Below, one piece after another: positions 1-64,000 of a DNA stretch of 64,000 bases. The notes under the pieces were generated by a model that was not told where the DNA came from, made no database searches, and saw only the letters and a list, made by a program, of their open reading frames with translations. A program made the position numbers and the translations under genes. Location of the stretch: positions 1-64,000 of the forward strand of contig NZ_JAKOPM010000005.1 of assembly GCF_022288805.1 (NCBI RefSeq), read 5' to 3'. The first letter of the stretch is position 1, and every line of letters begins with the position of its first letter. The stretch comes from Corynebacterium yonathiae. Its GTDB lineage: Bacteria; Actinomycetota; Actinomycetes; Mycobacteriales; Mycobacteriaceae.

Positions 1-288
1 CAGTGCCAACTAGACCACCGCATCGAATACCACCAAGGCGGACCCACCAGTCCGGATAATTTAGTAAACCTTTGCCAGCATCACCACAACATCAAAACCG
101 ACCGCCAAGTCCACTACATCCTCGACCCCATCACCGGCACCATCGCCTGGCTCCACCGAGACGGCACCTACCAACTAGACCACGCCACCGGACCACTAGC
201 CACACCCCAAACCCACTGGAACCACACCTGGGCACAATACCTCGCACTACAACAACAAAAAACAAAGAGAAAGGCAGCAACACAATAG
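1..288 (+). CDS. HNH endonuclease domain protein, C-terminal part (partial)
   Basis: Reading frame 1 is open from the first base to a TAG at 286-288, giving the last 95 residues of a protein that starts outside the window. The stretch has the layout of an HNH nuclease domain: a D-H pair in LDHRIEYHQGG, then the Asn of SPDNLVNLC, then a His cluster in CQHHHNIK. This pattern is typical of the DUF222/HNH proteins that are multicopy in corynebacteria. A second family member lies at 56197-57183 in this window. Codon use is rich in CAC, ACC and CAA, unlike the genes that follow. Substrate and biological role are unknown. Confidence 0.8.
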   Translation, partial: QCQLDHRIEYHQGGPTSPDNLVNLCQHHHNIKTDRQVHYILDPITGTIAWLHRDGTYQLDHATGPLATPQTHWNHTWAQYLALQQQKTKRKAATQ

Positions 289-432
289 GTTGATAGCATC
301 CGGTGCACGGTTGTGTGAACGATCGTGCCTCGCTTTAATGTGCAGTTTTCCTCCTCTGGGATGATGTTGGCCGTCGTTCAGGGTAGCTAAACTATAAGAG
401 GTAATTTCCCATTTACAAGGAGAATTTGTCTC
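289..432. promoter_or_regulatory. Intergenic promoter region of the ABC exporter operon
   Basis: This gap precedes the two-gene ABC exporter operon. A plausible -10 hexamer (TATAAG) lies near 391-396, and a clear Shine-Dalgarno AAGGAGAA at 417-424 serves the ATG at 433. No convincing operator was seen. Confidence 0.4.
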
Positions 433-1161
433 ATGACTGATGCTGCGGCTCGCGCCGTTGACTTGTTCAAGCAATACGGAAGCGATGACACAGCCGTTGT
501 GGCCCTGGATCATGTATCCATTGAATTCGGCAAGAACGAATTCACTGCGATCATGGGCCCATCGGGCTCCGGTAAGTCGACGCTAATGCACACGATGGCT
601 GGTTTGGATTCAGCGACTTCCGGCTCGGCGTTTATCGGCGATACCGATATGTCGGCGCTCAACGACAAGGACATTACGGCGCTGCGCCGTGATCGGCTGG
701 GCTTTATTTTCCAGTCCTTTAACCTTGTTCCTACGCTGACTGCCGCGGAAAACATCACGTTGCCGACCGACATTGCGGGTAAGGACGTCGATAAGCAGTG
801 GTTCGAAGAGGTAACTCGCCGTCTAGGCTTGGCAGAGCGCTTGGAGCACCGACCGGCTGAGCTATCAGGCGGCCAGCAGCAGCGCGTGGCCTGTGCCCGC
901 GCGCTGGTTTCCCGTCCGGAAATTATCTTCGGCGATGAGCCAACCGGCAACCTGGACTCCAATTCTTCGGCCGAGGTGCTCGATATTTTGCGGACGGCAG
1001 TGGACAAGGATGACCAAACCGTGGTCATCGTGACGCACGATGCGAAGGCAGCGTCGTACGCGGACCGAGTGGTTTTCCTTGCTGACGGCAAGCTTGTCAA
1101 CGAGTTGCACAATCCGACGATGGAGGCCATTCACCAGGTAATGGCGGAGATTGAGGGCTAA
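433..1161 (+). CDS. ABC transporter ATP-binding protein (MacB/LolD type)
   Basis: The 242-residue ATPase would power the FtsX-like permease encoded directly downstream. Walker A GPSGSGKST is at residues 42-50, the Q-loop in FIFQSFNLVP near 94, signature LSGGQ at 144-148, Walker B IIFGDEP at 164-170, and the switch His in VIVTHD at 202. Length and the QSFNLVPTLTAAEN stretch fit the MacB/LolD/FtsE group of exporters acting on substrates already in the membrane or periplasm. The TAA stop (1159-1161) is immediately followed by the ATG of the permease, so the two genes are translationally coupled. The substrate cannot be told from sequence; antimicrobial peptide or lipoprotein export are family possibilities. 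Confidence 0.93.
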   Translation: MTDAAARAVDLFKQYGSDDTAVVALDHVSIEFGKNEFTAIMGPSGSGKSTLMHTMAGLDSATSGSAFIGDTDMSALNDKDITALRRDRLGFIFQSFNLVPTLTAAENITLPTDIAGKDVDKQWFEEVTRRLGLAERLEHRPAELSGGQQQRVACARALVSRPEIIFGDEPTGNLDSNSSAEVLDILRTAVDKDDQTVVIVTHDAKAASYADRVVFLADGKLVNELHNPTMEAIHQVMAEIEG

Positions 1162-3705
1162 ATGGCACGCGGAAATGCAATGCGCAGGGTGTCCCTGCGC
1201 AATATCGTGGCGCATAAGTTGCGCCTTGGGCTGACAATTCTCGCGGTGGTCTTGGGCACGGCGTTTATTGCCGGCTCGTTTATGTTCACCAATTCGCTGA
1301 AGTCTACTTTTGACTCCGCCGTGGATAATGAATTTCGTGGCGTGGATGCGGTGGTGAGCCAGAAGGACGATAACGGCGGGAAGCTGGATGAAAAGCTTCG
1401 CCAGAAATTGGCGGATGATGAAGATGTCAAGAACATCAACATCGCGGATTCGGAGACCGTCGTCGCAGCCAATGAGGACTCGGAGGCCTATCAGACTCAG
1501 GGCGGTACGGCCAGCGTTGTCCCGTTTTATCCAGAGGATAAGGTCGTTGGCGGCGCCGATAAGCTGAAGGAGGGCGAGGAGCCGAGCGGTAAGGACGAAG
1601 TCCTTGTCAATTCCTCCGCGGCGGATAAATATGGAATCTCCGTGGGACAAAAGCTCATTGTGGTTCACCCCGATGAGCAGGATACGGTAACCGTTTCTGG
1701 TATCTCGGAACCAGCCGTAGACCAGGGCGATAGCATCGTGCTGAGCATGGCCGAGAAGGACTACCTGGAGCGCTACGGCGATCCGAGCCAGCTCAAGGTT
1801 TCTGCGGCCGAAGGCGTGGATGCGAACGCCTTGGTGGATCACCTAAATGACAAGTATGACGTCAAGGCGGAGTCGGGCGAGCGCCTGGCGGAGGAAACCT
1901 CTGAGATGATGTCCTCCGCCTTGAAGTTCATTAACTATTTCCTCATTGCATTCGGTTTGATTGCGCTGCTGGTGGGCACGTTTATCATCGCTAATACCTT
2001 CTCCATGATTGTCGCGCAGCGCACCAAGGAATTCGCACTTCTGCGTGCGCTGGGTGCTTCCCGCCGCCAGATTACGAACTCGGTGGTGGTGGAATCTGCC
2101 ATCGTGGGACTTCTGGGTTCCATTGTCGGCGTTGTTGCCGGCATGGGTTTGGTGGCCATCATTAAGGCAGTAATGAGCGCGAAAGGAATGCCGTTCGACG
2201 GTGGCTTGGGCCTGAGCGTTTCGGCCATCGTGGTCCCGATTATTTTGGGCACCATCGTGACGGTCGTGTCCGCGTGGGCCCCGGCACGGCGCGCAGGTCG
2301 CGTGCAGCCGGTTGAAGCGATGCGCACCACCGAGTCTGCTTCTGCAACGTCCCTGAAGGTCCGCACGATTTTCGGTGCCATTATTTTGCTGGTTGGCATT
2401 GTTGCGGCGTTGGCAGGCGTGCTTTCCGACGGCGAGACGAACGTCCGCGCCGTCCTCGTCGGTGTGGGCGCGTTCGGGGTCATTGTCGGATTCTTCTTGG
2501 CTGGCCCGGCCTTGTCGCTGCCTTTGGTGCCGACGGTAGGCAAGGTAATCGGTGCGCCTTTCGGTGCTATCGGTTCTTTGGCGGCGACGAACTCTCGTCG
2601 CAATCCACGCCGCACGGCAGCCACTGCATTTGCGCTGACCCTGGGGGTGGCCTTGGTGACGGCTATTGGCATGCTTGGTGCGACGATGAAGTCCTCCGTG
2701 GCCGATACCGTGGAGCAGAACATCACCTCGGATTACCTCCTTTCTGGCCCTAGCTCCGGTGAATTCCCAACACCGAAGGACACTGGTAAGCGTGCGGCTG
2801 AGGCTGAGGGCGTAGATAAGGCCATCACCATCGGTATGGCTCCAGTGACCGTTGATGGTCAGGCATCGATGGATTATGGTCCGCAATTCCAACAGACTAC
2901 GACTGCGGATGGAGATCCGTCGTCAATGATTGCGCTCGACATGGTCGAGGGCGATGCCAACTTGGATAAGGGATTCATTGCTACCGAAGACTTTGCCAAG
3001 GAAAACGGCTGGAAGGTAGGAGAGACCTATAAGGTAGCTTCTGCGGAAAAGGACAAGAAGGCCGAGGCCAAATTGGTCGGCATCTTTAAGCCCACCGATG
3101 TTGTGCAGAATATGGTGCTCTCGCAGGAGGTAGCTGAAAAGGTTGCACCGGAGAAGTCCTTTACCGTCCAGATGGTGGGCGTCTTGGGTCAAGAAGGCTA
3201 CGACAAGGAAGAACTGCGCCATAACCTGGAGGATGCGGTTAAGGATCTGGTTGTGGTTCAGGTCAATTCCGGTGAGGAGTATGCGGGCCAAGCTGCAGGC
3301 TTCATCGACCAGATGCTCTCCATCCTCTATGGCCTGCTCGCCCTTGCGGTGGTTATTGCAGTGCTGGGCATTGTTAATACCTTGACCTTGGGCGTGATTG
3401 AGCGCCGCCAGGAGATCGGGATGTTACGGGCCGTGGGCACGCAACGCCGCCAGATTCGCACGATGATTACCCTTGAGTCCGTGCAGATCGCGCTCTTTGG
3501 TGCGGTGATGGGCATCCTCATTGGCCTCGGCTTGGGCTGGTCTTTCATTAAGATCCTCGGTGATGAGGGACTAGACTCTGCGCAGGTTCCGTGGGCGATG
3601 GTGCTCATTATGCTGGTGGGCTCGGCCATCGTCGGCATTATCGCAGCAGTTTGGCCTTCGCACCGCGCGGCGAAGACGCCGCCATTGGAAGCAATCGCCG
3701 ACTAG
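1162..3705 (+). CDS. FtsX-like ABC transporter permease
   Basis: This 847-residue membrane protein is the partner of the preceding ATPase. A first transmembrane helix lies at about 17-38, followed by a large extracytoplasmic domain to about 255. A cluster of helices (about 258-375) carries the FtsX core with RTKEFALLRALGASRRQ, two more helices lie at about 405-465, then a second extracytoplasmic domain and a second FtsX core (about 720-840) with RRQEIGMLRAVGTQRRQ. The duplicated FtsX module gives one polypeptide where some families use two. It starts at the ATG abutting the ATPase stop. A strong bidirectional terminator follows. Confidence 0.92.
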   Translation: MARGNAMRRVSLRNIVAHKLRLGLTILAVVLGTAFIAGSFMFTNSLKSTFDSAVDNEFRGVDAVVSQKDDNGGKLDEKLRQKLADDEDVKNINIADSETVVAANEDSEAYQTQGGTASVVPFYPEDKVVGGADKLKEGEEPSGKDEVLVNSSAADKYGISVGQKLIVVHPDEQDTVTVSGISEPAVDQGDSIVLSMAEKDYLERYGDPSQLKVSAAEGVDANALVDHLNDKYDVKAESGERLAEETSEMMSSALKFINYFLIAFGLIALLVGTFIIANTFSMIVAQRTKEFALLRALGASRRQITNSVVVESAIVGLLGSIVGVVAGMGLVAIIKAVMSAKGMPFDGGLGLSVSAIVVPIILGTIVTVVSAWAPARRAGRVQPVEAMRTTESASATSLKVRTIFGAIILLVGIVAALAGVLSDGETNVRAVLVGVGAFGVIVGFFLAGPALSLPLVPTVGKVIGAPFGAIGSLAATNSRRNPRRTAATAFALTLGVALVTAIGMLGATMKSSVADTVEQNITSDYLLSGPSSGEFPTPKDTGKRAAEAEGVDKAITIGMAPVTVDGQASMDYGPQFQQTTTADGDPSSMIALDMVEGDANLDKGFIATEDFAKENGWKVGETYKVASAEKDKKAEAKLVGIFKPTDVVQNMVLSQEVAEKVAPEKSFTVQMVGVLGQEGYDKEELRHNLEDAVKDLVVVQVNSGEEYAGQAAGFIDQMLSILYGLLALAVVIAVLGIVNTLTLGVIERRQEIGMLRAVGTQRRQIRTMITLESVQIALFGAVMGILIGLGLGWSFIKILGDEGLDSAQVPWAMVLIMLVGSAIVGIIAAVWPSHRAAKTPPLEAIAD

Positions 3706-3716
3706 CTGCCTAGTCT

Positions 3717-3752
3717 AAGGCCTCCCCTCATCACACGTTGAAGGGAGGCCTT
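3717..3752. terminator. Bidirectional intrinsic terminator
   Basis: AAGGCCTCCC (3717-3726) pairs with GGGAGGCCTT (3743-3752), a 10-bp stem flanked by A/T-rich sequence on both sides. It sits between the convergent permease and MprF-like genes and can serve both. Confidence 0.8.
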
Positions 3753-3759
3753 ATTGCTT

Positions 3760-6069
3760 TTACGCGGCCATCCATGCCTTGACTGCAGATACCGCATCCT
3801 TGGTCTTCATATCAGGCAGGTATGCGTGCATGGTGGCCAGCGCGATGGAAGGAAGCTTCAATTCATCGTGATAGCACAGGTACCACGGGTGTTCCTCCGG
3901 TTGAAATTTGCGCTTACTGGCTGCGAGGGTGCGGAAGCCGTAGAGCGGTTCGACTCCTTCCCCAATGCGATTGAGGGCGACGTCGAGCCAGTTAGGCTCG
4001 TCAGGCTGTCCAGCCAAAGGCGCACCGGACAAAGAGATCCAAGCAAGACCTTCGGACTGGGCAATGAGCATCGCTTCTGAGATGAGGAGTTCAATTACTC
4101 CCTTAAAGCCGTGCTCGTTGCGGCGCATGACGTCGAGAACGTAGCCGGCAATAGCACCATTTTCATATACCGGCATCCAACTGGTCACACCATGCAAAGT
4201 GCCGTCGGCGGACTCGGCAAGCAAAAGCCGGGTGCCGGTCACCATCATTTCTTCTAAGCCGCCGAGGGTAAAGCCCATCTCGGGTAGGGCCTTGTCGGAA
4301 ACCCAGTCCTCGCTGAGTGCGCTAATGCGGGCGATAGAGGCAATATCTAGCTCCTCCCACGTGGTCCACCGAGTGCTAACGCCTTCCTTCGCGGCTTTGT
4401 TTCGGGCCGTGCGCACATTTTGAAATTTCTTTCCTTTGAATTCCACGGATTCGCAGTTGAGGACTGCTTCTTCTGCAACTTGGAGACGCTTGAGTTGCGG
4501 GTGAGCATCGGCGAACTGCGCACTGACGGAATACCACGTCACGGCCCAGCCTTGCTCGGCGGCAAAGCGCTCGAACTCGGCGCTGATATCGAGACCGATG
4601 GGGGCGCCCAGCGTGAGCGCGATGCCATTGGAGACGCGATAGGCCACATAGGAGTCACCGTGGAAGTAGTACCGGTTGGATTTCCACAGCGTCATAAAGG
4701 AGAGGTGATCGCCGGTACCGGCTTCGAGTAAGCGGCGTGCGGTGGCGCGGTCGGACTCTTGGGCCGGGTCAACGGGCCGAGAAAAGCCAAGGTAGAGGCG
4801 GACTGTCAAAAGGATCCAGAAGGCGTTTCCAACCCATAGGTAGACGAACCAGGAAAACATCGTTGCCGGCGCGACGTGGTGGGGAAGGATAAGCGCAACG
4901 ACGGCCGGCACGAAGCGCAATGGGGTCTCTGCGAGGATGTCGGAAAGGCTTGCTGGAGGAACGGTGTTGTGCAACGAGGCGATAAGGATCCAGAAGCCCG
5001 CGCCGAGAGCGGCGGCAAGTATAGCGAAGGCAATAGTGCGGGTGAAAAATGCGCGATTTTCTCGGATCCGGAAGAGCGAACGATTGATAAGCAGCATGAA
5101 CAGCGCCAAGAGCCAGGGCAGGATGACGAGCACGAGGTTGGCCAGGAGATAGCTCAGGCGGGAATCATCCCAAAGCTGGTAAGTCAGCAGGGCGATGGCC
5201 AGTACTTGGGTGATAACCGCCATCCACCAAGCGAGCACGCGGCCGCGCATAAGACCAAAGCACACCACCAGCTGGATGATAAACGGCATGATATTGGCTA
5301 CCAAAGCGCCGATGCCTTGGGCACGGGCGAGATCGACTGCGGCGGTGCAGCTGGTAGAAGTTAGCGAATCTGTGCAGGCTTGAGTCGCCTCCAGAGCAGA
5401 AAGGTGCGGTGCCCACAAGAGCTGTGTGATTTGGGAGAAAGGACCTTCGGCCATGGGGTCGAGTGCCACGAAGGCGGGGCCAATGGCTACGCAGGCGACA
5501 CCGACGGCGAGGAGCACGCGACGCTCCCTGATGGAAGGCGGTGCGGATTCGGGCTTAAAGAGCAATTGGCCAGCCGTAATAGACAGAGTGACGGCGACAA
5601 TGCCGAGAACATCTGACATGGTGCCGGAATAGAGCACAAAAGTGGTGGTAAGCACGATAAGCGAAACGCGCAGACGGCGGCGCCATAAGCGGGGGAGTAA
5701 GCCGGAAGCAAAACCGGCGGCACCGGCAATGAAGCCGATAGGGGTGAGGAAGGTATCGTTCAATAAGTCATTTCCCCATCGATTTAGGCCTACGGTCTCA
5801 ATGCCGCGGGCGAGCACGATGGACAGCGGGACGCTGATGAGCTGGGAGACAACTCCTACCGCCAATGTGCGCAAGGAACCTAAGCGCCATTCAGCGGGAA
5901 CGAGCCACAGCACGATGAGTACGGACAAGATAATGGCGCCACCGGGGTGCGCGGTAGTCAGCGCCAGCCAGTGGGAGGTGGGGAAGTCCACTAGGTGAAG
6001 CGACCACATAATGACTAAGACGGCTAGGGAAACGGGAAACCTGGTCAGGATGGTTTTAAGAACGGACAT
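3760..6069 (-). CDS. MprF/LysX-type aminoacyl-phosphatidylglycerol (or -diacylglycerol) synthase
   Basis: A 769-residue integral membrane enzyme. Multiple hydrophobic helices fill residues 1 to about 440; the soluble C-terminal half (about 450-760) is a DUF2156/GNAT-fold aminoacyltransferase domain, with GDHLSFMTLWKSNRYYF at its entry and YPEFAP-like motifs replaced by AWISLSGAPLAG near the end. Family members move an amino acid from aminoacyl-tRNA to a membrane lipid, changing surface charge. I chose the ATG at 6069 because GGAGG lies five bases upstream; an in-frame ATG at 6087 has a weaker site. It overlaps the upstream esterase gene by 14 bp, so the two are co-transcribed. Which amino acid (Lys or Ala) is transferred is not readable here. 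Confidence 0.87.
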   Translation of the reverse strand: MSVLKTILTRFPVSLAVLVIMWSLHLVDFPTSHWLALTTAHPGGAIILSVLIVLWLVPAEWRLGSLRTLAVGVVSQLISVPLSIVLARGIETVGLNRWGNDLLNDTFLTPIGFIAGAAGFASGLLPRLWRRRLRVSLIVLTTTFVLYSGTMSDVLGIVAVTLSITAGQLLFKPESAPPSIRERRVLLAVGVACVAIGPAFVALDPMAEGPFSQITQLLWAPHLSALEATQACTDSLTSTSCTAAVDLARAQGIGALVANIMPFIIQLVVCFGLMRGRVLAWWMAVITQVLAIALLTYQLWDDSRLSYLLANLVLVILPWLLALFMLLINRSLFRIRENRAFFTRTIAFAILAAALGAGFWILIASLHNTVPPASLSDILAETPLRFVPAVVALILPHHVAPATMFSWFVYLWVGNAFWILLTVRLYLGFSRPVDPAQESDRATARRLLEAGTGDHLSFMTLWKSNRYYFHGDSYVAYRVSNGIALTLGAPIGLDISAEFERFAAEQGWAVTWYSVSAQFADAHPQLKRLQVAEEAVLNCESVEFKGKKFQNVRTARNKAAKEGVSTRWTTWEELDIASIARISALSEDWVSDKALPEMGFTLGGLEEMMVTGTRLLLAESADGTLHGVTSWMPVYENGAIAGYVLDVMRRNEHGFKGVIELLISEAMLIAQSEGLAWISLSGAPLAGQPDEPNWLDVALNRIGEGVEPLYGFRTLAASKRKFQPEEHPWYLCYHDELKLPSIALATMHAYLPDMKTKDAVSAVKAWMAA

Positions 6070-7258
6070 CGTTGCCTCCAATTCCATCGAAGGGATCCTT
6101 GATAGCGGTCATTCCACCGCGGCTAGCGGCCCATGCGAAGGATTCGCGCAGGGCCGGGCGCCATACTTGAAAGGAGTGTCCACCGGGTCGGGTGCCAAAG
6201 TAGGTTTTCATGCCGGCGGTGCGGGCGGCATCGGAAAGCGAGCGCAAAGCATTGACCGAAGCAGTGTCTTTATCACCAGCGATGAAGATGGCCTGGGTAG
6301 AGAAGTGCTTGTGGGCGAGCAAGTGGGCGGGGTCCTGGTCATTGAAGGCGGATTCGTCCCCGGCGAAGAATTTCTTCACCGTTGCCGCGTGGTTGCCAAT
6401 GGTGGGCTCAGCCTCGCCGGAAATGTCGATGATGGAACCATAGGCTTCGGGTCGGTTGGTGGCGATCTGTAGGGAGCAGGTGCCGCCGTAGCTTAATCCG
6501 CCCACAGTCCAGGTGCGCTGATCCGGGTTGACTTTGAATTTTTGCTTAATGGCTTGTGGCACGTCCTGGCTGAGGTAGGTCATTACCTTGGCCTGGGAGC
6601 TATCGGCACAAATGGGGTTGGCGGTTTCAGAGCCGGTGGCGTCCACGGCTATGACGATGGGGCTGCGGCCCCCGTTAGCCGCCTGGAATTGGTCTGCAGT
6701 TTCGGCCGCCTCGCCCGAACCGAACCACTGATCCGGGCCGCCCGGGTTGCCGTGCAGGAGCACGATGACAGGCAGGGTGTGGTTCGTCCAGTATGCCGGC
6801 GGAATATACGCCGTTGCTTGCCGAGCGGCGAAATGGGAGGTGGTGCCGGGAAGATTCACATGGACGATGGCTGCACCAGACTTGGTGTGGGAAAATTCTT
6901 CGTAGCTCATTTCCTTCGCCACAGGGCGCGGGTCAAGGGACGCAATATCGGGATAGGTTTGGTATTCCATGTTGACGATGCCGACCGTGGCCAAAAGGGA
7001 AAAGATTCCGGCGGTGACCGTGACAATTTTAGGTTTGCGTACCAGCGCTGCCACGGGGACGAAGGCGGCGAAGAAGATGTACCACGGTACTTGCCAATGA
7101 CGCAGCAAGAACCAGGCAATAATGCACAACAGGGCGGCGATGACCAGCGGCCACACCTTGCGCTGGAGGAGAATAATGATGCCCGCAATCGCGAGGATGG
7201 CGTAGAAGATCACGCCATTGATGGGATCCGCCAAAGGCAGATTCAACAGGAAACTCAC
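6056..7258 (-). CDS. Membrane-anchored alpha/beta-hydrolase esterase (mycolyltransferase-like fold)
   Basis: The 400-residue protein starts with four predicted transmembrane helices (about 14-31, 36-52, 58-73, 78-95), followed by a secreted hydrolase domain. Nucleophile Ser256 sits in GGLSYGG, the acid is probably Asp329 in IFIAGDKD, and the His is His361 in RPGGHSF; LLHGNPGG near 168-174 supplies the oxyanion loop. The fold class is that of esterase D/antigen 85-like enzymes. The GTG start at 7258 is the first of the frame. Its end overlaps the aminoacyl-lipid synthase gene by 14 bp, which suggests hydrolysis or remodelling of aminoacylated lipids. That role is inferred from neighbourhood only. 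Confidence 0.85.
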   Translation of the reverse strand: MSFLLNLPLADPINGVIFYAILAIAGIIILLQRKVWPLVIAALLCIIAWFLLRHWQVPWYIFFAAFVPVAALVRKPKIVTVTAGIFSLLATVGIVNMEYQTYPDIASLDPRPVAKEMSYEEFSHTKSGAAIVHVNLPGTTSHFAARQATAYIPPAYWTNHTLPVIVLLHGNPGGPDQWFGSGEAAETADQFQAANGGRSPIVIAVDATGSETANPICADSSQAKVMTYLSQDVPQAIKQKFKVNPDQRTWTVGGLSYGGTCSLQIATNRPEAYGSIIDISGEAEPTIGNHAATVKKFFAGDESAFNDQDPAHLLAHKHFSTQAIFIAGDKDTASVNALRSLSDAARTAGMKTYFGTRPGGHSFQVWRPALRESFAWAASRGGMTAIKDPFDGIGGNDVRS

Positions 7259-7319
7259 CCGAAAAATATTAGGCTCGAGCGAGCCGAAAGTAACTGCTAG
7301 TTAGCTGGGAGTTTACCCC

Positions 7320-7679
7320 TTAAATCCCGTGATAAATGCGGGCCGCCCAGATGGTGCCGCGCCAAGCTAATACGATGCCGAGTCCGATGGTCCAGAAGAG
7401 ATATTTGCTAAGCCGCCACCATTGTTTGCGTTTGGTCATTTCTCCTAGTTCCTTGGCCAGCGTGGACCAGGTGGACAGGCCACCTGCGAGGCCGAGGGCG
7501 AGGAAGGGGTGGATGAGGGGGACGTCGGCAAGCTGGGCGAAACCATAAGCCAGGCCGAGGGCGAGGGAGCCCAAGATATTTGCCACGAAAGTGCAATAGG
7601 GGGCGGGTAAAAGCCGGGTGAAACCATAGCGGAGGCTACCGCCTATGAAGCCGCCGAGAAGGACACAAAGAAGATTCAT
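7320..7679 (-). CDS. crcB: Fluoride channel subunit CrcB/Fluc (first of tandem pair)
   Basis: A 119-residue protein with four hydrophobic helices. Fluc signatures are visible: GGFIGGSLRYG near 8-18, the Asn of TFVANILGSLALGL near 34, and GLAGGLSTWSTLAKE near 70-84 holding the polar TM3 track. Fluc channels export fluoride as dual-topology dimers. Many Gram-positives carry two unequal crcB genes side by side that form a heterodimer, which fits the overlapping partner upstream (7676-7978). The overlap of 4 bp indicates one transcript. No fluoride riboswitch was recognised, since upstream lies coding sequence. Confidence 0.9.
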   Translation of the reverse strand: MNLLCVLLGGFIGGSLRYGFTRLLPAPYCTFVANILGSLALGLAYGFAQLADVPLIHPFLALGLAGGLSTWSTLAKELGEMTKRKQWWRLSKYLFWTIGLGIVLAWRGTIWAARIYHGI

Positions 7680-7978
7680 CGCAGCTTGTCACCTGCCAGG
7701 TAGCCGCCCACGCAGCCAACGACGGTGGCAAGGACATAAGCCAAAGCGATGGTCCAGTGTGCCTCGGAGGTGAGGAAGGCGAAGGTGGCAAAGCTAGTAA
7801 AACCGCCCAGCACGCCCGTGCCCCAAAATGGGCTGGGGCGGAAGTAGCCCATGAGCGCGCTGCCGAGAATATTAATGATGAGCAGCGGGATCATCCCGCC
7901 GCCGAGCGCTGCGGAGAGTAGGTATCTGGCAGCCGCACCGAGCGCGGCGCCAGCACCTACGACGAGGAATTGAGGCAT
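7676..7978 (-). CDS. crcB: Fluoride channel subunit CrcB/Fluc (second of tandem pair)
   Basis: A 100-residue four-helix membrane protein of the Fluc family: VGAGAALGAAARYLLS at the N-terminus, the pore Asn in LIINILGSALMGYF near 34, and GVLGGFTSFATFAFLTSE near 59-76. It is shorter than its partner at 7320-7679 and overlaps it by 4 bp, so the two probably form an obligate heteromeric antiparallel channel. The start lies 10 bp after the stop of the symporter gene, so it is likely on the same transcript. Confidence 0.9.
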   Translation of the reverse strand: MPQFLVVGAGAALGAAARYLLSAALGGGMIPLLIINILGSALMGYFRPSPFWGTGVLGGFTSFATFAFLTSEAHWTIALAYVLATVVGCVGGYLAGDKLR

Positions 7979-7988
7979 GCGGCCTATG

Positions 7989-9410
7989 TTACTTCCAGTC
8001 CATTCCCTGGGACTCTACGAACGCGCGCACCTCATCTACCGGTTTAGTGAGCTTGGGATCAAAAGCGAGGTACGCCTTAGTCTCGCGGGCTACTAGGCCG
8101 GAAAGGAGGAGTAGCCCAATGAGGTTCGGGATGGCGATGAGGCCATTGGCCAGATCGGAGAAGGTCCAGGCAAGCTCGAGCTCCGAGACGGAACCGACAA
8201 AAAGCAGGCAGGCAAAGAACATGCGGTAGGGGATCGAAGCCTTGCGGCCGCACAGGGATTCCAAAGAACGCTCGCCATAATAAGCCCAGGCCATGATGGT
8301 GGAAAAGGCGAAGAAAATAATGGAGAGCGAAACGATGGTGCCGCCCCAGTCGCCAGGCAATACACGGGAGAAAGCCTCGGCCGTCATGATTCCGGCTTCG
8401 TCGCGGCCCATATCCCAGGTGCCGCCGACCACAATGACCAAGCCGGTAATGGTGACCACAATGATGGTGTCAATGAAGGTCTGCGTCATGGAGACTAGCC
8501 CTTGGCGCGCCGGGTGGGGGGTTTTGGCGGCCGCCGCGGCGATGGCGGCGGAGCCCATGCCGGACTCATTAGAGAAGATGCCGCGGGCGACGCCGTATTG
8601 AATAGCCATCATGATGGTCGAGCCTACGAAGCCGCCACCGGCGGCCGTTCCAGTGAAGGCATCGCTGAAAATCATGGCGAAGGCGGCGGGGATCTCGCTA
8701 GCGTGCGAGAAGATCACAAACAGTCCACCAAGAACATAAACGATGATCATTAAAGGCACGAAGGCCGCGGTGATGCGGCCGATGGCCTGGATTCCACCGA
8801 GGAGTACGGAGCCTACCAAGACGAACAGGATTGCACCGGTGGCCGCTGGGGCGATGCCGAAAGTGGATTCCATATTGGTAGCCACGGCATTGGCTTGGGC
8901 GAGGTTGCCAATACCAAAAGAGGCACAGATTGCAAAGATGGCAAAGAAGACAGCTAGCACGGAGCCGAGCGGCCCGGGGATACCGCGCTTGAGATATTGC
9001 TGCGGGCCGCCGGACATTTCGCCCTTAGAGTCGGTGGTGCGAAAGCGCACACCGAGGTATGCCTCGGTGTATTTGGATGCCATGCCCACTAGACCCGTAA
9101 TCCAGATCCACACCAGCGCGCCCGGGCCGCCAATAGATAGTGCGGTGGCCACGCCCACGATATTTCCTACGCCTACGGTGGCAGCAAGAGCGGTGGTCAG
9201 CGCCTGGTAGTTGGAAATATCTCCTTCGGTGGACTCATCATCAGAGTCTGTGGCAAAGACGTGGCGCAGCGCGCGGCCCAGTGCCCGAAATTGGAGACCG
9301 CCCAAGCGGATGGTCAGCCACAGGCCCGTACCCAACAGGAGCGGAATGAGGATGAATGGTCCCCAGACCACGGCGCTGATGGCGGAGAGGATGGAATTAA
9401 GCGAGTCCAT
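7989..9410 (-). CDS. Sodium:alanine symporter family (AGCS) protein
   Basis: A 473-residue permease with about 10-11 hydrophobic helices. The AGCS signature is clear: LAATVGVGNIVGVATALSIGGPGALVWIW around 95-125, followed by KYTEAYLGVRFR and the SGGPQQYL stretch. Family members import alanine or glycine with sodium or protons. The ATG at 9410 is the first start in frame. A plausible promoter lies upstream on the minus strand, with -10 TATAGT at about 9427-9432. The crcB pair follows within 10 bp and is probably co-transcribed. Substrate specificity is from family knowledge only. Confidence 0.92.
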   Translation of the reverse strand: MDSLNSILSAISAVVWGPFILIPLLLGTGLWLTIRLGGLQFRALGRALRHVFATDSDDESTEGDISNYQALTTALAATVGVGNIVGVATALSIGGPGALVWIWITGLVGMASKYTEAYLGVRFRTTDSKGEMSGGPQQYLKRGIPGPLGSVLAVFFAIFAICASFGIGNLAQANAVATNMESTFGIAPAATGAILFVLVGSVLLGGIQAIGRITAAFVPLMIIVYVLGGLFVIFSHASEIPAAFAMIFSDAFTGTAAGGGFVGSTIMMAIQYGVARGIFSNESGMGSAAIAAAAAKTPHPARQGLVSMTQTFIDTIIVVTITGLVIVVGGTWDMGRDEAGIMTAEAFSRVLPGDWGGTIVSLSIIFFAFSTIMAWAYYGERSLESLCGRKASIPYRMFFACLLFVGSVSELELAWTFSDLANGLIAIPNLIGLLLLSGLVARETKAYLAFDPKLTKPVDEVRAFVESQGMDWK

Positions 9411-9543
9411 TCTGTAAATCTAGCGAACTATAGAAATGGAGTAAATTTGTCCATACCCCCAGCCGTGGGAATATTCGTCCTGCGCAATCACCGGGGAAAA
9501 GGCAAGCTATAACTATACGGACCCCAACCCCAAGGAGTACGCC
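9411..9543. promoter_or_regulatory. Divergent promoter region (AGCS symporter / pgm)
   Basis: Divergently transcribed genes start at 9410 (minus) and 9544 (plus). On the minus strand TATAGT (9427-9432) is a candidate -10. On the plus strand TATAAC/TATACG near 9510-9520 is a candidate -10, and AAGGAG (9532-9537) is the Shine-Dalgarno of pgm. Confidence 0.4.
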
Positions 9544-11160
9544 ATGGCTCACGCGCGCGCCGGCATGCTTGCACAACCATCGGACCTCATTGACATCGCA
9601 GAATTGGTCACCGCCTACTACACCCGCATCCCGGATGCGGATAACCCTGACCAGCAGGTCTCCTTTGGCACCTCCGGGCATCGCGGCTCCGCACTCGACT
9701 GCGCTTTTAATGAGTCGCATATCCTGGCGATTACCCAAGCCATTGTGGACTACCGTGCAGAGCAGGGTGTTACCGGGGCGATTTTCATCGGCCGCGATAC
9801 CCACGCGCTTTCCGAGCCCGCCATGGTCTCCGCCCTCGAGGTGCTGCTGGCCAATGAGCTAGAGGTTCGCGTCGATGACCGCGGCCGCTATACCCCGACC
9901 CCGGCGGTATCCCACGCGATTTTGACCAATCCCGGTACCGACGGCATTGTGATTACCCCTTCGCATAACCCTCCGCGCGATGGTGGCTTCAAGTACAACC
10001 CGCCAACCGGCGGCCCGGCCGATGCGCAGGCAACCGATTGGATTGCAGGGCGCGCCAACGACTACTTGCGCGCCGGGCTGGAGGGGGTCAAGCGGACCTC
10101 GGTTCACGGCGTGCTGGATGAGCGCTGCGTGAAGCACAACTACGTACGCGATTATGTTGCTGACCTAAAGAACGTGGTGGATATGCAGGCTATTAAGGAC
10201 TCCGGCCTGCGCATCGGTGCCGACCCCATGGGTGGTGCCTCGGTGGACTACTGGCAGGCCATTGCGGATCACTACGGGCTGAATATGACCGTGGTCAACC
10301 CTGATGTGGACTCCACCTTCCGCTTTATGACCTTGGATACGGACGGCAAGATCCGCATGGATTGTTCCTCGCCGGATGCCATGGCCTCGCTTATCGACGC
10401 CCGCTCAAGCTTCGACCTTGCCACCGGCAACGACGCCGATGCGGATCGCCATGGCATTGTCACGCCCGATGCGGGCCTGGTGAACCCCAATCATTATCTT
10501 GCCGTGGCTATTGAGTATCTCTTCAGCCACCGGCCGCAGTGGGGGAATGCCGGTGTGGGTAAGACTTTGGTGTCCTCCTCCATGATTGACCGCGTGGTGG
10601 ACAGCCTAGGGCGCGAGCTGGTGGAGGTTCCCGTCGGCTTCAAGTGGTTTGTGCAGGGGTTGGTTGAAGGCACCATTGGTTTTGGTGGCGAAGAATCGGC
10701 CGGTGCTTCCTTCCTGCGATTCGATGGCTCCGTGTGGTCCACCGATAAGGATGGCATCATCATGGATCTGCTTGCGGCAGAGATTACCGCGGTAACGGGC
10801 AAGACACCGTCTCAGCGCTATGCCGAGCTGGCGGATAAATTCGGCGCTCCAGCCTATGCCCGTACCGACGCCCCAGCCAACCGCGAGCAAAAAGCCATCC
10901 TGAAGAAGCTATCTCCCGAGAAAGTCAGCGCTACGGAGCTGGCAGGGGAGGAGATCGTGGCCAAGCTAACTGAGGCGCCCGGCAACGGTGCTGCCATCGG
11001 CGGCTTGAAGGTGGCGACAAAGAATGCGTGGTTTGCTGCCCGCCCTTCTGGTACGGAAGACAAATACAAAATCTATGCGGAGTCTTTCCTGGGTGAGGAA
11101 CATCTCAGACAGGTACAAGCAGAAGCACAGGCAGTTGTCACCCATGTGTTAGAGGGTTAA
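9544..11160 (+). CDS. pgm: Phosphoglucomutase (alpha-D-glucose phosphate-specific)
   Basis: The 538-residue enzyme interconverts glucose 1-phosphate and glucose 6-phosphate in the cytoplasm, linking glycogen/trehalose and cell-wall sugar synthesis to glycolysis. All four alpha-phosphohexomutase motifs are present: catalytic phosphoserine Ser140 in [12 protein letters not shown], metal loop [10 protein letters not shown] near 298-307, sugar-binding GGEESAG near 380, and phosphate-binding [12 protein letters not shown] near 500. The N-terminal FGTSGHRG is also typical. Length fits the roughly 545-residue bacterial Pgm. AAGGAG lies seven bases before the ATG. Confidence 0.95.
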
Positions 11161-11176
11161 CGCTAAACTCATCCTC

Positions 11177-11641
11177 GTGAGTAGCAAGATTAATGGGAAG
11201 CTGGTGCTCGACGTCATCAGCTTCATCGCCCGCTTCGGCATGGCCTGGGTGTGGATTGAAGCCGGCGTGCACAAGCTCGGCAAAACTCTAGACATGACCC
11301 AAGCCATCAAGGGCTATGGCATTTTTACGCCTGAGTGGGCTCTTTACCTAGCAACGGTCATTGGTCCATTAGAAGTTATCGGTGGCTTGCTCTTGCTTCT
11401 CGGGCTGTTTTTGCGTAGGTCCTCCATCGTGGCAACCATCGTGTTGCTGCTGTTTATGGTGGGCATCGCGCAGGCTTGGGCCCGCGGGCTAGATATTGAC
11501 TGCGGCTGCTTTGGCTATGACACCCAAAATCCTGACCGCGGAATGGATTATGCGAAGACGCTGTTGCGCGATGCCGCGTATTTATTCCTGACCGTATGGA
11601 CCATCAAGCGCCCTTTCACCAAGTTTGCCCTTCACCCCTAA
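11177..11641 (+). CDS. MauE/DoxX-family redox-associated membrane protein
   Basis: A 154-residue protein with four hydrophobic helices and a DIDCGCFG motif near 113-120, the vicinal cysteine loop of MauE/DoxX-like redox membrane proteins. Starts at a GTG 16 bases after the pgm stop. A DsbA-like protein follows 54 bases downstream. In actinobacteria such pairs probably handle electron transfer for oxidative folding of exported proteins, with the membrane protein recycling the thioredoxin-fold partner. That partnership is inferred from adjacency. Confidence 0.85.
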   Translation: MSSKINGKLVLDVISFIARFGMAWVWIEAGVHKLGKTLDMTQAIKGYGIFTPEWALYLATVIGPLEVIGGLLLLLGLFLRRSSIVATIVLLLFMVGIAQAWARGLDIDCGCFGYDTQNPDRGMDYAKTLLRDAAYLFLTVWTIKRPFTKFALHP

Positions 11642-11695
11642 TAGGTGGGCAAGGTAGGCTGTATTGGTCCGAAGATTTTCAAAGGCAAGGTTCAA

Positions 11696-12427
11696 ATGAG
11701 CAAAGTAACTGACCCGAACGATAAGGGTGGCAACGGTTTTATCTGGGGAGTCGGTGTACTTCTCGTCATCATTGCCGTTGTTATTGGCTATATCGTGTGG
11801 AACGGTAAGCAATCTGATGATGGCATCGAAGACGTCAATATGACTATGGAGTTCTCTGATGGTGCTATCACGTTGAAGGGCGAGAGCGCTACGGACGATA
11901 CCCCTAAGGTAGATCTGTACGAAGATTACTCTTGCCCGCACTGTGCTGAATTGGCTCAGGCTACCGACGGCGACATGAAGAATGCCATCGAAGAGGGCAA
12001 GCTGATCGTTCATGTGCGCACCCTCAACTTCCTGGATGGCAAGGATATTGAAGGTCAGGAAGGCTACTCCACAAAGGCGGCAGCCGCTATGTCGGAGTTG
12101 GCAAAGTCCGGCGACATCAAAACCTATTGGAATTTGCGTGACTTCCTCATGCAAAACCAGCAAAGTGTTGCTAATAAGTGGGGCATCGAAGACATTGCTA
12201 ACCAAGCCAAGGAGCTTGGCGCCGAAGATGATGTTGTTGAGTCCATGAAGGACGTAGACATCAAGCAGGGCAATAAGGTGGCAAAGACCAACTACGACAA
12301 GCTGGATAAAGAAACCGGCTCTGTCTCCTCGCCGCGTATTGTTCAAAATGGCAAGGATGTTCCATCCGAGAAGGATCAAAAGGCCGGCAAGAACCTGGGC
12401 GATTGGGTAGAGATCGTCACTCAGTAG
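11696..12427 (+). CDS. DsbA-like thioredoxin-fold protein, membrane-anchored
   Basis: A 243-residue protein: short cytoplasmic N-terminus, one transmembrane helix (about 14-36, VGVLLVIIAVVIGYIVW), then an extracytoplasmic thioredoxin-fold domain with the catalytic CPHC motif in YEDYSCPHCAEL near 80-84, and a cis-Pro loop in SVSSPRIV near 208. It resembles the actinobacterial DsbA/DsbG-like thiol oxidoreductases. I start at the ATG at 11696; an upstream in-frame GTG at 11645 would add 17 residues of no clear character. Likely functions with the preceding MauE/DoxX protein. Confidence 0.87.
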   Translation: MSKVTDPNDKGGNGFIWGVGVLLVIIAVVIGYIVWNGKQSDDGIEDVNMTMEFSDGAITLKGESATDDTPKVDLYEDYSCPHCAELAQATDGDMKNAIEEGKLIVHVRTLNFLDGKDIEGQEGYSTKAAAAMSELAKSGDIKTYWNLRDFLMQNQQSVANKWGIEDIANQAKELGAEDDVVESMKDVDIKQGNKVAKTNYDKLDKETGSVSSPRIVQNGKDVPSEKDQKAGKNLGDWVEIVTQ

Positions 12428-12503
12428 CAGGCGATTTGGAGAGTTAAATACCCTCCATGTATATTTAAGCGAGTTGCAGCCCACAAGGTTGCACCTCGTT
12501 TGA
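12428..12503 (+). promoter_or_regulatory. Probable promoter of tRNA-Ala
   Basis: TTGGAG (about 12436) and TATATT (about 12461) are spaced near the usual 17-18 bases and precede the mature tRNA by about 38 bases. Confidence 0.4.
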
Positions 12504-12576
12504 GGGGCTATGGCGCAGCTGGTAGCGCACCACACTGGCAGTGTGGGGGTCACGGGTTCGAATCCCGTTAGCTCCA
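12504..12576 (+). tRNA. tRNA-Ala (anticodon GGC), integration target
   Basis: The cloverleaf folds: acceptor GGGGCTA/TAGCTCC, D-arm GCGC..GCGC, anticodon stem CCACA/TGTGG with loop CTGGCAG (anticodon GGC), and T-arm ACGGG TTCGAAT CCCGT. CCA is not fully encoded. The last 22 bases are part of a 26-bp direct repeat found again at 19458-19483, so this is the attachment site of the downstream element. The integration rebuilt an intact tRNA 3' end. Confidence 0.97.
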
Positions 12577-12580
12577 CAAA
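12555..12580. repeat. attL core (26-bp direct repeat, copy 1)
   Basis: This covers the T-loop/3' acceptor part of tRNA-Ala plus four flanking bases. It is identical to 19458-19483. Confidence 0.93.
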
Positions 12581-12588
12581 TTGCATTT

Positions 12589-12618
12589 CCCCTAGTCGTT
12601 AGTGACTAGGGGTTTTGT
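12589..12618 (+). terminator. Element-borne terminator behind tRNA-Ala
   Basis: CCCCTAGTC (12589-12597) pairs with GACTAGGGG (12604-12612), followed by TTTTGTTG. It lies just inside the left end of the element. The host's own terminator seems to have been displaced to 19487-19517, so the element brings a replacement. Confidence 0.8.
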
Positions 12619-12749
12619 TGTGTCTGTGCAGGTCATCGCCCGTCTAGTATCTTGCCATAGGTTGCCATAAGATGGCACTAAATGAACTCTGAACGGGAAA
12701 ATAACGGGAATACTTTCCCGCTTCCCGGCCCTATCCCTGGAGCACATTC

Positions 12750-14000
12750 ATGGCACGTAAGAAAGCTGGGCGCAGCTCATTCGGGCGCGTCCGCCAAAAA
12801 GGCAAACGATGGTATGCGGAATATACCGGCCCTGATGCCGCCATTCACACCCCCGGCCACTCATTCGCCAATAAGATTGATGCGGATGGTTGGATAGCCG
12901 CAGAGCGCCGCCTAATCGACTTAGACGCGTGGGAGCCGCCTAAGGCGCGCCGGGCTAAAGAGGAGGCTTCAGGCGAAACGGTGGGGCAGTGGTTAGACCG
13001 CTTCCATGATCTGTTAGAGCAGCGGCCTACCCCGCTTAAGCCGTCCACTATGCAGCTTTATCGCCGTCTGGCTCGCGTGCGTATCACAGAGCCTTCTGGC
13101 CCTGGAGCTGAAGATAAAGATGTTTGCAGTCTGCGGGATATCCCATTAGCGAAGCTGACTAAGGCGGATGTGTACCGCTGGTGGGATGGTGTACAGCGGT
13201 GTTATCCCAGTGCTCATACGCTTAATCAACAGGCGTATAAGCGCCTCAAAGCAGCGTGTGCTGGGGCGGTTGAACGGGAAATGATTGACGCTAACCCCGT
13301 GGATATTAAGGAAGCCGGGAAACGTGTTGAGACCAACGAAAAGTACCTGCCTACGGATGCGGAAATAGCCGCCATCTTGGAGCACGTCCCCGACCGTTAT
13401 CGCGCTTTAACGTCACTTATGTTGCATCATGGTCTGCGTATTGGTGAAGCTATCGCCCTGGAGCGCGACGATGTACGGATAGAGCACCAGCCTGGCGCGG
13501 CTCTTCCTTGTGTGACTGTGCGAATAAAGCAGAATGCGCAGCGTATTTCAGGCAATGACGGTACCTACATGATGGTGCAGCCGCCTAAGACTAGGGCGGG
13601 TTATCGGGAGGTGCCGATTATGGCGGCGGATGTGCCTATTTTTCTGGAGCACTTGGAAAAGTATGTGCCTGGAGTTCCCACAGTCTTACGCACTACGGAA
13701 GGTGTGCGCAGTGCCGTGCTTTTAACCACTACCTCGAGCGGGAAGATGGTGATGGATACCAGCTATCGCAGTGTGCTCGCACGGGCGAAGAAAGCGGCTG
13801 GTGTGAGTCCTGATATTGATCCGCATACGGGGCGTAATTGGTTGATTACCCGGCTGGCGGAGCAGGGTGCGCATTTGAAGGAGATTGGTCGCCTGTTGGG
13901 GCAGGATGATGTGACCACGATTCTTAATGTGTATTTGAAGGTGAGGGCGGAGCGCACGACCTCGTTGATGGAGAAGGTCAGTAGGACTTTGGAGGATTGA
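12750..14000 (+). CDS. int: Tyrosine-recombinase integrase
   Basis: A 416-residue site-specific recombinase. There is an N-terminal AP2-like arm-binding region (about 8-70, FGRVRQKGKRWYAEYTGP), a SAM-like core-binding domain (about 75-185), and a catalytic domain from about 200. Catalytic residues: Arg in HHGLRIGEAIAL (about 230), HxxR in PHTGRNWLITR (about 352-355), and nucleophile Tyr in ILNVYLKV (about 396). The third conserved position, usually LLGH, reads LLGQDD, an unusual Gln for His. It lies next to attL and reads inward, as is usual for tRNA-targeting elements. It would insert and, with the excisionase-like protein, remove the island. Confidence 0.95.
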   Translation: MARKKAGRSSFGRVRQKGKRWYAEYTGPDAAIHTPGHSFANKIDADGWIAAERRLIDLDAWEPPKARRAKEEASGETVGQWLDRFHDLLEQRPTPLKPSTMQLYRRLARVRITEPSGPGAEDKDVCSLRDIPLAKLTKADVYRWWDGVQRCYPSAHTLNQQAYKRLKAACAGAVEREMIDANPVDIKEAGKRVETNEKYLPTDAEIAAILEHVPDRYRALTSLMLHHGLRIGEAIALERDDVRIEHQPGAALPCVTVRIKQNAQRISGNDGTYMMVQPPKTRAGYREVPIMAADVPIFLEHLEKYVPGVPTVLRTTEGVRSAVLLTTTSSGKMVMDTSYRSVLARAKKAAGVSPDIDPHTGRNWLITRLAEQGAHLKEIGRLLGQDDVTTILNVYLKVRAERTTSLMEKVSRTLED

Positions 14001-14034
14001 GGGATGACTTTGGGGACTTTAGTTTCTCGGTTGT

Positions 14035-14075
14035 GGTGAGTTATCCACAGGGGTTTGGGGTGAGTTATCCACAGG
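14035..14075 (+). repeat. Two DnaA boxes (TTATCCACA) in 24-bp direct repeats
   Basis: TTATCCACA at 14041-14049 and 14065-14073 match the consensus DnaA box exactly. They are embedded in identical 17-base units spaced 24 bp apart, about two helical turns, on the same strand. Binding by host DnaA could initiate replication or control expression of the element. Confidence 0.75.
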
Positions 14076-14399
14076 TTTAGGACTGTCAAATTTTTGTGAA
14101 GAATTAGACAGAAACGAACATTTGTGACCGGGGATACGCATACCTAATGTTGCGACCTGGGGTTTTGTGTGCGGGGAGTGTTCCGGCGGGGGCGGATTGT
14201 TAGGTTTCCCTTTTGTCGGTATTAGCTTTGTCCCATTGGGGCCTTTTGTGTCCGGGATAGTCCTGCGGTGGGTAAGTTACAATGATGTAGTTCCAACAAT
14301 CGTTGGGATGCCCCACCACTGGTGGACCTGGAAGAAAACCAGCGGCGGGGCCGACCATTTGACTGTGTTTATTCGCACCGCGATGGGCACGGAATAACC

Positions 14400-14417
14400 A
14401 CCGTCATGTGTGACGGT
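14400..14417. promoter_or_regulatory. Inverted repeat upstream of excisionase-like gene
   Basis: ACCGTCA/TGACGGT, a 7-bp perfect inverted repeat with a 4-base loop, lies 18 bases before the start codon and close to the AGAAAGG ribosome site. It could be an operator or a translational hairpin. There is no T-run, so it is unlikely to be a terminator. Confidence 0.45.
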
Positions 14418-14435
14418 AGAAAGGATGGCTAAGAA

Positions 14436-14705
14436 ATGCCATTCCAGCCAACCCCGGGTACTACCCCCGTGGACCCTCACTGCACTCAGCACGACGCTTC
14501 CCGCCCTGTCATTCCGGCAGGAGCAAAAGCACTCACACTGGAGCAGTCCGCAGAACGATGGCAGGTAAGCATTCGCACTCTGCGCCGTCGCATTGCTGAA
14601 GGGCGATTGACTGCCTACCGCCACGGACGTGCCATCCGCCTAAAGCCTGAAGATGTAGACGCACTGTTCACCCCAACCAATAAGTGGAACGGGGGCGCAG
14701 CCTAA
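14436..14705 (+). CDS. Excisionase/AlpA-like helix-turn-helix DNA-binding protein
   Basis: An 89-residue protein whose C-terminal 55 residues are a MerR-like winged helix of the excisionase class: ALTLEQSAERWQVSIRTLRRRIAEGRLTAYRHGRAIRLKPEDVDALF. Such proteins bend DNA for excision or act as transcriptional switches in phages, plasmids and satellites. It has an AGAAAGG ribosome site, and a hairpin (14400-14417) sits just upstream. The stop TAA overlaps the next ATG (TAATG). Xis versus regulator (AlpA) cannot be decided from sequence. Confidence 0.85.
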   Translation: MPFQPTPGTTPVDPHCTQHDASRPVIPAGAKALTLEQSAERWQVSIRTLRRRIAEGRLTAYRHGRAIRLKPEDVDALFTPTNKWNGGAA

Positions 14706-15019
14706 TGAACGTCACCGTCGAAGATCGTCTCATCTATATCCGCGAGTTGACCAAGAGCCTCACTGATTGTGCGATGGATGCCCTGGCTGGTGCTGAAGTG
14801 GAAGAAAGTGTCTGTGAAGAAATAGGAGAGATCCTTTACGCACTTTCTGAAGATGTTGATGGTGAGGTATCAGCCAGTGGTCTTTCCCGTCGGCAGTTCT
14901 ACTCGCACGGTATGCCCGTCTATGAGCGAAAAGAAGGCGGATGGTGGCTAAACCATCCAGAACGCGGCCACAGTACAGGCCGGGATTCTTTTGAAGAAGT
15001 CGATGGAGGTGAGTGGTAA
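14705..15019 (+). CDS. Hypothetical acidic protein of the element
   Basis: A 104-residue acidic protein, not recognised. Residues 1-60 are probably helical (EDRLIYIRELTKSLTDCAMDALAGAEVEESVCEEIGEIL). The C-terminal part is rich in Gly/Trp and charged residues (YERKEGGWWLNHPERG). It starts at an ATG overlapping the stop of the excisionase-like gene (TAATG) and ends directly before the next ATG, so it is firmly in the replication operon. Its role is unknown; an accessory regulator is possible. Confidence 0.7.
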   Translation: MNVTVEDRLIYIRELTKSLTDCAMDALAGAEVEESVCEEIGEILYALSEDVDGEVSASGLSRRQFYSHGMPVYERKEGGWWLNHPERGHSTGRDSFEEVDGGEW

Positions 15020-15604
15020 ATGACCACCCCAACAAAAGAAAACCCCCGCCCGGCGGCGGAAGCCGAGAAGGGGAGGGTGGACGACCATGCTGGTGCGGTA
15101 TCCGATGCTAACTCTAGCACCGCGCTACACAGCCCGGCAACGGAATTAACCCTGCTTAGTGGCCTGTTAGCCGCCCGCGCCGGGCAAGTACTTGAAGTAG
15201 CGCAACAGCTGGATGCCCGTGATTTCTACGCGCCCCAGCACGCCACCATTTACGCCGCTGTAATCACCGCTGCACGCCGCCTAAACAAGGATGGGCAACC
15301 AGATGCACCACTACAGCCAGAGCTAATACAGCGTGACCTACAGGCTGCTGGGAAACTATTCGACACCGTTGCCACCGCCCTACTACAGGCCACCAGTGCA
15401 AAGCACCTGCCGCCGGTAATACAAGACGTATACAGGCTCGCTGAAGCCCTACGCCGTGCCCGCCTGCACCGCGCCTTAGATACCGCCGGCCATGACCTTA
15501 TAGAGGCCGCTAATCGTGGAGCAGACGACGACATACGCCGCTGCATCAGCAACCTGGCATACCTTCCCGAATTATCCCGGCGCGCCGGGCTGGAGGTGGC
15601 ATAA
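15020..15604 (+). CDS. Stand-alone DnaB N-terminal-domain protein
   Basis: A 194-residue protein. Residues about 35-115 (ATELTLLSGLLAARAG, then ARDFYAPQHATIYAAVITAARRL, then LIQRDLQAAGKL) match the N-terminal primase-interacting domain of replicative helicase DnaB. The protein stops before any RecA-type ATPase domain: no Walker A is present. The C-terminal 60 residues are helical and Arg-rich (YRLAEALRRARLHRALDTAGHDLIEAANRG), similar to the DnaB linker region. It may recruit host primase or helicase to the element's origin, or may interfere with host DnaB. The ATPase 200 bases downstream could supply the motor. Function is inferred. Confidence 0.75.
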   Translation: MTTPTKENPRPAAEAEKGRVDDHAGAVSDANSSTALHSPATELTLLSGLLAARAGQVLEVAQQLDARDFYAPQHATIYAAVITAARRLNKDGQPDAPLQPELIQRDLQAAGKLFDTVATALLQATSAKHLPPVIQDVYRLAEALRRARLHRALDTAGHDLIEAANRGADDDIRRCISNLAYLPELSRRAGLEVA

Positions 15605-15606
15605 CA

Positions 15607-15801
15607 GTGGAAATTGCCAAGGTGGAAACTGATCGTCGTGCTGCGCAGATTCAGGCCGCGCTGGAGAAGAAGAAACAGTGGGAGAAAAGACGGGATGCCG
15701 AATTAAGGTTGCCGCCTCTGGCTAGTGGATACCGAGACCCGGACGGGTGGCAAACCGACGCGCCGGACCGCTGGTATTTCGTCGCTGGAGGTGATGAGTA
15801 A
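15607..15801 (+). CDS. Small hypothetical protein of the element
   Basis: A 64-residue protein, not recognised. Its N-terminal half is a charged helix (EIAKVETDRRAAQIQAALEKKKQWEKRRDAEL) and its C-terminal half is rich in Trp, Pro and Asp. It starts at GTG two bases after the previous stop and its TAA overlaps the ATG of the ATPase (TAATG), which supports translation as part of the operon. Confidence 0.6.
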   Translation: MEIAKVETDRRAAQIQAALEKKKQWEKRRDAELRLPPLASGYRDPDGWQTDAPDRWYFVAGGDE

Positions 15802-17120
15802 TGACGGCCTTTAATGCGAGCGCCTACAGCGTAGAACAGTGGCGCGAACTAGAGCAGCAAGTGTTCGATAATGGCTCCGCCGCCCTGACAGCAGTACGAG
15901 ACTACGCCCGGCATAACAACCTACCCCCAGTGCCGTTTCTCGTAGCCTGCGCCCAATACGCCATCGCAGCAACACCGAGCAGCGTCATGCTGGATGCTGG
16001 TTTAGGCCCTGGCACCGCGAACATGTTCGTCTGCCTTATGGACGCACCAGGCATGGGAAAAGACCGCCTGATGAAGTACGTACGCCGCGCTATGCAGGTG
16101 TCGTGCAACGGTAGGCCCCTGGAGCCAGTACCCGCTTCCGTAAGTTCTGGTGAAGGTGTAATCACCTCCATGATTGAACACGACGAAAAGGGAAACCCCA
16201 TTGTGGAAGATGGCGCAGCAATGCCCGGCGCGCCTGTACTGTTTGGCGTCTCGGAAGTTGGTCTGCTGGGCAACCTGATGAAGCGGCAGGGCAACACGCT
16301 TAGGCAGAACTTGCTGTCTGTCTACAGTGGTAACCCATTGGGGATTAATAACCGGCAAGACAAAATGTATTTGGCGCAGGATTCCTACCGTGGTTGCCTG
16401 TGGGTAGGTGCCCAGCCTGATACCGCCGGCATTTTGTTGGAAGGCGGCGATGATGGGCTACGGCATCGTTTCGTATTCGTGGAGCTAGAAGATCCATTGC
16501 TGGACATTGATCATGATTACCCGGAAGCGCAGCTGCTGCCCGTGGAGATTCCTAAGCGATTGGTGGATGGTAAGCCGTTTACCTTCCCTCGTGAAGTCTG
16601 CCAGTACTCCCAATTGATGCTGAAGCAAAAGTTAAAGCATGGTGCAGCGGTCGCGCCGGTAGGTCATGCTGATTTCACCACCGCCAAGCTGGCTATGGGC
16701 ATTGCCCTACTGCGCAGCCAGAGTAGCGCCAGCCAGCATGACTATGACAGTGCTAAGGCGATTATGGGCTATTCCGCTGCTGTTATCGCCCGCTGTGAGC
16801 GTCACCAGAGCGATAAGCGGATTGAGGATAGGGCGGCGCGTCGGGGTGAAGATGAGCAGGCGGCAGAGCTGGCGGCAGAGCGGAGGATGAAGCGGAAGGA
16901 AGAAAAGCGGCAACGCCTTATCCAAAAGATTGTTTCGTGGGTGGATGTGGAGGATGGTTGTACTCCAGAGCCTGAAACGTGGCAGCAGTTTAGGCAGACG
17001 CTTAACAGTCGTGACCGTTCCGATGCTGATTCCATTTGTGGGCAGATGATCCATGATGGGGTTCTGCGCAGGGATGGTGACTACGTAGAGCGCGGCCCGG
17101 CCTTCCAAAATGTTGTGTAA
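15801..17120 (+). CDS. AAA+-like replication ATPase (DUF3987-like helicase/primase-associated)
   Basis: A 439-residue protein. Residues about 20-290 form an ATPase core: P-loop MDAPGMGKDRL near 77-87 (GK followed by Asp instead of Ser/Thr), a Walker-B-like LFGVSEVGLL near 152, a sensor-like WVGAQPDTAG near 205, and an arginine-finger-like GLRHRFVFVEL near 220. A charged coiled coil lies at about 335-375 (RGEDEQAAELAAERRMKRKEEKRQR), and a winged-helix tail at about 376-435. The pattern resembles DUF3987-type helicase proteins of phages and islands. It lies directly upstream of the TGTCCTA array, which the winged helix may bind. This would be the element's replication initiator or helicase; that role is inferred. 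Confidence 0.72.
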   Translation: MTAFNASAYSVEQWRELEQQVFDNGSAALTAVRDYARHNNLPPVPFLVACAQYAIAATPSSVMLDAGLGPGTANMFVCLMDAPGMGKDRLMKYVRRAMQVSCNGRPLEPVPASVSSGEGVITSMIEHDEKGNPIVEDGAAMPGAPVLFGVSEVGLLGNLMKRQGNTLRQNLLSVYSGNPLGINNRQDKMYLAQDSYRGCLWVGAQPDTAGILLEGGDDGLRHRFVFVELEDPLLDIDHDYPEAQLLPVEIPKRLVDGKPFTFPREVCQYSQLMLKQKLKHGAAVAPVGHADFTTAKLAMGIALLRSQSSASQHDYDSAKAIMGYSAAVIARCERHQSDKRIEDRAARRGEDEQAAELAAERRMKRKEEKRQRLIQKIVSWVDVEDGCTPEPETWQQFRQTLNSRDRSDADSICGQMIHDGVLRRDGDYVERGPAFQNVV

Positions 17121-17472
17121 GTAGACCTGTCCTAGCGTCCTAACTGTCCTATGCAGGTCACACGGTGTTTTTGCCTGTCCTTTCGGGATGTCCTGACTGT
17201 CCTATCTGTCCTATCTTCACCTGGTGTTAGGACACTTAGGACACCCAATAGGACACCTTTAGGACACCCAAAAATAGGCCCTGACCTGCATAGGACTCAT
17301 AGGACACCTATTTTGTGTTTCTACACTTTCAATCCTATTTCCAAAGCAGTCACGTCTGGTAGAAGCTTTAGCCATCGTCTGCTTTTCTCCCCGGGACTCT
17401 TCTAAACCCGAGAACTGGTTCTCACCTTTCTTTCCTCGGCTTCCCTGCCTCCTTGTTGGTCTTGTTGAGTCG
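17121..17472. other. Non-coding candidate replication origin region
   Basis: The 350 bases after the ATPase gene hold the inverted array of TGTCCTA repeats (17128-17306). They are followed by a more T/A-rich stretch (about 17306-17345). No convincing gene is present; the reading frames crossing it lack start signals and coding character. Confidence 0.6.
17128..17306. repeat. Iteron-like array: 7 TGTCCT units facing 6 TAGGAC units
   Basis: On the plus strand TGTCCTA or one-base variants begin at 17128, 17136, 17145, 17176, 17189, 17198 and 17207. The reverse complement TAGGACA, or a one-base variant, begins at 17228, 17237, 17249, 17260, 17291 and 17300. The two halves form a large inverted repeat centred near 17218. 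The outer arms include a perfect 15-bp pair, GTCCTATGCAGGTCA (17146-17160) and its complement (17282-17296). Such clustered short repeats next to a replication gene are typical of iteron origins of plasmids and satellites. Confidence 0.85.
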
Positions 17473-17763
17473 GTGGATACCAGGGTGGCGGAGAACGCTA
17501 AACGCTTATGGCTAGGGGAAACACCAGAATCCAGGGGGAAAGCAGGGAGGCCGGAAAATAATTGTGGTGGCACCACAATAAAACCCCCGGCAATGAACAG
17601 TGGAGCCGACGGAATCCTCGCCCGTCTGAAGCGTGACCACCCCGACCTAGCTCAACAGGTGGTTGACGGGGGCATGAGTGCTACCAAAGCAGCACGGGCA
17701 GTGGGAGCGCGGATCGTTAGGTCGGGGTCCCGACTTAAAGAGCGAGCTATTTACAATTTGTAA
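17473..17763 (+). CDS. Small hypothetical protein with a phage/plasmid-type HTH-like segment
   Basis: A 96-residue frame starting at GTG. Two segments recall proteins of actinobacterial phages and plasmids: TRVAENAKRLWLGET near residues 3-17, and ILARLKRDHPDLAQQVVDGG followed by MSATKAARAVGAR near 48-80, where a short helix-turn-helix-like unit is expected. It has no good ribosome site, and the open frame extends upstream to 17263 without coding character. It is therefore probably the 3' part of a once longer gene. Moderate doubt whether it is expressed. Confidence 0.5.
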   Translation: MDTRVAENAKRLWLGETPESRGKAGRPENNCGGTTIKPPAMNSGADGILARLKRDHPDLAQQVVDGGMSATKAARAVGARIVRSGSRLKERAIYNL

Positions 17764-18187
17764 AAAGCGATAAGTCTGGGATGCTCACAGTCCTGAAGTT
17801 GTGCCCCGCGTTAGCGCGTCAATGGTCATTGGAAACGGGGCGCGCTGAGTGGAGTTAGTCCCGAATTCGGGATTAAGGGAAGTTGTACAGGTGGATTCGC
17901 AGCACTCATGCTGGAAGATCTTCCGACTTGGAAACTTCCCCATCTAAAGAGCAACCAGCACAACGGAACGTAAAAGAGTCGATAGTGATTCACTCAATGC
18001 TTCACACAAAGAAATAAAAATGCTCACTAAACAACATGTGACCACCATCACCTAGGGGTGGGGGGGTACCTCCCCCTCATGGGCAAGGTCTATCCTCCCG
18101 GTATATGGACAGAGCTGGTTAGTAACAGTTTTCTATAGGGCTATTGGTTTTATTACTTGGTTGTTTGCAATGGTTGGTGTGTACCCA
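17764..18187. other. Structured non-coding stretch of the element
   Basis: 424 bases without a gene but with several dyads: GCCCCG/CGGGGC (17803-17808 and 17836-17841), a 14-bp perfect palindrome TCCCGAATTCGGGA (17859-17872), and GGGAAGTT/AACTTCCC (17877-17884 and 17933-17940) enclosing a 12-bp palindrome GGAAGATCTTCC (17913-17924). A G-run/C-run hairpin-like stretch lies near 18055-18075. Candidates are a regulatory RNA, a packaging signal or part of the origin. Confidence 0.5.
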
Positions 18188-18550
18188 TTAATTGTGTGAC
18201 TTTAATCTGCCGTGTGTAGTTCGAGACTGGGGTTGTCGTTCCACAGGTTCACGGCGTGGCTGAAGCGAAGGCTGCTCACGACCGAGGGAATCCGTCCGCT
18301 TTTCGACGCTCGGAATTTCCGAGCGCTGCTGCATCTCCTGACGCACGGAATTCACTGTCTTATCACTTGTACCCGTACGCTTAGCGTGTTCAACATTGCT
18401 GAGAGTCGGGTCTGCTTTGAGTGATTCTGCAATCAAAGCGCGGCGTTGCTCCCGATTAAGGTGACGGCGTTTCTTCTGGGGGCATGGAGTGAAAATTTCG
18501 GTCCAGGTAACAGGCGGAGTTTCTTTGGCGATTAATTGACTAAATAGCGG
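18188..18550 (-). pseudogene. Truncated phage/plasmid-type replication or partition protein remnant
   Basis: The minus-strand frame is open from 18550 to a TAA at 18188-18190. It encodes a recognisable mobile-element segment: WTEIFTPCPQKKRRHLNR, EQRRALIAESLKADPTLSN, then an HTH-like unit TGTSDKTVNSVRQEMQQ and EKRTDSLGREQP. Proteins with this order in actinobacterial phages and plasmids are longer. Here no ATG, GTG or TTG precedes the conserved part, and an in-frame TAG (complement of 18551-18553) closes the frame upstream. A TTG at 18436 would start inside the domain. I read it as a 5'-truncated remnant; the parent family's function is not certain. Confidence 0.6.
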
Positions 18551-18600
18551 CTACTTGCTTAGTGCTCGGCGTCGTTAAACTCCCTCCTGAAAGGAAAATC

Positions 18601-18900
18601 ATGTCTAGGTTTAAGAAGTCTGTGGCTGCTGTGGCTGTTGCTGCAGCGATTGGTGGCGGCTCCCCGGCTGTAGCATCCGCAGCCCCAGTTGTGCCGTCAT
18701 TGTCGAGCACTACCCCCGAGCAGCGGAGCCAAATTCGCGATGCGCTCTACAATGCCCATGAACTGCTGGAGCCGTACGTCCCTGCTCAGTACAAGTACGG
18801 TTTTAACCAACTCTACGGTTTCCTGTGGGGCACCTTCGCCCCGGCGTCAGATTTGGATGCGGAGTACGCCCGCATGAAGGACTCTCTGGTCAAAGACTAA
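18601..18900 (+). CDS. Small secreted protein of the element
   Basis: A 99-residue protein with a Sec signal peptide: positive N-terminus MSRFKKS, hydrophobic core AVAAVAVAAAIGGG, and a cleavage motif near ASA-AP at about residue 29-30. The mature part of about 70 residues is mostly helical (TTPEQRSQIRDALYNAHEL and then LDAEYARMKDSL) with an aromatic middle (YKYGFNQLYGFLWGTF), and no cysteines. AAAGGA sits about seven bases before the ATG. It is not recognised. As it lies in the cargo end of the element, it may be a host-modifying or surface protein. A terminator follows at 18928-18958. Confidence 0.78.
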   Translation: MSRFKKSVAAVAVAAAIGGGSPAVASAAPVVPSLSSTTPEQRSQIRDALYNAHELLEPYVPAQYKYGFNQLYGFLWGTFAPASDLDAEYARMKDSLVKD

Positions 18901-18927
18901 GGCGCGTAACCAGACACAAAAAAAGGG

Positions 18928-18958
18928 GGCCACTCGGTATAAATCGGGTGGCCTATCT
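18928..18958 (+). terminator. Terminator after the secreted-protein gene
   Basis: GGCCACTCG (18928-18936) pairs with CGGGTGGCC (18945-18953) with one G-U pair, followed by TATCTTT. A second hairpin, GGGTTCAGGA/TCCTGAACCC at about 19084-19113, lies ahead of the next small gene. Confidence 0.65.
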
Positions 18959-19155
18959 TTGTATGTGGCGGCGTTTTGCCTGTTCAATATCGCCGTTTAA
19001 GGCGTTTTATTTTCCCGCTGGGGTGGTAGTACCCCTCAATCGCTTAGGCGACCATATAGCGCGCTACAAAAAGTAGCCACCAGGGGTTCAGGAAGCCTCA
19101 ATCATCCTGAACCCTGGGGCGTCTGAGTATCATACCCACTTTGGAAGGAATCATC

Positions 19156-19302
19156 ATGGAAAAGACTATGACTTATGCGTTTGCAGCCGCTTTCGCCGCG
19201 TTCATTGCGGTATCCACAGTGATACCTAATTGGCTCCTAATTGCCCCCGTGGCACTCGCTATCTCTGAGGCTGCATTGTCTTACCGCAGGAGCCGTAAGT
19301 GA
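19156..19302 (+). CDS. Small membrane peptide (48 residues)
   Basis: A short frame with a good ribosome site (GGAAGGAATCATC before ATG) encodes a 48-residue peptide. Two hydrophobic segments fill residues 5-21 (MTYAFAAAFAAFIAVST) and 26-40 (LLIAPVALAISEAA), ending in a basic tail SYRRSRK. It is the last gene of the element before attR. Not recognised. Size, topology and position resemble holin-like or immunity-type membrane peptides, but nothing in the sequence decides this. Confidence 0.55.
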   Translation: MEKTMTYAFAAAFAAFIAVSTVIPNWLLIAPVALAISEAALSYRRSRK

Positions 19303-19457
19303 TCCTTGCCGGCATCGGCAAAGGCATGGGGCGCGAATTGTGATTGTGTGTTTGGGGGTGGTTGCCGGTCTTATCGGATAGAAACGGGAAAATTACGGGA
19401 ATTTCTTCCCGTAGTAGTTTTAGAAAGTGGCAATTACCTGCGCTGATGTGGTGTCGA

Positions 19458-19483
19458 GGTTCGAATCCCGTTAGCTCCACAAA
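19458..19483. repeat. attR core (26-bp direct repeat, copy 2)
   Basis: Identical to 12555-12580. The bases just upstream (GTGTCGA) no longer match tRNA-Ala, so only the 3' end of the tRNA is duplicated here and no second functional tRNA exists. Confidence 0.93.
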
Positions 19484-19486
19484 ATA

Positions 19487-19517
19487 AAGGAGAGGAACAT
19501 TAGTTCCTCTCCTTTTT
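19487..19517 (+). terminator. Strong intrinsic terminator (probably original tRNA-Ala terminator)
   Basis: AAGGAGAGGAAC (19487-19498) pairs perfectly with GTTCCTCTCCTT (19503-19514), with a 4-base loop and a T-run. It follows attR directly and was presumably the terminator behind tRNA-Ala before integration. Confidence 0.85.
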
Positions 19518-19532
19518 GCTTGCCTCGGGTGC

Positions 19533-20441
19533 CTAAAGTTTTGATAAGTCCTCGTCAAGCATGCACTGGTCGATAGCAATGCCTACGGCGGCTCCGCTAC
19601 CCATCGCTTGGGAGACTTGATCCGGCGAGCTGACTACATTGCCTGCTGCCCAGAGGCACGGTACTGAAGTTTGGCCACGCTCTGCTTTGATCCAGCCATT
19701 GGCCGATTCGCAACCAGCATCCCTCAACAGTGCATTGTTGGGCAGAAAATCGGGCCCAGTAAAGCATGCTTCGTAGATGTCTACTCCATCGGCGCTGCGT
19801 ACCTCTACGCCGGTGGGCGATGCCTGATCCGGCTGGACTTGGGTCACCTTCGCATCGTTTATTTCTACGCCCAATCCGGCGAGCTGAGTGAGGTCAAGCT
19901 CGGTGAGCTCAAGCCCGTTGGGGTAGAAGGTCAGAGCACTCGTCCACTTAGAAAGCAGTTTGCTAATGCGGATGGTAAAAGGCGGATTCGCGCCGCCAAT
20001 GAGCGCAACCTTCTTCCCCTTGACCTCGTGGCCGTGGCAATAAGGGCAGTGAAAGAGACGCGTTCCCCACAAATCACTAAGGCCGGGCACCTCAGGGAGC
20101 TTGTCTGTGAGACCAGTAGCAACGAGGACATGGCGGGATTCTAGAAGCGTGCCATCGGTGAGACTTACTTGCCACGGGGCCTGCTCGGAAGGCCGGGAGA
20201 GGCTTTCCACGGTGTCGTGGGAAATATTTCCACCAAATTTCTGCAATTCCGCGTGGCCCCGCTCGAGTAGCTCGGTGGGAGCTACGCCGTCGAGGCCAAG
20301 GATGCCGTGGGAATGTTCGCTGAAACGGTTGCGGGGAGCGCCGGAATCGATAAGCTGAACATTCCGGTTAGCGCGGGCCAAGGTGATGGCTGCGGCTGTG
20401 CCGGCAAAACCACCGCCGATGATGATGACGTCTGATTGCAT
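19533..20441 (-). CDS. Thioredoxin reductase-like FAD/NAD(P)-dependent oxidoreductase
   Basis: A 302-residue flavoprotein. FAD-binding GGGFAG lies in VIIIGGGFAGTAAAITLAR (residues 5-23), a redox-active CPYCHG near residue 132, an NAD(P)-binding region VALIGGANPPFTIR near 145-158 (a divergent GxGxxG), and a C-terminal FAD motif LWAAGNVVSSPDQ near 265. It resembles the stand-alone thioredoxin-reductase-like proteins of actinobacteria, shorter than true TrxB partner sets. The poor second Rossmann motif makes the electron donor uncertain. The ATG at 20441 has AAGGATGAG just upstream. Confidence 0.85.
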   Translation of the reverse strand: MQSDVIIIGGGFAGTAAAITLARANRNVQLIDSGAPRNRFSEHSHGILGLDGVAPTELLERGHAELQKFGGNISHDTVESLSRPSEQAPWQVSLTDGTLLESRHVLVATGLTDKLPEVPGLSDLWGTRLFHCPYCHGHEVKGKKVALIGGANPPFTIRISKLLSKWTSALTFYPNGLELTELDLTQLAGLGVEINDAKVTQVQPDQASPTGVEVRSADGVDIYEACFTGPDFLPNNALLRDAGCESANGWIKAERGQTSVPCLWAAGNVVSSPDQVSQAMGSGAAVGIAIDQCMLDEDLSKL

Positions 20442-20519
20442 TGCTCATCCTTTATGGGAAGTGGGTAGCATGGTTCGCAGCCGAGTATATGCAGTCAACG
20501 TCGAAGGGGCCCGCGCGTC

Positions 20520-20894
20520 ATGACTTACGAATCTACGGGGTTCTTTACACGCGATGCGCTTTACGGGGCGTCTCCTGCGCAGGCAGTGGGCAGGTTCTTT
20601 GTGAGATACTTCAACTTCCTTGGTCGAGCGTCTGTGAGTGAGTTCTGGTGGGTATTTGGCTTTCTAGTGTTGATTTCAGTGCCAATTAGCGCCATCGATC
20701 AGCATTATGGCGTGAATATCAAGCTTGTTGTAAAAGGATTTCTTGCTATGCCGGTCGTTTCCTTAATTTTCCGGCGGTTGCACGATTCTGGGAGAACGGG
20801 GTTCTTATGCTTGATCGGGTTTATCCCTGTGTTCGGTGGGTTAGCGCTCTTATTCATGATGTGTTTGCCCACGCGGGAGCGCGGAACGCTTTAA
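20520..20894 (+). CDS. DUF805 family membrane protein
   Basis: A 124-residue protein with the DUF805 layout: YFNFLGRASVSEFWWVFGF (residues about 30-48), three hydrophobic helices, and the conserved RRLHDSGRTGFLCLI before the last helix. Function is unknown for the family. CGAAGGGG lies about nine bases upstream of the ATG. It is followed after 30 bases by a kinase-like gene in the same direction. Confidence 0.8.
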   Translation: MTYESTGFFTRDALYGASPAQAVGRFFVRYFNFLGRASVSEFWWVFGFLVLISVPISAIDQHYGVNIKLVVKGFLAMPVVSLIFRRLHDSGRTGFLCLIGFIPVFGGLALLFMMCLPTRERGTL

Positions 20895-20924
20895 AAGTTC
20901 TCTTGCCTGATTAGGCTGGGCGAC

Positions 20925-21650
20925 ATGCAGACTTTTTCAAAGCGAGTGCGTGACACGGATCAAGCTGGCGCGGAGGCGGCAGGATTGCGGTGGCTTGGGG
21001 AAGCTACCGATGCGGTGGTCAGCGTAGTAAGCGCCGACGGGTTAGAGATCGTTACCGAGCGCGTGGACGAGGTCATGCCCACGCCGGAGGCGGCGAGGAA
21101 GTTTGGTGCGGAGTTGGCTCGCATGCACCGCGCAGGAGTCGAAGCGTTTGGCGCACCTCCTGCCGGATGGGAGGGAAAGAACTTCATCGGCAGCATCGAG
21201 CAAGACTGCAACCCGACGGATAACTGGGGCGAGTTCTATGTCGAACAGCGCGTGCTTCCCTTTGCGGCATTGGCTGGGATTAGCGCGGCGCAGTTGGACT
21301 TGGTCCGGCGAGCCTGCGATGCCATTGCCGCGCGCAGTTGGGATGTGGCGCCGGCTCGCATCCACGGTGATCTATGGGCAGGAAACCTGCTCTTTGGTTC
21401 TGCCGGCGGCATCATGATTGACCCCGCTGCCCACGGTGGGCATCCGCATACGGATCTGGGAATGCTGGCCCTTTTCGGGGCACCATACCTAGAGGAGATT
21501 TTCCGAGGTTATGGTGCGCCGAAGGACATCGAAAAGTGGATTCCTATGCACCAACTGCATCCGCTGGCAGTGCATGCGCTCACGCATGGTGCAAGCTATA
21601 ACCGGCCGCTGGAGCGTGCGGCTGCCGCAACCTTGGAGGCATTGGCCTAA
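20925..21650 (+). CDS. Fructosamine-3-kinase family protein
   Basis: A 241-residue APH-fold kinase. The catalytic loop [13 protein letters not shown] (about 144-156) and the metal-binding Asp in [19 protein letters not shown] (about 164-182) are typical of fructosamine/ketosamine kinases, as are [11 protein letters not shown] and [12 protein letters not shown]. These enzymes phosphorylate glycated proteins or small ketosamines for deglycation. It is shorter than the usual 285-295 residues and lacks much of the N-terminal glycine-rich lobe. Its TAA stop overlaps the stop of nadE on the other strand by 4 bp (convergent). Confidence 0.85.
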
Positions 21651-22468
21651 AGGTTCGGCCCCTGCGGCATGATGCGTTTATGAGCGCCGCGGCGCCATAG
21701 GGTTTCGATGCGTTCGCGCGCGGCGTCTGGCACCGCCTTGCCCTCTAGATAGTCATCGATGTGGGCGTAGGTGACGCCGAGGGCTTCCTCGTCGGGAAGC
21801 TGGGGCTTATCGTCTTCCAAGTCCGCGGTGGGGACCTTCTCCCAAGTAGAGCGCGGGGCGCCGAGGTGCTCTAGGAGGGCGGCGCCTTGGCGTTTGTTGA
21901 GCCCAGCCAAGGGGAGGAGGTCTGCCGCGCCGTCGCCCCACTTGGTAAAGAATGCGGTGACGTTTTCCGCTGCATGGTCGGTGCCGATGACGAGGGCGCC
22001 GACCTCGCCGGCGATAGCGTACTGGGCGGTCATGCGCAGGCGGGCCTTGGTATTGCCGCGGTTGAAATCGGTGACGTCGGCAAGCTGCACAGCATCCGCC
22101 ACCTGCTCGTCGAGAGCCAAGGTAGCTGGTTTGATATCGACGGTGGGGCGGTGATCGGGCTGGATGAAATCGAGGGCAATCTGGGCATCGTCCTCATCTG
22201 CTTGGACGCCGTGAGGCAGGCGCACGGCCCAAAACTCCGCGCCGTCGACGCGGTCCACCGCCAGTTGCGCGAGCTTTCCCGCCAAGGTGGAATCCTGGCC
22301 ACCGGAAATTCCCAGCACGTAGCCCTTAGCACCGGTGGTGCGCAGGTAGTCAACCAAGAAATCTACGCGACGCTGGACTTCCGCTTCTGGATCGATAAAG
22401 GGACGTACACCCAGGGCTTTTATGATGGTTTGCTGCAGGTTTTCGGCATCGTTCGACATGACGTTCAT
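21647..22468 (-). CDS. nadE: NH3-dependent NAD+ synthetase
   Basis: A 273-residue enzyme amidating deamido-NAD to NAD with ammonia. ATP-pyrophosphatase P-loop [15 protein letters not shown] (about 48-62), the MTAQYAIAG dimer segment (about 144-152), [29 protein letters not shown], and [11 protein letters not shown] are all characteristic. Length equals the E. coli type (275), and there is no glutaminase domain. Start chosen at the ATG at 22468; an upstream extension to 22630 would run through the divergent gene's start. The intergenic space to the divergent transporter is only 27 bp and carries a palindrome. Confidence 0.94.
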
Positions 22469-22481
22469 GGTAGCCGCCTGA

Positions 22482-22493
22482 CACAATATTGTG
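22482..22493. promoter_or_regulatory. 12-bp palindrome in nadE/transporter intergenic space
   Basis: CACAATATTGTG is a perfect palindrome that sits 13 bases before nadE and 2 bases before the transporter's GTG. It can overlap -10 elements on both strands (TATTGT on each), so both transcripts would be leaderless or nearly so, and a repressor here would block both. The regulator is unknown. Confidence 0.5.
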
Positions 22494-22495
22494 CT

Positions 22496-23851
22496 GTGAA
22501 TAAGGAAGTTTATGTCAAGGTAGTAGCTGGCATAGCGGCCCTCGGTGGGCTGCTTTTTGGATACGACACCGGAGTGATGTCCGGTGCCTTGCTTTTTATT
22601 AGCCCCGAATTCGACATGAGCGCCCACCAAGAGGGGTGGGTGACCTCGATGCTGCTTGTGGGGGCGGCTGTTGGGGCGCTGACAGCTGGGCGCATCGCCG
22701 ATAGGTTTGGCCGCCGCTTCACACTGATTGCGGGTGGCATCATTTTCGTGTTGGGCTCCATCTGGTGCGCTCTGTCCGGATCGGTGGGGATGCTGGCCAC
22801 GGCACGCACGTTCTTGGGCTTTGCCGTGGGTGCGGTATCCATCGTTTCCCCCATGTACATCGCGGAAATCGTGCCCGCCAAGGTGCGCGGGCGCATGGTC
22901 TCACTTAATACCCTGGCGATTGTGGTGGGCCAGTTGATGGCCTACCTGGTCAACTCCGCGCTAGCCTCTACTGGCAGCTGGGAGTGGATGCTGGGCTTGG
23001 CCGCCGTGCCAGGACTAGCGTTGGCGCTGGGAATGGTGTTTCTGCCAGAGACGCCGGTATGGCTAGCGACGAACGACAAGATGGCTCGTGCCCAAGAAAT
23101 TGCCGGGCGCGCCGGGATGGATATTTCGGAGCTGACTTCGCAGGAGACCGCCCGCAAGTCCAGCGGGTCTGAGTGGAAGGCGCTTGCCGCCAACCGGTGG
23201 ATGCAGGTTACGGTGCTGCTGGCCATGCTGATGGGGCTCACACAGCAGATTACCGGTGTCAACGCCATTGTGTACTTCGCGCCGACCATGATGAACCAGG
23301 TGGGGATTTCTACGGCCAATTCGGTCTACACTTCCATCGTTATCGGCACGGTATCCGTGCTCGCCTGCTGGGTGGGGCTGAAGGTGGTAGACCGCATTGG
23401 GCGCAAGCGCCTATTGCTCATCGGCCTGACCGGCAACGTGGTCTCGCTATTTATCCTCTCCTTTGCTTATTCCCACGCCCAGGATTCCACCACTATGGCA
23501 ATGGTCTCGTTGGTATTTATGGCGCTGTTTATCGCCTTCCAGCAAGCGGCGGTCTCACCCACAACATGGCTGCTCATCTCCGAGCTAGTGCCGCTGCAGG
23601 TGCGAGGTCTAGGCATGGGCATCGCCGGATTGTCTTTGTGGGCAACCAACTGGGCCGTGGCGCAGTATTTCTTGCCGCTAGTGGAATGGTTGACCGGCCC
23701 CGTGGCGTTCATCGTCTTCGGAGTTTTTGGTCTCATCGCCATCGGCTACACCAAGGTTTTGGTTCCAGAGACGATGGGACGTAGCCTGGATGAGGTAGGC
23801 GAGGAGATGAAGTCGCGCTACGAGCGCGAGTCCGCAGCCGTGAAGCCTTAG
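22496..23851 (+). CDS. MFS sugar porter family transporter
   Basis: A 451-residue 12-helix transporter of the sugar porter family. Motifs: [16 protein letters not shown] near 16-31, the loop 2-3 motif [11 protein letters not shown] near 64-74, PETPVWL near 185 (family PESPRWL), [14 protein letters not shown] near 250, [12 protein letters not shown] near 300, and the terminal [11 protein letters not shown] (PETKG-like). Likely proton symport of a hexose or inositol. GTG at 22496 is chosen since the hydrophobic N-terminus starts right after it. It is divergent from nadE across a 12-bp palindrome. Confidence 0.9.
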
Positions 23852-23971
23852 TGTTTTGGTATTGACGGCCGTGTGAGGTAAAATTTTTCCTCGTGTCATG
23901 GCTGGGGATTCCCAGTCCGTGCTTTACTTATTCAACCGCATGTAGATTGCGCATAACGAAAGGAGCGCCCG

Positions 23972-24094
23972 ATGAAGGTCCGTAAGTCCCTTCGGTCGCT
24001 GAAGAAGAAGCCGGGCGCCCAGGTTATTCGCCGCCACGGTAAGGTCTTCGTGATCAACAAGAAGGATCCCCGTTTCAAGGCTCGTCAGGGCTAA
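23972..24094 (+). CDS. rpmJ: 50S ribosomal protein L36, type B (zinc-free)
   Basis: A 40-residue basic protein, [13 protein letters not shown] at the start and DPRFKARQG at the end. It matches the L36 type B (YkgO) form, in which the zinc-ligand cysteines of the usual L36 are absent. AAAGGAG lies six bases before the ATG. In many bacteria the zinc-free form is induced under zinc limitation by Zur; I saw no clear Zur box in the 120 bases upstream. A terminator-like hairpin follows near 24109-24147. Confidence 0.93.
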
Positions 24095-24108
24095 TTGATT
24101 CGCGATTC

Positions 24109-24147
24109 CATCCGCTCCCTCCGGCTATCCGGAGTGGGGCGGATTTT
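24109..24147 (+). terminator. Terminator after rpmJ
   Basis: An imperfect hairpin built on CTCCGG/CCGGAG with outer CCGC/GCGG pairing is followed by ATTTTTT. Confidence 0.6.
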
Positions 24148-24258
24148 TTATGCGTGGGCTCTGGCGCCGAGGATAAATTCTTTTAAGATCGGGTAAGTAT
24201 AAAGGCAAATATATGAATATAATTATTTTGTCTATCCATACCGTAAGAAAGAAGAATA

Positions 24259-25164
24259 ATATCCCAGCGAATCGTTGCTGCGCTTGTTGCTGCCGCCCTC
24301 GGATTATCCGTCCCAATCGCTCAGGCTGCTGAGCCGGAGTGGGAGTCCTCTGCGCTGGAGTCTCTTGGTATCAATGACCCGTCCTGTGTGCCTTCTGGAG
24401 ACATTGCAGAGCCCGTTGTGTTGCTGCATGGAACCTCGAATAATGCTTCCGTGTGGGGCAATCTAGTTCACCTTTTGTAGGACCAGGGGGCATGCGTGTG
24501 GGCCTTTGACTATGGTGCAGATGACGTCACCTTGCAGAATATGATTCCGAGCGTCAAGGCAATTGCTGACTTGGATGATTCTGCCGCGGAAATTGCAGAC
24601 CAGGTGGACTATGTACGCGAGGTCACTGGCGCGGAGAAAGTAAACTTAGTGGGCCACTCCCAGGGCGGCATGCACATCAAGACCTATACGCAGATGCACG
24701 ATGGGGCGAATCATGTGTTCCATGCGGTGGCGCTGGGTGGTAACTTCCACGGCACCACGCTGGGCGGGCAGAGTGAAGTTCTGGCCAAATTCATCGCTTT
24801 CGCGCCCCGCCTCGCCGCCTTCTTGGCTAGCACGGCCGGCACCCAACAGGTAGTGGGGTCGGAGTTTATGCAACGGCTGAACGCCTTGCCAGACACCGCG
24901 CCAGGCGTGCTCTACACCTCCATCTACTCGCCGGCGGATATGACGGTAACTCCGAATAGTTCCTCGCAGCTGGCGGCCGTTGACGGCGCCGATGTTGTGA
25001 ACCTCGCCCTAGGTGAGGTCTGCGGCGTGGCTCCTCGGCACGATAAGCTGCCGACCGATTGGGCGGCCTTGAGTCAGGTTATTTTTGGCTTGAAGCGCGC
25101 TCCGGGGGAGGAGCCAGAGCCGTCTACCTGCGTCTCTGAGGAGCCGTCGGTGGTCGGTTCTTAA
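24259..25164 (+). pseudogene. Secreted alpha/beta-hydrolase lipase, inactivated (lost start plus nonsense codon)
   Basis: Frame 1 encodes a typical secreted triacylglycerol lipase: signal peptide SQRIVAALVAAALGLSVPIA with AQA-AE cleavage, oxyanion motif VVLLHGTSNNASVW, nucleophile elbow NLVGHSQGGMH, then the C-terminal half to TAA at 25162. Two lesions are visible. The expected start is ATA (24259-24261), one base from ATG, behind an AGAAAGAAG ribosome site. An in-frame TAG at 24478-24480 interrupts HLL-stop-DQG. No frameshift was found; both halves share one frame. A GTG at 24496 could express only a fragment without signal peptide or oxyanion loop. Confidence 0.82.
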
Positions 25165-25468
25165 AACGGAACACCATACCGAAAATGTGAACTTTGACAC
25201 ACAAAATGATGAACTCCAGGTAAACCTGCAGGAATCTCATTGATGTAGTTTCATGGCTGTCCTTGGGTGTGGTCAACATGTTGGGCCTGGGGGTGTGTCA
25301 TCCTGGGAATACCATGCCTGTAACTACTACATATTGTGTTGGTTGCGGGTAATTCCCCCAAAGTATAGTGTCGTTGATGTTGCTCAGAGCGGCGCAGGAA
25401 GCGCCCGAATAGGCGGGAAACGCTCCCCGTTCTGACGAGTTTTCAATGCAGGAGCTTTAAGGATCTAT
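25165..25468 (+). promoter_or_regulatory. nrdHIE promoter region with two NrdR-like boxes
   Basis: Two 16-base sites resemble the NrdR consensus ACACWATATATWGTGT: CTACTACATATTGTGT at 25324-25339 (13 of 16) and CCCCAAAGTATAGTGT at 25356-25371 (12 of 16). Their starts are 32 bp apart, three helical turns, as is usual for paired NrdR boxes. They lie 98-145 bases before nrdH and would allow repression by dATP/ATP-bound NrdR. Confidence 0.7.
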
Positions 25469-25708
25469 ATGTCTATCACCGTTTACACCAAGCCAGCGTG
25501 CGTCCAGTGCAACGCCACCAAGAAGGCTCTCGATCGTGCCGGACTCGAGTATGACCTAGTTGATATCTCGACCGATGCAGAGGCTCGCGACTACGTTATG
25601 GCATTGGGTTATGTTCAGGCCCCAGTAGTTGAGGCCAACGGTGAGCACTGGTCTGGATTCCACCCAGACCGTATCAAGGGCTTGGCTTCCCTAGCGGCAT
25701 CCGCCTAA
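25469..25708 (+). CDS. nrdH: Glutaredoxin-like NrdH redoxin
   Basis: A 79-residue electron donor for the class Ib ribonucleotide reductase. Active-site CVQC lies in KPACVQCNATKKALD (residues 11-14), and the C-terminal WSGFHPDRIKGL is the NrdH-specific stretch that gives thioredoxin-reductase (rather than glutathione) dependence. It is the first gene of nrdHIE, with nrdI 23 bases downstream. Two NrdR-like boxes lie upstream. Confidence 0.96.
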   Translation: MSITVYTKPACVQCNATKKALDRAGLEYDLVDISTDAEARDYVMALGYVQAPVVEANGEHWSGFHPDRIKGLASLAASA

Positions 25709-25730
25709 GGGGTAGGGGAGGCCAGTAGCG

Positions 25731-26162
25731 ATGTTGGTCGTGTATTTTTCCTCCGCGACGGAAAATACGCACCGGTTCGTGCAGAAGCTGGGCTTTCCCA
25801 GCGCGCGCATTCCGCTGCGCCGCACGGAGGAGCCCCTCAAGGTCAACGAACCTTATGTCTTGGTGTGCCCCACTTATGGCGGGGGCGCATCCATTAGCCA
25901 CCAAAACTCCCGTCCCGTGCCCACCCAGGTAATTAAGTTCCTTAATGATGAGCACAACCGCAGTTTCATTCGCGCGGTAATCGCGGGCGGTAATAGCAAT
26001 TTCGGCGCCGACTTTGGCAAGGCTGGTGACGTCATCAGCGCCAAATGTAAAGTGCCCTATGTATATCGTTTCGAGTTGCTGGGAAACGATGACGATATAA
26101 AAATTTGTCGTGAAGGCTTATTGGCTAACGCCGCCGAGCTCGGGCTCGAGGCCGCGGCCTAG
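25731..26162 (+). CDS. nrdI: Flavodoxin-like NrdI protein
   Basis: A 143-residue flavodoxin-like protein with [21 protein letters not shown] at the N-terminus (FMN phosphate loop), [10 protein letters not shown] near 43-52, and [15 protein letters not shown] near 86-100. NrdI supplies oxidant to assemble the dimanganese-tyrosyl radical cofactor of NrdF. It lies between nrdH and nrdE in the standard order. Confidence 0.96.
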
Positions 26163-26207
26163 CGCCCACTACGACTTAAATAAAGATCCTAATTTTTAAG
26201 AAAGGCC

Positions 26208-28379
26208 TTGTCAGCTGTGAGTACGCAATTGGGGAAGACCGTCGCCGAGCCAGTTAAGCCTGAAGAGCAGTTGGACTACCACGCTCTGAATGCGATGCTG
26301 AATCTCTACGATGCAAACGGCAAGATTCAGTTCGATAAAGATCGCGAGGCCGCTAACCAATTCTTCCTGCAGCACGTTAATCAAAACACGGTCTACTTCC
26401 ATGATCTGGAAGAAAAGATCGATTACCTGATTAATAATAAGTACTATGATCCGCAGGTCATCGAGCAGTATGACTTCGCTTTCATCAAGGAGCTTTTCAA
26501 GCGCGCATATTCCTATAAGTTCCGCTTCAAATCTTTTCTGGGTGCGTATAAGTACTACACCAGCTACACACTGAAGACCTTTGATGGCCGCCGCTACCTC
26601 GAGCGCTTTGAGGATCGCGTCTCCATGACCGCCCTATTCTTGGCAGATGGTGATACTGGCCTAGCAGAGCGCCTCGTGGACGAGATTATGACCGGCCGTT
26701 TCCAACCGGCCACCCCCACTTTCCTCAACGCTGGCAAGGCCCAGCGTGGCGAGCTCGTGTCCTGCTTCCTGCTGCGCATCGAGGACAATATGGAGTCCAT
26801 TGGACGCTCCATCAACTCCGCGCTGCAGCTTTCCAAGCGCGGCGGCGGCGTGGCGCTGCTGCTATCTAATATTCGTGAATCCGGCGCGCCCATTAAGCAC
26901 ATTGAGAACCAGTCTTCCGGTGTGATCCCAGTGATGAAACTGCTGGAGGATTCCTTCTCTTATGCCAACCAGCTTGGTGCCCGCCAGGGTGCTGGTGCGG
27001 TCTATCTCAATGCGCACCACCCAGACATCATGGACTTCTTGGATACCAAGCGTGAGAACGCGGACGAGAAGATCCGCATTAAGACCCTCTCGCTGGGCAT
27101 CGTCGTGCCGGATATCACCTTCGAGCTGGCCAAGCGCAATGACGATATGTACCTCTTCTCGCCGTATGACGTTGAGCGCGTCTACGGCAAGGCCTTCGGT
27201 GATATCTCCGTTACCGAGCACTATGAGGAGATGGTGGAAGACCCACGCATCCGTAAAAAGAAGATTAACGCCCGTCACTTCTTCCAGACCGTGGCAGAGC
27301 TGCAGTTCGAGTCCGGTTACCCGTACATCATGTTCGAGGACACCGTGAACCGCGCCAACCCGGTAAAGACCTCGTGGATCAATATGTCCAACCTGTGCTC
27401 CGAGATCCTGCAGGTTAACTCCGCATCCGAGTTCAATGCAGACTTGACCTATGAAGAGCTGGGTAGCGATATCTCTTGTAACCTGGGCTCGCTGAATATC
27501 GCGATGACCATGGACTCGCCGGACTTTGCCACTACGGTGGAGACTGCCATCCGCGGCCTGACCGCTGTGGCGGATAAGACGTCCATCGATTCCGTGCCGT
27601 CTGTGCGCCGCGGAAACGATGAGTCTCATGCCATCGGCTTGGGTCAGATGAACCTGCACGGCTACTTGGGCCGCGAGCACATCGAGTATGGCTCGGAAGA
27701 AGGCTTGGATTTCACTAATGCCTACTTCGCGGCCGTGCTATATGCGGCATTGCGTGCTTCTAATAAGATTGCCCGCGAGCGCGGGGAGTACTTTAAGGAG
27801 TTCCCGCAGTCCGAGTATGCCTCCGGCGAATTCTTCGACCGCTATGATCCGGAAGAGTTCAAGCCGAAGACAAAGAAGGTCCAAGAGCTTTTCGCGTCCT
27901 CTTCGATCCATACCCCGTCCGCTCAGGACTGGGAGGAGTTGAAGCAGGATGTGGCCAAGCATGGGCTGTATAACCGCAACCTGCAGGCAGTGCCACCGAC
28001 GGGCTCGATTTCTTATATCAATAACTCCACCTCATCCATCCACCCGATTGCCTCCAAGATTGAGATCCGCAAGGAAGGCAAGATTGGTCGCGTCTACTAC
28101 CCGGCGCCGCATATGGATAATGACAACTTGGAGTACTTCAAGGACTCTTATGAGATCGGCTTCGAGAAGATCGTCGATACCTATGCCGTAGCCACCAAGT
28201 ATGTGGACCAAGGTCTATCGCTTACGCTTTTCTTCAAGGACACCGCAACCACCCGCGATGTCAACCGTGCGCAGATTTATGCGTGGCGCAAGGGCATTAA
28301 GACCCTGTATTACATCCGCCTGCGCCAGATGGCGCTGGAGGGTACCGAGATCGAGGGCTGCGTATCCTGCATGCTTTAG
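26208..28379 (+). CDS. nrdE: Class Ib ribonucleotide reductase, alpha subunit
   Basis: A 723-residue catalytic subunit that reduces NDPs to dNDPs. Visible elements: the redox cysteine in [18 protein letters not shown] near 182, active-site [13 protein letters not shown] near 393-405 with the radical Cys, [11 protein letters not shown] near 423-433, [17 protein letters not shown] near 598-614, and the C-terminal redox pair in EGCVSCML. No N-terminal ATP-cone is present, as in NrdE. The start is unsettled: TTG at 26208 is only three bases from AGAAAGG, while GTG at 26217 is twelve away. A strong bidirectional hairpin follows. Confidence 0.95.
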
Positions 28380-28392
28380 ACCGCAGCTAGGG

Positions 28393-28433
28393 CGCCTCGA
28401 TGCACGTCGTGGGGAAGGACGTGCATCGAGGCG
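28393..28433. terminator. Bidirectional terminator between nrdE and GntR gene
   Basis: CGCCTCGATGCACGTC (28393-28408) pairs perfectly over 16 bp with 28418-28433, loop of 9. It separates convergent nrdE and the GntR-family gene. Confidence 0.85.
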
Positions 28434-28434
28434 T

Positions 28435-29130
28435 TTAGCCGTTTTCTGCGCGGGTGCGGTCGAGGATGGTGCGGGAGGTGCTTTCGGCGGCGTCGGCAAG
28501 CCCGGCATCAATGGCCCGGGCCAGCTCCATGTGCAGTTGTGTAGTCCCGCCTATGGGATCGCGCTTGCGGGAGCCAAAGACGGACTTGCCCTTGAGCATG
28601 GCCACCAGTGAGGGGGCGAGCGCGGCCAGCATCTCATTGCCGGAAGCCTGCAGGATCAGGGTGTGGAAACGCAAATCGGTTTCCAGTTCCTCGCCCACGC
28701 GCGGGGAAGGAGTGGACTCTAGCTCGGCTAAACGCGCGGCGAGGCGAAGGAGCTCCGCCCGCTGCCCGGCGCTGGCGTTGCCGGCTGCGAGTCGGGCCGC
28801 CACCGGCTCGATTCCTAGCCGCAACTCGTTGAGGCGTGCCACTTGCTGCCCGCGGGTTTTGTCGTTGTTTAACCGCCAGCCGATGATCGCCGGGTCATAT
28901 ACCGCCCAGTTGTCCATCGGCAGTACCGTGATTCCCACGCGACGCCCGGAGCTGACCATGCCGAGGTGCTCCAGGGCGCGCATGGCTTCGCGGGCCACGG
29001 TGCGGGAGATGCCAAAGCGCTTTTCGACGTCCCCCAGACGGAACCGCTCGCCCTCGGCGATGTCTCCGCTTACGATCTCGGCGCCGAGCCTATCCACCAC
29101 GGAACCCAGCAGGGGAGGGGTGGCACTCAT
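28435..29130 (-). CDS. GntR/FadR-family transcriptional regulator
   Basis: A 231-residue regulator: N-terminal winged helix (about 5-70; GDIAEGERFRLGDVEKRFGISRTVAREAMRALEHLGMV) and a C-terminal helical FCD effector domain (about 90-225) with the Asp/His-type pattern (RFHTLILQASGN, ARAIDAGLADAAE). Start chosen at the ATG at 29130 with AAAGGA seven bases upstream; the longest frame would add seven residues. It lies opposite in strand between nrdE and nrdF. FCD regulators usually respond to small carboxylates or sugar acids, so nothing links it functionally to ribonucleotide reduction. Confidence 0.88.
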   Translation of the reverse strand: MSATPPLLGSVVDRLGAEIVSGDIAEGERFRLGDVEKRFGISRTVAREAMRALEHLGMVSSGRRVGITVLPMDNWAVYDPAIIGWRLNNDKTRGQQVARLNELRLGIEPVAARLAAGNASAGQRAELLRLAARLAELESTPSPRVGEELETDLRFHTLILQASGNEMLAALAPSLVAMLKGKSVFGSRKRDPIGGTTQLHMELARAIDAGLADAAESTSRTILDRTRAENG

Positions 29131-29266
29131 GCGGAAATCCTTTCTTTGCATGCTCCGAAGTAACTGGGATCAGTATAGGTAAGTGGTATCCAGCACAATG
29201 GCTTAGAGGGCGGGTGAATTGGGTATGCTGGAGACCTGAATTTGTCCGTTTTTAGTATTGGAGTGA

Positions 29267-30262
<996 letters not shown>

Positions 30263-30292
30263 GCATTCTCGCTGATCAGCGTGGTCTAGCGG

Positions 30293-30348
30293 CACACCTT
30301 CTGCTCTAACTCAACCGAAAGGTTGATAACGAGCGGGGGTGTGTTTTT
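30293..30348 (+). terminator. Terminator after nrdF
   Basis: Outer CACACC/GGTGTG and inner CAACC/GGTTG pairing, followed by TTTTT. Confidence 0.6.
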
Positions 30349-30378
30349 ACGTTTTGGGGGCGCACAATTCCACATCTC

Positions 30379-30394
30379 TGTGACATATAGCACG
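30379..30394. promoter_or_regulatory. Candidate GlxR (CRP-type) binding site upstream of ctaD
   Basis: TGTGACATATAGCACG resembles TGTGANNTANNTCACA, with both half-sites present and two mismatches in the right half. Corynebacterial respiratory genes are commonly GlxR targets. It sits about 210 bases upstream of the start codon. Confidence 0.5.
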
Positions 30395-30604
30395 GTGGAG
30401 CTTGCCTAAAAACCAATGTCGATATTGGCGGCCGCGCCACGTGCAGGGGCTATGTGACAGATGTGGTTAGTGCTAGGGCGTAGCTTTAAGGTCATGTATT
30501 GGGGGAAGCTGGAAAGAACAGGGGAAAATGGCCTAATATAAGGCGAGTAAACCTAGGTGTAGGTGGGCTCATCCCACAGACACTTTGTTATTCAGGAGGA
30601 TTTT

Positions 30605-32299
30605 ATGACCGCTGTGGCGCCACGGGTCGACGATTACGTCGCCCCCACACGTCCAGAGCCAACCGGTAACGCGAAGACCGGTTCAAAGGCTTGGGTATTT
30701 CTAACCACCACTGACCACAAGCAGCTGGGCATCATGTACTTGATCATGTCCTTCAGCTTCTTCTTCCTCGGTGGCTTTATGGCACTGTTGATCCGCGCGG
30801 AGCTATTCACCCCGGGTCTCCAGTTCTTGTCCAATGAGCAGTTCAACCAGCTGTTCACCATGCACGGCACGGTGATGTTGCTGCTCTTTGCAACCCCAGT
30901 TGTGTGGGGCTTTGGTAACTACATCCTGCCGCTGCAAATTGGTGCGCCGGACGTGGCTTTCCCACGTTTGAACGCCTTCGGCTTCTGGGTCACCCTGCTG
31001 GGCGGCACCGTGATGCTGCTGGGCTTCGTTACCCCGGGTGGTGCAGCTGACTTCGGCTGGACCATGTACATGCCGCTGGCTGATGGCGTCCACACCCCGG
31101 GCATCGGCGCGGATATGTGGATCGTCGGCGTGGGTGCTACCGGTGTCGGTACCATCGCCTCCGCCATTAACATGATCACTACCATTCTCACCCTGCGTGC
31201 ACCGGGTATGACCATGTTCCGCCTGCCGGTATTCAGCTGGGCAGTATTTACCGCATCCGCCATCGTGCTGATGATCTTCCCGCTGCTGACCGCTGCCGCA
31301 CTGGGCGTCCTGTATGACCGTAAGCTGGGCGGCCACATCTACGATTCCGCTAATGGTGGCGGCATCCTGTGGCAGCACCTGTTCTGGTTCTTCGGCCACC
31401 CTGAGGTTTATGTCCTCGCGCTGCCGTTCTTCGGCGTTGTTTCTGAGGTCGTTCCGGTCTTCTCCCGCAAGCCGGTCTTCGGCTACATCGGCTTGGTCTT
31501 CGCACTGCTGGCCATCGGCTCCCTGTCCATGGCTGTTTGGGCACACCACATGTTCGTCACCGGCGCTATCCTGCTGCCGTTCTTCTCCTTCATGACGTTC
31601 CTGATTGCGGTGCCTACCGGCGTTAAGTTCTTCAACTGGGTCGGCACCATGTGGAAGGGCCACATCACCTGGGATACCCCGATGATCTTCGCTATGGGCT
31701 TCATGGCAACCTTCCTCTTCGGCGGCATGACCGGCGTCATGCTGGCTTCCCCGGCACTGGACTTCCACTTGGCTGAGTCCTACTTCTTGATTGCTCACTT
31801 CCACTACACCCTGTTCGGTACGGTTGTGTTCTCCGCTTTCGCGGGTCTGTACTTCTGGTTCCCGAAGATGACCGGCCGCATGCTGGATGAGCGCCTGGGC
31901 AAGATTCACTTCTGGCTGACCTTCATCGGCTTCCACGGTACCTTCCTGGTTCAGCACTGGGTCGGCAACATGGGCATGCCGCGTCGTTACGCTGATTACC
32001 TGGAGTCCGATGGCTTCACGGTCTTCAACCAGATTTCCACCATCTTCTCCTTCGTTCTCGGCGCTTCTGTTATCCCGCTGGTGTGGAACGTATTCAAGTC
32101 CTGGCGCTATGGCGAGATTGTCACCGTGGATGACCCATGGGGCTACGGCAACTCCCTCGAGTGGGCAACCTCCTGCCCGCCGCCACGCCACAACTTTGTG
32201 TCCCTGCCGCGTATCCGCTCTGAGCGCCCGGCCTTTGAGTTGCACTACCCGCACATGGTTCAGCGCATGCGCGAAGAAGCACACGTGGGTAGCCACTAA
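30605..32299 (+). CDS. ctaD: Cytochrome c oxidase (aa3) subunit I
   Basis: A 564-residue, 12-helix haem-copper oxidase subunit. Haem a ligand His lies in [15 protein letters not shown] near 86; the K-channel/CuB stretch [22 protein letters not shown] has the His-Tyr pair near 260-265; CuB His-His is in WAHHMFVTG near 310; and [11 protein letters not shown] (about 393-403) has the two axial histidines. It starts at ATG 30605, where AGGAGG is close upstream; an in-frame upstream ATG at 30563 adds 14 residues with no support. It stands alone, as in corynebacteria where ctaC and ctaE are elsewhere. Confidence 0.96.
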
Positions 32300-32329
32300 A
32301 GCGATATAACTCGCACCAACTCCTGACTT

Positions 32330-32371
32330 AAGCCGCCTCCCAGCCCTAAATGGGCCACGGGAGGCGGCTTT
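32330..32371 (+). terminator. Strong terminator after ctaD
   Basis: AAGCCGCCTCCC (32330-32341) pairs with GGGAGGCGGCTT (32359-32370). Confidence 0.85.
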
Positions 32372-32408
32372 GGCGTTTCTTCTGTGCCCCACATGCGATA
32401 ATGGACGG

Positions 32409-33590
32409 GTGAGTACCCAAGCTGATATCCATGCCGTCATCACCACCAGTGGCCCGGACAAGCCCGGGGTGTCGGCGGCCTTCTTCCGCGTGTTGGCGTC
32501 ACATAACGCCACGCTTGTCGACGTCGAGCAGGCCATCTTTTCTGGCCGTATCACTCTTGCTGCCCATACCCGCATTCCTAGTGCGCGCGCCGAACAGATC
32601 GCGCAGGGACTGCGCAATACGTTGAGCATTTATGGGCAGCAGGTATCCGTAGATCTGCGGGAGGAAGAATCCTCCGCCCGAGCTCGATCGACCCATGTGA
32701 TGGTCCTCATGGGTACGCAGGTTACCGCCCATCACATGGAGGAAGTCGCACGCGTATTGGCCAACTTCGATGCCAATATCGATCGCATCCGCGGGCTTTC
32801 GACCTCTCCGTTGACCGGGTTGGAGCTATTCCTGTCGCTCGATGGTTCCGCTGCGCCCGTGCGCCAGGCGCTGGCGGAATTGGCACAGCAGATCGGTATC
32901 GACATCGCTATTGAGCCTGCGGGTCTGGGCCGGCGCTCCAAGCGCCTGGTATGTTTCGACTGCGATAGCACCCTGATCCAAGGTGAGGTCATAGAGATGC
33001 TGGCCGCTCATGCCGGAAAGGAAGAAGAGGTGGCAGCCGTGACTGCGCGGGCAATGCGTGGGGAACTGGACTTTGAGGCTTCCCTGCGTGAGCGCGTCGC
33101 CGTGCTAGCCGGGCTGGATGCCTCCGTCATTGATGAGGTGGCACGCGAGATTCAGCTGACCCCGGGCGCCCGAGAGACCATTGCGACGCTCAACCGCATT
33201 GGCTACCGCACCGCTGTGGTCTCCGGCGGCTTCATTGAGGTTCTAGAGGGCCTGGCTGCGGAGATGGAATTGGACTACGTCCGCGCAAATACGTTGGAAA
33301 TCGTAGATGGAAAGCTTAGCGGCCGGGTAATAGGCAGGGTGGTTGACCGCAAGGCCAAGGAGGATTTCTTGCGGGAATTCGCTGCAGATTCCGGCGTCGG
33401 CATGCGGCAGACAGTCGCCGTGGGCGATGGTGCCAATGACATCGATATGATCACCGCCGCGGGGCTGGGTATTGCTTTCAATGCTAAGCCAGCGCTGCAA
33501 GAAGTAGCGGATACCTCTGTGAACCATCGGCGGTTGGACGAGGTATTACAGATTTTGGGAATCCCGGCCGAGGAGGTTGTTCGTGGATAA
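32409..33590 (+). CDS. serB: Phosphoserine phosphatase with N-terminal ACT region
   Basis: A 393-residue enzyme for the last step of serine synthesis. Residues about 8-85 form an ACT-type domain (HAVITTSGPDKPGVSAAFFR), about 95-170 a second ACT-like unit (VMVLMGTQVTAHHMEEVARVL), and about 178-390 the HAD phosphatase: nucleophile Asp184 and Asp186 in CFDCDSTL, Ser in AVVSGGF near 275, and Lys and GDGANDIDM near 338-346. GTG at 32409 is used; the longer frame starts inside the upstream terminator. Its stop overlaps the next gene. ACT domains suggest serine feedback. Confidence 0.93.
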   Translation: MSTQADIHAVITTSGPDKPGVSAAFFRVLASHNATLVDVEQAIFSGRITLAAHTRIPSARAEQIAQGLRNTLSIYGQQVSVDLREEESSARARSTHVMVLMGTQVTAHHMEEVARVLANFDANIDRIRGLSTSPLTGLELFLSLDGSAAPVRQALAELAQQIGIDIAIEPAGLGRRSKRLVCFDCDSTLIQGEVIEMLAAHAGKEEEVAAVTARAMRGELDFEASLRERVAVLAGLDASVIDEVAREIQLTPGARETIATLNRIGYRTAVVSGGFIEVLEGLAAEMELDYVRANTLEIVDGKLSGRVIGRVVDRKAKEDFLREFAADSGVGMRQTVAVGDGANDIDMITAAGLGIAFNAKPALQEVADTSVNHRRLDEVLQILGIPAEEVVRG

Positions 33591-34314
33591 GTTTGAGACC
33601 GCCCACCAACGCTTGGTAGCAGCGTGCGATTCGCGCTCCTGGCGCGATGACCCAGAAAACCCGGACGAGCCCGCCACCGTCCAAGCCATGCAGATTGCTC
33701 TGAACCTGCCAAAGCAAGAGCCACCGGCACGCACGGAGGTGCTGGAGGCGGCCGCACGCGCCGTCGTGGCGGTGTGCTTAGACGAACGCGCAGGCGAGGA
33801 CGGGGCATTCGCTCAGGCATTGGGCCAGTGGTATGGTCATCGCATCCGCAAGATTGCCCGCCGCGCACGTAATAAAGCTTGGCGCGAGGTGCAAAACCTG
33901 CCCGGTGTGACCGTGGCGGACCGCGCCCGCGCCTTTGCGCCCTCCGCCGTAGGGGAGGTGGATCCGCTCATTGCCAAGCTGCAGATCGGCCACACCGACC
34001 TTGCCTATGACGAGCCCGGAGCCCCGCTTGGCGATGCCCCAGTTATCTACGTCGACCGCAGCCTCGGCATGTCTGCGGGCAAGGCCGCGGCACAGGTAGG
34101 CCACGGGTCGATGATGCTTGCCGCAGCAATGTCGGTGGATGAAGCGCGCGACTGGGCGGAAACCGGTTTTGAGCTTTCTGTCCGCGAGGTGTCCGGGATA
34201 GATTTTCGCACCGCCTGCGCACAGGACGGTGCGGTGGTCATCGTGGACGCTGGATTTACGGAAATTGCGCCCGACTCGGCTACCGTGTGCGCCCTGCGGC
34301 GACCAATCGCTTAA
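33583..34314 (+). CDS. PTH2-domain protein (peptidyl-tRNA hydrolase 2-like) with N-terminal extension
   Basis: A 243-residue protein. The C-terminal part (about 148-243) has the PTH2 fold signature VIYVDRSLGMSAGKAAAQVGHGS, followed by ELSVREVSGIDFRTAC and VVIVDAGFTEIAPDSATVCAL. PTH2 enzymes release tRNA from peptidyl-tRNA in archaea and eukaryotes, while bacteria normally rely on Pth1. The N-terminal 145 residues are helical with no family I recognise. GTG at 33583 overlaps the serB stop by 8 bp; a TTG at 33577 is also possible. The 3' end overlaps the convergent helicase gene by 35 bp. Confidence 0.75.
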   Translation: MDKFETAHQRLVAACDSRSWRDDPENPDEPATVQAMQIALNLPKQEPPARTEVLEAAARAVVAVCLDERAGEDGAFAQALGQWYGHRIRKIARRARNKAWREVQNLPGVTVADRARAFAPSAVGEVDPLIAKLQIGHTDLAYDEPGAPLGDAPVIYVDRSLGMSAGKAAAQVGHGSMMLAAAMSVDEARDWAETGFELSVREVSGIDFRTACAQDGAVVIVDAGFTEIAPDSATVCALRRPIA

Positions 34315-36259
34315 GCGCGCCACGCACCGTGTCCGCATCGGTGGTTTGCCAAAAACGCGGCATAGAGGCCTTGAGGAAGCTGCCATAGCGCTTATATTCC
34401 AAACGGTTATCGAGCACAGCCACCACGCCGCGGTCGGAGACGTGGCGCAGCAGGCGTCCCGCGCCCTGCGCCATGAGCAGGGCGGCATGGTTGGCGGAGA
34501 CTTCCATGAACCCGGAGCGTCCCGCGGCATCGGCTGCTTGGGCGCGCGCCTGCATGAGGGGATCATCTGGGCGGGGAAATGGAATGCGGTCGATGATAAC
34601 CAGCGAGCACGCTGGCCCCGGCACGTCCACGCCCTGCCACAGGGTGAGGGTGCCGAAGAGGCAGGAGTTTTCCTTTTGGGAGAATTTCTCTACCAGTGCG
34701 CCGATGGAATCCTCACCTTGCACGAAAAGGTCAAAGGGAATACGGGGTTTAAGTGCGGTGGCTGCTTCTTCCGCGGCCCGGCGGGAGGAAAACAACCCGA
34801 GAGTGCGCCCTCCGGCAGCCATGATGAGCTCGTAGATCTCATCAATCGTTTCTTTGGGCAGGCCATCGCGACCGGGAGCAGGAAGGTGCTTGGCTGTGTA
34901 CAAAATACCAGATTTGGCCGGGTCAAAGGGCGTGCCTGCGTCCAAGGTGTCGTAGGTGCCGCTCGGCATGCCCCACTGGGCGGCCATGGCATCAAAGCGG
35001 CCGCCGAGGGCGAGGGTGGCCGAAGTAAGCACCACTGTTTGTTCCCCGAAGAGGTTCTCGCGCAGCATGTGGGCGATGGACAGGGGCGCCACGGCGAGGG
35101 TCTCGGCGTCGCTGCGCGGATCGCGCTCTAGCCAGACTACGTCGTCTTGTTTCGCCGGGTCATCGGTGGCGAAGACCTCCAGCATGCGCGCTACGGCCTG
35201 CGCGAGGTCGGAGAGGTGATTGCTTAAGTTCTGGCGCTCGGCGTTCTTTTCTGGGTCATCGGTGGCCTCGCCTTCTGGTGCGCGAGAGATGAGGGACTTA
35301 ACGCGCAGGAATTCATCGGCAAGCGCGCGCAGGTGTGCCTGCGAGGTTTCATCCAAATCGGTCCACCTGCCCGGCTCCTGAATTTTCATCAGGTCATCGA
35401 ACTCCTCTGCCAGGTCGGAGAGGCTGCCGGCATTTCCGAGAGACTTCGCGCGGTTGGCTGCCATTTTGATGGCGCGGGTAGTAATCTCTGCGGTGGACAC
35501 GGAGGTAATGCGGCCGTCGAGCTCGTGGGCCTCGTCGATAATGGCCACGTCGTGCTCCGGCAAGATATTTGCCTCCGAAACCGCGTCAATGGCAAGCATG
35601 GCGTGGTTGGTGACGACGATATCGACATCGGCAGCCGCCCTGCGGGCTTCCTCTGCAAAACAGTCGGGCCCGTGCGGGCAGCGCGAAGCGCCCAAGCATT
35701 CGTTGGAGGCTACGGAAACCGCGCGCCACACCAAGTCCGGAACGCCCGGCTCTAGATCATCGCGGTCACCAGTTTCGGTTTCCTGCGCCCATTCGTGGAT
35801 GCGGCGCACGGCCTTGCCGCGGTGGGAAATCTCGGATTCGTCGATAAGAGCTTCCGGGTCATCCGGGGTAGCCGCAATCTTATTCATGCACAGGTAATTA
35901 TTGCGGCCCTTCATAATGGCGAAGGTGGGCGTGCGTTCCATGACGGGGGCGAGGGCCTCCGTGAGCCGCGGGAGATCGCGCTCCACCAGCTGACGCTGCA
36001 AGGCCAGGGTCGCGGTGGAGACGATGACGGTGGACCCCGAGTTCATTGCATGCCGGATAGCCGGGACCAAGTAAGCCAAGGATTTACCAGTACCGGTACC
36101 GGCCTGCACCGCTAGGTGGCGCTCCTTCTCGAGGGCGGCCGAAACGGCCGTAGCCATACGCACCTGGCCGTCGCGCCGGCTGCCGCCCAGCGCGTCAACT
36201 GCCTTGTCCAGCAGCGTTTCCGTGTCGAGGTTTAAAGGCTCATCTGCGTGCTTACTCAC
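34280..36259 (-). CDS. DinG/XPD-family ATP-dependent DNA helicase
   Basis: A 659-residue superfamily 2 helicase. Walker A lies in VQAGTGTGKSLAYLVPA near 56-72, DEAH box in VAIIDEAHEL near 243, and motif VI region in ACSLVIIDRIPFPRPDDPL near 560 plus QGAGRLLRH near 603. Four cysteines between motifs I and II (NNYLC, then ECLGASRCPHGPDC) are placed as the iron-sulfur ligands of the XPD/DinG group. It unwinds 5'-3', likely in repair or R-loop/G4 resolution. GTG start at 36259. The end overlaps the PTH2-like gene on the other strand. Confidence 0.9.
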   Translation of the reverse strand: MSKHADEPLNLDTETLLDKAVDALGGSRRDGQVRMATAVSAALEKERHLAVQAGTGTGKSLAYLVPAIRHAMNSGSTVIVSTATLALQRQLVERDLPRLTEALAPVMERTPTFAIMKGRNNYLCMNKIAATPDDPEALIDESEISHRGKAVRRIHEWAQETETGDRDDLEPGVPDLVWRAVSVASNECLGASRCPHGPDCFAEEARRAAADVDIVVTNHAMLAIDAVSEANILPEHDVAIIDEAHELDGRITSVSTAEITTRAIKMAANRAKSLGNAGSLSDLAEEFDDLMKIQEPGRWTDLDETSQAHLRALADEFLRVKSLISRAPEGEATDDPEKNAERQNLSNHLSDLAQAVARMLEVFATDDPAKQDDVVWLERDPRSDAETLAVAPLSIAHMLRENLFGEQTVVLTSATLALGGRFDAMAAQWGMPSGTYDTLDAGTPFDPAKSGILYTAKHLPAPGRDGLPKETIDEIYELIMAAGGRTLGLFSSRRAAEEAATALKPRIPFDLFVQGEDSIGALVEKFSQKENSCLFGTLTLWQGVDVPGPACSLVIIDRIPFPRPDDPLMQARAQAADAAGRSGFMEVSANHAALLMAQGAGRLLRHVSDRGVVAVLDNRLEYKRYGSFLKASMPRFWQTTDADTVRGALKRLVAAGRTR

Positions 36260-36277
36260 CCCACACAGTCTAGCGGC

Positions 36278-37624
36278 CTACTTTTTAAAGCCCACCATCC
36301 GCGTGGGCACTGCCGCTTCATCGCGGGAGAGCGCCAGGCCTTCCCAGGGCAGGGTTTTGCGGGCCTGGTTCAAATATTCGCGGGAGGCATGCAGATCTGG
36401 CAGGTCGTCAACGATGTGTCCATCGCGCATAAGAGGAATGGTCATCTCACGGGTTTTGAGCTGGCCGGTATCTGGCGTTGGGGCGTCGTATGGGTAGACG
36501 ATTTCCTCCACAGCCACGCCGGAGGAACGGTAAGTGCGCAGGGCGCGCTTGGCACCAGCCACGGATTGCTTGGAAGTAGAGCGCTTTGCCACCGGAATGC
36601 CATCCACCTCTACGACCTTGTAGACCATGCCGGCGGTAGGGGCACCAGAGCCAGTCACCACGGATGTGCCGACGCCGTAGACGTCTACCGGATCGCCGCG
36701 TAGGCCGGCGATGGCGAACTCGTCGAGGTCGGAAGAGACCACGATTTTGGTGTTGTGGTTGCCCAAATCATCCAGTTGCTTGCGCACGCGGCGGGTCACC
36801 GCACCGAGGTCACCGGAATCGATGCGAACGCCGCCGAGCTTCGGACCGCCGACCTTGACGGCGGTTTCTACGCCCTTAGTGATGTCATAAGTATCAACTA
36901 GCAAAGTGGTGTCCACGCCAAGGGTGTCGATCTGGGAGCGGAAGGCGGTCTCTTCGTTCGGAGTGCCGTCCGGGTTGGTGTGTGCCAAGGTCCACGAGTG
37001 AGCCGCGGTGCCGGAAACCGGGATGCCGTAGCGGTAGCCCGCCTCTAAGTTGGAAGTAGCATCGAATCCGGCCAGGTAGGCCGCGCGGGCGGAGGTCACC
37101 GCCGCATACTCGTGAGTGCGGCGTGAGCCCATCTCGATGATGGGCCGGCCGTCGGCGGCCGTGACCATGCGGGAGGCAGCCGAGGCCACTGCGGAATCGG
37201 CATTCATGATGGATAAGATGACGGTCTCCAGAATGAGGCATTCTCCAAAGGTGCCGCGCACCGTCAAGATGGGGGAGTTGGGGAAATAGAGTTCACCCTC
37301 GCGGTAGCCATCGATCTGGCCCGAAAAACGGTAGTGGCGCAGGTACTCCTTGGTTTTTTCATCCAGGAAGTCCATCTCCGCCAATTGATTGGCCGAAAAG
37401 CGGAAATCTTCCACTGCGCGCAGGACACGCTCGGTGCCGGCCACCACGCCGTAGCGGCGCTCATTGGGTAGGCGGCGGGCGAATACTTCGCAGGTGACCT
37501 GACGGTTTGCCGAGCCGTCCCGCAGCGCGGCTTGGAGCATCGTCAGCTCATATTTATCTGTGAGCAGTGCAGTAGAGCGATCATTAGGGATAGCTTTGTC
37601 ATTCACGGGAGTGATATTACCCAC
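36278..37624 (-). CDS. pncB: Nicotinate phosphoribosyltransferase
   Basis: A 448-residue NAD-salvage enzyme converting nicotinate and PRPP to nicotinate mononucleotide. Characteristic stretches: LLTDKYELTMLQAALRDG near 21-38, the phosphorylated-His region GSRRTHEYAAV near 170, GTAAHSWTLAH near 203, VRIDSGDLGAV near 265, and SSDLDEFAI near 290. Starts at GTG 37624, with another GTG at 37606 as an alternative; neither has a strong ribosome site. It lies 100 bases from divergent clpS and 18 bases after the helicase start region. Confidence 0.93.
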   Translation of the reverse strand: MGNITPVNDKAIPNDRSTALLTDKYELTMLQAALRDGSANRQVTCEVFARRLPNERRYGVVAGTERVLRAVEDFRFSANQLAEMDFLDEKTKEYLRHYRFSGQIDGYREGELYFPNSPILTVRGTFGECLILETVILSIMNADSAVASAASRMVTAADGRPIIEMGSRRTHEYAAVTSARAAYLAGFDATSNLEAGYRYGIPVSGTAAHSWTLAHTNPDGTPNEETAFRSQIDTLGVDTTLLVDTYDITKGVETAVKVGGPKLGGVRIDSGDLGAVTRRVRKQLDDLGNHNTKIVVSSDLDEFAIAGLRGDPVDVYGVGTSVVTGSGAPTAGMVYKVVEVDGIPVAKRSTSKQSVAGAKRALRTYRSSGVAVEEIVYPYDAPTPDTGQLKTREMTIPLMRDGHIVDDLPDLHASREYLNQARKTLPWEGLALSRDEAAVPTRMVGFKK

Positions 37625-37728
37625 TGACTAGGTGCTTTTCAGGGGTTTAGATTCTTTCCCACCGGAATGTCTTAAGCCAGAATGCCCGGGCCCACAATAA
37701 ATTCCTAAATATGGTTAGGCTAGAAGGC

Positions 37729-38055
37729 ATGAAGGCGCAATTTCCCGTAGTCCGGATGAGCTCTCCCATGGCTACGCCCGAATTGGATGAAGAACTCGAA
37801 GTAGACGTGGCCACGAGCGAAAACCTGCCGTGGATGTGCATCGTGTGGGATGACCCCGTCAACCTAATGAGCTACGTGTCCTATGTATTTCAAACCGTTT
37901 TGGGATACGACAAAAAGCGGGCCAATGAACTCATGATGCAGGTCCATACTGAGGGCAAGGCGGCCGTATCCAGCGGCGAGCGTGACAAGATTGAAGCGGA
38001 CGTGAAAAAGCTCCAGATCGCGGGGCTGTGGGCAACGATGCAGCAGGCAGGTTAA
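37729..38055 (+). CDS. clpS: ATP-dependent Clp protease adaptor ClpS
   Basis: A small adaptor that delivers N-degron substrates to the ClpC/ClpA-ClpP protease. The core [20 protein letters not shown] (about 42-61) and the binding helix region [24 protein letters not shown] are diagnostic. Start uncertain among ATG 37711, 37729 and 37756; I use 37729 (108 residues). It heads a tightly packed run of genes through rdgB at 43148. Confidence 0.9.
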
Positions 38056-38059
38056 CTAG

Positions 38060-38596
38060 ATGCAACCGTGGAAGAAAAAGAAGTCCCTCATGCGTGCGCC
38101 GAAGATTACGGCAGTATTCGAGCCGATGGAGCGCGAAGTATTGGGAGATCTCACCGCTACCGTCTCCGAGGCGATCATTAAGCGTGCCCAGTCCGCGCCG
38201 AAGGACGAGCTGGCGGAGATGCTGGACATGCCGACCGGCCACACCGAGGCCCCAGAGGACCCCTCGCTGGCTCGCCTCTTCCCGGATTTCGAAATGCCCG
38301 GCGATGAGGAGTACGAAGGCGATGCCTCATTGCTGCGCTCGCTGCACGAAAATGACATTGCCCGTGCCAAGTTGGAAAACCTTCAGGTGATCGGCACTGC
38401 CCTCGGCCCTACCGGCGGGGTAGAGGTTGCCATTAGTGAGCAGGAGGCTCATGCCTTCGTTGCCGGCCTAAACGATCTGCGCCTCTACGTTGCGGCGGGC
38501 GATGTTTCTGATGACAACCTGATGTTTGACCGCGATAGCCTCGTGGAGTGGCTGGCCTTTTGCCAGGATTCGCTACTTCAGGTGCTGATGGATTAA
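38060..38596 (+). CDS. DUF2017 family protein
   Basis: A 178-residue cytoplasmic protein of DUF2017, always seen next to clpS in actinobacteria. Conserved blocks: FEPMEREVLGDLTATVSEAI near 20-39, DPSLARLFPDF near 73-83, and DSLVEWLAFCQDSLLQVL at the C-terminus. Four bases separate it from clpS and its TAA overlaps the ATG of the next gene. Function unknown; an association with Clp proteolysis is suggested only by position. Confidence 0.88.
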   Translation: MQPWKKKKSLMRAPKITAVFEPMEREVLGDLTATVSEAIIKRAQSAPKDELAEMLDMPTGHTEAPEDPSLARLFPDFEMPGDEEYEGDASLLRSLHENDIARAKLENLQVIGTALGPTGGVEVAISEQEAHAFVAGLNDLRLYVAAGDVSDDNLMFDRDSLVEWLAFCQDSLLQVLMD

Positions 38597-39522
38597 TGCT
38601 GGGCGGTATTAGCATCGGGCATTTTAGCGGCACCGATACCGGCGTCACGGTGCTCTATTGCGGGCCGGACGGAGCGCTCGGCAGCGTCGACGTGCGCGGC
38701 GGCGGCCCAGGCACCCGCGAAACGGACCTCTTGCAGCCGCATAATACGGTCGAGCGGGTCCACGCAGTGGTGTTGGCGGGCGGATCTGCCTTTGGCTTAG
38801 CGGCTGCCGACGGCGTGATGAATGAGCTGGCAGAGCAGGGGATTGGCTTCCCCGTCTTTGGCGAGGGGAAACCCGGCCCGCGTGTGCCCATCGTCCCCGG
38901 GGCCGTCATCTTCGACCTTTTGGTTGGACCTGCCCGCCCCGGGCCAGAAGAAGGCGCAGCCGCGCTTCGGGCTGCGCTGGCGGGCAATGATGAATCTATG
39001 GGCTCGGTGGGTGCCGGAGTGGGAGCTACCGCCGGCAAGTTGCGGGGTGGTTTCGGCCTAGCCACGCGCCGGGTACAAAACTATAAGGTGAGCGCCGCAA
39101 TGGTCGCCAACCCTGTGGGTGAGGTCATCGATCCGCAGTCCGGCCGGCTCTACGGCGCGCCGGTGCGCACCCCGGTCAATGCCGCCGCCTACCGCGCCTT
39201 GCCACACCCTGCAGAGGCCAAGCTCAATACCACCATCGGCGCCGTGCTAACCGACGCCCCCGTCACCACCGCCCAAGCCCAGCGGGTGGCCATGACCGCG
39301 CACGATGGCATCGCCCGCGCGGTGCGTCCTGCTCACTCGCCGCTGGACGGGGACACCATTTTTGCCTTGTCCACCGCGCAGCGCCCGGCTGACCTCAGTA
39401 CGCAGTTGATGGCCCAACTTTGCACCGCGGCCGCCGATGCCGTGGAAGAAGCCATTGCCAACGCGGTTGCCGCCGCCGAGCCGGGCCTGGGCTTGAGCGC
39501 GTACCGCGATCTGCTTGACTAA
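38596..39522 (+). CDS. P1 family peptidase (DmpA/ornithine acyltransferase-like, self-processing)
   Basis: A 308-residue N-terminal-nucleophile hydrolase. N-terminal ISIGHFSGTDTGVTVL and GGPGTRETDLL are typical of the P1 family. The autoproteolysis site is KLNTTIGAVLTD, so cleavage is expected between Asn211 and Thr212, with Thr212 the nucleophile. Family members are L-aminopeptidases or amidases. ATG at 38596 overlaps the previous stop (TAATG). An earlier frame start at 38548 would overlap DUF2017 by 49 bases and is not favoured. Confidence 0.87.
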   Translation: MLGGISIGHFSGTDTGVTVLYCGPDGALGSVDVRGGGPGTRETDLLQPHNTVERVHAVVLAGGSAFGLAAADGVMNELAEQGIGFPVFGEGKPGPRVPIVPGAVIFDLLVGPARPGPEEGAAALRAALAGNDESMGSVGAGVGATAGKLRGGFGLATRRVQNYKVSAAMVANPVGEVIDPQSGRLYGAPVRTPVNAAAYRALPHPAEAKLNTTIGAVLTDAPVTTAQAQRVAMTAHDGIARAVRPAHSPLDGDTIFALSTAQRPADLSTQLMAQLCTAAADAVEEAIANAVAAAEPGLGLSAYRDLLD

Positions 39523-39523
39523 G

Positions 39524-40189
39524 ATGAGTCGCATTATGACTTCAGGTGGAATATCTAACTACCGGCCCGCGCCCGCCGGCCAGGTCAACCGCGGCGATTC
39601 TAAGAATTACACCCGCAGCGGCCGCATCACCACCGGCTTTTCTATAGCCTTTGGTTTCCTTGCAGTGGAGTGGGCGGTCCACTTTATTAACGCCTTCATT
39701 TTTGGCGGCCAGCTATCTGATTACGGCATCCGTCCGCTGGATTTCAACGGCATCTGGGGAATTTTTACCGCCCCACTGCTGCACGCAAATTTTGAGCACC
39801 TCATGTCCAACTCGGTGCCCGGTGCCATTTTCTGCTTCCTCATTGGCCTGTCCGGCCGCAAGGCTTGGTGGGAAGTTACCCTGATTACCACGCTGGTCGC
39901 AGGCCTTGGCACCTGGTTCATCGGTGGCCCCGGTACCTCCCATATCGGGGCTTCCAGCTTGGTCTATGGCTGGCTAGCGTATCTAATTGTGCGCGGTGTT
40001 TTTAATCGCTCGCTCATTCAGACCATCTTGGGCATCATGCTTGGCTTCGCTTACTCCGGCCTAGTGTGGGGCGTGTTGCCCGTATATGAGGGCGTGAGCT
40101 GGCAGGGGCACCTCTTTGGCGCCATTGGCGGCATATTGGCCGGCATGACCATCACTTCGGATGATCCGGTAAAGGCAGTGAAGCGTTAA
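39524..40189 (+). CDS. Rhomboid family intramembrane serine protease
   Basis: A 221-residue protein with six hydrophobic helices. Catalytic Ser in [12 protein letters not shown] (GxSx near 144-148), His in [12 protein letters not shown] near 195, and the conserved [10 protein letters not shown] (HxxxN-type oxyanion region) near 88-97. Rhomboids cut transmembrane helices of substrate proteins within the membrane. Start at ATG 39524; 39536 is possible. Its stop overlaps the start of murI (TAATG). Confidence 0.9.
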
Positions 40190-40968
40190 TGCCTTCTGCA
40201 ACCTCTCCCATCGGCATCTTTGATTCCGGAGTGGGCGGGCTCACCGTGGCGCGCGCGGTTATGGAACAGCTGCCGCACGAATCCGTCATCTATACCGGCG
40301 ATACCGCTCATAGCCCCTACGGCCCGCGGCCTATCTCTGAAGTCCGTGCCTTTTCTCAGGATGTGGCCGACAGGCTCGTGGAGCGCGGCTGCAAGATGCT
40401 AGTTATCGCGTGCAATACCGCCACCGCTGCTTTCTTGCACGATGCGCGCGAGCGCTACGATATCCCCATCGTGGAAGTCATTCGCCCCGCGGTACGGCGT
40501 GCCATGTCTACCACGCGCAATGGAAAAATCGGCGTCATCGGTACCGAAGGCACCATTAAGTCCGGCGCTTACCAAGATCTTTTCGCGCTTAACCCCAAGG
40601 TGCAGGCCTTTGCTACCGCTTGCCCGGACTTTGTTCCTTTTGTCGAGCGCGGCATTACCGCCGGCCGCCAAATCCTCGGCGTCGCTGAGGGCTATCTGGC
40701 CCCGCTGCAGGCCCAGGGAGTAGACACGCTGGTTTTGGGCTGTACACACTATCCGCTGTTGACCGGCATTATCCAACTAGCTATGGGAGATAACGTCGCG
40801 TTGGTGACCTCCTCAGAGGAGACCACCAAGGACGTCATGCGGATTCTCACGGAAACGGATATGTTGGCCCCTGCAGATACTCAGCCGGTTCACACCTTTG
40901 AATCGACCGGCGATCCGGAAGCCTTTGCCCGCCTTGCCGCGCGCTTTCTCGGCCCACAGATTGCTTGA
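40189..40968 (+). CDS. murI: Glutamate racemase
   Basis: A 259-residue enzyme making D-glutamate for peptidoglycan. [17 protein letters not shown] near 6-22 has the catalytic Asp/Ser, [12 protein letters not shown] near 72-83 has the first catalytic Cys, and [10 protein letters not shown] near 183-192 has the second Cys and His. Translationally coupled to the rhomboid gene. Confidence 0.95.
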
Positions 40969-41040
40969 GTTAGCGCAATTTCTCCCCCGTTTTGCACGTT
41001 GAGTACGCATGCGGGGCGATTTCATGGAACTATTGAGCCC

Positions 41041-41802
41041 ATGAAGCTGACCATCTTAGGCTGCTCCGGTAGCGTCCCCACCGCCCAAAATCCCGCCTCC
41101 GGATACTTGCTGTCCTTTGATAATGCGCCGTCCATCGTGCTCGATATGGGCCCTGGTACCTTGGCGCAGCTGGAACAGCAGCAGGATCCTTGCGATGCCC
41201 ACGTGGCTTTTAGCCACCTGCACGCCGATCACTGCCTGGATTTTCCCTCCCTAATGGTGTGGCGCCGCTTCCATCCCACTGCACCTGCGGCGTCGCGCAA
41301 TATGTGCTTCGGGCCGAAGGCTACGCCTACCCATTTGGGCCGCCTGTCTTCCGATGAAGTCGATGGCATCGATGATATGTCCGATACCTTCGCCTTTAGC
41401 GCGTGGGAGCCGGGCGAGCGTCAGCTTGTCGACGATGTCTATATCACTCCGTTCCCGGTCAACCACCCGGTCGAGGCCTACGCTTTGCGCGTGGAGCATA
41501 CCAAGACGGGCCAGACCATCACTTACTCCGGAGATTCTTCTTATACGCCCGCGCTTATCGACGCCGCACGGGGCGCCGACATTTTCCTCTGCGAGGCAGC
41601 CTGGGGCGAGACTTCGCAGGATAAAGCACCGGATATGCATATGTCGGGCGCGGAAGCAGGTAGGGCAGCGCGCGAAGCGGGTGTGGGCAAGCTCGTGCTC
41701 ATCCACATTCAGCCATGGGGTGATGCCCAAGCTACTTTGGAGGCTGCCCGCTCTGAATTCGATGGCGAGATTGTCCTCGGCGCCGCGGGCATGGAGTTCT
41801 AA
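41041..41802 (+). CDS. Metallo-beta-lactamase fold hydrolase (RNase Z/cAMP phosphodiesterase-like)
   Basis: A 253-residue hydrolase. MKLTILGCSGSVPTAQNPAS opens the fold; the metal-binding HLHADH is at 59-64; further ligands are expected in TPFPVNHPVEA, ITYSGDSSY and the terminal VLIHIQPWGD. This matches the MBL proteins found between murI and rph in actinobacteria. ATG 41041 is chosen over a frame start at 40999. Substrate unknown; cyclic nucleotides or RNA are family possibilities. Confidence 0.88.
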   Translation: MKLTILGCSGSVPTAQNPASGYLLSFDNAPSIVLDMGPGTLAQLEQQQDPCDAHVAFSHLHADHCLDFPSLMVWRRFHPTAPAASRNMCFGPKATPTHLGRLSSDEVDGIDDMSDTFAFSAWEPGERQLVDDVYITPFPVNHPVEAYALRVEHTKTGQTITYSGDSSYTPALIDAARGADIFLCEAAWGETSQDKAPDMHMSGAEAGRAAREAGVGKLVLIHIQPWGDAQATLEAARSEFDGEIVLGAAGMEF

Positions 41803-41817
41803 GATACGCTGGACGGC

Positions 41818-42546
41818 ATGACTGAATTTACTCGTGCCGATGGGCGTGCGCTGGACCAGATGCGCAGCGTCCGCATTACCCGCAATTTCACCACCAACCC
41901 GGCCGGCTCTGTGCTGGTGGAGTTCGGCAATACCCGCGTTATGTGTACCGCATCCGTGGAATATGGTGTGCCGCGCTTCAAGCGAGATTCCGGTGAAGGC
42001 TGGCTTACCGCCGAGTATGCCATGCTGCCTTCTGCCACCCACGACCGCATGCCGCGCGAATCCATGAAGGGCAAGGTCAAGGGCCGCACTCATGAGATTT
42101 CCCGCCTCGTCGGCCGCTCCCTACGCGCCGCGGTGGACCTGGAGGAGCTAGGGGAGAACACCATCCAGCTTGATTGCGATGTACTCCAAGCTGATGGCGG
42201 TACCCGCACCGCCTCTATCACCGGCGCCTACGTAGCGCTTGCTGACGCTATCGCGCACCTCAAGGCCGAGGGCGTCGTCCCCGGTGAGCCGCTGCTCGAT
42301 CCCATCGCTGCGGTCTCGGTAGGCATTATTGATGGCGAAATTTGCCTCGACCTGCCTTATGAGGAAGATTCTCGCGCCGAGGTTGACCTGAATGTGGTGA
42401 TGCAGGAATCAGGCGACTTCGTGGAAATCCAGGGCACTGGCGAGCACGGCCTCTTTGGCCGCGAGGAACTCAATGAGATGCTTGACGTAGCCCAGAAGGG
42501 CTGCCGCGAGCTCATCGCTGCACAGAAGGCGGCGCTGGGGTGGTAA
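41818..42546 (+). CDS. rph: Ribonuclease PH
   Basis: A 242-residue phosphorolytic exonuclease trimming tRNA 3' ends. [19 protein letters not shown] at 5-23, [17 protein letters not shown] near 61-77 with the phosphate-site Arg, [21 protein letters not shown] near 120-140, and [13 protein letters not shown] near 203 are standard. Its stop overlaps the start of rdgB. Confidence 0.96.
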
Positions 42547-43148
42547 TTCTCGTCGCGTCCAATAATCCGAAGAAGCTCGCGGAGCTGGAGCGCATTCTAG
42601 CCGATGCCGGCATCGAGGGCGTCGAGCTGCGGCCATTATCTGCCGTGGAACCTTATCCCGAACCGGTAGAAGATGGTCGAACCTTTGCCGATAACGCGCT
42701 CATCAAGGCCCGCGCCGGCGCGGCAGCTACCGGCTTTGCCACCGTCGCGGATGATTCTGGCCTCGCTATCGAAGAACTCAACGGCATGCCCGGCGTTCTG
42801 TCTGCCCGTTGGTCCGGCCAACACGGAAATGACCAAGCCAATAATGACCTGGTCCTCGCACAGATGGCGGATGTCCCTGATGAGCGCCGCGCCGCAGCCT
42901 TTGTCTCCGTCTGCGCGCTCGTCACGCCCGAAGGCACAGAGCACGTGGCCGAGGGCCGCTGGGAAGGCCGCTTCTTGCGCGAGCCGCGCGGGGAAAACGG
43001 CTTCGGTTATGACCCGCTCTTCCAGCCGGAGGGCGAATCCCGGTCGGCTGCGGAGATGTCCCCACAAGAAAAGAACGCGGTCTCGCATCGCGGCCGCGCT
43101 CTTAGTCAACTAGTCCCCGCCATCGCGGAGTTGGTTCGCAACTCTTAG
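42540..43148 (+). CDS. rdgB: RdgB/HAM1 non-canonical purine NTP pyrophosphatase
   Basis: A 202-residue house-cleaning enzyme hydrolysing ITP, dITP and [21 protein letters not shown] at 3-20, [17 protein letters not shown] near 46, [24 protein letters not shown] near 66-89 with catalytic Asp, and [16 protein letters not shown] near 147. GTG start overlaps the rph stop by 7 bp. Ends four bases into the convergent DUF3817 gene. Confidence 0.94.
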
Positions 43149-43489
43149 AGTTGGAATTCTTCCGTGATTTCCTTGCGGCGCTTGTGCTCCATCCAGAAGG
43201 ACAAGAAGGGCACCACGCCGGCAAGGGCGGTGGTAAAGAGCTTGCCCACCGGCCACAGCGCGCGCGGGCCGAGGATGAGGATGGACAGCAAGTAGGTCAT
43301 GTACGCGATGCCGTGCACGATCGCGATATAGGTGGCCCACTCCGGGATTTCCATGCCGATGAGGTATTGGCAGACCATGCGGATGACCAGGATGATTAGG
43401 AAGATACCGGTCACGGTGGCCGCGATCGAGAAAAATTTCAAGGGTCCGCGGATGCGGGCCTGTCGGGCGGGGTGAACTTTATTGGTCAT
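43145..43489 (-). CDS. DUF3817 family membrane protein
   Basis: A 114-residue protein with three hydrophobic helices and the DUF3817 pattern: FFSIAATVTGIFLIILVIRM, then WATYIAIVHGIAYMTYLLS, then FTTALAGVVPFLSFWMEH. Function unknown. The end overlaps the end of rdgB by four bases (convergent). Likely in one transcript with the gene just upstream at 43492-43914. Confidence 0.85.
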   Translation of the reverse strand: MTNKVHPARQARIRGPLKFFSIAATVTGIFLIILVIRMVCQYLIGMEIPEWATYIAIVHGIAYMTYLLSILILGPRALWPVGKLFTTALAGVVPFLSFWMEHKRRKEITEEFQL

Positions 43490-43491
43490 AA

Positions 43492-43914
43492 TCAGCTTTC
43501 TTCATTCTCGCCGCGCCGGCGGCGCGGGGTATTCATGGCGTTGAACGTTTCCACATCCATCTGGGGCCGCTGAGGCAGGAAATCCTCATCAATTTTGGTT
43601 TCCGCCTGCGGCTGTGCGGGAGCGTCGGCCGAGGAGTCGGTGTCCGTGTCATCCATGTCGCGAGCCTCTTCCTCGGCGGCGAGCCGCTCATTTTCATAGC
43701 GCAGCGTGGTGCGATAGGCATAAACCACGAACACGGCAAACAGCGGCCACTGGAAGGCATAGCCCAGGTTTTGGAAGGTGCCCGAGCCGGAGCGGAAGCG
43801 CGTCCACTGCCAATAGGCCAGGAATAGGAAGAGCACGACGAAAAACGCGATGAGGAGGATGTGCCACCATCGCACCTGCACGCGCCCATTTTTCTTTTCC
43901 TGTTGAGTGCTCAC
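43492..43914 (-). CDS. Hypothetical membrane protein with acidic C-terminal tail
   Basis: A 140-residue protein with two transmembrane helices (about 14-36 and 52-68) joined by WQWTRFRSGSGTFQNLGYAF. A cytoplasmic tail begins YRTTLRYENERLAAEEEARD, becomes acidic and Pro-rich, and ends TPRRRRGENEES. This layout is a common unnamed actinobacterial membrane protein; I do not know its function. Start taken as the GTG at 43914; the frame also allows 43932. Two bases separate it from the DUF3817 gene. Confidence 0.75.
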   Translation of the reverse strand: MSTQQEKKNGRVQVRWWHILLIAFFVVLFLFLAYWQWTRFRSGSGTFQNLGYAFQWPLFAVFVVYAYRTTLRYENERLAAEEEARDMDDTDTDSSADAPAQPQAETKIDEDFLPQRPQMDVETFNAMNTPRRRRGENEES

Positions 43915-44004
43915 GCGTTCCACCCTACCCACCAGCGGCCAGAAAACAGAACACCCCTGGTTTCTTGTTTATTCGCGCGCCGTGTACACTATGTCAAGTC
44001 CCCC

Positions 44005-44086
44005 GCGCCCGTGGCGGAATTGGCAGACGCGCTAGATTTAGGTTCTAGTGTCTTAGGACGTGTGAGTTCAAGTCTCACCGGGCGCA
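44005..44086 (+). tRNA. tRNA-Leu (anticodon UAG)
   Basis: Acceptor GCGCCCG pairs with CGGGCGC. The anticodon loop TTTAGGT on stem CTAGA/TCTAG gives TAG. The long variable arm and T-arm (GTGAG TTCAAGT CTCAC) fit a class II tRNA-Leu. CCA is not encoded. A GC-rich hairpin follows. Confidence 0.96.
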
Positions 44087-44091
44087 CAATC

Positions 44092-44125
44092 GGCGCCGTC
44101 GGCCCCCAAGGCCGGCGGCGCTTTC
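44092..44125 (+). terminator. Terminator after tRNA-Leu
   Basis: GGCGCCG-T-CGGCC pairs with GGCCG-G-CGGCGC around a CCAA loop, followed by CTTT. Confidence 0.6.
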
Positions 44126-44164
44126 GCATATCGCCGTCCGCATATTCACCTTAAGAAGGGCATC

Positions 44165-44755
44165 ATGAAAAAGCTGTTTTCCACCCTAATTGCTGTCATC
44201 CTCATTGCCTCCGTCGCCGTAGCCGGAGTGGTGGTCTGGCAGGTAAGGGAGCCGGTGGACGTGGAGACCGAATCGAGCAATACCAAGGTCATCAAGGCCG
44301 TGGAGCGCGAGGAACAAGTGGTGCTGGTTTCGCTGGGCATCGAAGGATTGTCGGAGGAGTCCGCCACCAGCAAGGTTTGGAATTGGCAGGTTCCGGGCAG
44401 CGAGCGCACCCAATACATCAAGTACTCCTACCGCGCAAAGCTCGGGATCGAGGGCTCCCAGGTGCGAGTAGAAGAGGAATCCCCGCATCATTTCCGCGTG
44501 CAGATCCCAGAGTTCATTTTCATCGGTCATTCGGATGAGGACTTCGAAACCGCGGTGGAGGATAATGGCGCGCTGAGTTGGATTACCCCGGATATCGATA
44601 AGGCGGAAACCATCACCAAGATCCTCAATGAGGACAAAAAGAAAGAGGACATCGCGGATAATCGCGATATCCTCCAGTCCCAGGCCAAGCAGTTCTACAC
44701 CGGCATTATCTCCGGCGTAGACCCTGAGGCAGTAGTGGAATTTTCCTTCCGCTAA
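44165..44755 (+). CDS. DUF4230 family protein, membrane-anchored
   Basis: A 196-residue protein. An N-terminal hydrophobic helix (about 4-27) acts as signal anchor. The exported domain has the DUF4230 pattern, with KYSYRAKLGIEGSQVRVEEESPHHF near 80-104 and QIPEFIFIGHSDEDFETAVEDNGALSW near 107-133. The C-terminal helix KKKEDIADNRDILQSQAKQFYTGI follows. Function unknown. GAAGGG lies before the ATG. Its stop abuts that of the convergent permease gene. Confidence 0.82.
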   Translation: MKKLFSTLIAVILIASVAVAGVVVWQVREPVDVETESSNTKVIKAVEREEQVVLVSLGIEGLSEESATSKVWNWQVPGSERTQYIKYSYRAKLGIEGSQVRVEEESPHHFRVQIPEFIFIGHSDEDFETAVEDNGALSWITPDIDKAETITKILNEDKKKEDIADNRDILQSQAKQFYTGIISGVDPEAVVEFSFR

Positions 44756-46666
44756 CTAGTCTACCTCGGTGAATTTGCGGTCCCACGAGGAGCGGACCGG
44801 GTTGGCATCGGCCAGCAGAATGTCGAAGCGGTCGTTGGCAATTTCTACGATCTCTCCCAGCGCGGTACGGAATTCCTGCTCCGGGGAGTTGGCCAAGCGG
44901 CGCACGCCGGCATCAATGACGCGGTCAACAGTGTCATTGGTATCCAGGTAGGCTACAAACGGCATATCGAAGCGCTCACGATAGGCGGCGGAAAGCTCGG
45001 TAATGCGCTCGGTCTGTACATCGTCCAGGTCGGTCAGCCCCAAAGAACCGCGATCGGCGGAGATGGTGGCGGCCTTATCGGCGTCGGCAAGCAGCAGCTC
45101 ATCCATGGCCGGGTAATCGTGGATGAGGGCAGCGCGGCGGGAATCATCCGCGGTCAGCACTGCTACCTGAATGGCCGCGCGCAGCTCATTGACATCGCTG
45201 AAGGGGCGTGACTCCCACGCCAGCTCCAGCGGCCAGGTCTCGTTATTAAACAGCGGGCGCAGTGCGGAGACGAATTCCTTGCGGGAAGCGGCGTTGAGCT
45301 GCTGCAGGCTTACGCTCTTGCCGACGGCCCGAGACACCTGCGTTCCCTGCTTGCCCCCGGTGTGGAAGAACAGCAGGTTGAGCACGATGGCGGTAATCGC
45401 GCCGATGGACATTCCTGAGGAAACGAAGGTCTGCGCCCACTCCGGGAATGCGGTTGCGATATCCGGCTTGAAGGTCACCAGCATGGCCAACCCCAGTGCG
45501 GAGGTGACGATGACGGAGTTACGACCATCGGAAAGATCGGCCTTGGCAATGGTCTGCAGGCCTACCCATGCCACGTTGGCAAATAGCGCAAGGGACGCGC
45601 CGCCCAGCACGGGGGAGGGGATGGAGGCTACGACTGCACCGGCCTTGGGGAGAATGCCCAGCACCATCATGAACCCCGCAGCGGCGACGGCAACCCAGCG
45701 TGACTTCACGCTGGTCAGACGGACCAAGCCGACGTTTTGGGCAAAGCAGGTATAGGGGAAGGAGTTCATCACGCCGCCCACCAAGGTGGACAGGCCATCG
45801 GCGCGGATGGCGCGCACGACGTCATCGCGGCGTATGCGCTTTTTGACGATCTCACCGGTGGCGAAGACATCGCCGGTGGTCTCCACCATGGTGATGATCA
45901 TGACGATGATGAGCGAGAAGATAGCTACCAAATCGAATTTCGGCATGCCGAAGTAAAACGGGGTAGTGATGCCGAGGGCGGGGGCGGAGGAGACCTCGTC
46001 AAAGGAGGCGTCGCCAAGCACGAGCGCCACTCCAGTGCCCAAGACTAGGCCGATAAGCACGGCTAGGGTGCCCAGGAAGCCGGAGGAAAAGCGTTGTACC
46101 AAAATGATGACCGCCAGCGTGCCAAAGCCATAAAGCAGATCGCGGGTGGCCGGTACCCCCTCGGCGTAATTGACAAAATCATTGGCCGAAACTCCCAAGA
46201 GAGAGGTACCCATAACCAGCAGGACCGAGCCAGTAACCACCGGCGGGAAGAAGCGCAGCACCTTGCCAAAGACCGGCGCCGCAAAGAAAGTAAATAGGCC
46301 GGCGACGATGATGGCGCCGTAAATGGTAGGCAGCGAGGCTACCCCGCCCGCGCCGTCGGTCGCTCCCAAGCCGATGGCGATGATCGGGGAGACGGCCGTA
46401 GTAGTAACACCCTGCACGATGGGCAGGCGCACGCCAATGCGCTTGCCGACGCCCATGGACTGAATGATCGTCGCTATGCCACAGGTCAACAGGTCCGCAT
46501 TGATGAGGTGGATAGTGGTTTCCGCATCCAGATTGAGCGAACCGGCGATAAGTAGTGGGACGATGACCGCCCCGGCATAAAACGCCAGCACGTGCTGCAG
46601 GCCCAGGGCGGCTAGTTTGGGGGTCGGTGGGACGGTATCTACTGGATGCTTGGGCTGGGAAGCCAC
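44756..46666 (-). CDS. NCS2 purine permease fused to an OHCU-decarboxylase-like domain
   Basis: A 636-residue fusion. Residues about 15-445 are a nucleobase-cation symporter-2 of the xanthine/uric acid group: LQHVLAFYAGAVIVPLLIA, GVRLPIVQGVTTTAVSP, MVETTGDVFATGEIV, then NSFPYTCFAQNVGLV. Residues about 452-622 match 2-oxo-4-hydroxy-4-carboxy-5-ureidoimidazoline decarboxylase: LNAASRKEFVSALRPLF, ELAWESRPF, AAYRERFDMPFVAY, RLANSPEQEFRTALGEIVEIANDRF. The usual catalytic His of the HP motif reads Tyr (IHDYPAM), and the usual Glu of SxxEQ reads Gln (LDDVQTER). The domain may thus sense rather than convert urate products. GTG 46666 has AAAGGAGG upstream, overriding the longer frame to 46759. Confidence 0.85.
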   Translation of the reverse strand: MASQPKHPVDTVPPTPKLAALGLQHVLAFYAGAVIVPLLIAGSLNLDAETTIHLINADLLTCGIATIIQSMGVGKRIGVRLPIVQGVTTTAVSPIIAIGLGATDGAGGVASLPTIYGAIIVAGLFTFFAAPVFGKVLRFFPPVVTGSVLLVMGTSLLGVSANDFVNYAEGVPATRDLLYGFGTLAVIILVQRFSSGFLGTLAVLIGLVLGTGVALVLGDASFDEVSSAPALGITTPFYFGMPKFDLVAIFSLIIVMIITMVETTGDVFATGEIVKKRIRRDDVVRAIRADGLSTLVGGVMNSFPYTCFAQNVGLVRLTSVKSRWVAVAAAGFMMVLGILPKAGAVVASIPSPVLGGASLALFANVAWVGLQTIAKADLSDGRNSVIVTSALGLAMLVTFKPDIATAFPEWAQTFVSSGMSIGAITAIVLNLLFFHTGGKQGTQVSRAVGKSVSLQQLNAASRKEFVSALRPLFNNETWPLELAWESRPFSDVNELRAAIQVAVLTADDSRRAALIHDYPAMDELLLADADKAATISADRGSLGLTDLDDVQTERITELSAAYRERFDMPFVAYLDTNDTVDRVIDAGVRRLANSPEQEFRTALGEIVEIANDRFDILLADANPVRSSWDRKFTEVD

Positions 46667-46981
46667 GAAGTCCTCCTTTGTACGGAAGCGAAGCTGAACG
46701 AGAATAACAGTAGAGGTTCGTGCAGGTAGCGGCCAAAATTTCGTGGTGATGCGGAACACGTTCGGGGCTAGTTCACCCCCGATAAAAGACGTACGTGCGT
46801 TCTGTATGAAATCACTTACCAGCGAAACAACACGACCGTTTTATAACTGGAGTTTCAAACGATTGCGAGAGTTGTTATTACCAGGGAAGTGGTCAACAAT
46901 TGGGGACAGAGGGGCTTGGTGCTGTGGCTCGAAAAAGCGGCATTTATCCCCTGATAGAAATTCGCCCGAAAGAAGGGAATT
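46667..46981. promoter_or_regulatory. Divergent regulatory region, purine permease / pfl operon
   Basis: 315 bases between divergent starts. AAAGGAGG (minus) serves the permease and AAGAAGGG (plus, about 46968-46975) serves pflB. TATAAC near 46842-46847 is a possible plus-strand -10. No FNR/CRP-type site of good quality was found. A weak dyad GTTGTT..AACAAT spans about 46871-46899. Confidence 0.4.
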
Positions 46982-49069
46982 ATGACTACCGCAACGCAGC
47001 CTCAACAGTTTGAAGCGTGGAAGGGATTTGAGTCCGGTCCATGGACCGAGGGCATCAACGTCCGCGACTTCATTCAGCGTAACTACACGCCGTACGACGG
47101 CGATTCCAGCTTCCTGGCGGGCCCGACCGAAAAGACCAAGCGCGTCTGGGAGACCCTGGAGAAGAACTACCTGTCCGTCGAGCGCGAAAAGCGTGTCTAC
47201 GATGTTGACACCCACACCCCGACCGACATTGACGCTTTCCCGGCCGGCTACATCTCAGACGACGATGACGTCATCGTCGGTCTGCAGACCGATACCCCGC
47301 TGAAGCGCGCCATGATGCCATTCGGTGGCTGGCGCATGGTCAAGCAGGCTATCGGTGAAGCAGGCAAGGAAGTCGACCCTGAGGTGGAGAAGATCTTCAC
47401 CCGCTACCGCAAGACCCACAACGATGCGGTCTTCGATATCTACACCCCGCGCATCCGCGCTGCTCGTTCATCACACATCATTACCGGCCTGCCGGATGCT
47501 TATGGCCGTGGCCGCATCATCGGTGACTACCGCCGCGTGGCTCTCTACGGTGTGGACTACCTGATCGAGGAAAAGCAGGCTTCCCGCGATTCCGTCGCAG
47601 ACGCTGGCTTCTCTGAGCACTGGGCACGCTTCCGCGAGGAGCACTCCGAGCAGATCAAGGCCCTGAAGAAGCTCAAGAAGATGGCTGAGTCCTACGGCTT
47701 CGACATCTCCAAGCCGGCTAAGACCGCTCACGAGGCAGTACAGTGGACCTACTTCGGCTACCTGGCATCCATTAAGTCCCAGGATGGCGCCGCAATGTCC
47801 ATCGGCCGCCTGTCCGCCTTCTTCGATTGCTACTTCGAGCGCGACCTCGCTGCTGGCATCATCACCGAGGAAGACGCCCAGGAAATCATCGACTCCCTGG
47901 TTCTCAAGCTGCGCATCGTCCGCTTCCTGCGCACCATCGACTACGATCAGATCTTCTCCGGCGACCCGTACTGGGCAACCTGGTCTGATGCTGGCTTTGG
48001 CAACGACGGCCGCCACATGGTCACCAAGACCTCCTTCCGTCTGCTGCAGACCCTGGTAAACCTTGGCCCCTCACCGGAGCCAAATATCACCATCTTCTGG
48101 GATCCGAAGCTGCCAGAGGGCTACAAGGAATTCTGTGCCCACATCTCGATTGAGACCTCCTCCATCCAGTACGAGTCTGACCGCCAGATTCGTGAGCAGT
48201 GGGGCGACGACGCCGCAATTGCCTGCTGTGTTTCCCCGATGGAAGTGGGCAAGCAGATGCAGTTCTTCGGCGCTCGTGTGAACGCTGCAAAGGCTTTGCT
48301 CTACGCCATCAACGGTGGCCGTGACGAGGTATCCGGCAAGCAGGTTGTAGAAGGCTACGAGCCCATCAAGGGCGATGGCCCACTGGACTTCGATGAGGTC
48401 TGGCAGAAGTACGAAGAGATGCTGGACTGGGTTGTTGGCACCTACGTTGAGGCCCTCAACATCATCCACTACTCCCACGACAAGTACGCCTACGAGGCAG
48501 TCGAGATGGCGCTGCACGATTCCAATATCGTCCGCTCCATGGGCTGTGGCATCGCCGGCCTGTCCATCGTCGCCGATTCCCTGGCTGCTATCAAGTACGC
48601 CAAGGTCACCCCGGTTCGCGACGAGACCGGCCTGATTACGGACTACATCACCGAGGGTGAGTTCCCGTTCTATGGCAACGATGATGACCGCGCCGATGAT
48701 ATCGCCGCTACCATTGTCCACACCGTGATGGAAAAGATTAAGGCCATCCCGATGTACCGCAATGCCATCCCGACCCAGTCCGTGCTGACCATTACCTCGA
48801 ACGTGGTCTACGGCAAGGCAACAGGTGCCTTCCCGTCGGGCCACAAGGCCGGCACGCCGTTCTCCCCAGGCGCTAACCCTGAAAACGGTGCTGACAGCCA
48901 CGGCATGGTTGCGTCCATGCTGTCCGTCGGCAAGCTGGATTACAAGGACGCCTTGGACGGCATCTCGCTGACCAACACCATTACTCCTTCCGGATTGGGC
49001 CGCACCCCAGAAGAGCGCATCACTAACCTGGTGGGCGTTCTGGATGCCGGCTTCATCATGGAGAAGTAA
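46982..49069 (+). CDS. pflB: Pyruvate formate-lyase catalytic subunit lacking its glycyl-radical domain
   Basis: A 695-residue protein matching PflB from WKGFESGPWTEGINVRDFIQRNYTPYDGD at the N-terminus to GRTPEERITNLVGVLDAGFIMEK at the stop. The active-site pair Cys415-Cys416 lies in IACCVSPMEVGKQMQFFGARVNAAK. The E. coli enzyme is about 760 residues, its last 65 forming the glycyl-radical domain. Here the protein stops exactly before that domain, which is encoded as the separate 83-residue gene 39 bases downstream. The enzyme would cleave pyruvate plus CoA to acetyl-CoA and formate under anoxia. There is a good ribosome site at AAGAAGGG. The radical must be supplied by the small partner. Confidence 0.94.
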   Translation: MTTATQPQQFEAWKGFESGPWTEGINVRDFIQRNYTPYDGDSSFLAGPTEKTKRVWETLEKNYLSVEREKRVYDVDTHTPTDIDAFPAGYISDDDDVIVGLQTDTPLKRAMMPFGGWRMVKQAIGEAGKEVDPEVEKIFTRYRKTHNDAVFDIYTPRIRAARSSHIITGLPDAYGRGRIIGDYRRVALYGVDYLIEEKQASRDSVADAGFSEHWARFREEHSEQIKALKKLKKMAESYGFDISKPAKTAHEAVQWTYFGYLASIKSQDGAAMSIGRLSAFFDCYFERDLAAGIITEEDAQEIIDSLVLKLRIVRFLRTIDYDQIFSGDPYWATWSDAGFGNDGRHMVTKTSFRLLQTLVNLGPSPEPNITIFWDPKLPEGYKEFCAHISIETSSIQYESDRQIREQWGDDAAIACCVSPMEVGKQMQFFGARVNAAKALLYAINGGRDEVSGKQVVEGYEPIKGDGPLDFDEVWQKYEEMLDWVVGTYVEALNIIHYSHDKYAYEAVEMALHDSNIVRSMGCGIAGLSIVADSLAAIKYAKVTPVRDETGLITDYITEGEFPFYGNDDDRADDIAATIVHTVMEKIKAIPMYRNAIPTQSVLTITSNVVYGKATGAFPSGHKAGTPFSPGANPENGADSHGMVASMLSVGKLDYKDALDGISLTNTITPSGLGRTPEERITNLVGVLDAGFIMEK

Positions 49070-49108
49070 AAACCACCAACCCTCAACCATCTCGAAAAGG
49101 AGAAAAAC

Positions 49109-49360
49109 ATGGCAACCCCAACTTTCGAAGACCGCATGTCAGCAATGAAGGCAAACCGCGATGCACACCAGATGAACTCTGGTCTGTACCACGCAAACAT
49201 CAACGTGCTGGACAAGTCCACCCTCGAGGACGCCGTTGAGCACCCAGAGAAGTACCCGAACCTCACCGTTCGCGTCTCTGGCTACGCTGTTAACTTTGTC
49301 AAGCTGACCAAGGAGCAGCAGCTCGACGTTATCTCCCGCACCTTCCACCAGGGTTCTTAA
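49109..49360 (+). CDS. grcA: Separate glycyl-radical subunit of pyruvate formate-lyase (GrcA-like)
   Basis: An 83-residue protein equal to the C-terminal domain of Pfl[60 protein letters not shown] parallels the E. coli sequence around Gly734; the radical glycine here is Gly58 in RVSGYA. The first 22 residues ([17 protein letters not shown]) are an added helical segment. In E. coli GrcA is a spare part for damaged PflB; here the neighbouring PflB has no such domain, so this protein seems obligatory. AAAAGGAG lies before the ATG. PflA starts two bases after its stop. Confidence 0.92.
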
Positions 49361-49362
49361 TC

Positions 49363-50232
49363 ATGGCTGATGGCGTTACTGGTGTTGTCACCCTCTCTCC
49401 GGAAGAAGGAGAGCGTGTCCGCGGCGTAGCTGCGGGCCTGGGGGATAATGCACAACTCGATGACATTACCCGCCCGGAGCTCATGGAGGCGCGCCGTACC
49501 GGCGATATCGCCCTCGTGCACTCTTGGGAGCTCGTGACCGCCGTCGATGGCCCGGGAACCCGCATGACGATGTTCATGTCCGGATGCCCACTGCGCTGCC
49601 AGTACTGCCATAATCCAGACACCTGGGAGATGAAGACCGGCACACTGGAGCGGGTCGAGGATGTGGTCAAGCGCATCAAGCGTTATAAGCCCATCTTCCA
49701 AGCTTCCGGTGGCGGTCTGACCATCTCCGGTGGTGAACCCCTCTTCCAGATTTCCTTCACGCGTCGCGTGCTCAAGGAAGTCCACGATGCGGGTATTCAT
49801 ACCACCATCGATACGGCTGGGTACTTGGGCGCGCGCTTGCGAGACGAGGACCTGGACAATATCGACCTCGTGCTTCTCGACGTCAAGTCGGGCGACGAGG
49901 AGACTTACCGCAAGGTCACCCAACGCCAGCTCCAGCCAACGCTGGATTTCGGCGATAGGTTGAACAAAATAGGTAAGCCGGTGTGGATCCGCTTCGTAGT
50001 GGTGCCTGACCTCACAGACTCGCCAGAGAATGTGGAAAATGTGGCCAATATCGTGGCGCGTTGGAAGTCTAACGTCGAACGCGTCGAGGTCCTGCCCTTC
50101 CACAATATGGGCAAAGACAAGTGGGAAGGCCTGGACATGACCTACCAGTTGGCAGATACCAAGCCGCCAAAGCCGGAGGACGTGGAAAAAATCCGCGAGG
50201 TCTTCCGCTCGAAGGGTTTGGAAGTTTACTAA
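49363..50232 (+). CDS. pflA: Pyruvate formate-lyase activating enzyme (radical SAM)
   Basis: A 289-residue radical SAM enzyme that installs the glycyl radical. The 4Fe-4S motif CPLRCQYC gives Cys75, Cys79 and Cys82; GGGLTISGGEPLFQ near 116-130 is the SAM-binding GGE region; also DTAGYLG and LLDVKSGDEETY. The N-terminal 50 residues precede the usual start of activases (E. coli PflA is 246) and are partly helical and charged. It is the third gene of pflB-grcA-pflA, starting two bases after the small radical subunit. Confidence 0.95.
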   Translation: MADGVTGVVTLSPEEGERVRGVAAGLGDNAQLDDITRPELMEARRTGDIALVHSWELVTAVDGPGTRMTMFMSGCPLRCQYCHNPDTWEMKTGTLERVEDVVKRIKRYKPIFQASGGGLTISGGEPLFQISFTRRVLKEVHDAGIHTTIDTAGYLGARLRDEDLDNIDLVLLDVKSGDEETYRKVTQRQLQPTLDFGDRLNKIGKPVWIRFVVVPDLTDSPENVENVANIVARWKSNVERVEVLPFHNMGKDKWEGLDMTYQLADTKPPKPEDVEKIREVFRSKGLEVY

Positions 50233-50243
50233 CCTGGGAGGAC

Positions 50244-51482
50244 ATGACCTCCTATCGCCGCTTCGGCCACATAATTAAAGAGCATCACCTCGAAGTCCCG
50301 TGGGATTATTCCAATCCCCACGGGACTTTTGGGCTATATGCTCGCGAAATCATCCCGCCCGGTGGAGAGGACCTGCCCGCGTTGCTTTACCTCCAGGGCG
50401 GGCCTGGTTTCCCAGCACCCCGGCCACTGGGGCCCACGGGGTTGATTGGCAAGGCACTGGAGCGCTACCGCGTTATTCTCATGGACCAGCGCGGCACCGG
50501 CCGCTCGCACCGCATCGATGCGCTTAGCCCATCCGCCGAGCGCACCACAGAACACCTAGCGTTGTTGCGCCAAGACAATATCGTCCGCGATGCTGAGCGT
50601 CTGCGCGAGCACCTCGGCCTCGAAAAGTGGTCGCTATTCGGCCAGTCCTTCGGCGGCTTTTGCATTACCGCCTACCTATCTCAAGCACCCGAGCGCATCG
50701 AGCATGCCTTTTTCACCGGTGGCATCCCCACGCTAAAGGGCGCGGACGAGCTCTATCGTGCCACTTTCCGCAAGCTCAAGGCCCGCCAGGAGCGTTTTTA
50801 CCGCGAATTCCCGTGGGCTGAGGAGCGCATCGCGGAGATCATTGCCCACTTGAACAATTCGGATGAGCGCCTTCCTACCGGCGAGCGTTTGTCCTCGCTG
50901 CGGTTTCGTACTATTGGCATCGAGCTCGGCCGCGGCACCGGTTTTGATTCGCTGGCTTATCTGCTGGAAGAGCCTTTCCGCACCGTGGCAGGCGAGAAGC
51001 GGCTGCGCGGCGATTTCCTAGCGGACGTCGGCCAGCGCGTGAGCTTTGCAGACGGCCCGCTTTATGCCGCTATTCATGAGTCCATCTATGGGGGCGTCGG
51101 TGGTCAGGCAGCTACCAACTGGGCGGCGCATCGCGTGCGCGAGGAATTCCCGGAGTTTGCGGAGTCCGGTACGTGGTTGACCGGCGAGCATATTTTCCCC
51201 TGGCAGTTCGCCGAGGACCCAGCCTTGCACGCGTTTGCCGACGCCGCCCACGGCCTCGCCCGCCATGAATTTTCCCCGCCCTACGCGCTCGGCGAGGTAC
51301 CTACCACGGCCGCAGCCATTTATGTCGATGATATTTTTGTTCCGCTCGAGGAATCCTTGGCTACGGCCACCCACCTAAGGGATCTGCGGCCGTGGATTAG
51401 CAACGAGTTCCAGCACAACGGCATTCGCGAGGACGGCGCGACCATCTTGGGCAGGCTCTTTGCGCTTATCGACGATCACTAG
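50244..51482 (+). CDS. Alpha/beta-hydrolase, proline iminopeptidase-like (S33)
   Basis: A 412-residue cytoplasmic hydrolase (no signal peptide). The oxyanion motif GGPGFPAPRP near 52-61, DQRGTGRS near 88-95, and nucleophile elbow LFGQSFGGF near 143 match S33 prolyl aminopeptidases. A long cap domain follows, and a candidate acid in AAIYVDDIFVPLE and His near the end (FQHNGIREDG) complete the triad. ATG 50244 with GGGAGG upstream is preferred to the longer frame from 50121. It lies 11 bases after pflA, perhaps by read-through. Confidence 0.85.
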   Translation: MTSYRRFGHIIKEHHLEVPWDYSNPHGTFGLYAREIIPPGGEDLPALLYLQGGPGFPAPRPLGPTGLIGKALERYRVILMDQRGTGRSHRIDALSPSAERTTEHLALLRQDNIVRDAERLREHLGLEKWSLFGQSFGGFCITAYLSQAPERIEHAFFTGGIPTLKGADELYRATFRKLKARQERFYREFPWAEERIAEIIAHLNNSDERLPTGERLSSLRFRTIGIELGRGTGFDSLAYLLEEPFRTVAGEKRLRGDFLADVGQRVSFADGPLYAAIHESIYGGVGGQAATNWAAHRVREEFPEFAESGTWLTGEHIFPWQFAEDPALHAFADAAHGLARHEFSPPYALGEVPTTAAAIYVDDIFVPLEESLATATHLRDLRPWISNEFQHNGIREDGATILGRLFALIDDH

Positions 51483-51541
51483 CGTTTCGCTATTTCCTAT
51501 GCGAAAATATTGGTGATTGTTACGACATTTAGGGAGATATT

Positions 51542-52660
51542 TTGATCGCCACCATAGTTATAGTCCTCATCTTGCTCATTATCTTGGGAACCCTCTTTGA
51601 CGGCTATTTCATCGTTCGCACTCGCGAAGCTGCCATCTTGGAGCGCTTGGGCAAATTCCAAAAGGTGGCGCATGCTGGTCTGCACTTCAAGTTGCCGTGG
51701 GTAGACCGTGTGCGCGATAAAATTTCGCTGCAGGTGCGCCAGTTGGATGTGATGGTGGAGACCAAAACAAAGGATAATGTCTTCGTCCAGATCCCTGTCG
51801 CCGTGCAATACGAGGTGGTGCAAGGCCGCGAGCGCGAGGCGTACTATATGCTCTCCAACCACGAGCAGCAGATTGTGGCCTACGTGCAGGATAATGTCCG
51901 CTCCTCCGTGGCGAATATGGACTTGGATGATTCCTTCTCCTCCAAGGACACTATCGCCCGCAACGTCGCGGCCTCCCTGCGCGATAATATGGCCGAGTAC
52001 GGCTGGAACTTCGTTAATACCCTGGTTACCGATATCCGCCCCGATTCCCGCGTTCGCGAGTCGATGAACTCCATTAACGCGGCCCAACGCGAGCGTGAGG
52101 CGGCCGTTGCCCAGGCAGAGGCTGAGAAGATTCGCGTGGTCAAGGAAGCCGAGGGCGCGGCTGAGGCGAAGAAGCTGCAGGGTCGCGGCGTTGCAGACCA
52201 GCGTAAGGAAATCGTCGAGGGCATTGCCCAGCAATACGAGATGCTTCGTGACGCCGGCGTGGAAGAATCCCCCGAGGCGCTCATGCTTGTCTCCCAGTAC
52301 CTCGATGCGATGGTCGATGTCTCCCACAACGGCCAGGCCTCCGTGCTCTACATGCCCTCCAACCCGCAGGGCATGGGTGACCTCTTCAGCGGCATGCGCG
52401 ACGTACTCATGGCTAATCGCGCCCTCGATTCCGCCGAGGAGCCGTCGCAGCGCCGCCGCCCGCAGCCGAAGAAACCATCCCGCGCCGAAGAAATCGAGCG
52501 CGAGTCTAAGCGTCAGGCCGAGCGTGCCAAGCGCGAAGCCATCGCTGCCGCCCAGCGTGCAGAGCAGCAGCCGCAGGAGGGTCCGGACTCGACTGCGCAG
52601 CCACAGGCTGCCCGCGAGTATTTCCAGCAGCTGCGTGACCAATTAAAGAATGAGGACTAG
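51542..52660 (+). CDS. SPFH/band 7 (stomatin-like) membrane protein
   Basis: A 372-residue protein. One N-terminal transmembrane helix (about 2-22), then a band 7 domain (about 23-190; VRTREAAILERLGKFQKVAHAGLHFKLPWVDRV), and a long helical segment rich in Ala/Glu (REREAAVAQAEAEKIRVVKEAEGAAEAKKLQG, about 181-213). A charged low-complexity tail follows from about 300 with repeated EERESKRQAERAKRE-like sequence. Such proteins organise membrane microdomains. The start is TTG at 51542 preceded by GGGAG. No NfeD-type partner gene follows. Confidence 0.88.
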   Translation: MIATIVIVLILLIILGTLFDGYFIVRTREAAILERLGKFQKVAHAGLHFKLPWVDRVRDKISLQVRQLDVMVETKTKDNVFVQIPVAVQYEVVQGREREAYYMLSNHEQQIVAYVQDNVRSSVANMDLDDSFSSKDTIARNVAASLRDNMAEYGWNFVNTLVTDIRPDSRVRESMNSINAAQREREAAVAQAEAEKIRVVKEAEGAAEAKKLQGRGVADQRKEIVEGIAQQYEMLRDAGVEESPEALMLVSQYLDAMVDVSHNGQASVLYMPSNPQGMGDLFSGMRDVLMANRALDSAEEPSQRRRPQPKKPSRAEEIERESKRQAERAKREAIAAAQRAEQQPQEGPDSTAQPQAAREYFQQLRDQLKNED

Positions 52661-52667
52661 CCCTGAG

Positions 52668-52788
52668 CATCGATAACCTCTTTGATGCCTATACCGAGCA
52701 GCGCGGCATTACCCGCAGCGCGGAGGTGGTGCCGGATCACGAGTGTCAGATTTTCCCCGACACTCATACTTCCTTAGAAGCCGATGAC
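52668..52788 (+). other. Short intergenic stretch with possible gene remnant
   Basis: After the SPFH stop, the plus-strand frame containing CTG at 52668 reads SIDNLFDAYTEQRGITRSAEV and stays open into the antisense of the transporter gene. It has protein-like composition but no usual start codon or ribosome site. It may be a truncated gene start or chance. Confidence 0.25.
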
Positions 52789-54219
52789 TTAAACTCCGCG
52801 CGGAACCTCGTCCACGACATCCTTTCGGCCGACCAAGAGCAAGAAACCCAGTGCGACAGGGACAATACCGACAATAAGTAGATAGGTCCGTTCCGCACCC
52901 GCCGAGGAAGGGTCGTAGAACGTCGATAGCGTTCCTGCCAGCGAGGTGCCAATGGCCATGGTGAGAAAATAGAGCGCGGAAAAGCGCGTCGCGTAGGCTC
53001 GCGGCGCGTGCGCAGCCGATGCTGCCATGCCCACTGGGCCGATGAATAGCTCGCCGAGTGACATCAAGAAGATGGTTACGGCCAAAACCATAAACGGCGT
53101 TGAGTTTTCTCCGCCCCCGACGAACGGCAACAACACAAACATTCCGGAACCGGCAACCATGATGCCCACGGCCATGAGTAGACGCCGCGAGCGTGCCCAC
53201 CGAGACATCGCTGCTGCCAGAGGTAGGGACAAGACCAAGACAAACAGCGGGTTGAGCGACTGTGTCCACGCGGCCGGAATCTCAAACTCGCCTACCATGC
53301 GATTTACCCGCTGATCCGAGTACACAGCTAGCACGCCGTAAATTTGCGGCTGGAGGGTCCAGTAGACCGTAGAGCAGAAAAAGAGCGGGATATATGCTAC
53401 GACTCGTCGTCGCTCTGGCCCGCTGACACGTGGGGAACGCAGCATGCTGGCGAAGAGGGCGAGGGCGGCCGCGATCGTCGTAAAGAGCAGAAGCCTAGCC
53501 AGCTGGTCCGGGGAGACCGCCACCGCGACGATGACGCTGCCCACCACAGCCGCCAGTGCTACCGCTGCGGCCTTGCCCGGCGTGGAGGTGGGGTTGGGAG
53601 GCTGTGAATCGAATTCGGTGATTACTCGCCGGCGTAACACCCCGTAGCTAACGCACCCGCAACACATGAGGCCTGCGGCCGCGAGGAAGCCGGCATGGTA
53701 GCCGTACTCTTGTGCCAGCCAGCCGGTGAGCATCGGCCCGAGCAAAGCACCGATATTAATCCCTAGATAAAAAATCTGGAAGGCTCCGTCGCGCGCGCCA
53801 GCGGTGGGAGGGAAAGCCGCACCCAGGATGGTGATTGCCGCTGTTTTAAGGAGCCCTGATCCCAGCGCAAGCGGCAAAAGCCCAGACACTAGACCCGGCG
53901 GGCCGGGAACCAGCGACAGCGCAAAGTGTCCGCATATGAGCAGGCCTGCGCCGGCCAGCAACGTGCGTTCGGCGCCGAGCAACCGGTCGCTGACCCACCC
54001 GCCGACGAAGGTGCACAAGTAGAGCAGGCTGCCGTACGCGCCGACGAGCGCTGTGGCCTGCCCCTGGTCCATACCGAGTCCGCCGGAGGTGGAGTACAGG
54101 TAGTAAGCGAGGATGGCCTGCATGCCGTAGAAGCTAAAGCGCTCCCACATTTCCAATCCGGCGATCGCTGGCAAAGCCACCGGTAAGCGCCGAATTGAAC
54201 GATGTTTAATAATTGTCAT
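52789..54219 (-). CDS. POT/PTR2-family proton-coupled oligopeptide transporter
   Basis: A 476-residue, 12-14-helix transporter. The POT hallmark LEMWERFSFYGMQAILAYYLY is at about 21-41 (ExxERFxxYG motif), the loop motif GGWVSDRLLGAERTLLAGAG is near 70-90, and FYLGINIGALLGPMLTGWLAQEYGYHAGF is near 150-178 (second PTR signature). It imports di- and tripeptides with protons. ATG at 54219 is used; the frame extends to 54294 but would overlap bioA's start. It is divergent from bioA. Confidence 0.92.
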   Translation of the reverse strand: MTIIKHRSIRRLPVALPAIAGLEMWERFSFYGMQAILAYYLYSTSGGLGMDQGQATALVGAYGSLLYLCTFVGGWVSDRLLGAERTLLAGAGLLICGHFALSLVPGPPGLVSGLLPLALGSGLLKTAAITILGAAFPPTAGARDGAFQIFYLGINIGALLGPMLTGWLAQEYGYHAGFLAAAGLMCCGCVSYGVLRRRVITEFDSQPPNPTSTPGKAAAVALAAVVGSVIVAVAVSPDQLARLLLFTTIAAALALFASMLRSPRVSGPERRRVVAYIPLFFCSTVYWTLQPQIYGVLAVYSDQRVNRMVGEFEIPAAWTQSLNPLFVLVLSLPLAAAMSRWARSRRLLMAVGIMVAGSGMFVLLPFVGGGENSTPFMVLAVTIFLMSLGELFIGPVGMAASAAHAPRAYATRFSALYFLTMAIGTSLAGTLSTFYDPSSAGAERTYLLIVGIVPVALGFLLLVGRKDVVDEVPRGV

Positions 54220-54262
54220 AAAAGCACTATAACGGCCGAAAGTCTGTGATAGACCTAAATTC
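54220..54262. promoter_or_regulatory. Short divergent promoter space, POT transporter / bioA
   Basis: Only 43 bases separate the divergent starts. TATAGT (minus strand, about 54227-54232) is a candidate -10 for the transporter. I did not see a BioQ-type operator. Confidence 0.3.
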
Positions 54263-55519
54263 ATGGATATTGCTGCTCTCGACGCCCGCCACATTTGGCA
54301 CCCCTATGCCGAGCCGGGCGAGCCAACGCTTGTGGTGGACTCGGCCGCCGGAGTTTATTTAACACTCGCGGATGGCACCACGCTTATCGACGCCATGTCT
54401 TCCTGGTGGGCCGCCGCCCATGGCCACGGCCACCCGCGGCTCAAGGCGGCAGCGGCCGAACAAATCGAGAAGATGAGCCACGTCATGTTTGGTGGACTTA
54501 CCCACGAACCGGCCGCGCGGCTTACCCGCAACCTCATGGAATTGACGCGGGGTGATTTCGAGCAGGTCTTTTATTCCGATTCCGGATCCGTATCGGTAGA
54601 AGTAGCCATCAAAATGGCGCTACAGTATGCCCGCGGCCAAGGGCACCCGGAGCGCACCAAAATGTTGACGTGGAGGTCGGGGTATCACGGCGATACTTTC
54701 GCGGCGATGAGCGTGTGTGACCCTGAAGGCGGCATGCACTCGATGTGGACAGGCACCTTAGCGCGCCAGATTTTCGCCCCAGCCCCGCCTACCCGCGGAG
54801 CTAGCTCGGCCGAACGCGCACACTATCTGCGCGAGCTGGAAGCGTGCGTGACCGAGGAGGTTGCAGCTTTGGTCATAGAACCCGTAGTGCAAGGCGCGGG
54901 CGGGATGCGCTTTCACGACCATGAGCTGGTGCGTGGGGCCCGGGATATCTGTGACCGCCACGGTATCGTGCTCATCGCGGATGAGATCGCCACCGGCTTC
55001 GGCCGAACTGGCGACCTTTTCGCCACCCAAGCGGCCGACGTTGTGCCGGATATTATGTGCGTGGGCAAGGCGATGACCGGCGGGTTTATGACCATGGCTG
55101 CTACGCTCGCCACCGCGAAGGTCGCTGCGGGAATGCGCCCACGCGCGCTGATGCACGGACCGACGTTTATGGCTAATCCGCTCGCTTGCGCCGTTTCGGC
55201 CGAGGCAACTGCTCTCATTTTGGAGGGGCAGTGGCGCGAGCAGGTAGCGGGCATCGAAAAGCAGCTGCAACGTGGCTTTGACGGGCTGGCCCAAGAACCG
55301 GGAGTAGCGGATGTGCGCGTGCTTGGTGCCATTGGAGTGGTGGAAATGGAACGCGAAGTAAATATGGCCGCAGCGACAGCCGCGGCTGTGGGCCAGGGCG
55401 TGTGGTTGCGTCCGTTCGGCCGACTGATTTATATCATGCCGCCGTTTATTAGCACCGCGGAGGAAGTAGCGCAGATGTGCCGCGGCGTGCGCGCCGCGGT
55501 GGCGGGAGGACGACAGTGA
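54263..55519 (+). CDS. bioA: Adenosylmethionine-8-amino-7-oxononanoate transaminase
   Basis: A 418-residue PLP enzyme of biotin synthesis (KAPA to DAPA, SAM as amino donor). HIWHPYAEPG at 11-20 is the BioA N-terminal signature; GSVSVEVAIKMALQYA near 112-127 binds PLP phosphate; ADEIATGFGRTG near 238-249 holds the PLP Asp; and the Schiff-base Lys is in VGKAMTGGFM near 270. GPTFMANPLACA follows. Its TGA overlaps the bioD GTG by 4 bp. Confidence 0.95.
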   Translation: MDIAALDARHIWHPYAEPGEPTLVVDSAAGVYLTLADGTTLIDAMSSWWAAAHGHGHPRLKAAAAEQIEKMSHVMFGGLTHEPAARLTRNLMELTRGDFEQVFYSDSGSVSVEVAIKMALQYARGQGHPERTKMLTWRSGYHGDTFAAMSVCDPEGGMHSMWTGTLARQIFAPAPPTRGASSAERAHYLRELEACVTEEVAALVIEPVVQGAGGMRFHDHELVRGARDICDRHGIVLIADEIATGFGRTGDLFATQAADVVPDIMCVGKAMTGGFMTMAATLATAKVAAGMRPRALMHGPTFMANPLACAVSAEATALILEGQWREQVAGIEKQLQRGFDGLAQEPGVADVRVLGAIGVVEMEREVNMAAATAAAVGQGVWLRPFGRLIYIMPPFISTAEEVAQMCRGVRAAVAGGRQ

Positions 55520-56175
55520 TAATTTACGTGACGGGGACGAATACTGACGTCGGTAAGACTGTGGCCACGGCCGCGCTTGCCAGCGCGTTTAAGCAGCGCG
55601 GCCGTGAGGTGGTCTACGCTAAGCCACTGCAGACGGGGGAGCCGGAGGGGAAGGGGGATGCAGCGACCGTCGGCAAGCTGGCGGGGGTGAAGGTAGCAGA
55701 GATGGTGCGCTTTCCAGAACCGCTGGCGCCAAATCTCTCCGCGCGCCGGGCTGGCTTGCCCCAACCCGGCCTACATGAACTCAAAGAGTGGATTGCTGCC
55801 CTTGACACGCCCGGCCGCGTGGTGCTGGTGGAAGGCGCCGGCGGGCTGCTTGTGCGCTTGACGGACGCCTATACGCTTGCCGACGTCGCCGATAGGCTCC
55901 TCATCGTCACCTCTCTGCGCCTGGGCAGCCTCAACGCGGCCGAGCTGACCGTGCGTGAGGCCCAACGCCGCGGAATTGAGGTGCTGGGGCTGGTTGGTGG
56001 TTCGCTGCCGGCCGACCCGGACCTGGCTACTCGCCTGAACCTGGAGGAGATGCCGGAGGTGACCGGCTGTCCGTTGTGGGGCAGCCTACCGGAGGGTATG
56101 GCGCGCATGACACCGGCCGAATTCGCGCGGGTAGCCGCGGAAGTCTATGCGGACTTTGTAGAGCACGCCGAGTAG
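55516..56175 (+). CDS. bioD: Dethiobiotin synthetase
   Basis: A 219-residue enzyme closing the ureido ring of dethiobiotin. ATP P-loop TGTNTDVGKTVATAAL near 5-20, the substrate Lys in VYAKPLQTG near 36, and VLVEGAGGLLVRL near 102-114 are diagnostic. GTG at 55516 overlaps the bioA stop (GTGA). Biotin is needed in corynebacteria for acetyl/acyl-CoA carboxylases; bioB and bioF are not in this window. Confidence 0.95.
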   Translation: MIIYVTGTNTDVGKTVATAALASAFKQRGREVVYAKPLQTGEPEGKGDAATVGKLAGVKVAEMVRFPEPLAPNLSARRAGLPQPGLHELKEWIAALDTPGRVVLVEGAGGLLVRLTDAYTLADVADRLLIVTSLRLGSLNAAELTVREAQRRGIEVLGLVGGSLPADPDLATRLNLEEMPEVTGCPLWGSLPEGMARMTPAEFARVAAEVYADFVEHAE

Positions 56176-56196
56176 CGCTACCTCGCAGAGGCAGCG

Positions 56197-57183
56197 CTAA
56201 CGGACCCAGCGGACCTTGCCATTGACTCGGGCAAGGCGCCCGCGCAGCGGCGGAGCATTCGGGTCGTCTTGGTTCACCCCGTTGTGATAGGGGCAGCACA
56301 CGGTGAGGTTGTCCATATTGGTCAATCCGCCGTGCTTCCATGCCTTGAGGTGATGGATCTGAGCCTTGTCCGCCGGGTGGTTGCATGGCGGCCACGGACA
56401 GGTGGGATTCTCGGCCGCGGCCATCCGCCGTTGTTTCTCGGTGGCGTAACGCGAAGTGCGATATAGGTTGACTGGGCCTTTGACAGGGTGGATAAGGGTG
56501 GCGAGGCCGTGCTCGGTGAAGGTGCGTTCGACCAGCTTGGCGCCGGTGATGGTGGCACCATTTGTCAGGCGCAGGGTGACTTCTTCACCGTCGCCGTCCA
56601 AGATGCGGTCCAGCGCGTTGAGCGGGATGATGACATTGGTCGTGGTGCGCGCCGAAGGCGCAGCCGTGTCGCGAAGGAGATCCCGCAGGGAATCGAGTGG
56701 GCGCGCGGGGTTAAGCGCGGCGTCGAGTTCTGCGAGGAAGGCCGAGGGAGCGGTTATTCGCATGGTCCACGGGCCGTTCGGCCGGCGAAGGAGTTGCACG
56801 CCCTCGCGGGGTGGCGTGCGGCGCGGGCGGAGGTCGCGGAGGCGCTGTTTGGCGCGGCGAGCGATTTCAGAGGCGGGGCCTCGCAGACGGCACAGCTCAA
56901 TGCGAAGGTTCCAGGCATCGCGTTTTGTGCGCACTCGGGAGACGTACTTTTCAATCAGCTTGAGCGTTACGAGGTCGTGGTAGCGGGCGGCCGTGGTGGC
57001 GTGGCGTTGCTTCCGGCTGAAGTGGGTCGGGCCGAAATAGACCGCGGCAAGCGCGCGGAGGTCGTGGGCTTCTACATCCGGCAAGCCCAGATCGATGAGG
57101 GCGCGCTCAGACATGCCGTGGGCCTCGGCGAGAATATCCATCGCCGAGGCTATGTGGGTGGCATAGGCCTGCAGTGCACTCAT
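56197..57183 (-). CDS. DUF222/HNH endonuclease domain protein
   Basis: A 328-residue protein: an N-terminal DUF222-like helical region (about 1-130, with many Arg), a middle beta-rich part, and a C-terminal HNH domain (about 265-320). Motif residues are CPWPPCNHPADKAQIHHL (Cys ligands and His-His), GGLTNMDNLTVCCPYHN (Asn and Cys/His). Such proteins are repeated in corynebacterial genomes and often vary between strains; one more begins this window. Their target is unknown. ATG 57183 is used rather than the frame start 57201. Confidence 0.87.
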   Translation of the reverse strand: MSALQAYATHIASAMDILAEAHGMSERALIDLGLPDVEAHDLRALAAVYFGPTHFSRKQRHATTAARYHDLVTLKLIEKYVSRVRTKRDAWNLRIELCRLRGPASEIARRAKQRLRDLRPRRTPPREGVQLLRRPNGPWTMRITAPSAFLAELDAALNPARPLDSLRDLLRDTAAPSARTTTNVIIPLNALDRILDGDGEEVTLRLTNGATITGAKLVERTFTEHGLATLIHPVKGPVNLYRTSRYATEKQRRMAAAENPTCPWPPCNHPADKAQIHHLKAWKHGGLTNMDNLTVCCPYHNGVNQDDPNAPPLRGRLARVNGKVRWVR

Positions 57184-57270
57184 GGCTGCAACCCTAAGCA
57201 AAGTTTGCGGGCGAGCCGAGGTGCAGATGGCCGTAGCTGTGGATAACTTGTTTAAGCGTCAACTGGCCCA

Positions 57271-57465
57271 GTGGGCCGCGATGACAAAAAGGTGCGAATC
57301 GAGCGCGCAGTTAATCTCTACGACCACGGCATCAAAGTCGTTCCAGTCGCCCGCAGTGGCGCAATTGCGCCGTACGGACAGGCTGTGGATAAAGAGGCCA
57401 GCCTGGTCAATGCATTCGTCATTGCGTTGGGCGACGCCGCGGTGGCGGAGGATTACACGCGCTAG
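57271..57465 (+). CDS. Small hypothetical protein
   Basis: A 64-residue frame, KKVRIERAVNLYDHGIKVVPVARSG then QAVDKEASLVNAFVIALGDAAVAEDYTR. Composition is protein-like, and its stop overlaps that of convergent bcp by a few bases, the same compact arrangement seen for other convergent pairs here. There is no ribosome site at GTG 57271; GTG 57292 is an alternative start. A longer overlapping frame (57182-57469) looks like a shadow. Not recognised. Confidence 0.45.
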   Translation: MGRDDKKVRIERAVNLYDHGIKVVPVARSGAIAPYGQAVDKEASLVNAFVIALGDAAVAEDYTR

Positions 57466-57929
57466 CTAAGGCCCTTCATCACGCGGGCGACGTGGCCGGT
57501 GGCCTTGACATTGTAATGAGTCTGGCCGATGGTGCCATCCGGTTCGACCAAGAAGGTGGAGCGGATAACGCCCTGGACGACCTTGCCGTAGTTCTTCTTT
57601 TCCCCAAAGGCACCGTAGGCGGTCATGACGGACTTATCCGGATCAGACAGGAGAGGGAAGTTCAGCTCATGATCCGCGCGAAACTTCGCCAGTGCTTCCG
57701 GCTTATCGGGCGAGATTCCTACAACGGCAATATTTAGATCATTGAGCTGTTCTAGGGAATCGCGGAAATCGCAGGCTTCCTTGGTGCAGCCTGGGGTATT
57801 GGCGCGGGGGTAGAAGTAGACGAGTACGCGCTGGCCTGCGTAATCGGCGAGGGAAACGGTGTTTCCGGCGTCGTCGGCAAGCGCAAAGGCAGGGGCGGTA
57901 TCTCCAACGTTCAATCGGTTTTCAGTCAT
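57462..57929 (-). CDS. bcp: Thioredoxin-dependent thiol peroxidase (Bcp/PrxQ)
   Basis: A 155-residue peroxiredoxin. Peroxidatic Cys lies in YFYPRANTPGCTKEACDFRDS near 42-62 (PxxxTxxC), with a second Cys five residues later as PrxQ-type resolving Cys. Also VVGISPDKPEALAKF and FLVEPDGTIGQTHYNVKATGHV. It reduces peroxides with thioredoxin. ATG 57929 is chosen; the frame also allows 57938. Confidence 0.94.
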   Translation of the reverse strand: MTENRLNVGDTAPAFALADDAGNTVSLADYAGQRVLVYFYPRANTPGCTKEACDFRDSLEQLNDLNIAVVGISPDKPEALAKFRADHELNFPLLSDPDKSVMTAYGAFGEKKNYGKVVQGVIRSTFLVEPDGTIGQTHYNVKATGHVARVMKGLS

Positions 57930-58025
57930 GGTCCCCACCTTACTTACCGCCCAGGCTGCACGCTGCTGGGCCGGCGGGGTAGAATGAGCCCGTTAAGAGC
58001 GAACCTAAGTTAAGAGGAGAACTTC

Positions 58026-58304
58026 GTGGCACGCAATATTGAAGATATTCAGCGCGATATCGAGCGCACTCGCCGCCAGCTGGCCGGCACCCTAGACGAG
58101 CTGGCAGAGCGCAGCAAGCCGCAGAACTTTGCCAACGAGGCTAAGACCGCGGCCACCGATAAGCTGCAGGACCGCAACGTGCAGATGGTCCTCGGTGGCG
58201 TCGGTGCCGCTGTGGTTGGCCTGATTGCTTTCTCAGTCTTCCGCTCCCGCCGTCGCAAGAGCGACTTGAAGGAGCTGCAGCGTCTGCTGTCCGAGCGCCA
58301 CTAA
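58026..58304 (+). CDS. DUF3618 family membrane protein
   Basis: A 92-residue protein: amphipathic helix NIEDIQRDIERTRRQLAGTLDELAERSKP (the DUF3618 signature) and one transmembrane helix (about 58-75, VLGGVGAAVVGLIAFSVF), ending in a basic tail. Function unknown; divergent from bcp as in related actinobacteria. AAGAGGAG lies before the GTG. A terminator follows. Confidence 0.88.
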   Translation: MARNIEDIQRDIERTRRQLAGTLDELAERSKPQNFANEAKTAATDKLQDRNVQMVLGGVGAAVVGLIAFSVFRSRRRKSDLKELQRLLSERH

Positions 58305-58312
58305 TTAAGGAG

Positions 58313-58339
58313 GTCCCCGCACATTGCGGGGACTTTTTT
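58313..58339 (+). terminator. Terminator after DUF3618 gene
   Basis: GTCCCCGC (58313-58320), loop ACATT, GCGGGGAC (58326-58333), then TTTTTT. Confidence 0.9.
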
Positions 58340-58355
58340 CGTAGGCTGGGTTGGG

Positions 58356-59633
58356 ATGAAAACACCAATCCCTTTTTATTTGCAGGAAATCCTCACTAAG
58401 GTGCGCGATAATCGCGACGGCGCCGTGGCGGATTATATTCCGGACCTGGCCAAGGCGGAGCCCGAGTACCTCGGTGCCGCGATGTGCACCACCACCGGCC
58501 ACGTCTATTCCGCGGGCGATGATGAGGTGGAATTTACCCTCCAGTCCCTTTCCAAGCCGTTTGTCTACGCGTTGGCGCTCCAGGAGCTGGGCCTCTCCGC
58601 GGTGCGCAAGATCGTGGGTATGGAGCCTTCGGGAGAGGCCTTCAACGAACTTTCGCTCAACCGCGATGACCACCGGCCGGTCAACCCCATGATTAATGCG
58701 GGCGCGATTGCGGTCACACAATTAATTAATGGTGTGGATTCGGAGCCGGCCGCGCGCGTCGAACGACTGCGCAGCTACTTCTCCCGCCTGGCGGGCCGCG
58801 ACTTGCATATCGACGACGCCATGCGCTCCTCCGAGCTCGATGTCAGCGAACGAAACCTTTCGCTGGCGCACATGCTGCGCAATTACGACATCATTCAAGA
58901 CGAGGCCCATGATGCGGTCTCGACGTATATCGAGCAGTGCTCGATTGTGGTGACGGTGCGGGATTTGGCCGTGATGTCGGCAACTCTGGCCAATGGTGGC
59001 GTGCAGCCGGTAACGGGCGACAAAATTTTGGATGCGGATGTGTGCCGATTGACGCTGTCGGTGATGAGCTCGGCCGGCATGTACGACGGCGCCGGCCGAT
59101 GGATGGCCGAGGTGGGTATCCCGGCGAAGTCGGGTGTTTCAGGCGGCCTCCTGGGTACTCTGCCTGGCCAGCTGGGTGTGGCGACGTTCTCGCCTCGGTT
59201 GAATAAGGAAGGCAACTCGGTGCGCGGGGTGGATGCGTTCAAGCTGATGTCGAAGGACATGGGCCTGCACCTGATGTCTACGGATGAGCGCTATGGCGTG
59301 AACCCGGTGCGCAAGGTAGAGCAGGATGCAGAGCTGACCGTCATTTATCTGCAGGGCTTGATTAACTTCAACGCGGCCGAGACCATTTTGTATGAGCTGA
59401 TGGAGTCGGATTTTGGCGAAGGCACGGTGGTGCTCGAGCTATCGCATATCACCGGTACAAACCGCGTGGGCCGGCGGATGCTGAAGGAGGGGCTGCGCCG
59501 GATTCGCGAGTCTGGCTTCGATATCGCGATCGTGGATCCGGATGGAGAGCTCGAGGATCGCACCATGTCGGACGGCACGCAGGTGCCCAAGGGCGAGCCG
59601 GAGGACTACACGATCAACGGCGAGCCTGTTTAG
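58356..59633 (+). CDS. glsA: Glutaminase with C-terminal STAS-like domain
   Basis: A 425-residue enzyme. The glutaminase domain (about 1-305) has the serine-lysine pair in LQSLSKPFVYAL near 63-74, NPMINAGAIAV near 110-120, NYDIIQDEAHDAVSTYIEQCSI near 172-193, and AKSGVSGGLLGTLPGQLGVATFSPRL near 256-281. Residues about 325-405 form a STAS-like domain (LTVIYLQGLINFNAAETILYELM, then VVLELSHITGTNRVGRRML). It hydrolyses glutamine to glutamate and ammonia; the STAS part may bind a nucleotide or partner. No cNMP domain is present as in some actinobacterial versions. Its ATG is close to the upstream terminator. Confidence 0.9.
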   Translation: MKTPIPFYLQEILTKVRDNRDGAVADYIPDLAKAEPEYLGAAMCTTTGHVYSAGDDEVEFTLQSLSKPFVYALALQELGLSAVRKIVGMEPSGEAFNELSLNRDDHRPVNPMINAGAIAVTQLINGVDSEPAARVERLRSYFSRLAGRDLHIDDAMRSSELDVSERNLSLAHMLRNYDIIQDEAHDAVSTYIEQCSIVVTVRDLAVMSATLANGGVQPVTGDKILDADVCRLTLSVMSSAGMYDGAGRWMAEVGIPAKSGVSGGLLGTLPGQLGVATFSPRLNKEGNSVRGVDAFKLMSKDMGLHLMSTDERYGVNPVRKVEQDAELTVIYLQGLINFNAAETILYELMESDFGEGTVVLELSHITGTNRVGRRMLKEGLRRIRESGFDIAIVDPDGELEDRTMSDGTQVPKGEPEDYTINGEPV

Positions 59634-59653
59634 CTTTGGGTTACCTTAGTTAA

Positions 59654-59672
59654 TCAGGTTAGGATGTCCTAT
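59654..59672. promoter_or_regulatory. Candidate DtxR iron box upstream of siderophore ABC operon
   Basis: TCAGGTTAGGATGTCCTAT matches the 19-base consensus TTAGGTTAGGCTAACCTAA at 14 positions. It lies 52 bases before the chosen start, placing the operon under iron repression. Confidence 0.7.
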
Positions 59673-59723
59673 GTAAGGCTCATCGCGGCTGCCGCGAGGG
59701 CATCCAACGACCAAGGACTAAAA

Positions 59724-60887
59724 ATGGCTCATACCCCCTTCAAAGTGATAGCAGTTGTGGCGGCGTCGGCAACCGCGCTCGTCGGCTGTGGTGCAGCTGA
59801 GGAAGTAACAGGCGGCGCCGACAGCGACGCTGAGTTTTCTTTCACCGATATCACCGGCCGTGACGTGGAACTGGATAAGGCCCCCGACCGGGTGATTTTG
59901 GGGGAGGGCAGATCGCTTTTTGCTACCGGCGTGCTCAATACCGAGAATCCGCTGGATAAGGTCGTCGGTATCGGCACGGACCTCAAGCAGAACGTGCCGG
60001 ATTACTACAACGCGCTGGAAAAGGAATTGCCGGCCGTCAATGAGGTTCCGGAAATCGGCGGCTTTACCAAGGGCGATGTCACCGTGGAGAAGCTCGTGAG
60101 CTTGGACCCGGACCTCATTGTGCTCTCGCTAGATCAATACGACGCCTCCCGCGAAGCTGGCCTGACCGACAAGATGGACCAGGCTGGCCTGAAGTATGCG
60201 ATCACCGACTTCCGCCGCGACCCGCTTGAGAATACGCCGAAGACCATGGATATTTTCGGCGAGATTTTTGGCCAAGAGGATCGCGCTGAGGAATTCAACG
60301 CGGACTGGCAAAAGACGGTGGATCTGGTTGAGGACCGTGCAGAGAAGGTAAAGGATAAGCCAAAGACCTTCGTCTGGCGCGCGGCCGGTGTGTCCGATTG
60401 CTGTGGTTCCTGGAACGATTCCAATATCTCCCAGCTGGTCAACGCGGCCGGCGGCGAGAATATTGCCGATGAAATCATCCCAGGCGAATCCGGCACAATC
60501 ACCCCGGAGAAGGTTCTAGAATCTGACCCAGACATGATTATTGCCACCGGCGGCGATTGGTCTGAGATGAAGGACGATGAAGGCCACCCTGTTGGCTATG
60601 CGGCAGTGGGCTATGGCATTGATGAAAAGGAAGCCAAGGGCAGCGTCGCCAAGCTGCCGAGCAAGCAGGCCGGCTTCGATAAACTGCGTGCGGTCAAGGA
60701 TCACAACCTGCACAGTATGTGGCACCAGTTCTATGATTCGCCGTTTAATTACCTGGCGCTGCTGCAGGTGGCGGAATGGATTAACCCGGAGGCGTATGCC
60801 GATATGGACGTCGCCAAGCAGTGGATGGACGCGCAAGAAAAGTACTCGCCGGTCTCTGGCGAGGGAACCTTCTTTAGCACCAACTAA
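59724..60887 (+). CDS. Iron-siderophore ABC transporter substrate-binding lipoprotein
   Basis: A 387-residue lipoprotein. Signal peptide with lipobox ALVGCGA (Cys near residue 19). Then a helical-backbone binding protein fold of the FecB/FepB class: DITGRDVELDKAPDRVILGEG near 36-56, EIGGFTKGDVTVEKLVSLDPDLIVLS near 110-135, and VRAAGVSDCCGSWNDS-type stretch (WRAAGVSDCCGSW near 219). It captures a ferric chelate outside the membrane. ATG 59724 is preferred because the DtxR-like box lies across the longer frame's start at 59664. The permease ATG overlaps its stop. Confidence 0.93.
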   Translation: MAHTPFKVIAVVAASATALVGCGAAEEVTGGADSDAEFSFTDITGRDVELDKAPDRVILGEGRSLFATGVLNTENPLDKVVGIGTDLKQNVPDYYNALEKELPAVNEVPEIGGFTKGDVTVEKLVSLDPDLIVLSLDQYDASREAGLTDKMDQAGLKYAITDFRRDPLENTPKTMDIFGEIFGQEDRAEEFNADWQKTVDLVEDRAEKVKDKPKTFVWRAAGVSDCCGSWNDSNISQLVNAAGGENIADEIIPGESGTITPEKVLESDPDMIIATGGDWSEMKDDEGHPVGYAAVGYGIDEKEAKGSVAKLPSKQAGFDKLRAVKDHNLHSMWHQFYDSPFNYLALLQVAEWINPEAYADMDVAKQWMDAQEKYSPVSGEGTFFSTN

Positions 60888-61942
60888 TGGAGGGCGCAGA
60901 GGTAGCCGCCCTGGCGCGGCAGCACAAGAAGTTAACGTGGCAACGCATCGGCATTGTTGCGGGCCTGACCCTGATCGCGGCCGTGGCTTTTATTATCAGC
61001 AACTTCGTGGGCGCGATCGATATCAGCCCGGGCGAGGTCATTAAGGGCATAGTCAATCCCGCGGGGCTCGATGACCAAACGCGCACGGTGCTGTGGCAGT
61101 TGCGCCTGCCTATGGCCGTGATGGCCGTGCTCATCGGCATGGCCTTGTCTTTGGCCGGCGCGGAGATGCAGACCATCCTTAATAACCCGCTGGCCGAGCC
61201 GTTCACGCTGGGCATTTCAGCGGCTGCCGCGTTCGGCGGTGCATCCTCCATCGTGCTCAAATGGCAGCTGATTACGCAGCCGCAGTTTAACCTCGCTTTG
61301 GTGGCGTGGCTCTCGGCCGCGGTGGCCACCGCGATCATCGTGATTGCGGCCGTTATCCGCGGCGCAAAGGCGGAGACAATGGTGCTGCTGGGCATCGGCT
61401 TGGTGTTCTTCTTCCAAGCTATGCTGGCGCTTATCCAGTACCAGTCCTCGGCCGAGGCGCTGCAGCAGATCGTCTTTTGGTCCATGGGCTCTCTTACCCG
61501 CGCCAACTGGGCAGCCAATGGTGTGCTGGCGGCCGTGCTCATTATCGCCTTGCCTATCCTATGGGCGCTGGGCTGGCGGCTGACGGCCTTGCGGCTTGGC
61601 GATGCCCGCGCTACCGCCATGGGCATCAATACCTCGCGCCTGCGCGTTGTGGTGCTCATTGTGGTCTCGCTGGTCGCGGCGACGACCGTGGCTTTTGCCG
61701 GCATCATTGGCTTCATTGGCTTAGTGGGCCCGCACATCGCTCGCATGCTGGTAGGCGAGGACCAGCGTTACTTCCTGCCGGCCTCCATGGCGGCGGGCGC
61801 GGCCGTGATGTGTGCAGCGCATGCCGTGAGCCTGATGATTAAACCCGGCTTGGCTATTCCTATCGGCATCGTTACTTCGCTGCTGGGCGTGCCATTCTTT
61901 ATCGCCATCGTCATGACCCGAAGGAGGGCACTGTGGACGTAG
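60887..61942 (+). CDS. FecCD-family siderophore ABC transporter permease
   Basis: A 351-residue permease with about ten helices. LRLPMAVMAVLIGMALSLAGAEMQTILNNPLAEPFTLGIS (about 69-108) is the FecCD signature, and GFIGLVGPHIARMLVG near 276-291 is the ATPase-contact loop. Only one permease gene is present, so it should act as a homodimer. TAATG overlap with the lipoprotein gene; the ATPase gene overlaps its end by 10 bp. Confidence 0.93.
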   Translation: MEGAEVAALARQHKKLTWQRIGIVAGLTLIAAVAFIISNFVGAIDISPGEVIKGIVNPAGLDDQTRTVLWQLRLPMAVMAVLIGMALSLAGAEMQTILNNPLAEPFTLGISAAAAFGGASSIVLKWQLITQPQFNLALVAWLSAAVATAIIVIAAVIRGAKAETMVLLGIGLVFFFQAMLALIQYQSSAEALQQIVFWSMGSLTRANWAANGVLAAVLIIALPILWALGWRLTALRLGDARATAMGINTSRLRVVVLIVVSLVAATTVAFAGIIGFIGLVGPHIARMLVGEDQRYFLPASMAAGAAVMCAAHAVSLMIKPGLAIPIGIVTSLLGVPFFIAIVMTRRRALWT

Positions 61943-62694
61943 AACTGACAATTTCAGGGCTAAGTGCGGCCTACGGAAAGCACCGCGTGCTGGAATCTGT
62001 AGATGTGGAAAAGCTCCATGGCGGGCAGCTAGTTGGTCTATTAGGGCCGAATGCCTCCGGTAAGACAACGCTTATTAAGTCCCTGGCCGGCGTGCACCGC
62101 GGCTGCGACGGCGAGGTGGATTTCCGCGTCGACGCTACGGCGCCGCGCGGCAAGCGACGCCGCCAGCTTATCGGCTACGTGCCGCAGGACCTCACCAGCA
62201 CGGCCGCGCTGCGGGCCTTTGAAGCCGTGCTGATTTCCGCACGCCGGGAGGCCTGCGAAGACCCGATTACACGCACGGGAGAGGTGCTGCACTCCTTGGG
62301 GCTGGACGCGATTGCCTCGCGCTACCTCAATGAGCTTTCTGGTGGCCAGCGCCAGCTTGTCGCCGTGGCACAGATGCTGGTGGGCAATCCGGGCCTCATG
62401 CTTCTCGACGAACCCACCTCCGCCCTCGACCTCCATCACCAGATTTTTGTATTGGATGAGGTGCGGGCCAAAGCACAGCGCGACGGCAGCCTAGGCCTTG
62501 TAGCCATCCATGACATCAACCTAGCCGCGCGCATGTGTGACCAGTTGGTGGTGCTCAAACAGGGCCACATACGCGCCCAAGGTAGGCCTGCGGACGTCCT
62601 TACGGGGGAGCTCGTGGAAGGTGTGTATGGGGTAGAGGCGGACGTCGTCCAGCATGGCGGTGCTCCGCTTATCGCCCCGCTGCGGGTGCGGTAG
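61933..62694 (+). CDS. Iron-siderophore ABC transporter ATP-binding protein
   Basis: A 253-residue ATPase of the FepC/FecE group. Walker A GPNASGKTT (about 38-46), Q-loop GYVPQDL near 81, signature LSGGQRQLVAVAQML near 136-150, Walker B LMLLDEPTSALDL near 155-167, and H-loop VAIHDINLAARM near 193. GTG 61933 overlaps the permease stop. Ends the DtxR-box operon; a terminator follows at 62701. Confidence 0.93.
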   Translation: MDVELTISGLSAAYGKHRVLESVDVEKLHGGQLVGLLGPNASGKTTLIKSLAGVHRGCDGEVDFRVDATAPRGKRRRQLIGYVPQDLTSTAALRAFEAVLISARREACEDPITRTGEVLHSLGLDAIASRYLNELSGGQRQLVAVAQMLVGNPGLMLLDEPTSALDLHHQIFVLDEVRAKAQRDGSLGLVAIHDINLAARMCDQLVVLKQGHIRAQGRPADVLTGELVEGVYGVEADVVQHGGAPLIAPLRVR

Positions 62695-62700
62695 CACAAG

Positions 62701-62728
62701 ACCGGGCAAGTGCCCGGCCTATTTTTTT
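62701..62728 (+). terminator. Terminator after iron ABC operon
   Basis: CCGGGCA (62702-62708), loop AG, TGCCCGG (62711-62717), followed by a seven-base T-run. Confidence 0.9.
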
Positions 62729-62823
62729 AAATGGTGCGCCATCGGGCGGTTGATGTCCAGGGCATCGCTAGCAAATAAGTCATGCGCATCTGCGGTGACG
62801 GTAACTGGCTTCCAAAACGAAAA

Positions 62824-62860
62824 ATCTCGAGGCGCCGTTCCAAGAACAATGCCTCGAGAT
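62824..62860 (-). terminator. Terminator of tRNA-Lys (minus strand)
   Basis: ATCTCGAGGC (62824-62833) pairs perfectly with GCCTCGAGAT (62851-62860). On the minus strand it is followed by TTTTCGTTTT, as expected for a terminator behind the tRNA. Confidence 0.8.
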
Positions 62861-62868
62861 TTAAGTTG

Positions 62869-62941
<73 letters not shown>

Positions 62942-63152
62942 ATTGTTGACTTCCTGCCGTGTGGCTCTCTGTGCAACGAGTAGATACTCTAGCAGTCATT
63001 CTTTAAAAGTGTAAAATCGCCAGGTCAGAGCGGTTCTGGGGGGTATATAACAAATTGGTTAATGCCTGAAGTTGCTTCTGGTAATTGGCAGAGGGAGACG
63101 CTAATCTAGGTTGGTCTTTGAAAGCAGCAATTACGTGTTTAAGGGCAACTCA
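62942..63152. promoter_or_regulatory. Divergent intergenic region, tRNA-Lys / L,D-transpeptidase
   Basis: About 210 bases containing the tRNA-Lys promoter (minus) and the transpeptidase promoter (plus). No repeat or gene was seen. AAGGGCAACTCA precedes the GTG at 63153. Confidence 0.35.
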
Positions 63153-64000
63153 GTGAAAAATTCCCTCCCTATTGCGCGCCGCCTCGTAGCGGCCGCGGGC
63201 GTTGCGTGCATTTCCCTAGCCGCCGCCTCCTGCTCTTCTGATTCCTCAGCCGAGAATCAATCTGCCGATCAAGAATCCACCGCCGCCGCAGGTGCAGGTG
63301 CGGAGAAGGATAGCGGCACAGAGTCCGAAAAGAAGAGCGGCCTTTCGGTCTCCGTGAAAGACGGAGCACAGAATGTGGATCCGTCCAAGCCTGTCACCGT
63401 GGAGACCACGGGCAAGCTCAAGAGCGTCACCATGACCAATGAAATGGGCGTGGAAGTCAAAGAAAAGCTCTCTAAAGACGCCAAGACGTGGTCTACCGCG
63501 GAGGACTTGGGCTATAACCACACTTATTCCATCGTGGCCTCCGATGTAGATGGCAATAAGAAGAACCTCAGTTTTTCCACTCCGCAAGCAGCGGGTGTCG
63601 CCGAGGTCTCGCTTACTCCTATCCCGGATTCGGAGGTCGGCGTTGGTCAGGTTATTGGGGTGAATTTCGGTGTGCCAATTACGGACCGCAAGGCGGCCGA
63701 AAAGACCATTACTGTCACTACCAATCCTGAGGTGAAGGGGGCCTTCTACTGGGTCAATAACCAGGAAGTGCGCTGGCGCCCGAAGGATTACTGGGAGCCT
63801 GGCACCAAGGTTGAGGTGAAGGTCGACCAGTACGGCCAGGACCTAGGCGGCGGCATCTATGGCGGTGAGAATGCCAAGACCAATTTCACCATTGGTGACC
63901 GCACGGTGGCGATTATCGATAACGCCACCAAGACGATGAAGGTCTTTAAGAATAAGAAATTCTTGCGTGCCATCCCGGTCTCGCTGGGCCGCGATTATCA
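63153..64000 (+). CDS. L,D-transpeptidase lipoprotein, N-terminal part (cut by window end)
   Basis: Open from GTG 63153 to the window end (282 residues seen). Signal peptide with lipobox LAAASC (Cys near residue 27), then a Ser/Glu/Lys-rich linker. Two immunoglobulin-like domains follow, as in mycobacterial LdtMt2: one around VSVKDGAQNVDPSKPVTVET, and one around SLTPIPDSEVGVGQVIGVNF continuing to PEVKGAFYWVNNQEVRWRPKDYWEPGTKV. The YkuD catalytic domain begins at about RTVAIIDNATKTMKVFKNKKFLRAIPVSLG; its His/Cys motif lies past the window. These enzymes make 3-3 cross-links in peptidoglycan. Confidence 0.92.
   Translation, partial: MKNSLPIARRLVAAAGVACISLAAASCSSDSSAENQSADQESTAAAGAGAEKDSGTESEKKSGLSVSVKDGAQNVDPSKPVTVETTGKLKSVTMTNEMGVEVKEKLSKDAKTWSTAEDLGYNHTYSIVASDVDGNKKNLSFSTPQAAGVAEVSLTPIPDSEVGVGQVIGVNFGVPITDRKAAEKTITVTTNPEVKGAFYWVNNQEVRWRPKDYWEPGTKVEVKVDQYGQDLGGGIYGGENAKTNFTIGDRTVAIIDNATKTMKVFKNKKFLRAIPVSLGRDY

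Follow-up and report, generated by a model that had tools for sequence, protein, structure and literature searches.

A compact island in a Corynebacterium tRNA-Ala gene with a predicted replication module of its own and possible phage-satellite descent

The closest known plan for the island described here is that of the PICMIs, elements of about 6 kb that sit at fis in the Vibrionaceae, have a proven helper phage that packages them as concatemers, and combine an integrase (PF00589) and an HTH_17/AlpA protein with a DUF3987-type replication protein and variable cargo, but carry no packaging genes (PMC10803314). In the SaPIs and other PICIs of Gram-positive bacteria, a Rep helicase is followed directly downstream by an iteron origin, which is read in SaPI by the C-terminal domain of Rep; the SCCmec Cch2 module pairs an initiator helicase with a separate priming partner, and its downstream repeats are bound by the C-terminal domain of Cch2 (both as given in the available part of PMC7581432). 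Candidate PICIs with capsids and helicases, including phiRv1 and phiRv2, have already been reported from Mycobacterium (available part of PMC10654092), so the idea of satellites in this bacterial order is not new. For the actinobacteria at large, experimental proof of phage satellites is said to lag behind (PMC10023795, in the part available). No description of a Corynebacterium island family such as the one reported below was found in the open-licence literature.

Within the 64-kb window, the whole stretch of DNA that was analysed, a repeat search delineated a 6,903-bp insertion in a tRNA-Ala gene (Table 1) and thereby confirmed the original prediction of a 6.9-kb element whose ends are a perfect 26-bp repeat of the tRNA 3' end. 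The empty attB for which that prediction had called was seen, as sequence, in another genome of the same species (L126), where a precise empty site holds a single copy of the repeat; this counts for a precise, excisable insertion. Arm-like repeat pairs were present at both ends in six of the 11 bounded islands tested, and the remaining five (L044, L046, L047, L051, L054) had no such pair. At the level of sequence, a precise insertion, a conserved gene set, the layout of the origin, the arm-like repeats and purifying selection on the helicase are all shown; excision would take place between the 26-bp repeats.

Table 1. Features of the island and its integration site (window coordinates).
Feature	Position	Strand	Basis or remark
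tRNA-Ala (GGC), integration target	12504..12577	+	ARAGORN
att repeat, left copy, 26 bp, tRNA 3' end	12555..12580	+	perfect repeat
TGCAGGTCA near left att	12627..12635	+	word count
Paired arm-like repeat, left, AACGGGAA x2	12692..12713	+	repeat analysis
Tyrosine integrase, 416 aa	12750..14000	+	PF00589 54.9 bits; phrog_1 9.5e-44
Two perfect DnaA boxes, TTATCCACA at 14041 and 14065	14037..14074	+	motif search; unconserved in relatives
Excisionase/AlpA-like HTH_17 protein, 89 aa	14436..14705	+	PF12728 35.3 bits; TIGR01764 36.4 bits
p3, small protein, no known function	14705..15019	+	ORF; shorter start picked by eye
Stand-alone DnaB N-terminal domain protein, 194 aa	15020..15604	+	PF00772 29.6 bits
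p5, 64 aa, no known function	15607..15801	+	ORF; tblastn similarity in L003 and L056
MCM-like AAA+ helicase, proposed initiator, winged-helix-like C-terminal tail	15801..17120	+	profile/structure comparisons
Proposed replication origin, GTCCTA iteron dyad with TGCAGGTCA (17152, +) and inverse (17282)	17128..17307		repeat and shuffle analysis
p7, 96-aa ORF, possibly gene debris	17473..17763	+	no family above cut-off
82-aa HTH-like ORF, possibly fragment	18188..18436	-	phrog_17439 E 0.0022
Small protein, signal-peptide-like start (by eye), cargo candidate	18562..18900	+	no family above cut-off
Candidate cargo peptide of 53 aa, membrane-like by eye	19141..19302	+	no family above cut-off
Right-hand arm-like repeat pair, 75 bp ahead of the right att copy	19383..19404	+	repeat analysis
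att repeat, right copy, 26 bp	19458..19483	+	perfect repeat

The predicted integrase and excisionase-like protein were both borne out by family matches, and none of the structural, terminase or relaxase genes that had been declared missing was recognised in the ten ORFs scanned. The same ten ORFs yielded no convincing packaging, capsid-redirecting, capsid, portal or terminase gene (an unrecognised protein could escape such a scan), no repressor family, and neither a relaxase nor an FtsK-type translocase family. PADLOC, run on seven ORFs of the window, reported no defence family, and no function was assigned to the right third of the island, where p7 and both cargo candidates matched no family above cut-off.

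The island possesses the integrase and, through PF12728 (35.3 bits), the AlpA component (PF05930 or PF12728) used as criteria for PICMIs. It differs from them by its position at a Corynebacterium tRNA gene and not next to fis, and by a helicase without a fused primase that is accompanied by a DnaB-N protein. The likeness to the SaPI Rep/ori arrangement is one of layout, since the protein group differs and binding is putative in our case; unlike SaPIs and PICIs, the island has no recognised repressor to control a divergent switch region and no recognised packaging or capsid-redirecting gene, its helicase appears to belong to the DUF3987 group, and DnaB-N stands in place of the AEP primase. The partner in the SCCmec module is an A-family polymerase plus MP, with no DnaB-N in the available part of that account (PMC7581432). 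In the ten ORFs scanned, the island also shows none of the capsid, portal and terminase genes that cf-PICIs own, and no FtsK-type translocase or relaxase as in AICEs and IMEs. Compared by description, the Mycobacterium candidates share tyrosine integrases at tRNAs, replication helicases and the bacterial order, but they are defined by an integrase plus a capsid gene, which the island does not have (available part of PMC10654092).

A profile built from the window helicase and 21 of its 29 homologs found matches in 22 of 242 Corynebacterium genomes; 18 loci were clustered, leaving aside G188 (a copy of G155), G148 and G093, with G069 not retrieved. An integrase is encoded in 17 and an HTH_17 protein in 15 of these loci, and the usual island content is an integrase, an HTH_17 excisionase, a priming partner and the helicase. 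Candidate end repeats were found in 12 of the 18 loci compared, giving island sizes of 5.4-10.8 kb; L004, L045, L048, L055 and L057 had none, and L003 lay outside the search. Repressor-like genes are present in L044 and L045, and in L059 and L060, two Corynebacterium loci whose fused proteins are larger, neither an integrase nor an HTH_17 match was seen. The family core consists of the integrase, the HTH_17 protein, the MCM-like helicase and a downstream iteron dyad. The reading of the element as a minimal island that is inserted precisely, has a replication module of its own and belongs to a syntenic family is supported. The compact layout recurs in many species at different tRNAs, so the proposed synteny search did uncover a family, but its restriction to tRNA-Ala had to be given up; likewise, a family built around, or confined to, stand-alone DnaB-N does not hold, because PrimPol occupies the same slot in other islands.

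What had been called an AAA+-like ATPase is indeed an AAA+ protein, but its identity is corrected to an MCM-like helicase, the helicase half of primase/polymerases (PHROG primase/polymerase match). Its dN/dS of 0.16-0.17 against L003 indicates purifying selection. The replication criterion for PICMIs is a primase with DUF3987 (PF13148) or DUF5906; PF13148 does not match the window helicase, and it matches the relatives P0021, P0022, P0029 and L004. SaPI Rep is absent among the best 50 VIA-align matches listed, which is neutral as to kinship either way.

The predicted iteron-like array proved to be a dyad directly after the helicase stop codon, with an iteron word that differs between islands. 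In this position it scored above every background window of its own locus in 15 of the 17 loci tested, and it beat 100 of 100 shuffles in all 17. Outside Corynebacterium, the arrays are shorter or absent: three of 20 loci (L105, L108, L112) exceeded all background windows, and eight of 20 beat all 100 shuffles. The iteron word is weakly tied to the helicase tail (rho 0.20, one-sided Mantel p 0.045, 15 loci), the p-value coming from one of six overlapping segments tested and being uncorrected. The two perfect DnaA boxes foreseen at the outset are present, but they were rejected as the main origin, given that an exact box in the integrase-HTH gap occurs in the window only, one of 18 loci; L047 and L048 have box pairs with one mismatch in this gap. 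The origin is likely to be the iteron array behind the helicase. The 9-mer TGCAGGTCA, counted once the word had already been noticed in the same data, is concentrated at att ends and origins, and its three copies in the window all lie within the element.

On balance, we favour the view that the element is a minimal, excisable, self-initiating island of phage-satellite descent. The integrase and the HTH_17 protein would excise it between the 26-bp repeats via element-specific arm sites; the helicase, probably by its winged-helix-like tail, would bind the iterons behind its own gene, melt the origin and load itself; and the copies would probably spread in phage particles, as in PICMIs. Excision, replication, priming through DnaG and packaging are inferred, as is satellite status. 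In favour of this view stand the empty site, the recurrent integrase and HTH_17 genes, the iteron dyad, the exchange of priming partners beside the helicase, the arm-like pairs, TGCAGGTCA at att and origin, the low helicase dN/dS, and the likeness to SaPI Rep and to PICMIs. Of the 28 helicase matches from other genera, 20 were retrieved. Several relatives elsewhere in the Mycobacteriales have genes for capsid, terminase or tape-measure proteins next to the helicase, a point in favour of descent from phage satellites. Four relatives with virion genes (L101, L106, L107, L114) have no clear iteron dyad, so that the kinship demonstrated extends to the helicase lineage only and does not cover the complete replicon.

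It is less likely, although worth serious consideration, that the same excision and replication module belongs to a plasmid-like integrative island, one that has no phage helper of its own and spreads by transformation, by general transduction, or by conjugation in trans by way of a resident plasmid. No packaging gene is recognised; the genome itself has no match to PF05065, PF03354, PF03237 or PF04860 and no helper was identified in it; phage DNA gave no match beyond one 32-bp stretch (E 0.6); and IMG/VR scans returned one distant helicase relative, but no close copy and no DnaB-N or integrase relative. Moreover, contig C12 of the same genome has two PF00772 matches in short open frames; their neighbours, both named by eye, are a ParA-like gene and an ORF of 1,519 aa that resembles a relaxase. 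Against this, BLAST showed the element and C12 to have no more than a 16-bp stretch of DNA in common (E 0.056), the ten ORFs scanned matched no relaxase or FtsK-type family, and several helicase relatives adjoin phage head, packaging or tail genes.

For an island of satellite descent, the supply of primers is of particular interest. The slot beside the helicase varies among islands, holding DnaB-N, a separate PrimPol or a fused PrimPol, and the stand-alone DnaB-N protein is one option for this slot. The best PDB relative of the window protein is 2r5u, the M. tuberculosis DnaB NTD, with weak E-values (best Foldseek E 0.05) and a poor structure model (pLDDT 65). The DnaB-N profile was built from the window protein and 13 of 28 homologs; L047 and L048 were classed as DnaB-N by the iterated profile only (E about 3e-4), in which the E-values of its own members arise by construction. 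No slot family was assigned in six of the 18 Corynebacterium loci (L044, L046, L049, L050, L051, L055) or in ten of 20 loci of other genera, and hhalign gave no match for L044, L047 and L049. DnaB-N is a dimerising collar domain that docks to DnaG. We propose that the protein is an adaptor to the host DnaG primase: it would replace the PrimPol of the sister islands, priming would proceed through DnaG, and host enzymes would complete replication. We regard it as rather improbable that it is instead a decoy slowing host or phage DnaB during replication of the element; because the domain dimerises, a copy on its own could interfere with hexameric DnaB, and the genetic data would be the same as for an adaptor, but the location of DnaB-N in the PrimPol place beside the helicase fits priming better.

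More tentatively, these islands may form an undescribed capsid-less Corynebacterium satellite family, in which a self-loading MCM-like initiator works with a free DnaB-N that captures host primase and is interchangeable with PrimPol, and a single conserved factor recognises TGCAGGTCA at the origin as well as at the two att arms and so couples excision with replication. A decayed prophage or deletion remnant is a very unlikely source of the element: among plasmid records, the integrase finds its best DNA matches in two entries annotated as complete phages, Gordonia and Mycobacterium phages carry distant (about 25%) relatives of the helicase, and fragments of genes may lie in the right third, but the two phage entries have no helicase match (E limit 1e-5), the same compact layout recurs in many species at different tRNAs, and the conserved origin layout, arm-like repeats and purifying selection all speak against decay.

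Searches that require a capsid gene would miss such islands. The family is small enough for gene-by-gene dissection and is a compact system in which the workings of satellites can be tested; the exchange of DnaB-N and PrimPol makes satellite primer supply directly testable, and the helicase lineage, since it occurs both beside virion genes and in their absence, could reveal how such genes are acquired or lost by satellites. The island itself holds little beyond the tools for entering and leaving a tRNA gene and for copying itself from its own origin. Its small protein p3 has nine homologs, and similar stretches are also present in L054 and L056.

The original prediction of an insertion in tRNA-Ala, bounded by a perfect 26-bp repeat, is borne out by a precise empty site in a conspecific genome (G239), in which the helicase profile finds no match. 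The corresponding locus, L126, aligns with the window at 100% identity for 3,313 bp to the left and 1,713 bp to the right, and these two matches overlap by exactly 26 bp; hence the insertion is precise, and the species includes genomes with and without it. Measured start to start, the element is 6,903 bp long. Judged from its sequence, it is a real, precisely inserted and functional-looking element.

Coordinates of the integration target, the element and features of related islands
Feature	Position	Remarks
tRNA-Ala (GGC), integration target	12504-12577	
Island inserted in tRNA-Ala	12555-19483	perfect 26-bp repeat at both ends
MmeI-like type IIG restriction-modification enzyme, full-length, island cargo	L053:11719-14577	
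L106 island, 14.2 kb, tRNA-Lys, 39-bp repeat	L106:4220-18458	integrase, PrimPol, helicase

A profile built from 22 of the MCM-like helicases matched in 22 of 242 Corynebacterium genomes, the own genome counted and three near-duplicate pairs (G155/G188, G088/G137, G083/G236) included; order-wide, matches were found in 30 of 397 genomes and 14 of 85 genera. The expected synteny among Corynebacterium relatives was confirmed by gene clustering of 18 helicase loci (window included, G069 left out), 17 of which carry the integrase (on the opposite strand in L044 and L045) and 15 the HTH_17 protein. Two loci beyond these 18, L059 and L060, encode larger fused proteins, near which no integrase or HTH_17 match was found. 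Candidate flanking repeats are present in 12 of the 18 loci, window included, the shorter repeats (15-17 bp) being less certain; the bounded islands range from about 5.4 kb (L056, at a tRNA-Lys) to 10.8 kb (L051). Their cargo end varies and holds, for example, the restriction enzyme of L053, which is likely an anti-phage gene. No description of this Corynebacterium island family was found in the open-licence papers searched. A gene without assigned function (cluster 10) is common to five islands (L004, L052, L054, L055, L058), not found in the window element, and begins 2-47 bp past the integrase in L052, L054 and L058, a placement like that of the iolg/icg genes of PICMIs.

Directly past the helicase stop lies the proposed origin, an array built of short iterons, with forward copies in its first half and reversed ones in its second. 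The window array comprises six forward and five reverse copies of TGTCCT; no 6-mer exceeded four copies in any of 108 background windows or 100 shuffles. Among 17 Corynebacterium loci (L057, a cut-off locus, was left out), the arrays exceed 100 of 100 shuffles in all 17 and all background windows from the same locus in 15, the exceptions being L051 and L053; those of L059 and L060 likewise stand above their own background. The layout is constant, whereas the commonest word differs between islands (GTCCTA, GTCCCC, GTACTA, GTCCAC, GGTCCA, TATCCC, TGTCGC, TGCCAC) and shows a weak positive correlation with the helicase tail. In loci from outside Corynebacterium, arrays are shorter or lacking: of 20, 3 lie above all background windows and 8 above all shuffles. 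The DnaA boxes noted earlier are real in the window but not conserved among its relatives.

The slot just 5' of the helicase is occupied by DnaB-N in nine of the 18 Corynebacterium loci (weakly in L047 and L048) and by a separate PrimPol in three (L004, L052, L054); the slot gene of the remaining six has no family assignment. In 20 other loci, the slot holds DnaB-N (4), a separate PrimPol (3), a fused PrimPol (3) or a gene without assignment (10). The DnaB N-terminal domain is a known docking platform for DnaG, and we therefore propose that DnaB-N would substitute for PrimPol by recruiting the host DnaG. Among solved structures, DnaB-N comes closest to the N-terminal domain of M. tuberculosis DnaB (2r5u); the sequence-profile match (E 0.019) and the fold match (E 0.05, probability 0.99), each weak alone, are both consistent with PF00772. 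Elsewhere in the own genome, locus L131 (contig C12, 28001-40003) has two PF00772 matches, the open frames being 222 and 253 aa long (one is ORF 9777-10397), so that free DnaB-N proteins occur beyond these islands. These frames adjoin a ParA-like gene, and the 40-kb contig also carries a relaxase-like ORF of 1,519 aa; these two names were assigned by eye.

Tandem pairs of approximately 10-bp repeats, with a word particular to each island, are present at both ends of six islands (window, L049, L050, L052, L056, L058; L049 and L050 are near-identical) out of 11 bounded ones tested, the right pair beginning 75-85 bp ahead of the right core; they look like integrase arm sites. The exact 9-mer TGCAGGTCA, first noticed and then tallied post hoc, recurs in the 12 bounded islands with seven copies in the origins (5 islands; 2.5 per kb), five no more than 130 bp from the cores (4 islands; 1.6 per kb) and two in the remainder (0.022 per kb). 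Its three copies in the 64-kb window lie near the left att and in each origin half, and it was not found in two corynephages with related integrases. The 8-mer GCAGGTCA, tallied in another 22 loci (L059, L060 and 20 from outside Corynebacterium), is more weakly enriched, with three copies in 5.5 kb of origin regions, three in 1.8 kb of att (seven bounded loci) and 37 in 417 kb elsewhere. One protein common to excision and replication, as the reader of TGCAGGTCA, would explain this distribution. On contig C5 of the own genome, a second integrase/HTH_17 pair (L132:1905-9601) ends at a tRNA-Leu and is accompanied by a DnaB-like gene; TGCAGGTCA occurs there twice, at 6130 and 7995, and this second locus may share the factor that reads it.

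Transfer by phage is our best guess for the element. Helicase relatives adjoining virion genes count in favor of a satellite. Against it, no helper phage was found, the element has no phage DNA match and no close copy in IMG/VR scans, and a search with four Pfam families found no resident phage in the own genome. In the scan of helicase-relative loci, which covered selected ORFs and may understate their virion genes, a capsid gene adjoins the helicase relative in L045 (Corynebacterium), L115, L098, L099, L107 and L110; in the last four, it is enclosed by candidate repeats at tRNA genes, which in L098 are just 18 bp long. L102 combines terminase, portal and capsid, and L101 has a terminase; no repeats were found in either. 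Among four ORFs scanned in L106, two encode a tape measure protein and a tail assembly chaperone, and in L114 a tape measure gene lies 3' of the helicase; it would be unusual for a satellite to supply its own ruler of tail length. The compact 10.35-kb IMG/VR contig L014:1-10350, on which no terminal repeat was found, resembles a capsid-forming PICI: besides a distant helicase relative it encodes terminase, portal and capsid, and inspection by eye adds an integrase and a repressor. In a helicase tree of 40 loci, rooted at the midpoint, 15 of 20 Corynebacterium loci group in one clade (support 0.98), with the capsid-bearing L045 nested inside and L051, L055, L057, L059 and L060 outside. It also counts against a satellite that a clear iteron dyad is absent in L101, L106, L107 and L114; what these loci demonstrably share with the element is therefore the helicase lineage rather than the whole replicon.

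Known islands likewise count in favor of a satellite. PICMIs are proven satellites without packaging genes, and their model, as given in extracts of PMC10803314, comprises integrase, AlpA/PF12728, DUF3987/DUF5906 and fis. The element, known here from sequence, would work alike, yet is not a PICMI member; its proposed origin is SaPI-style, yet it is not a SaPI. In Mycobacterium, candidate PICIs with capsids and helicases have already been reported, according to extracts of PMC10654092. Among plasmid records, the best DNA matches to the window integrase are two circular ones (L077, L078) annotated as whole phages, namely phiCmus45274 (42.8 kb) and a 48.3-kb record. In genome G118, two contigs match this integrase stretch, as would be consistent with one copy integrated and another circular.
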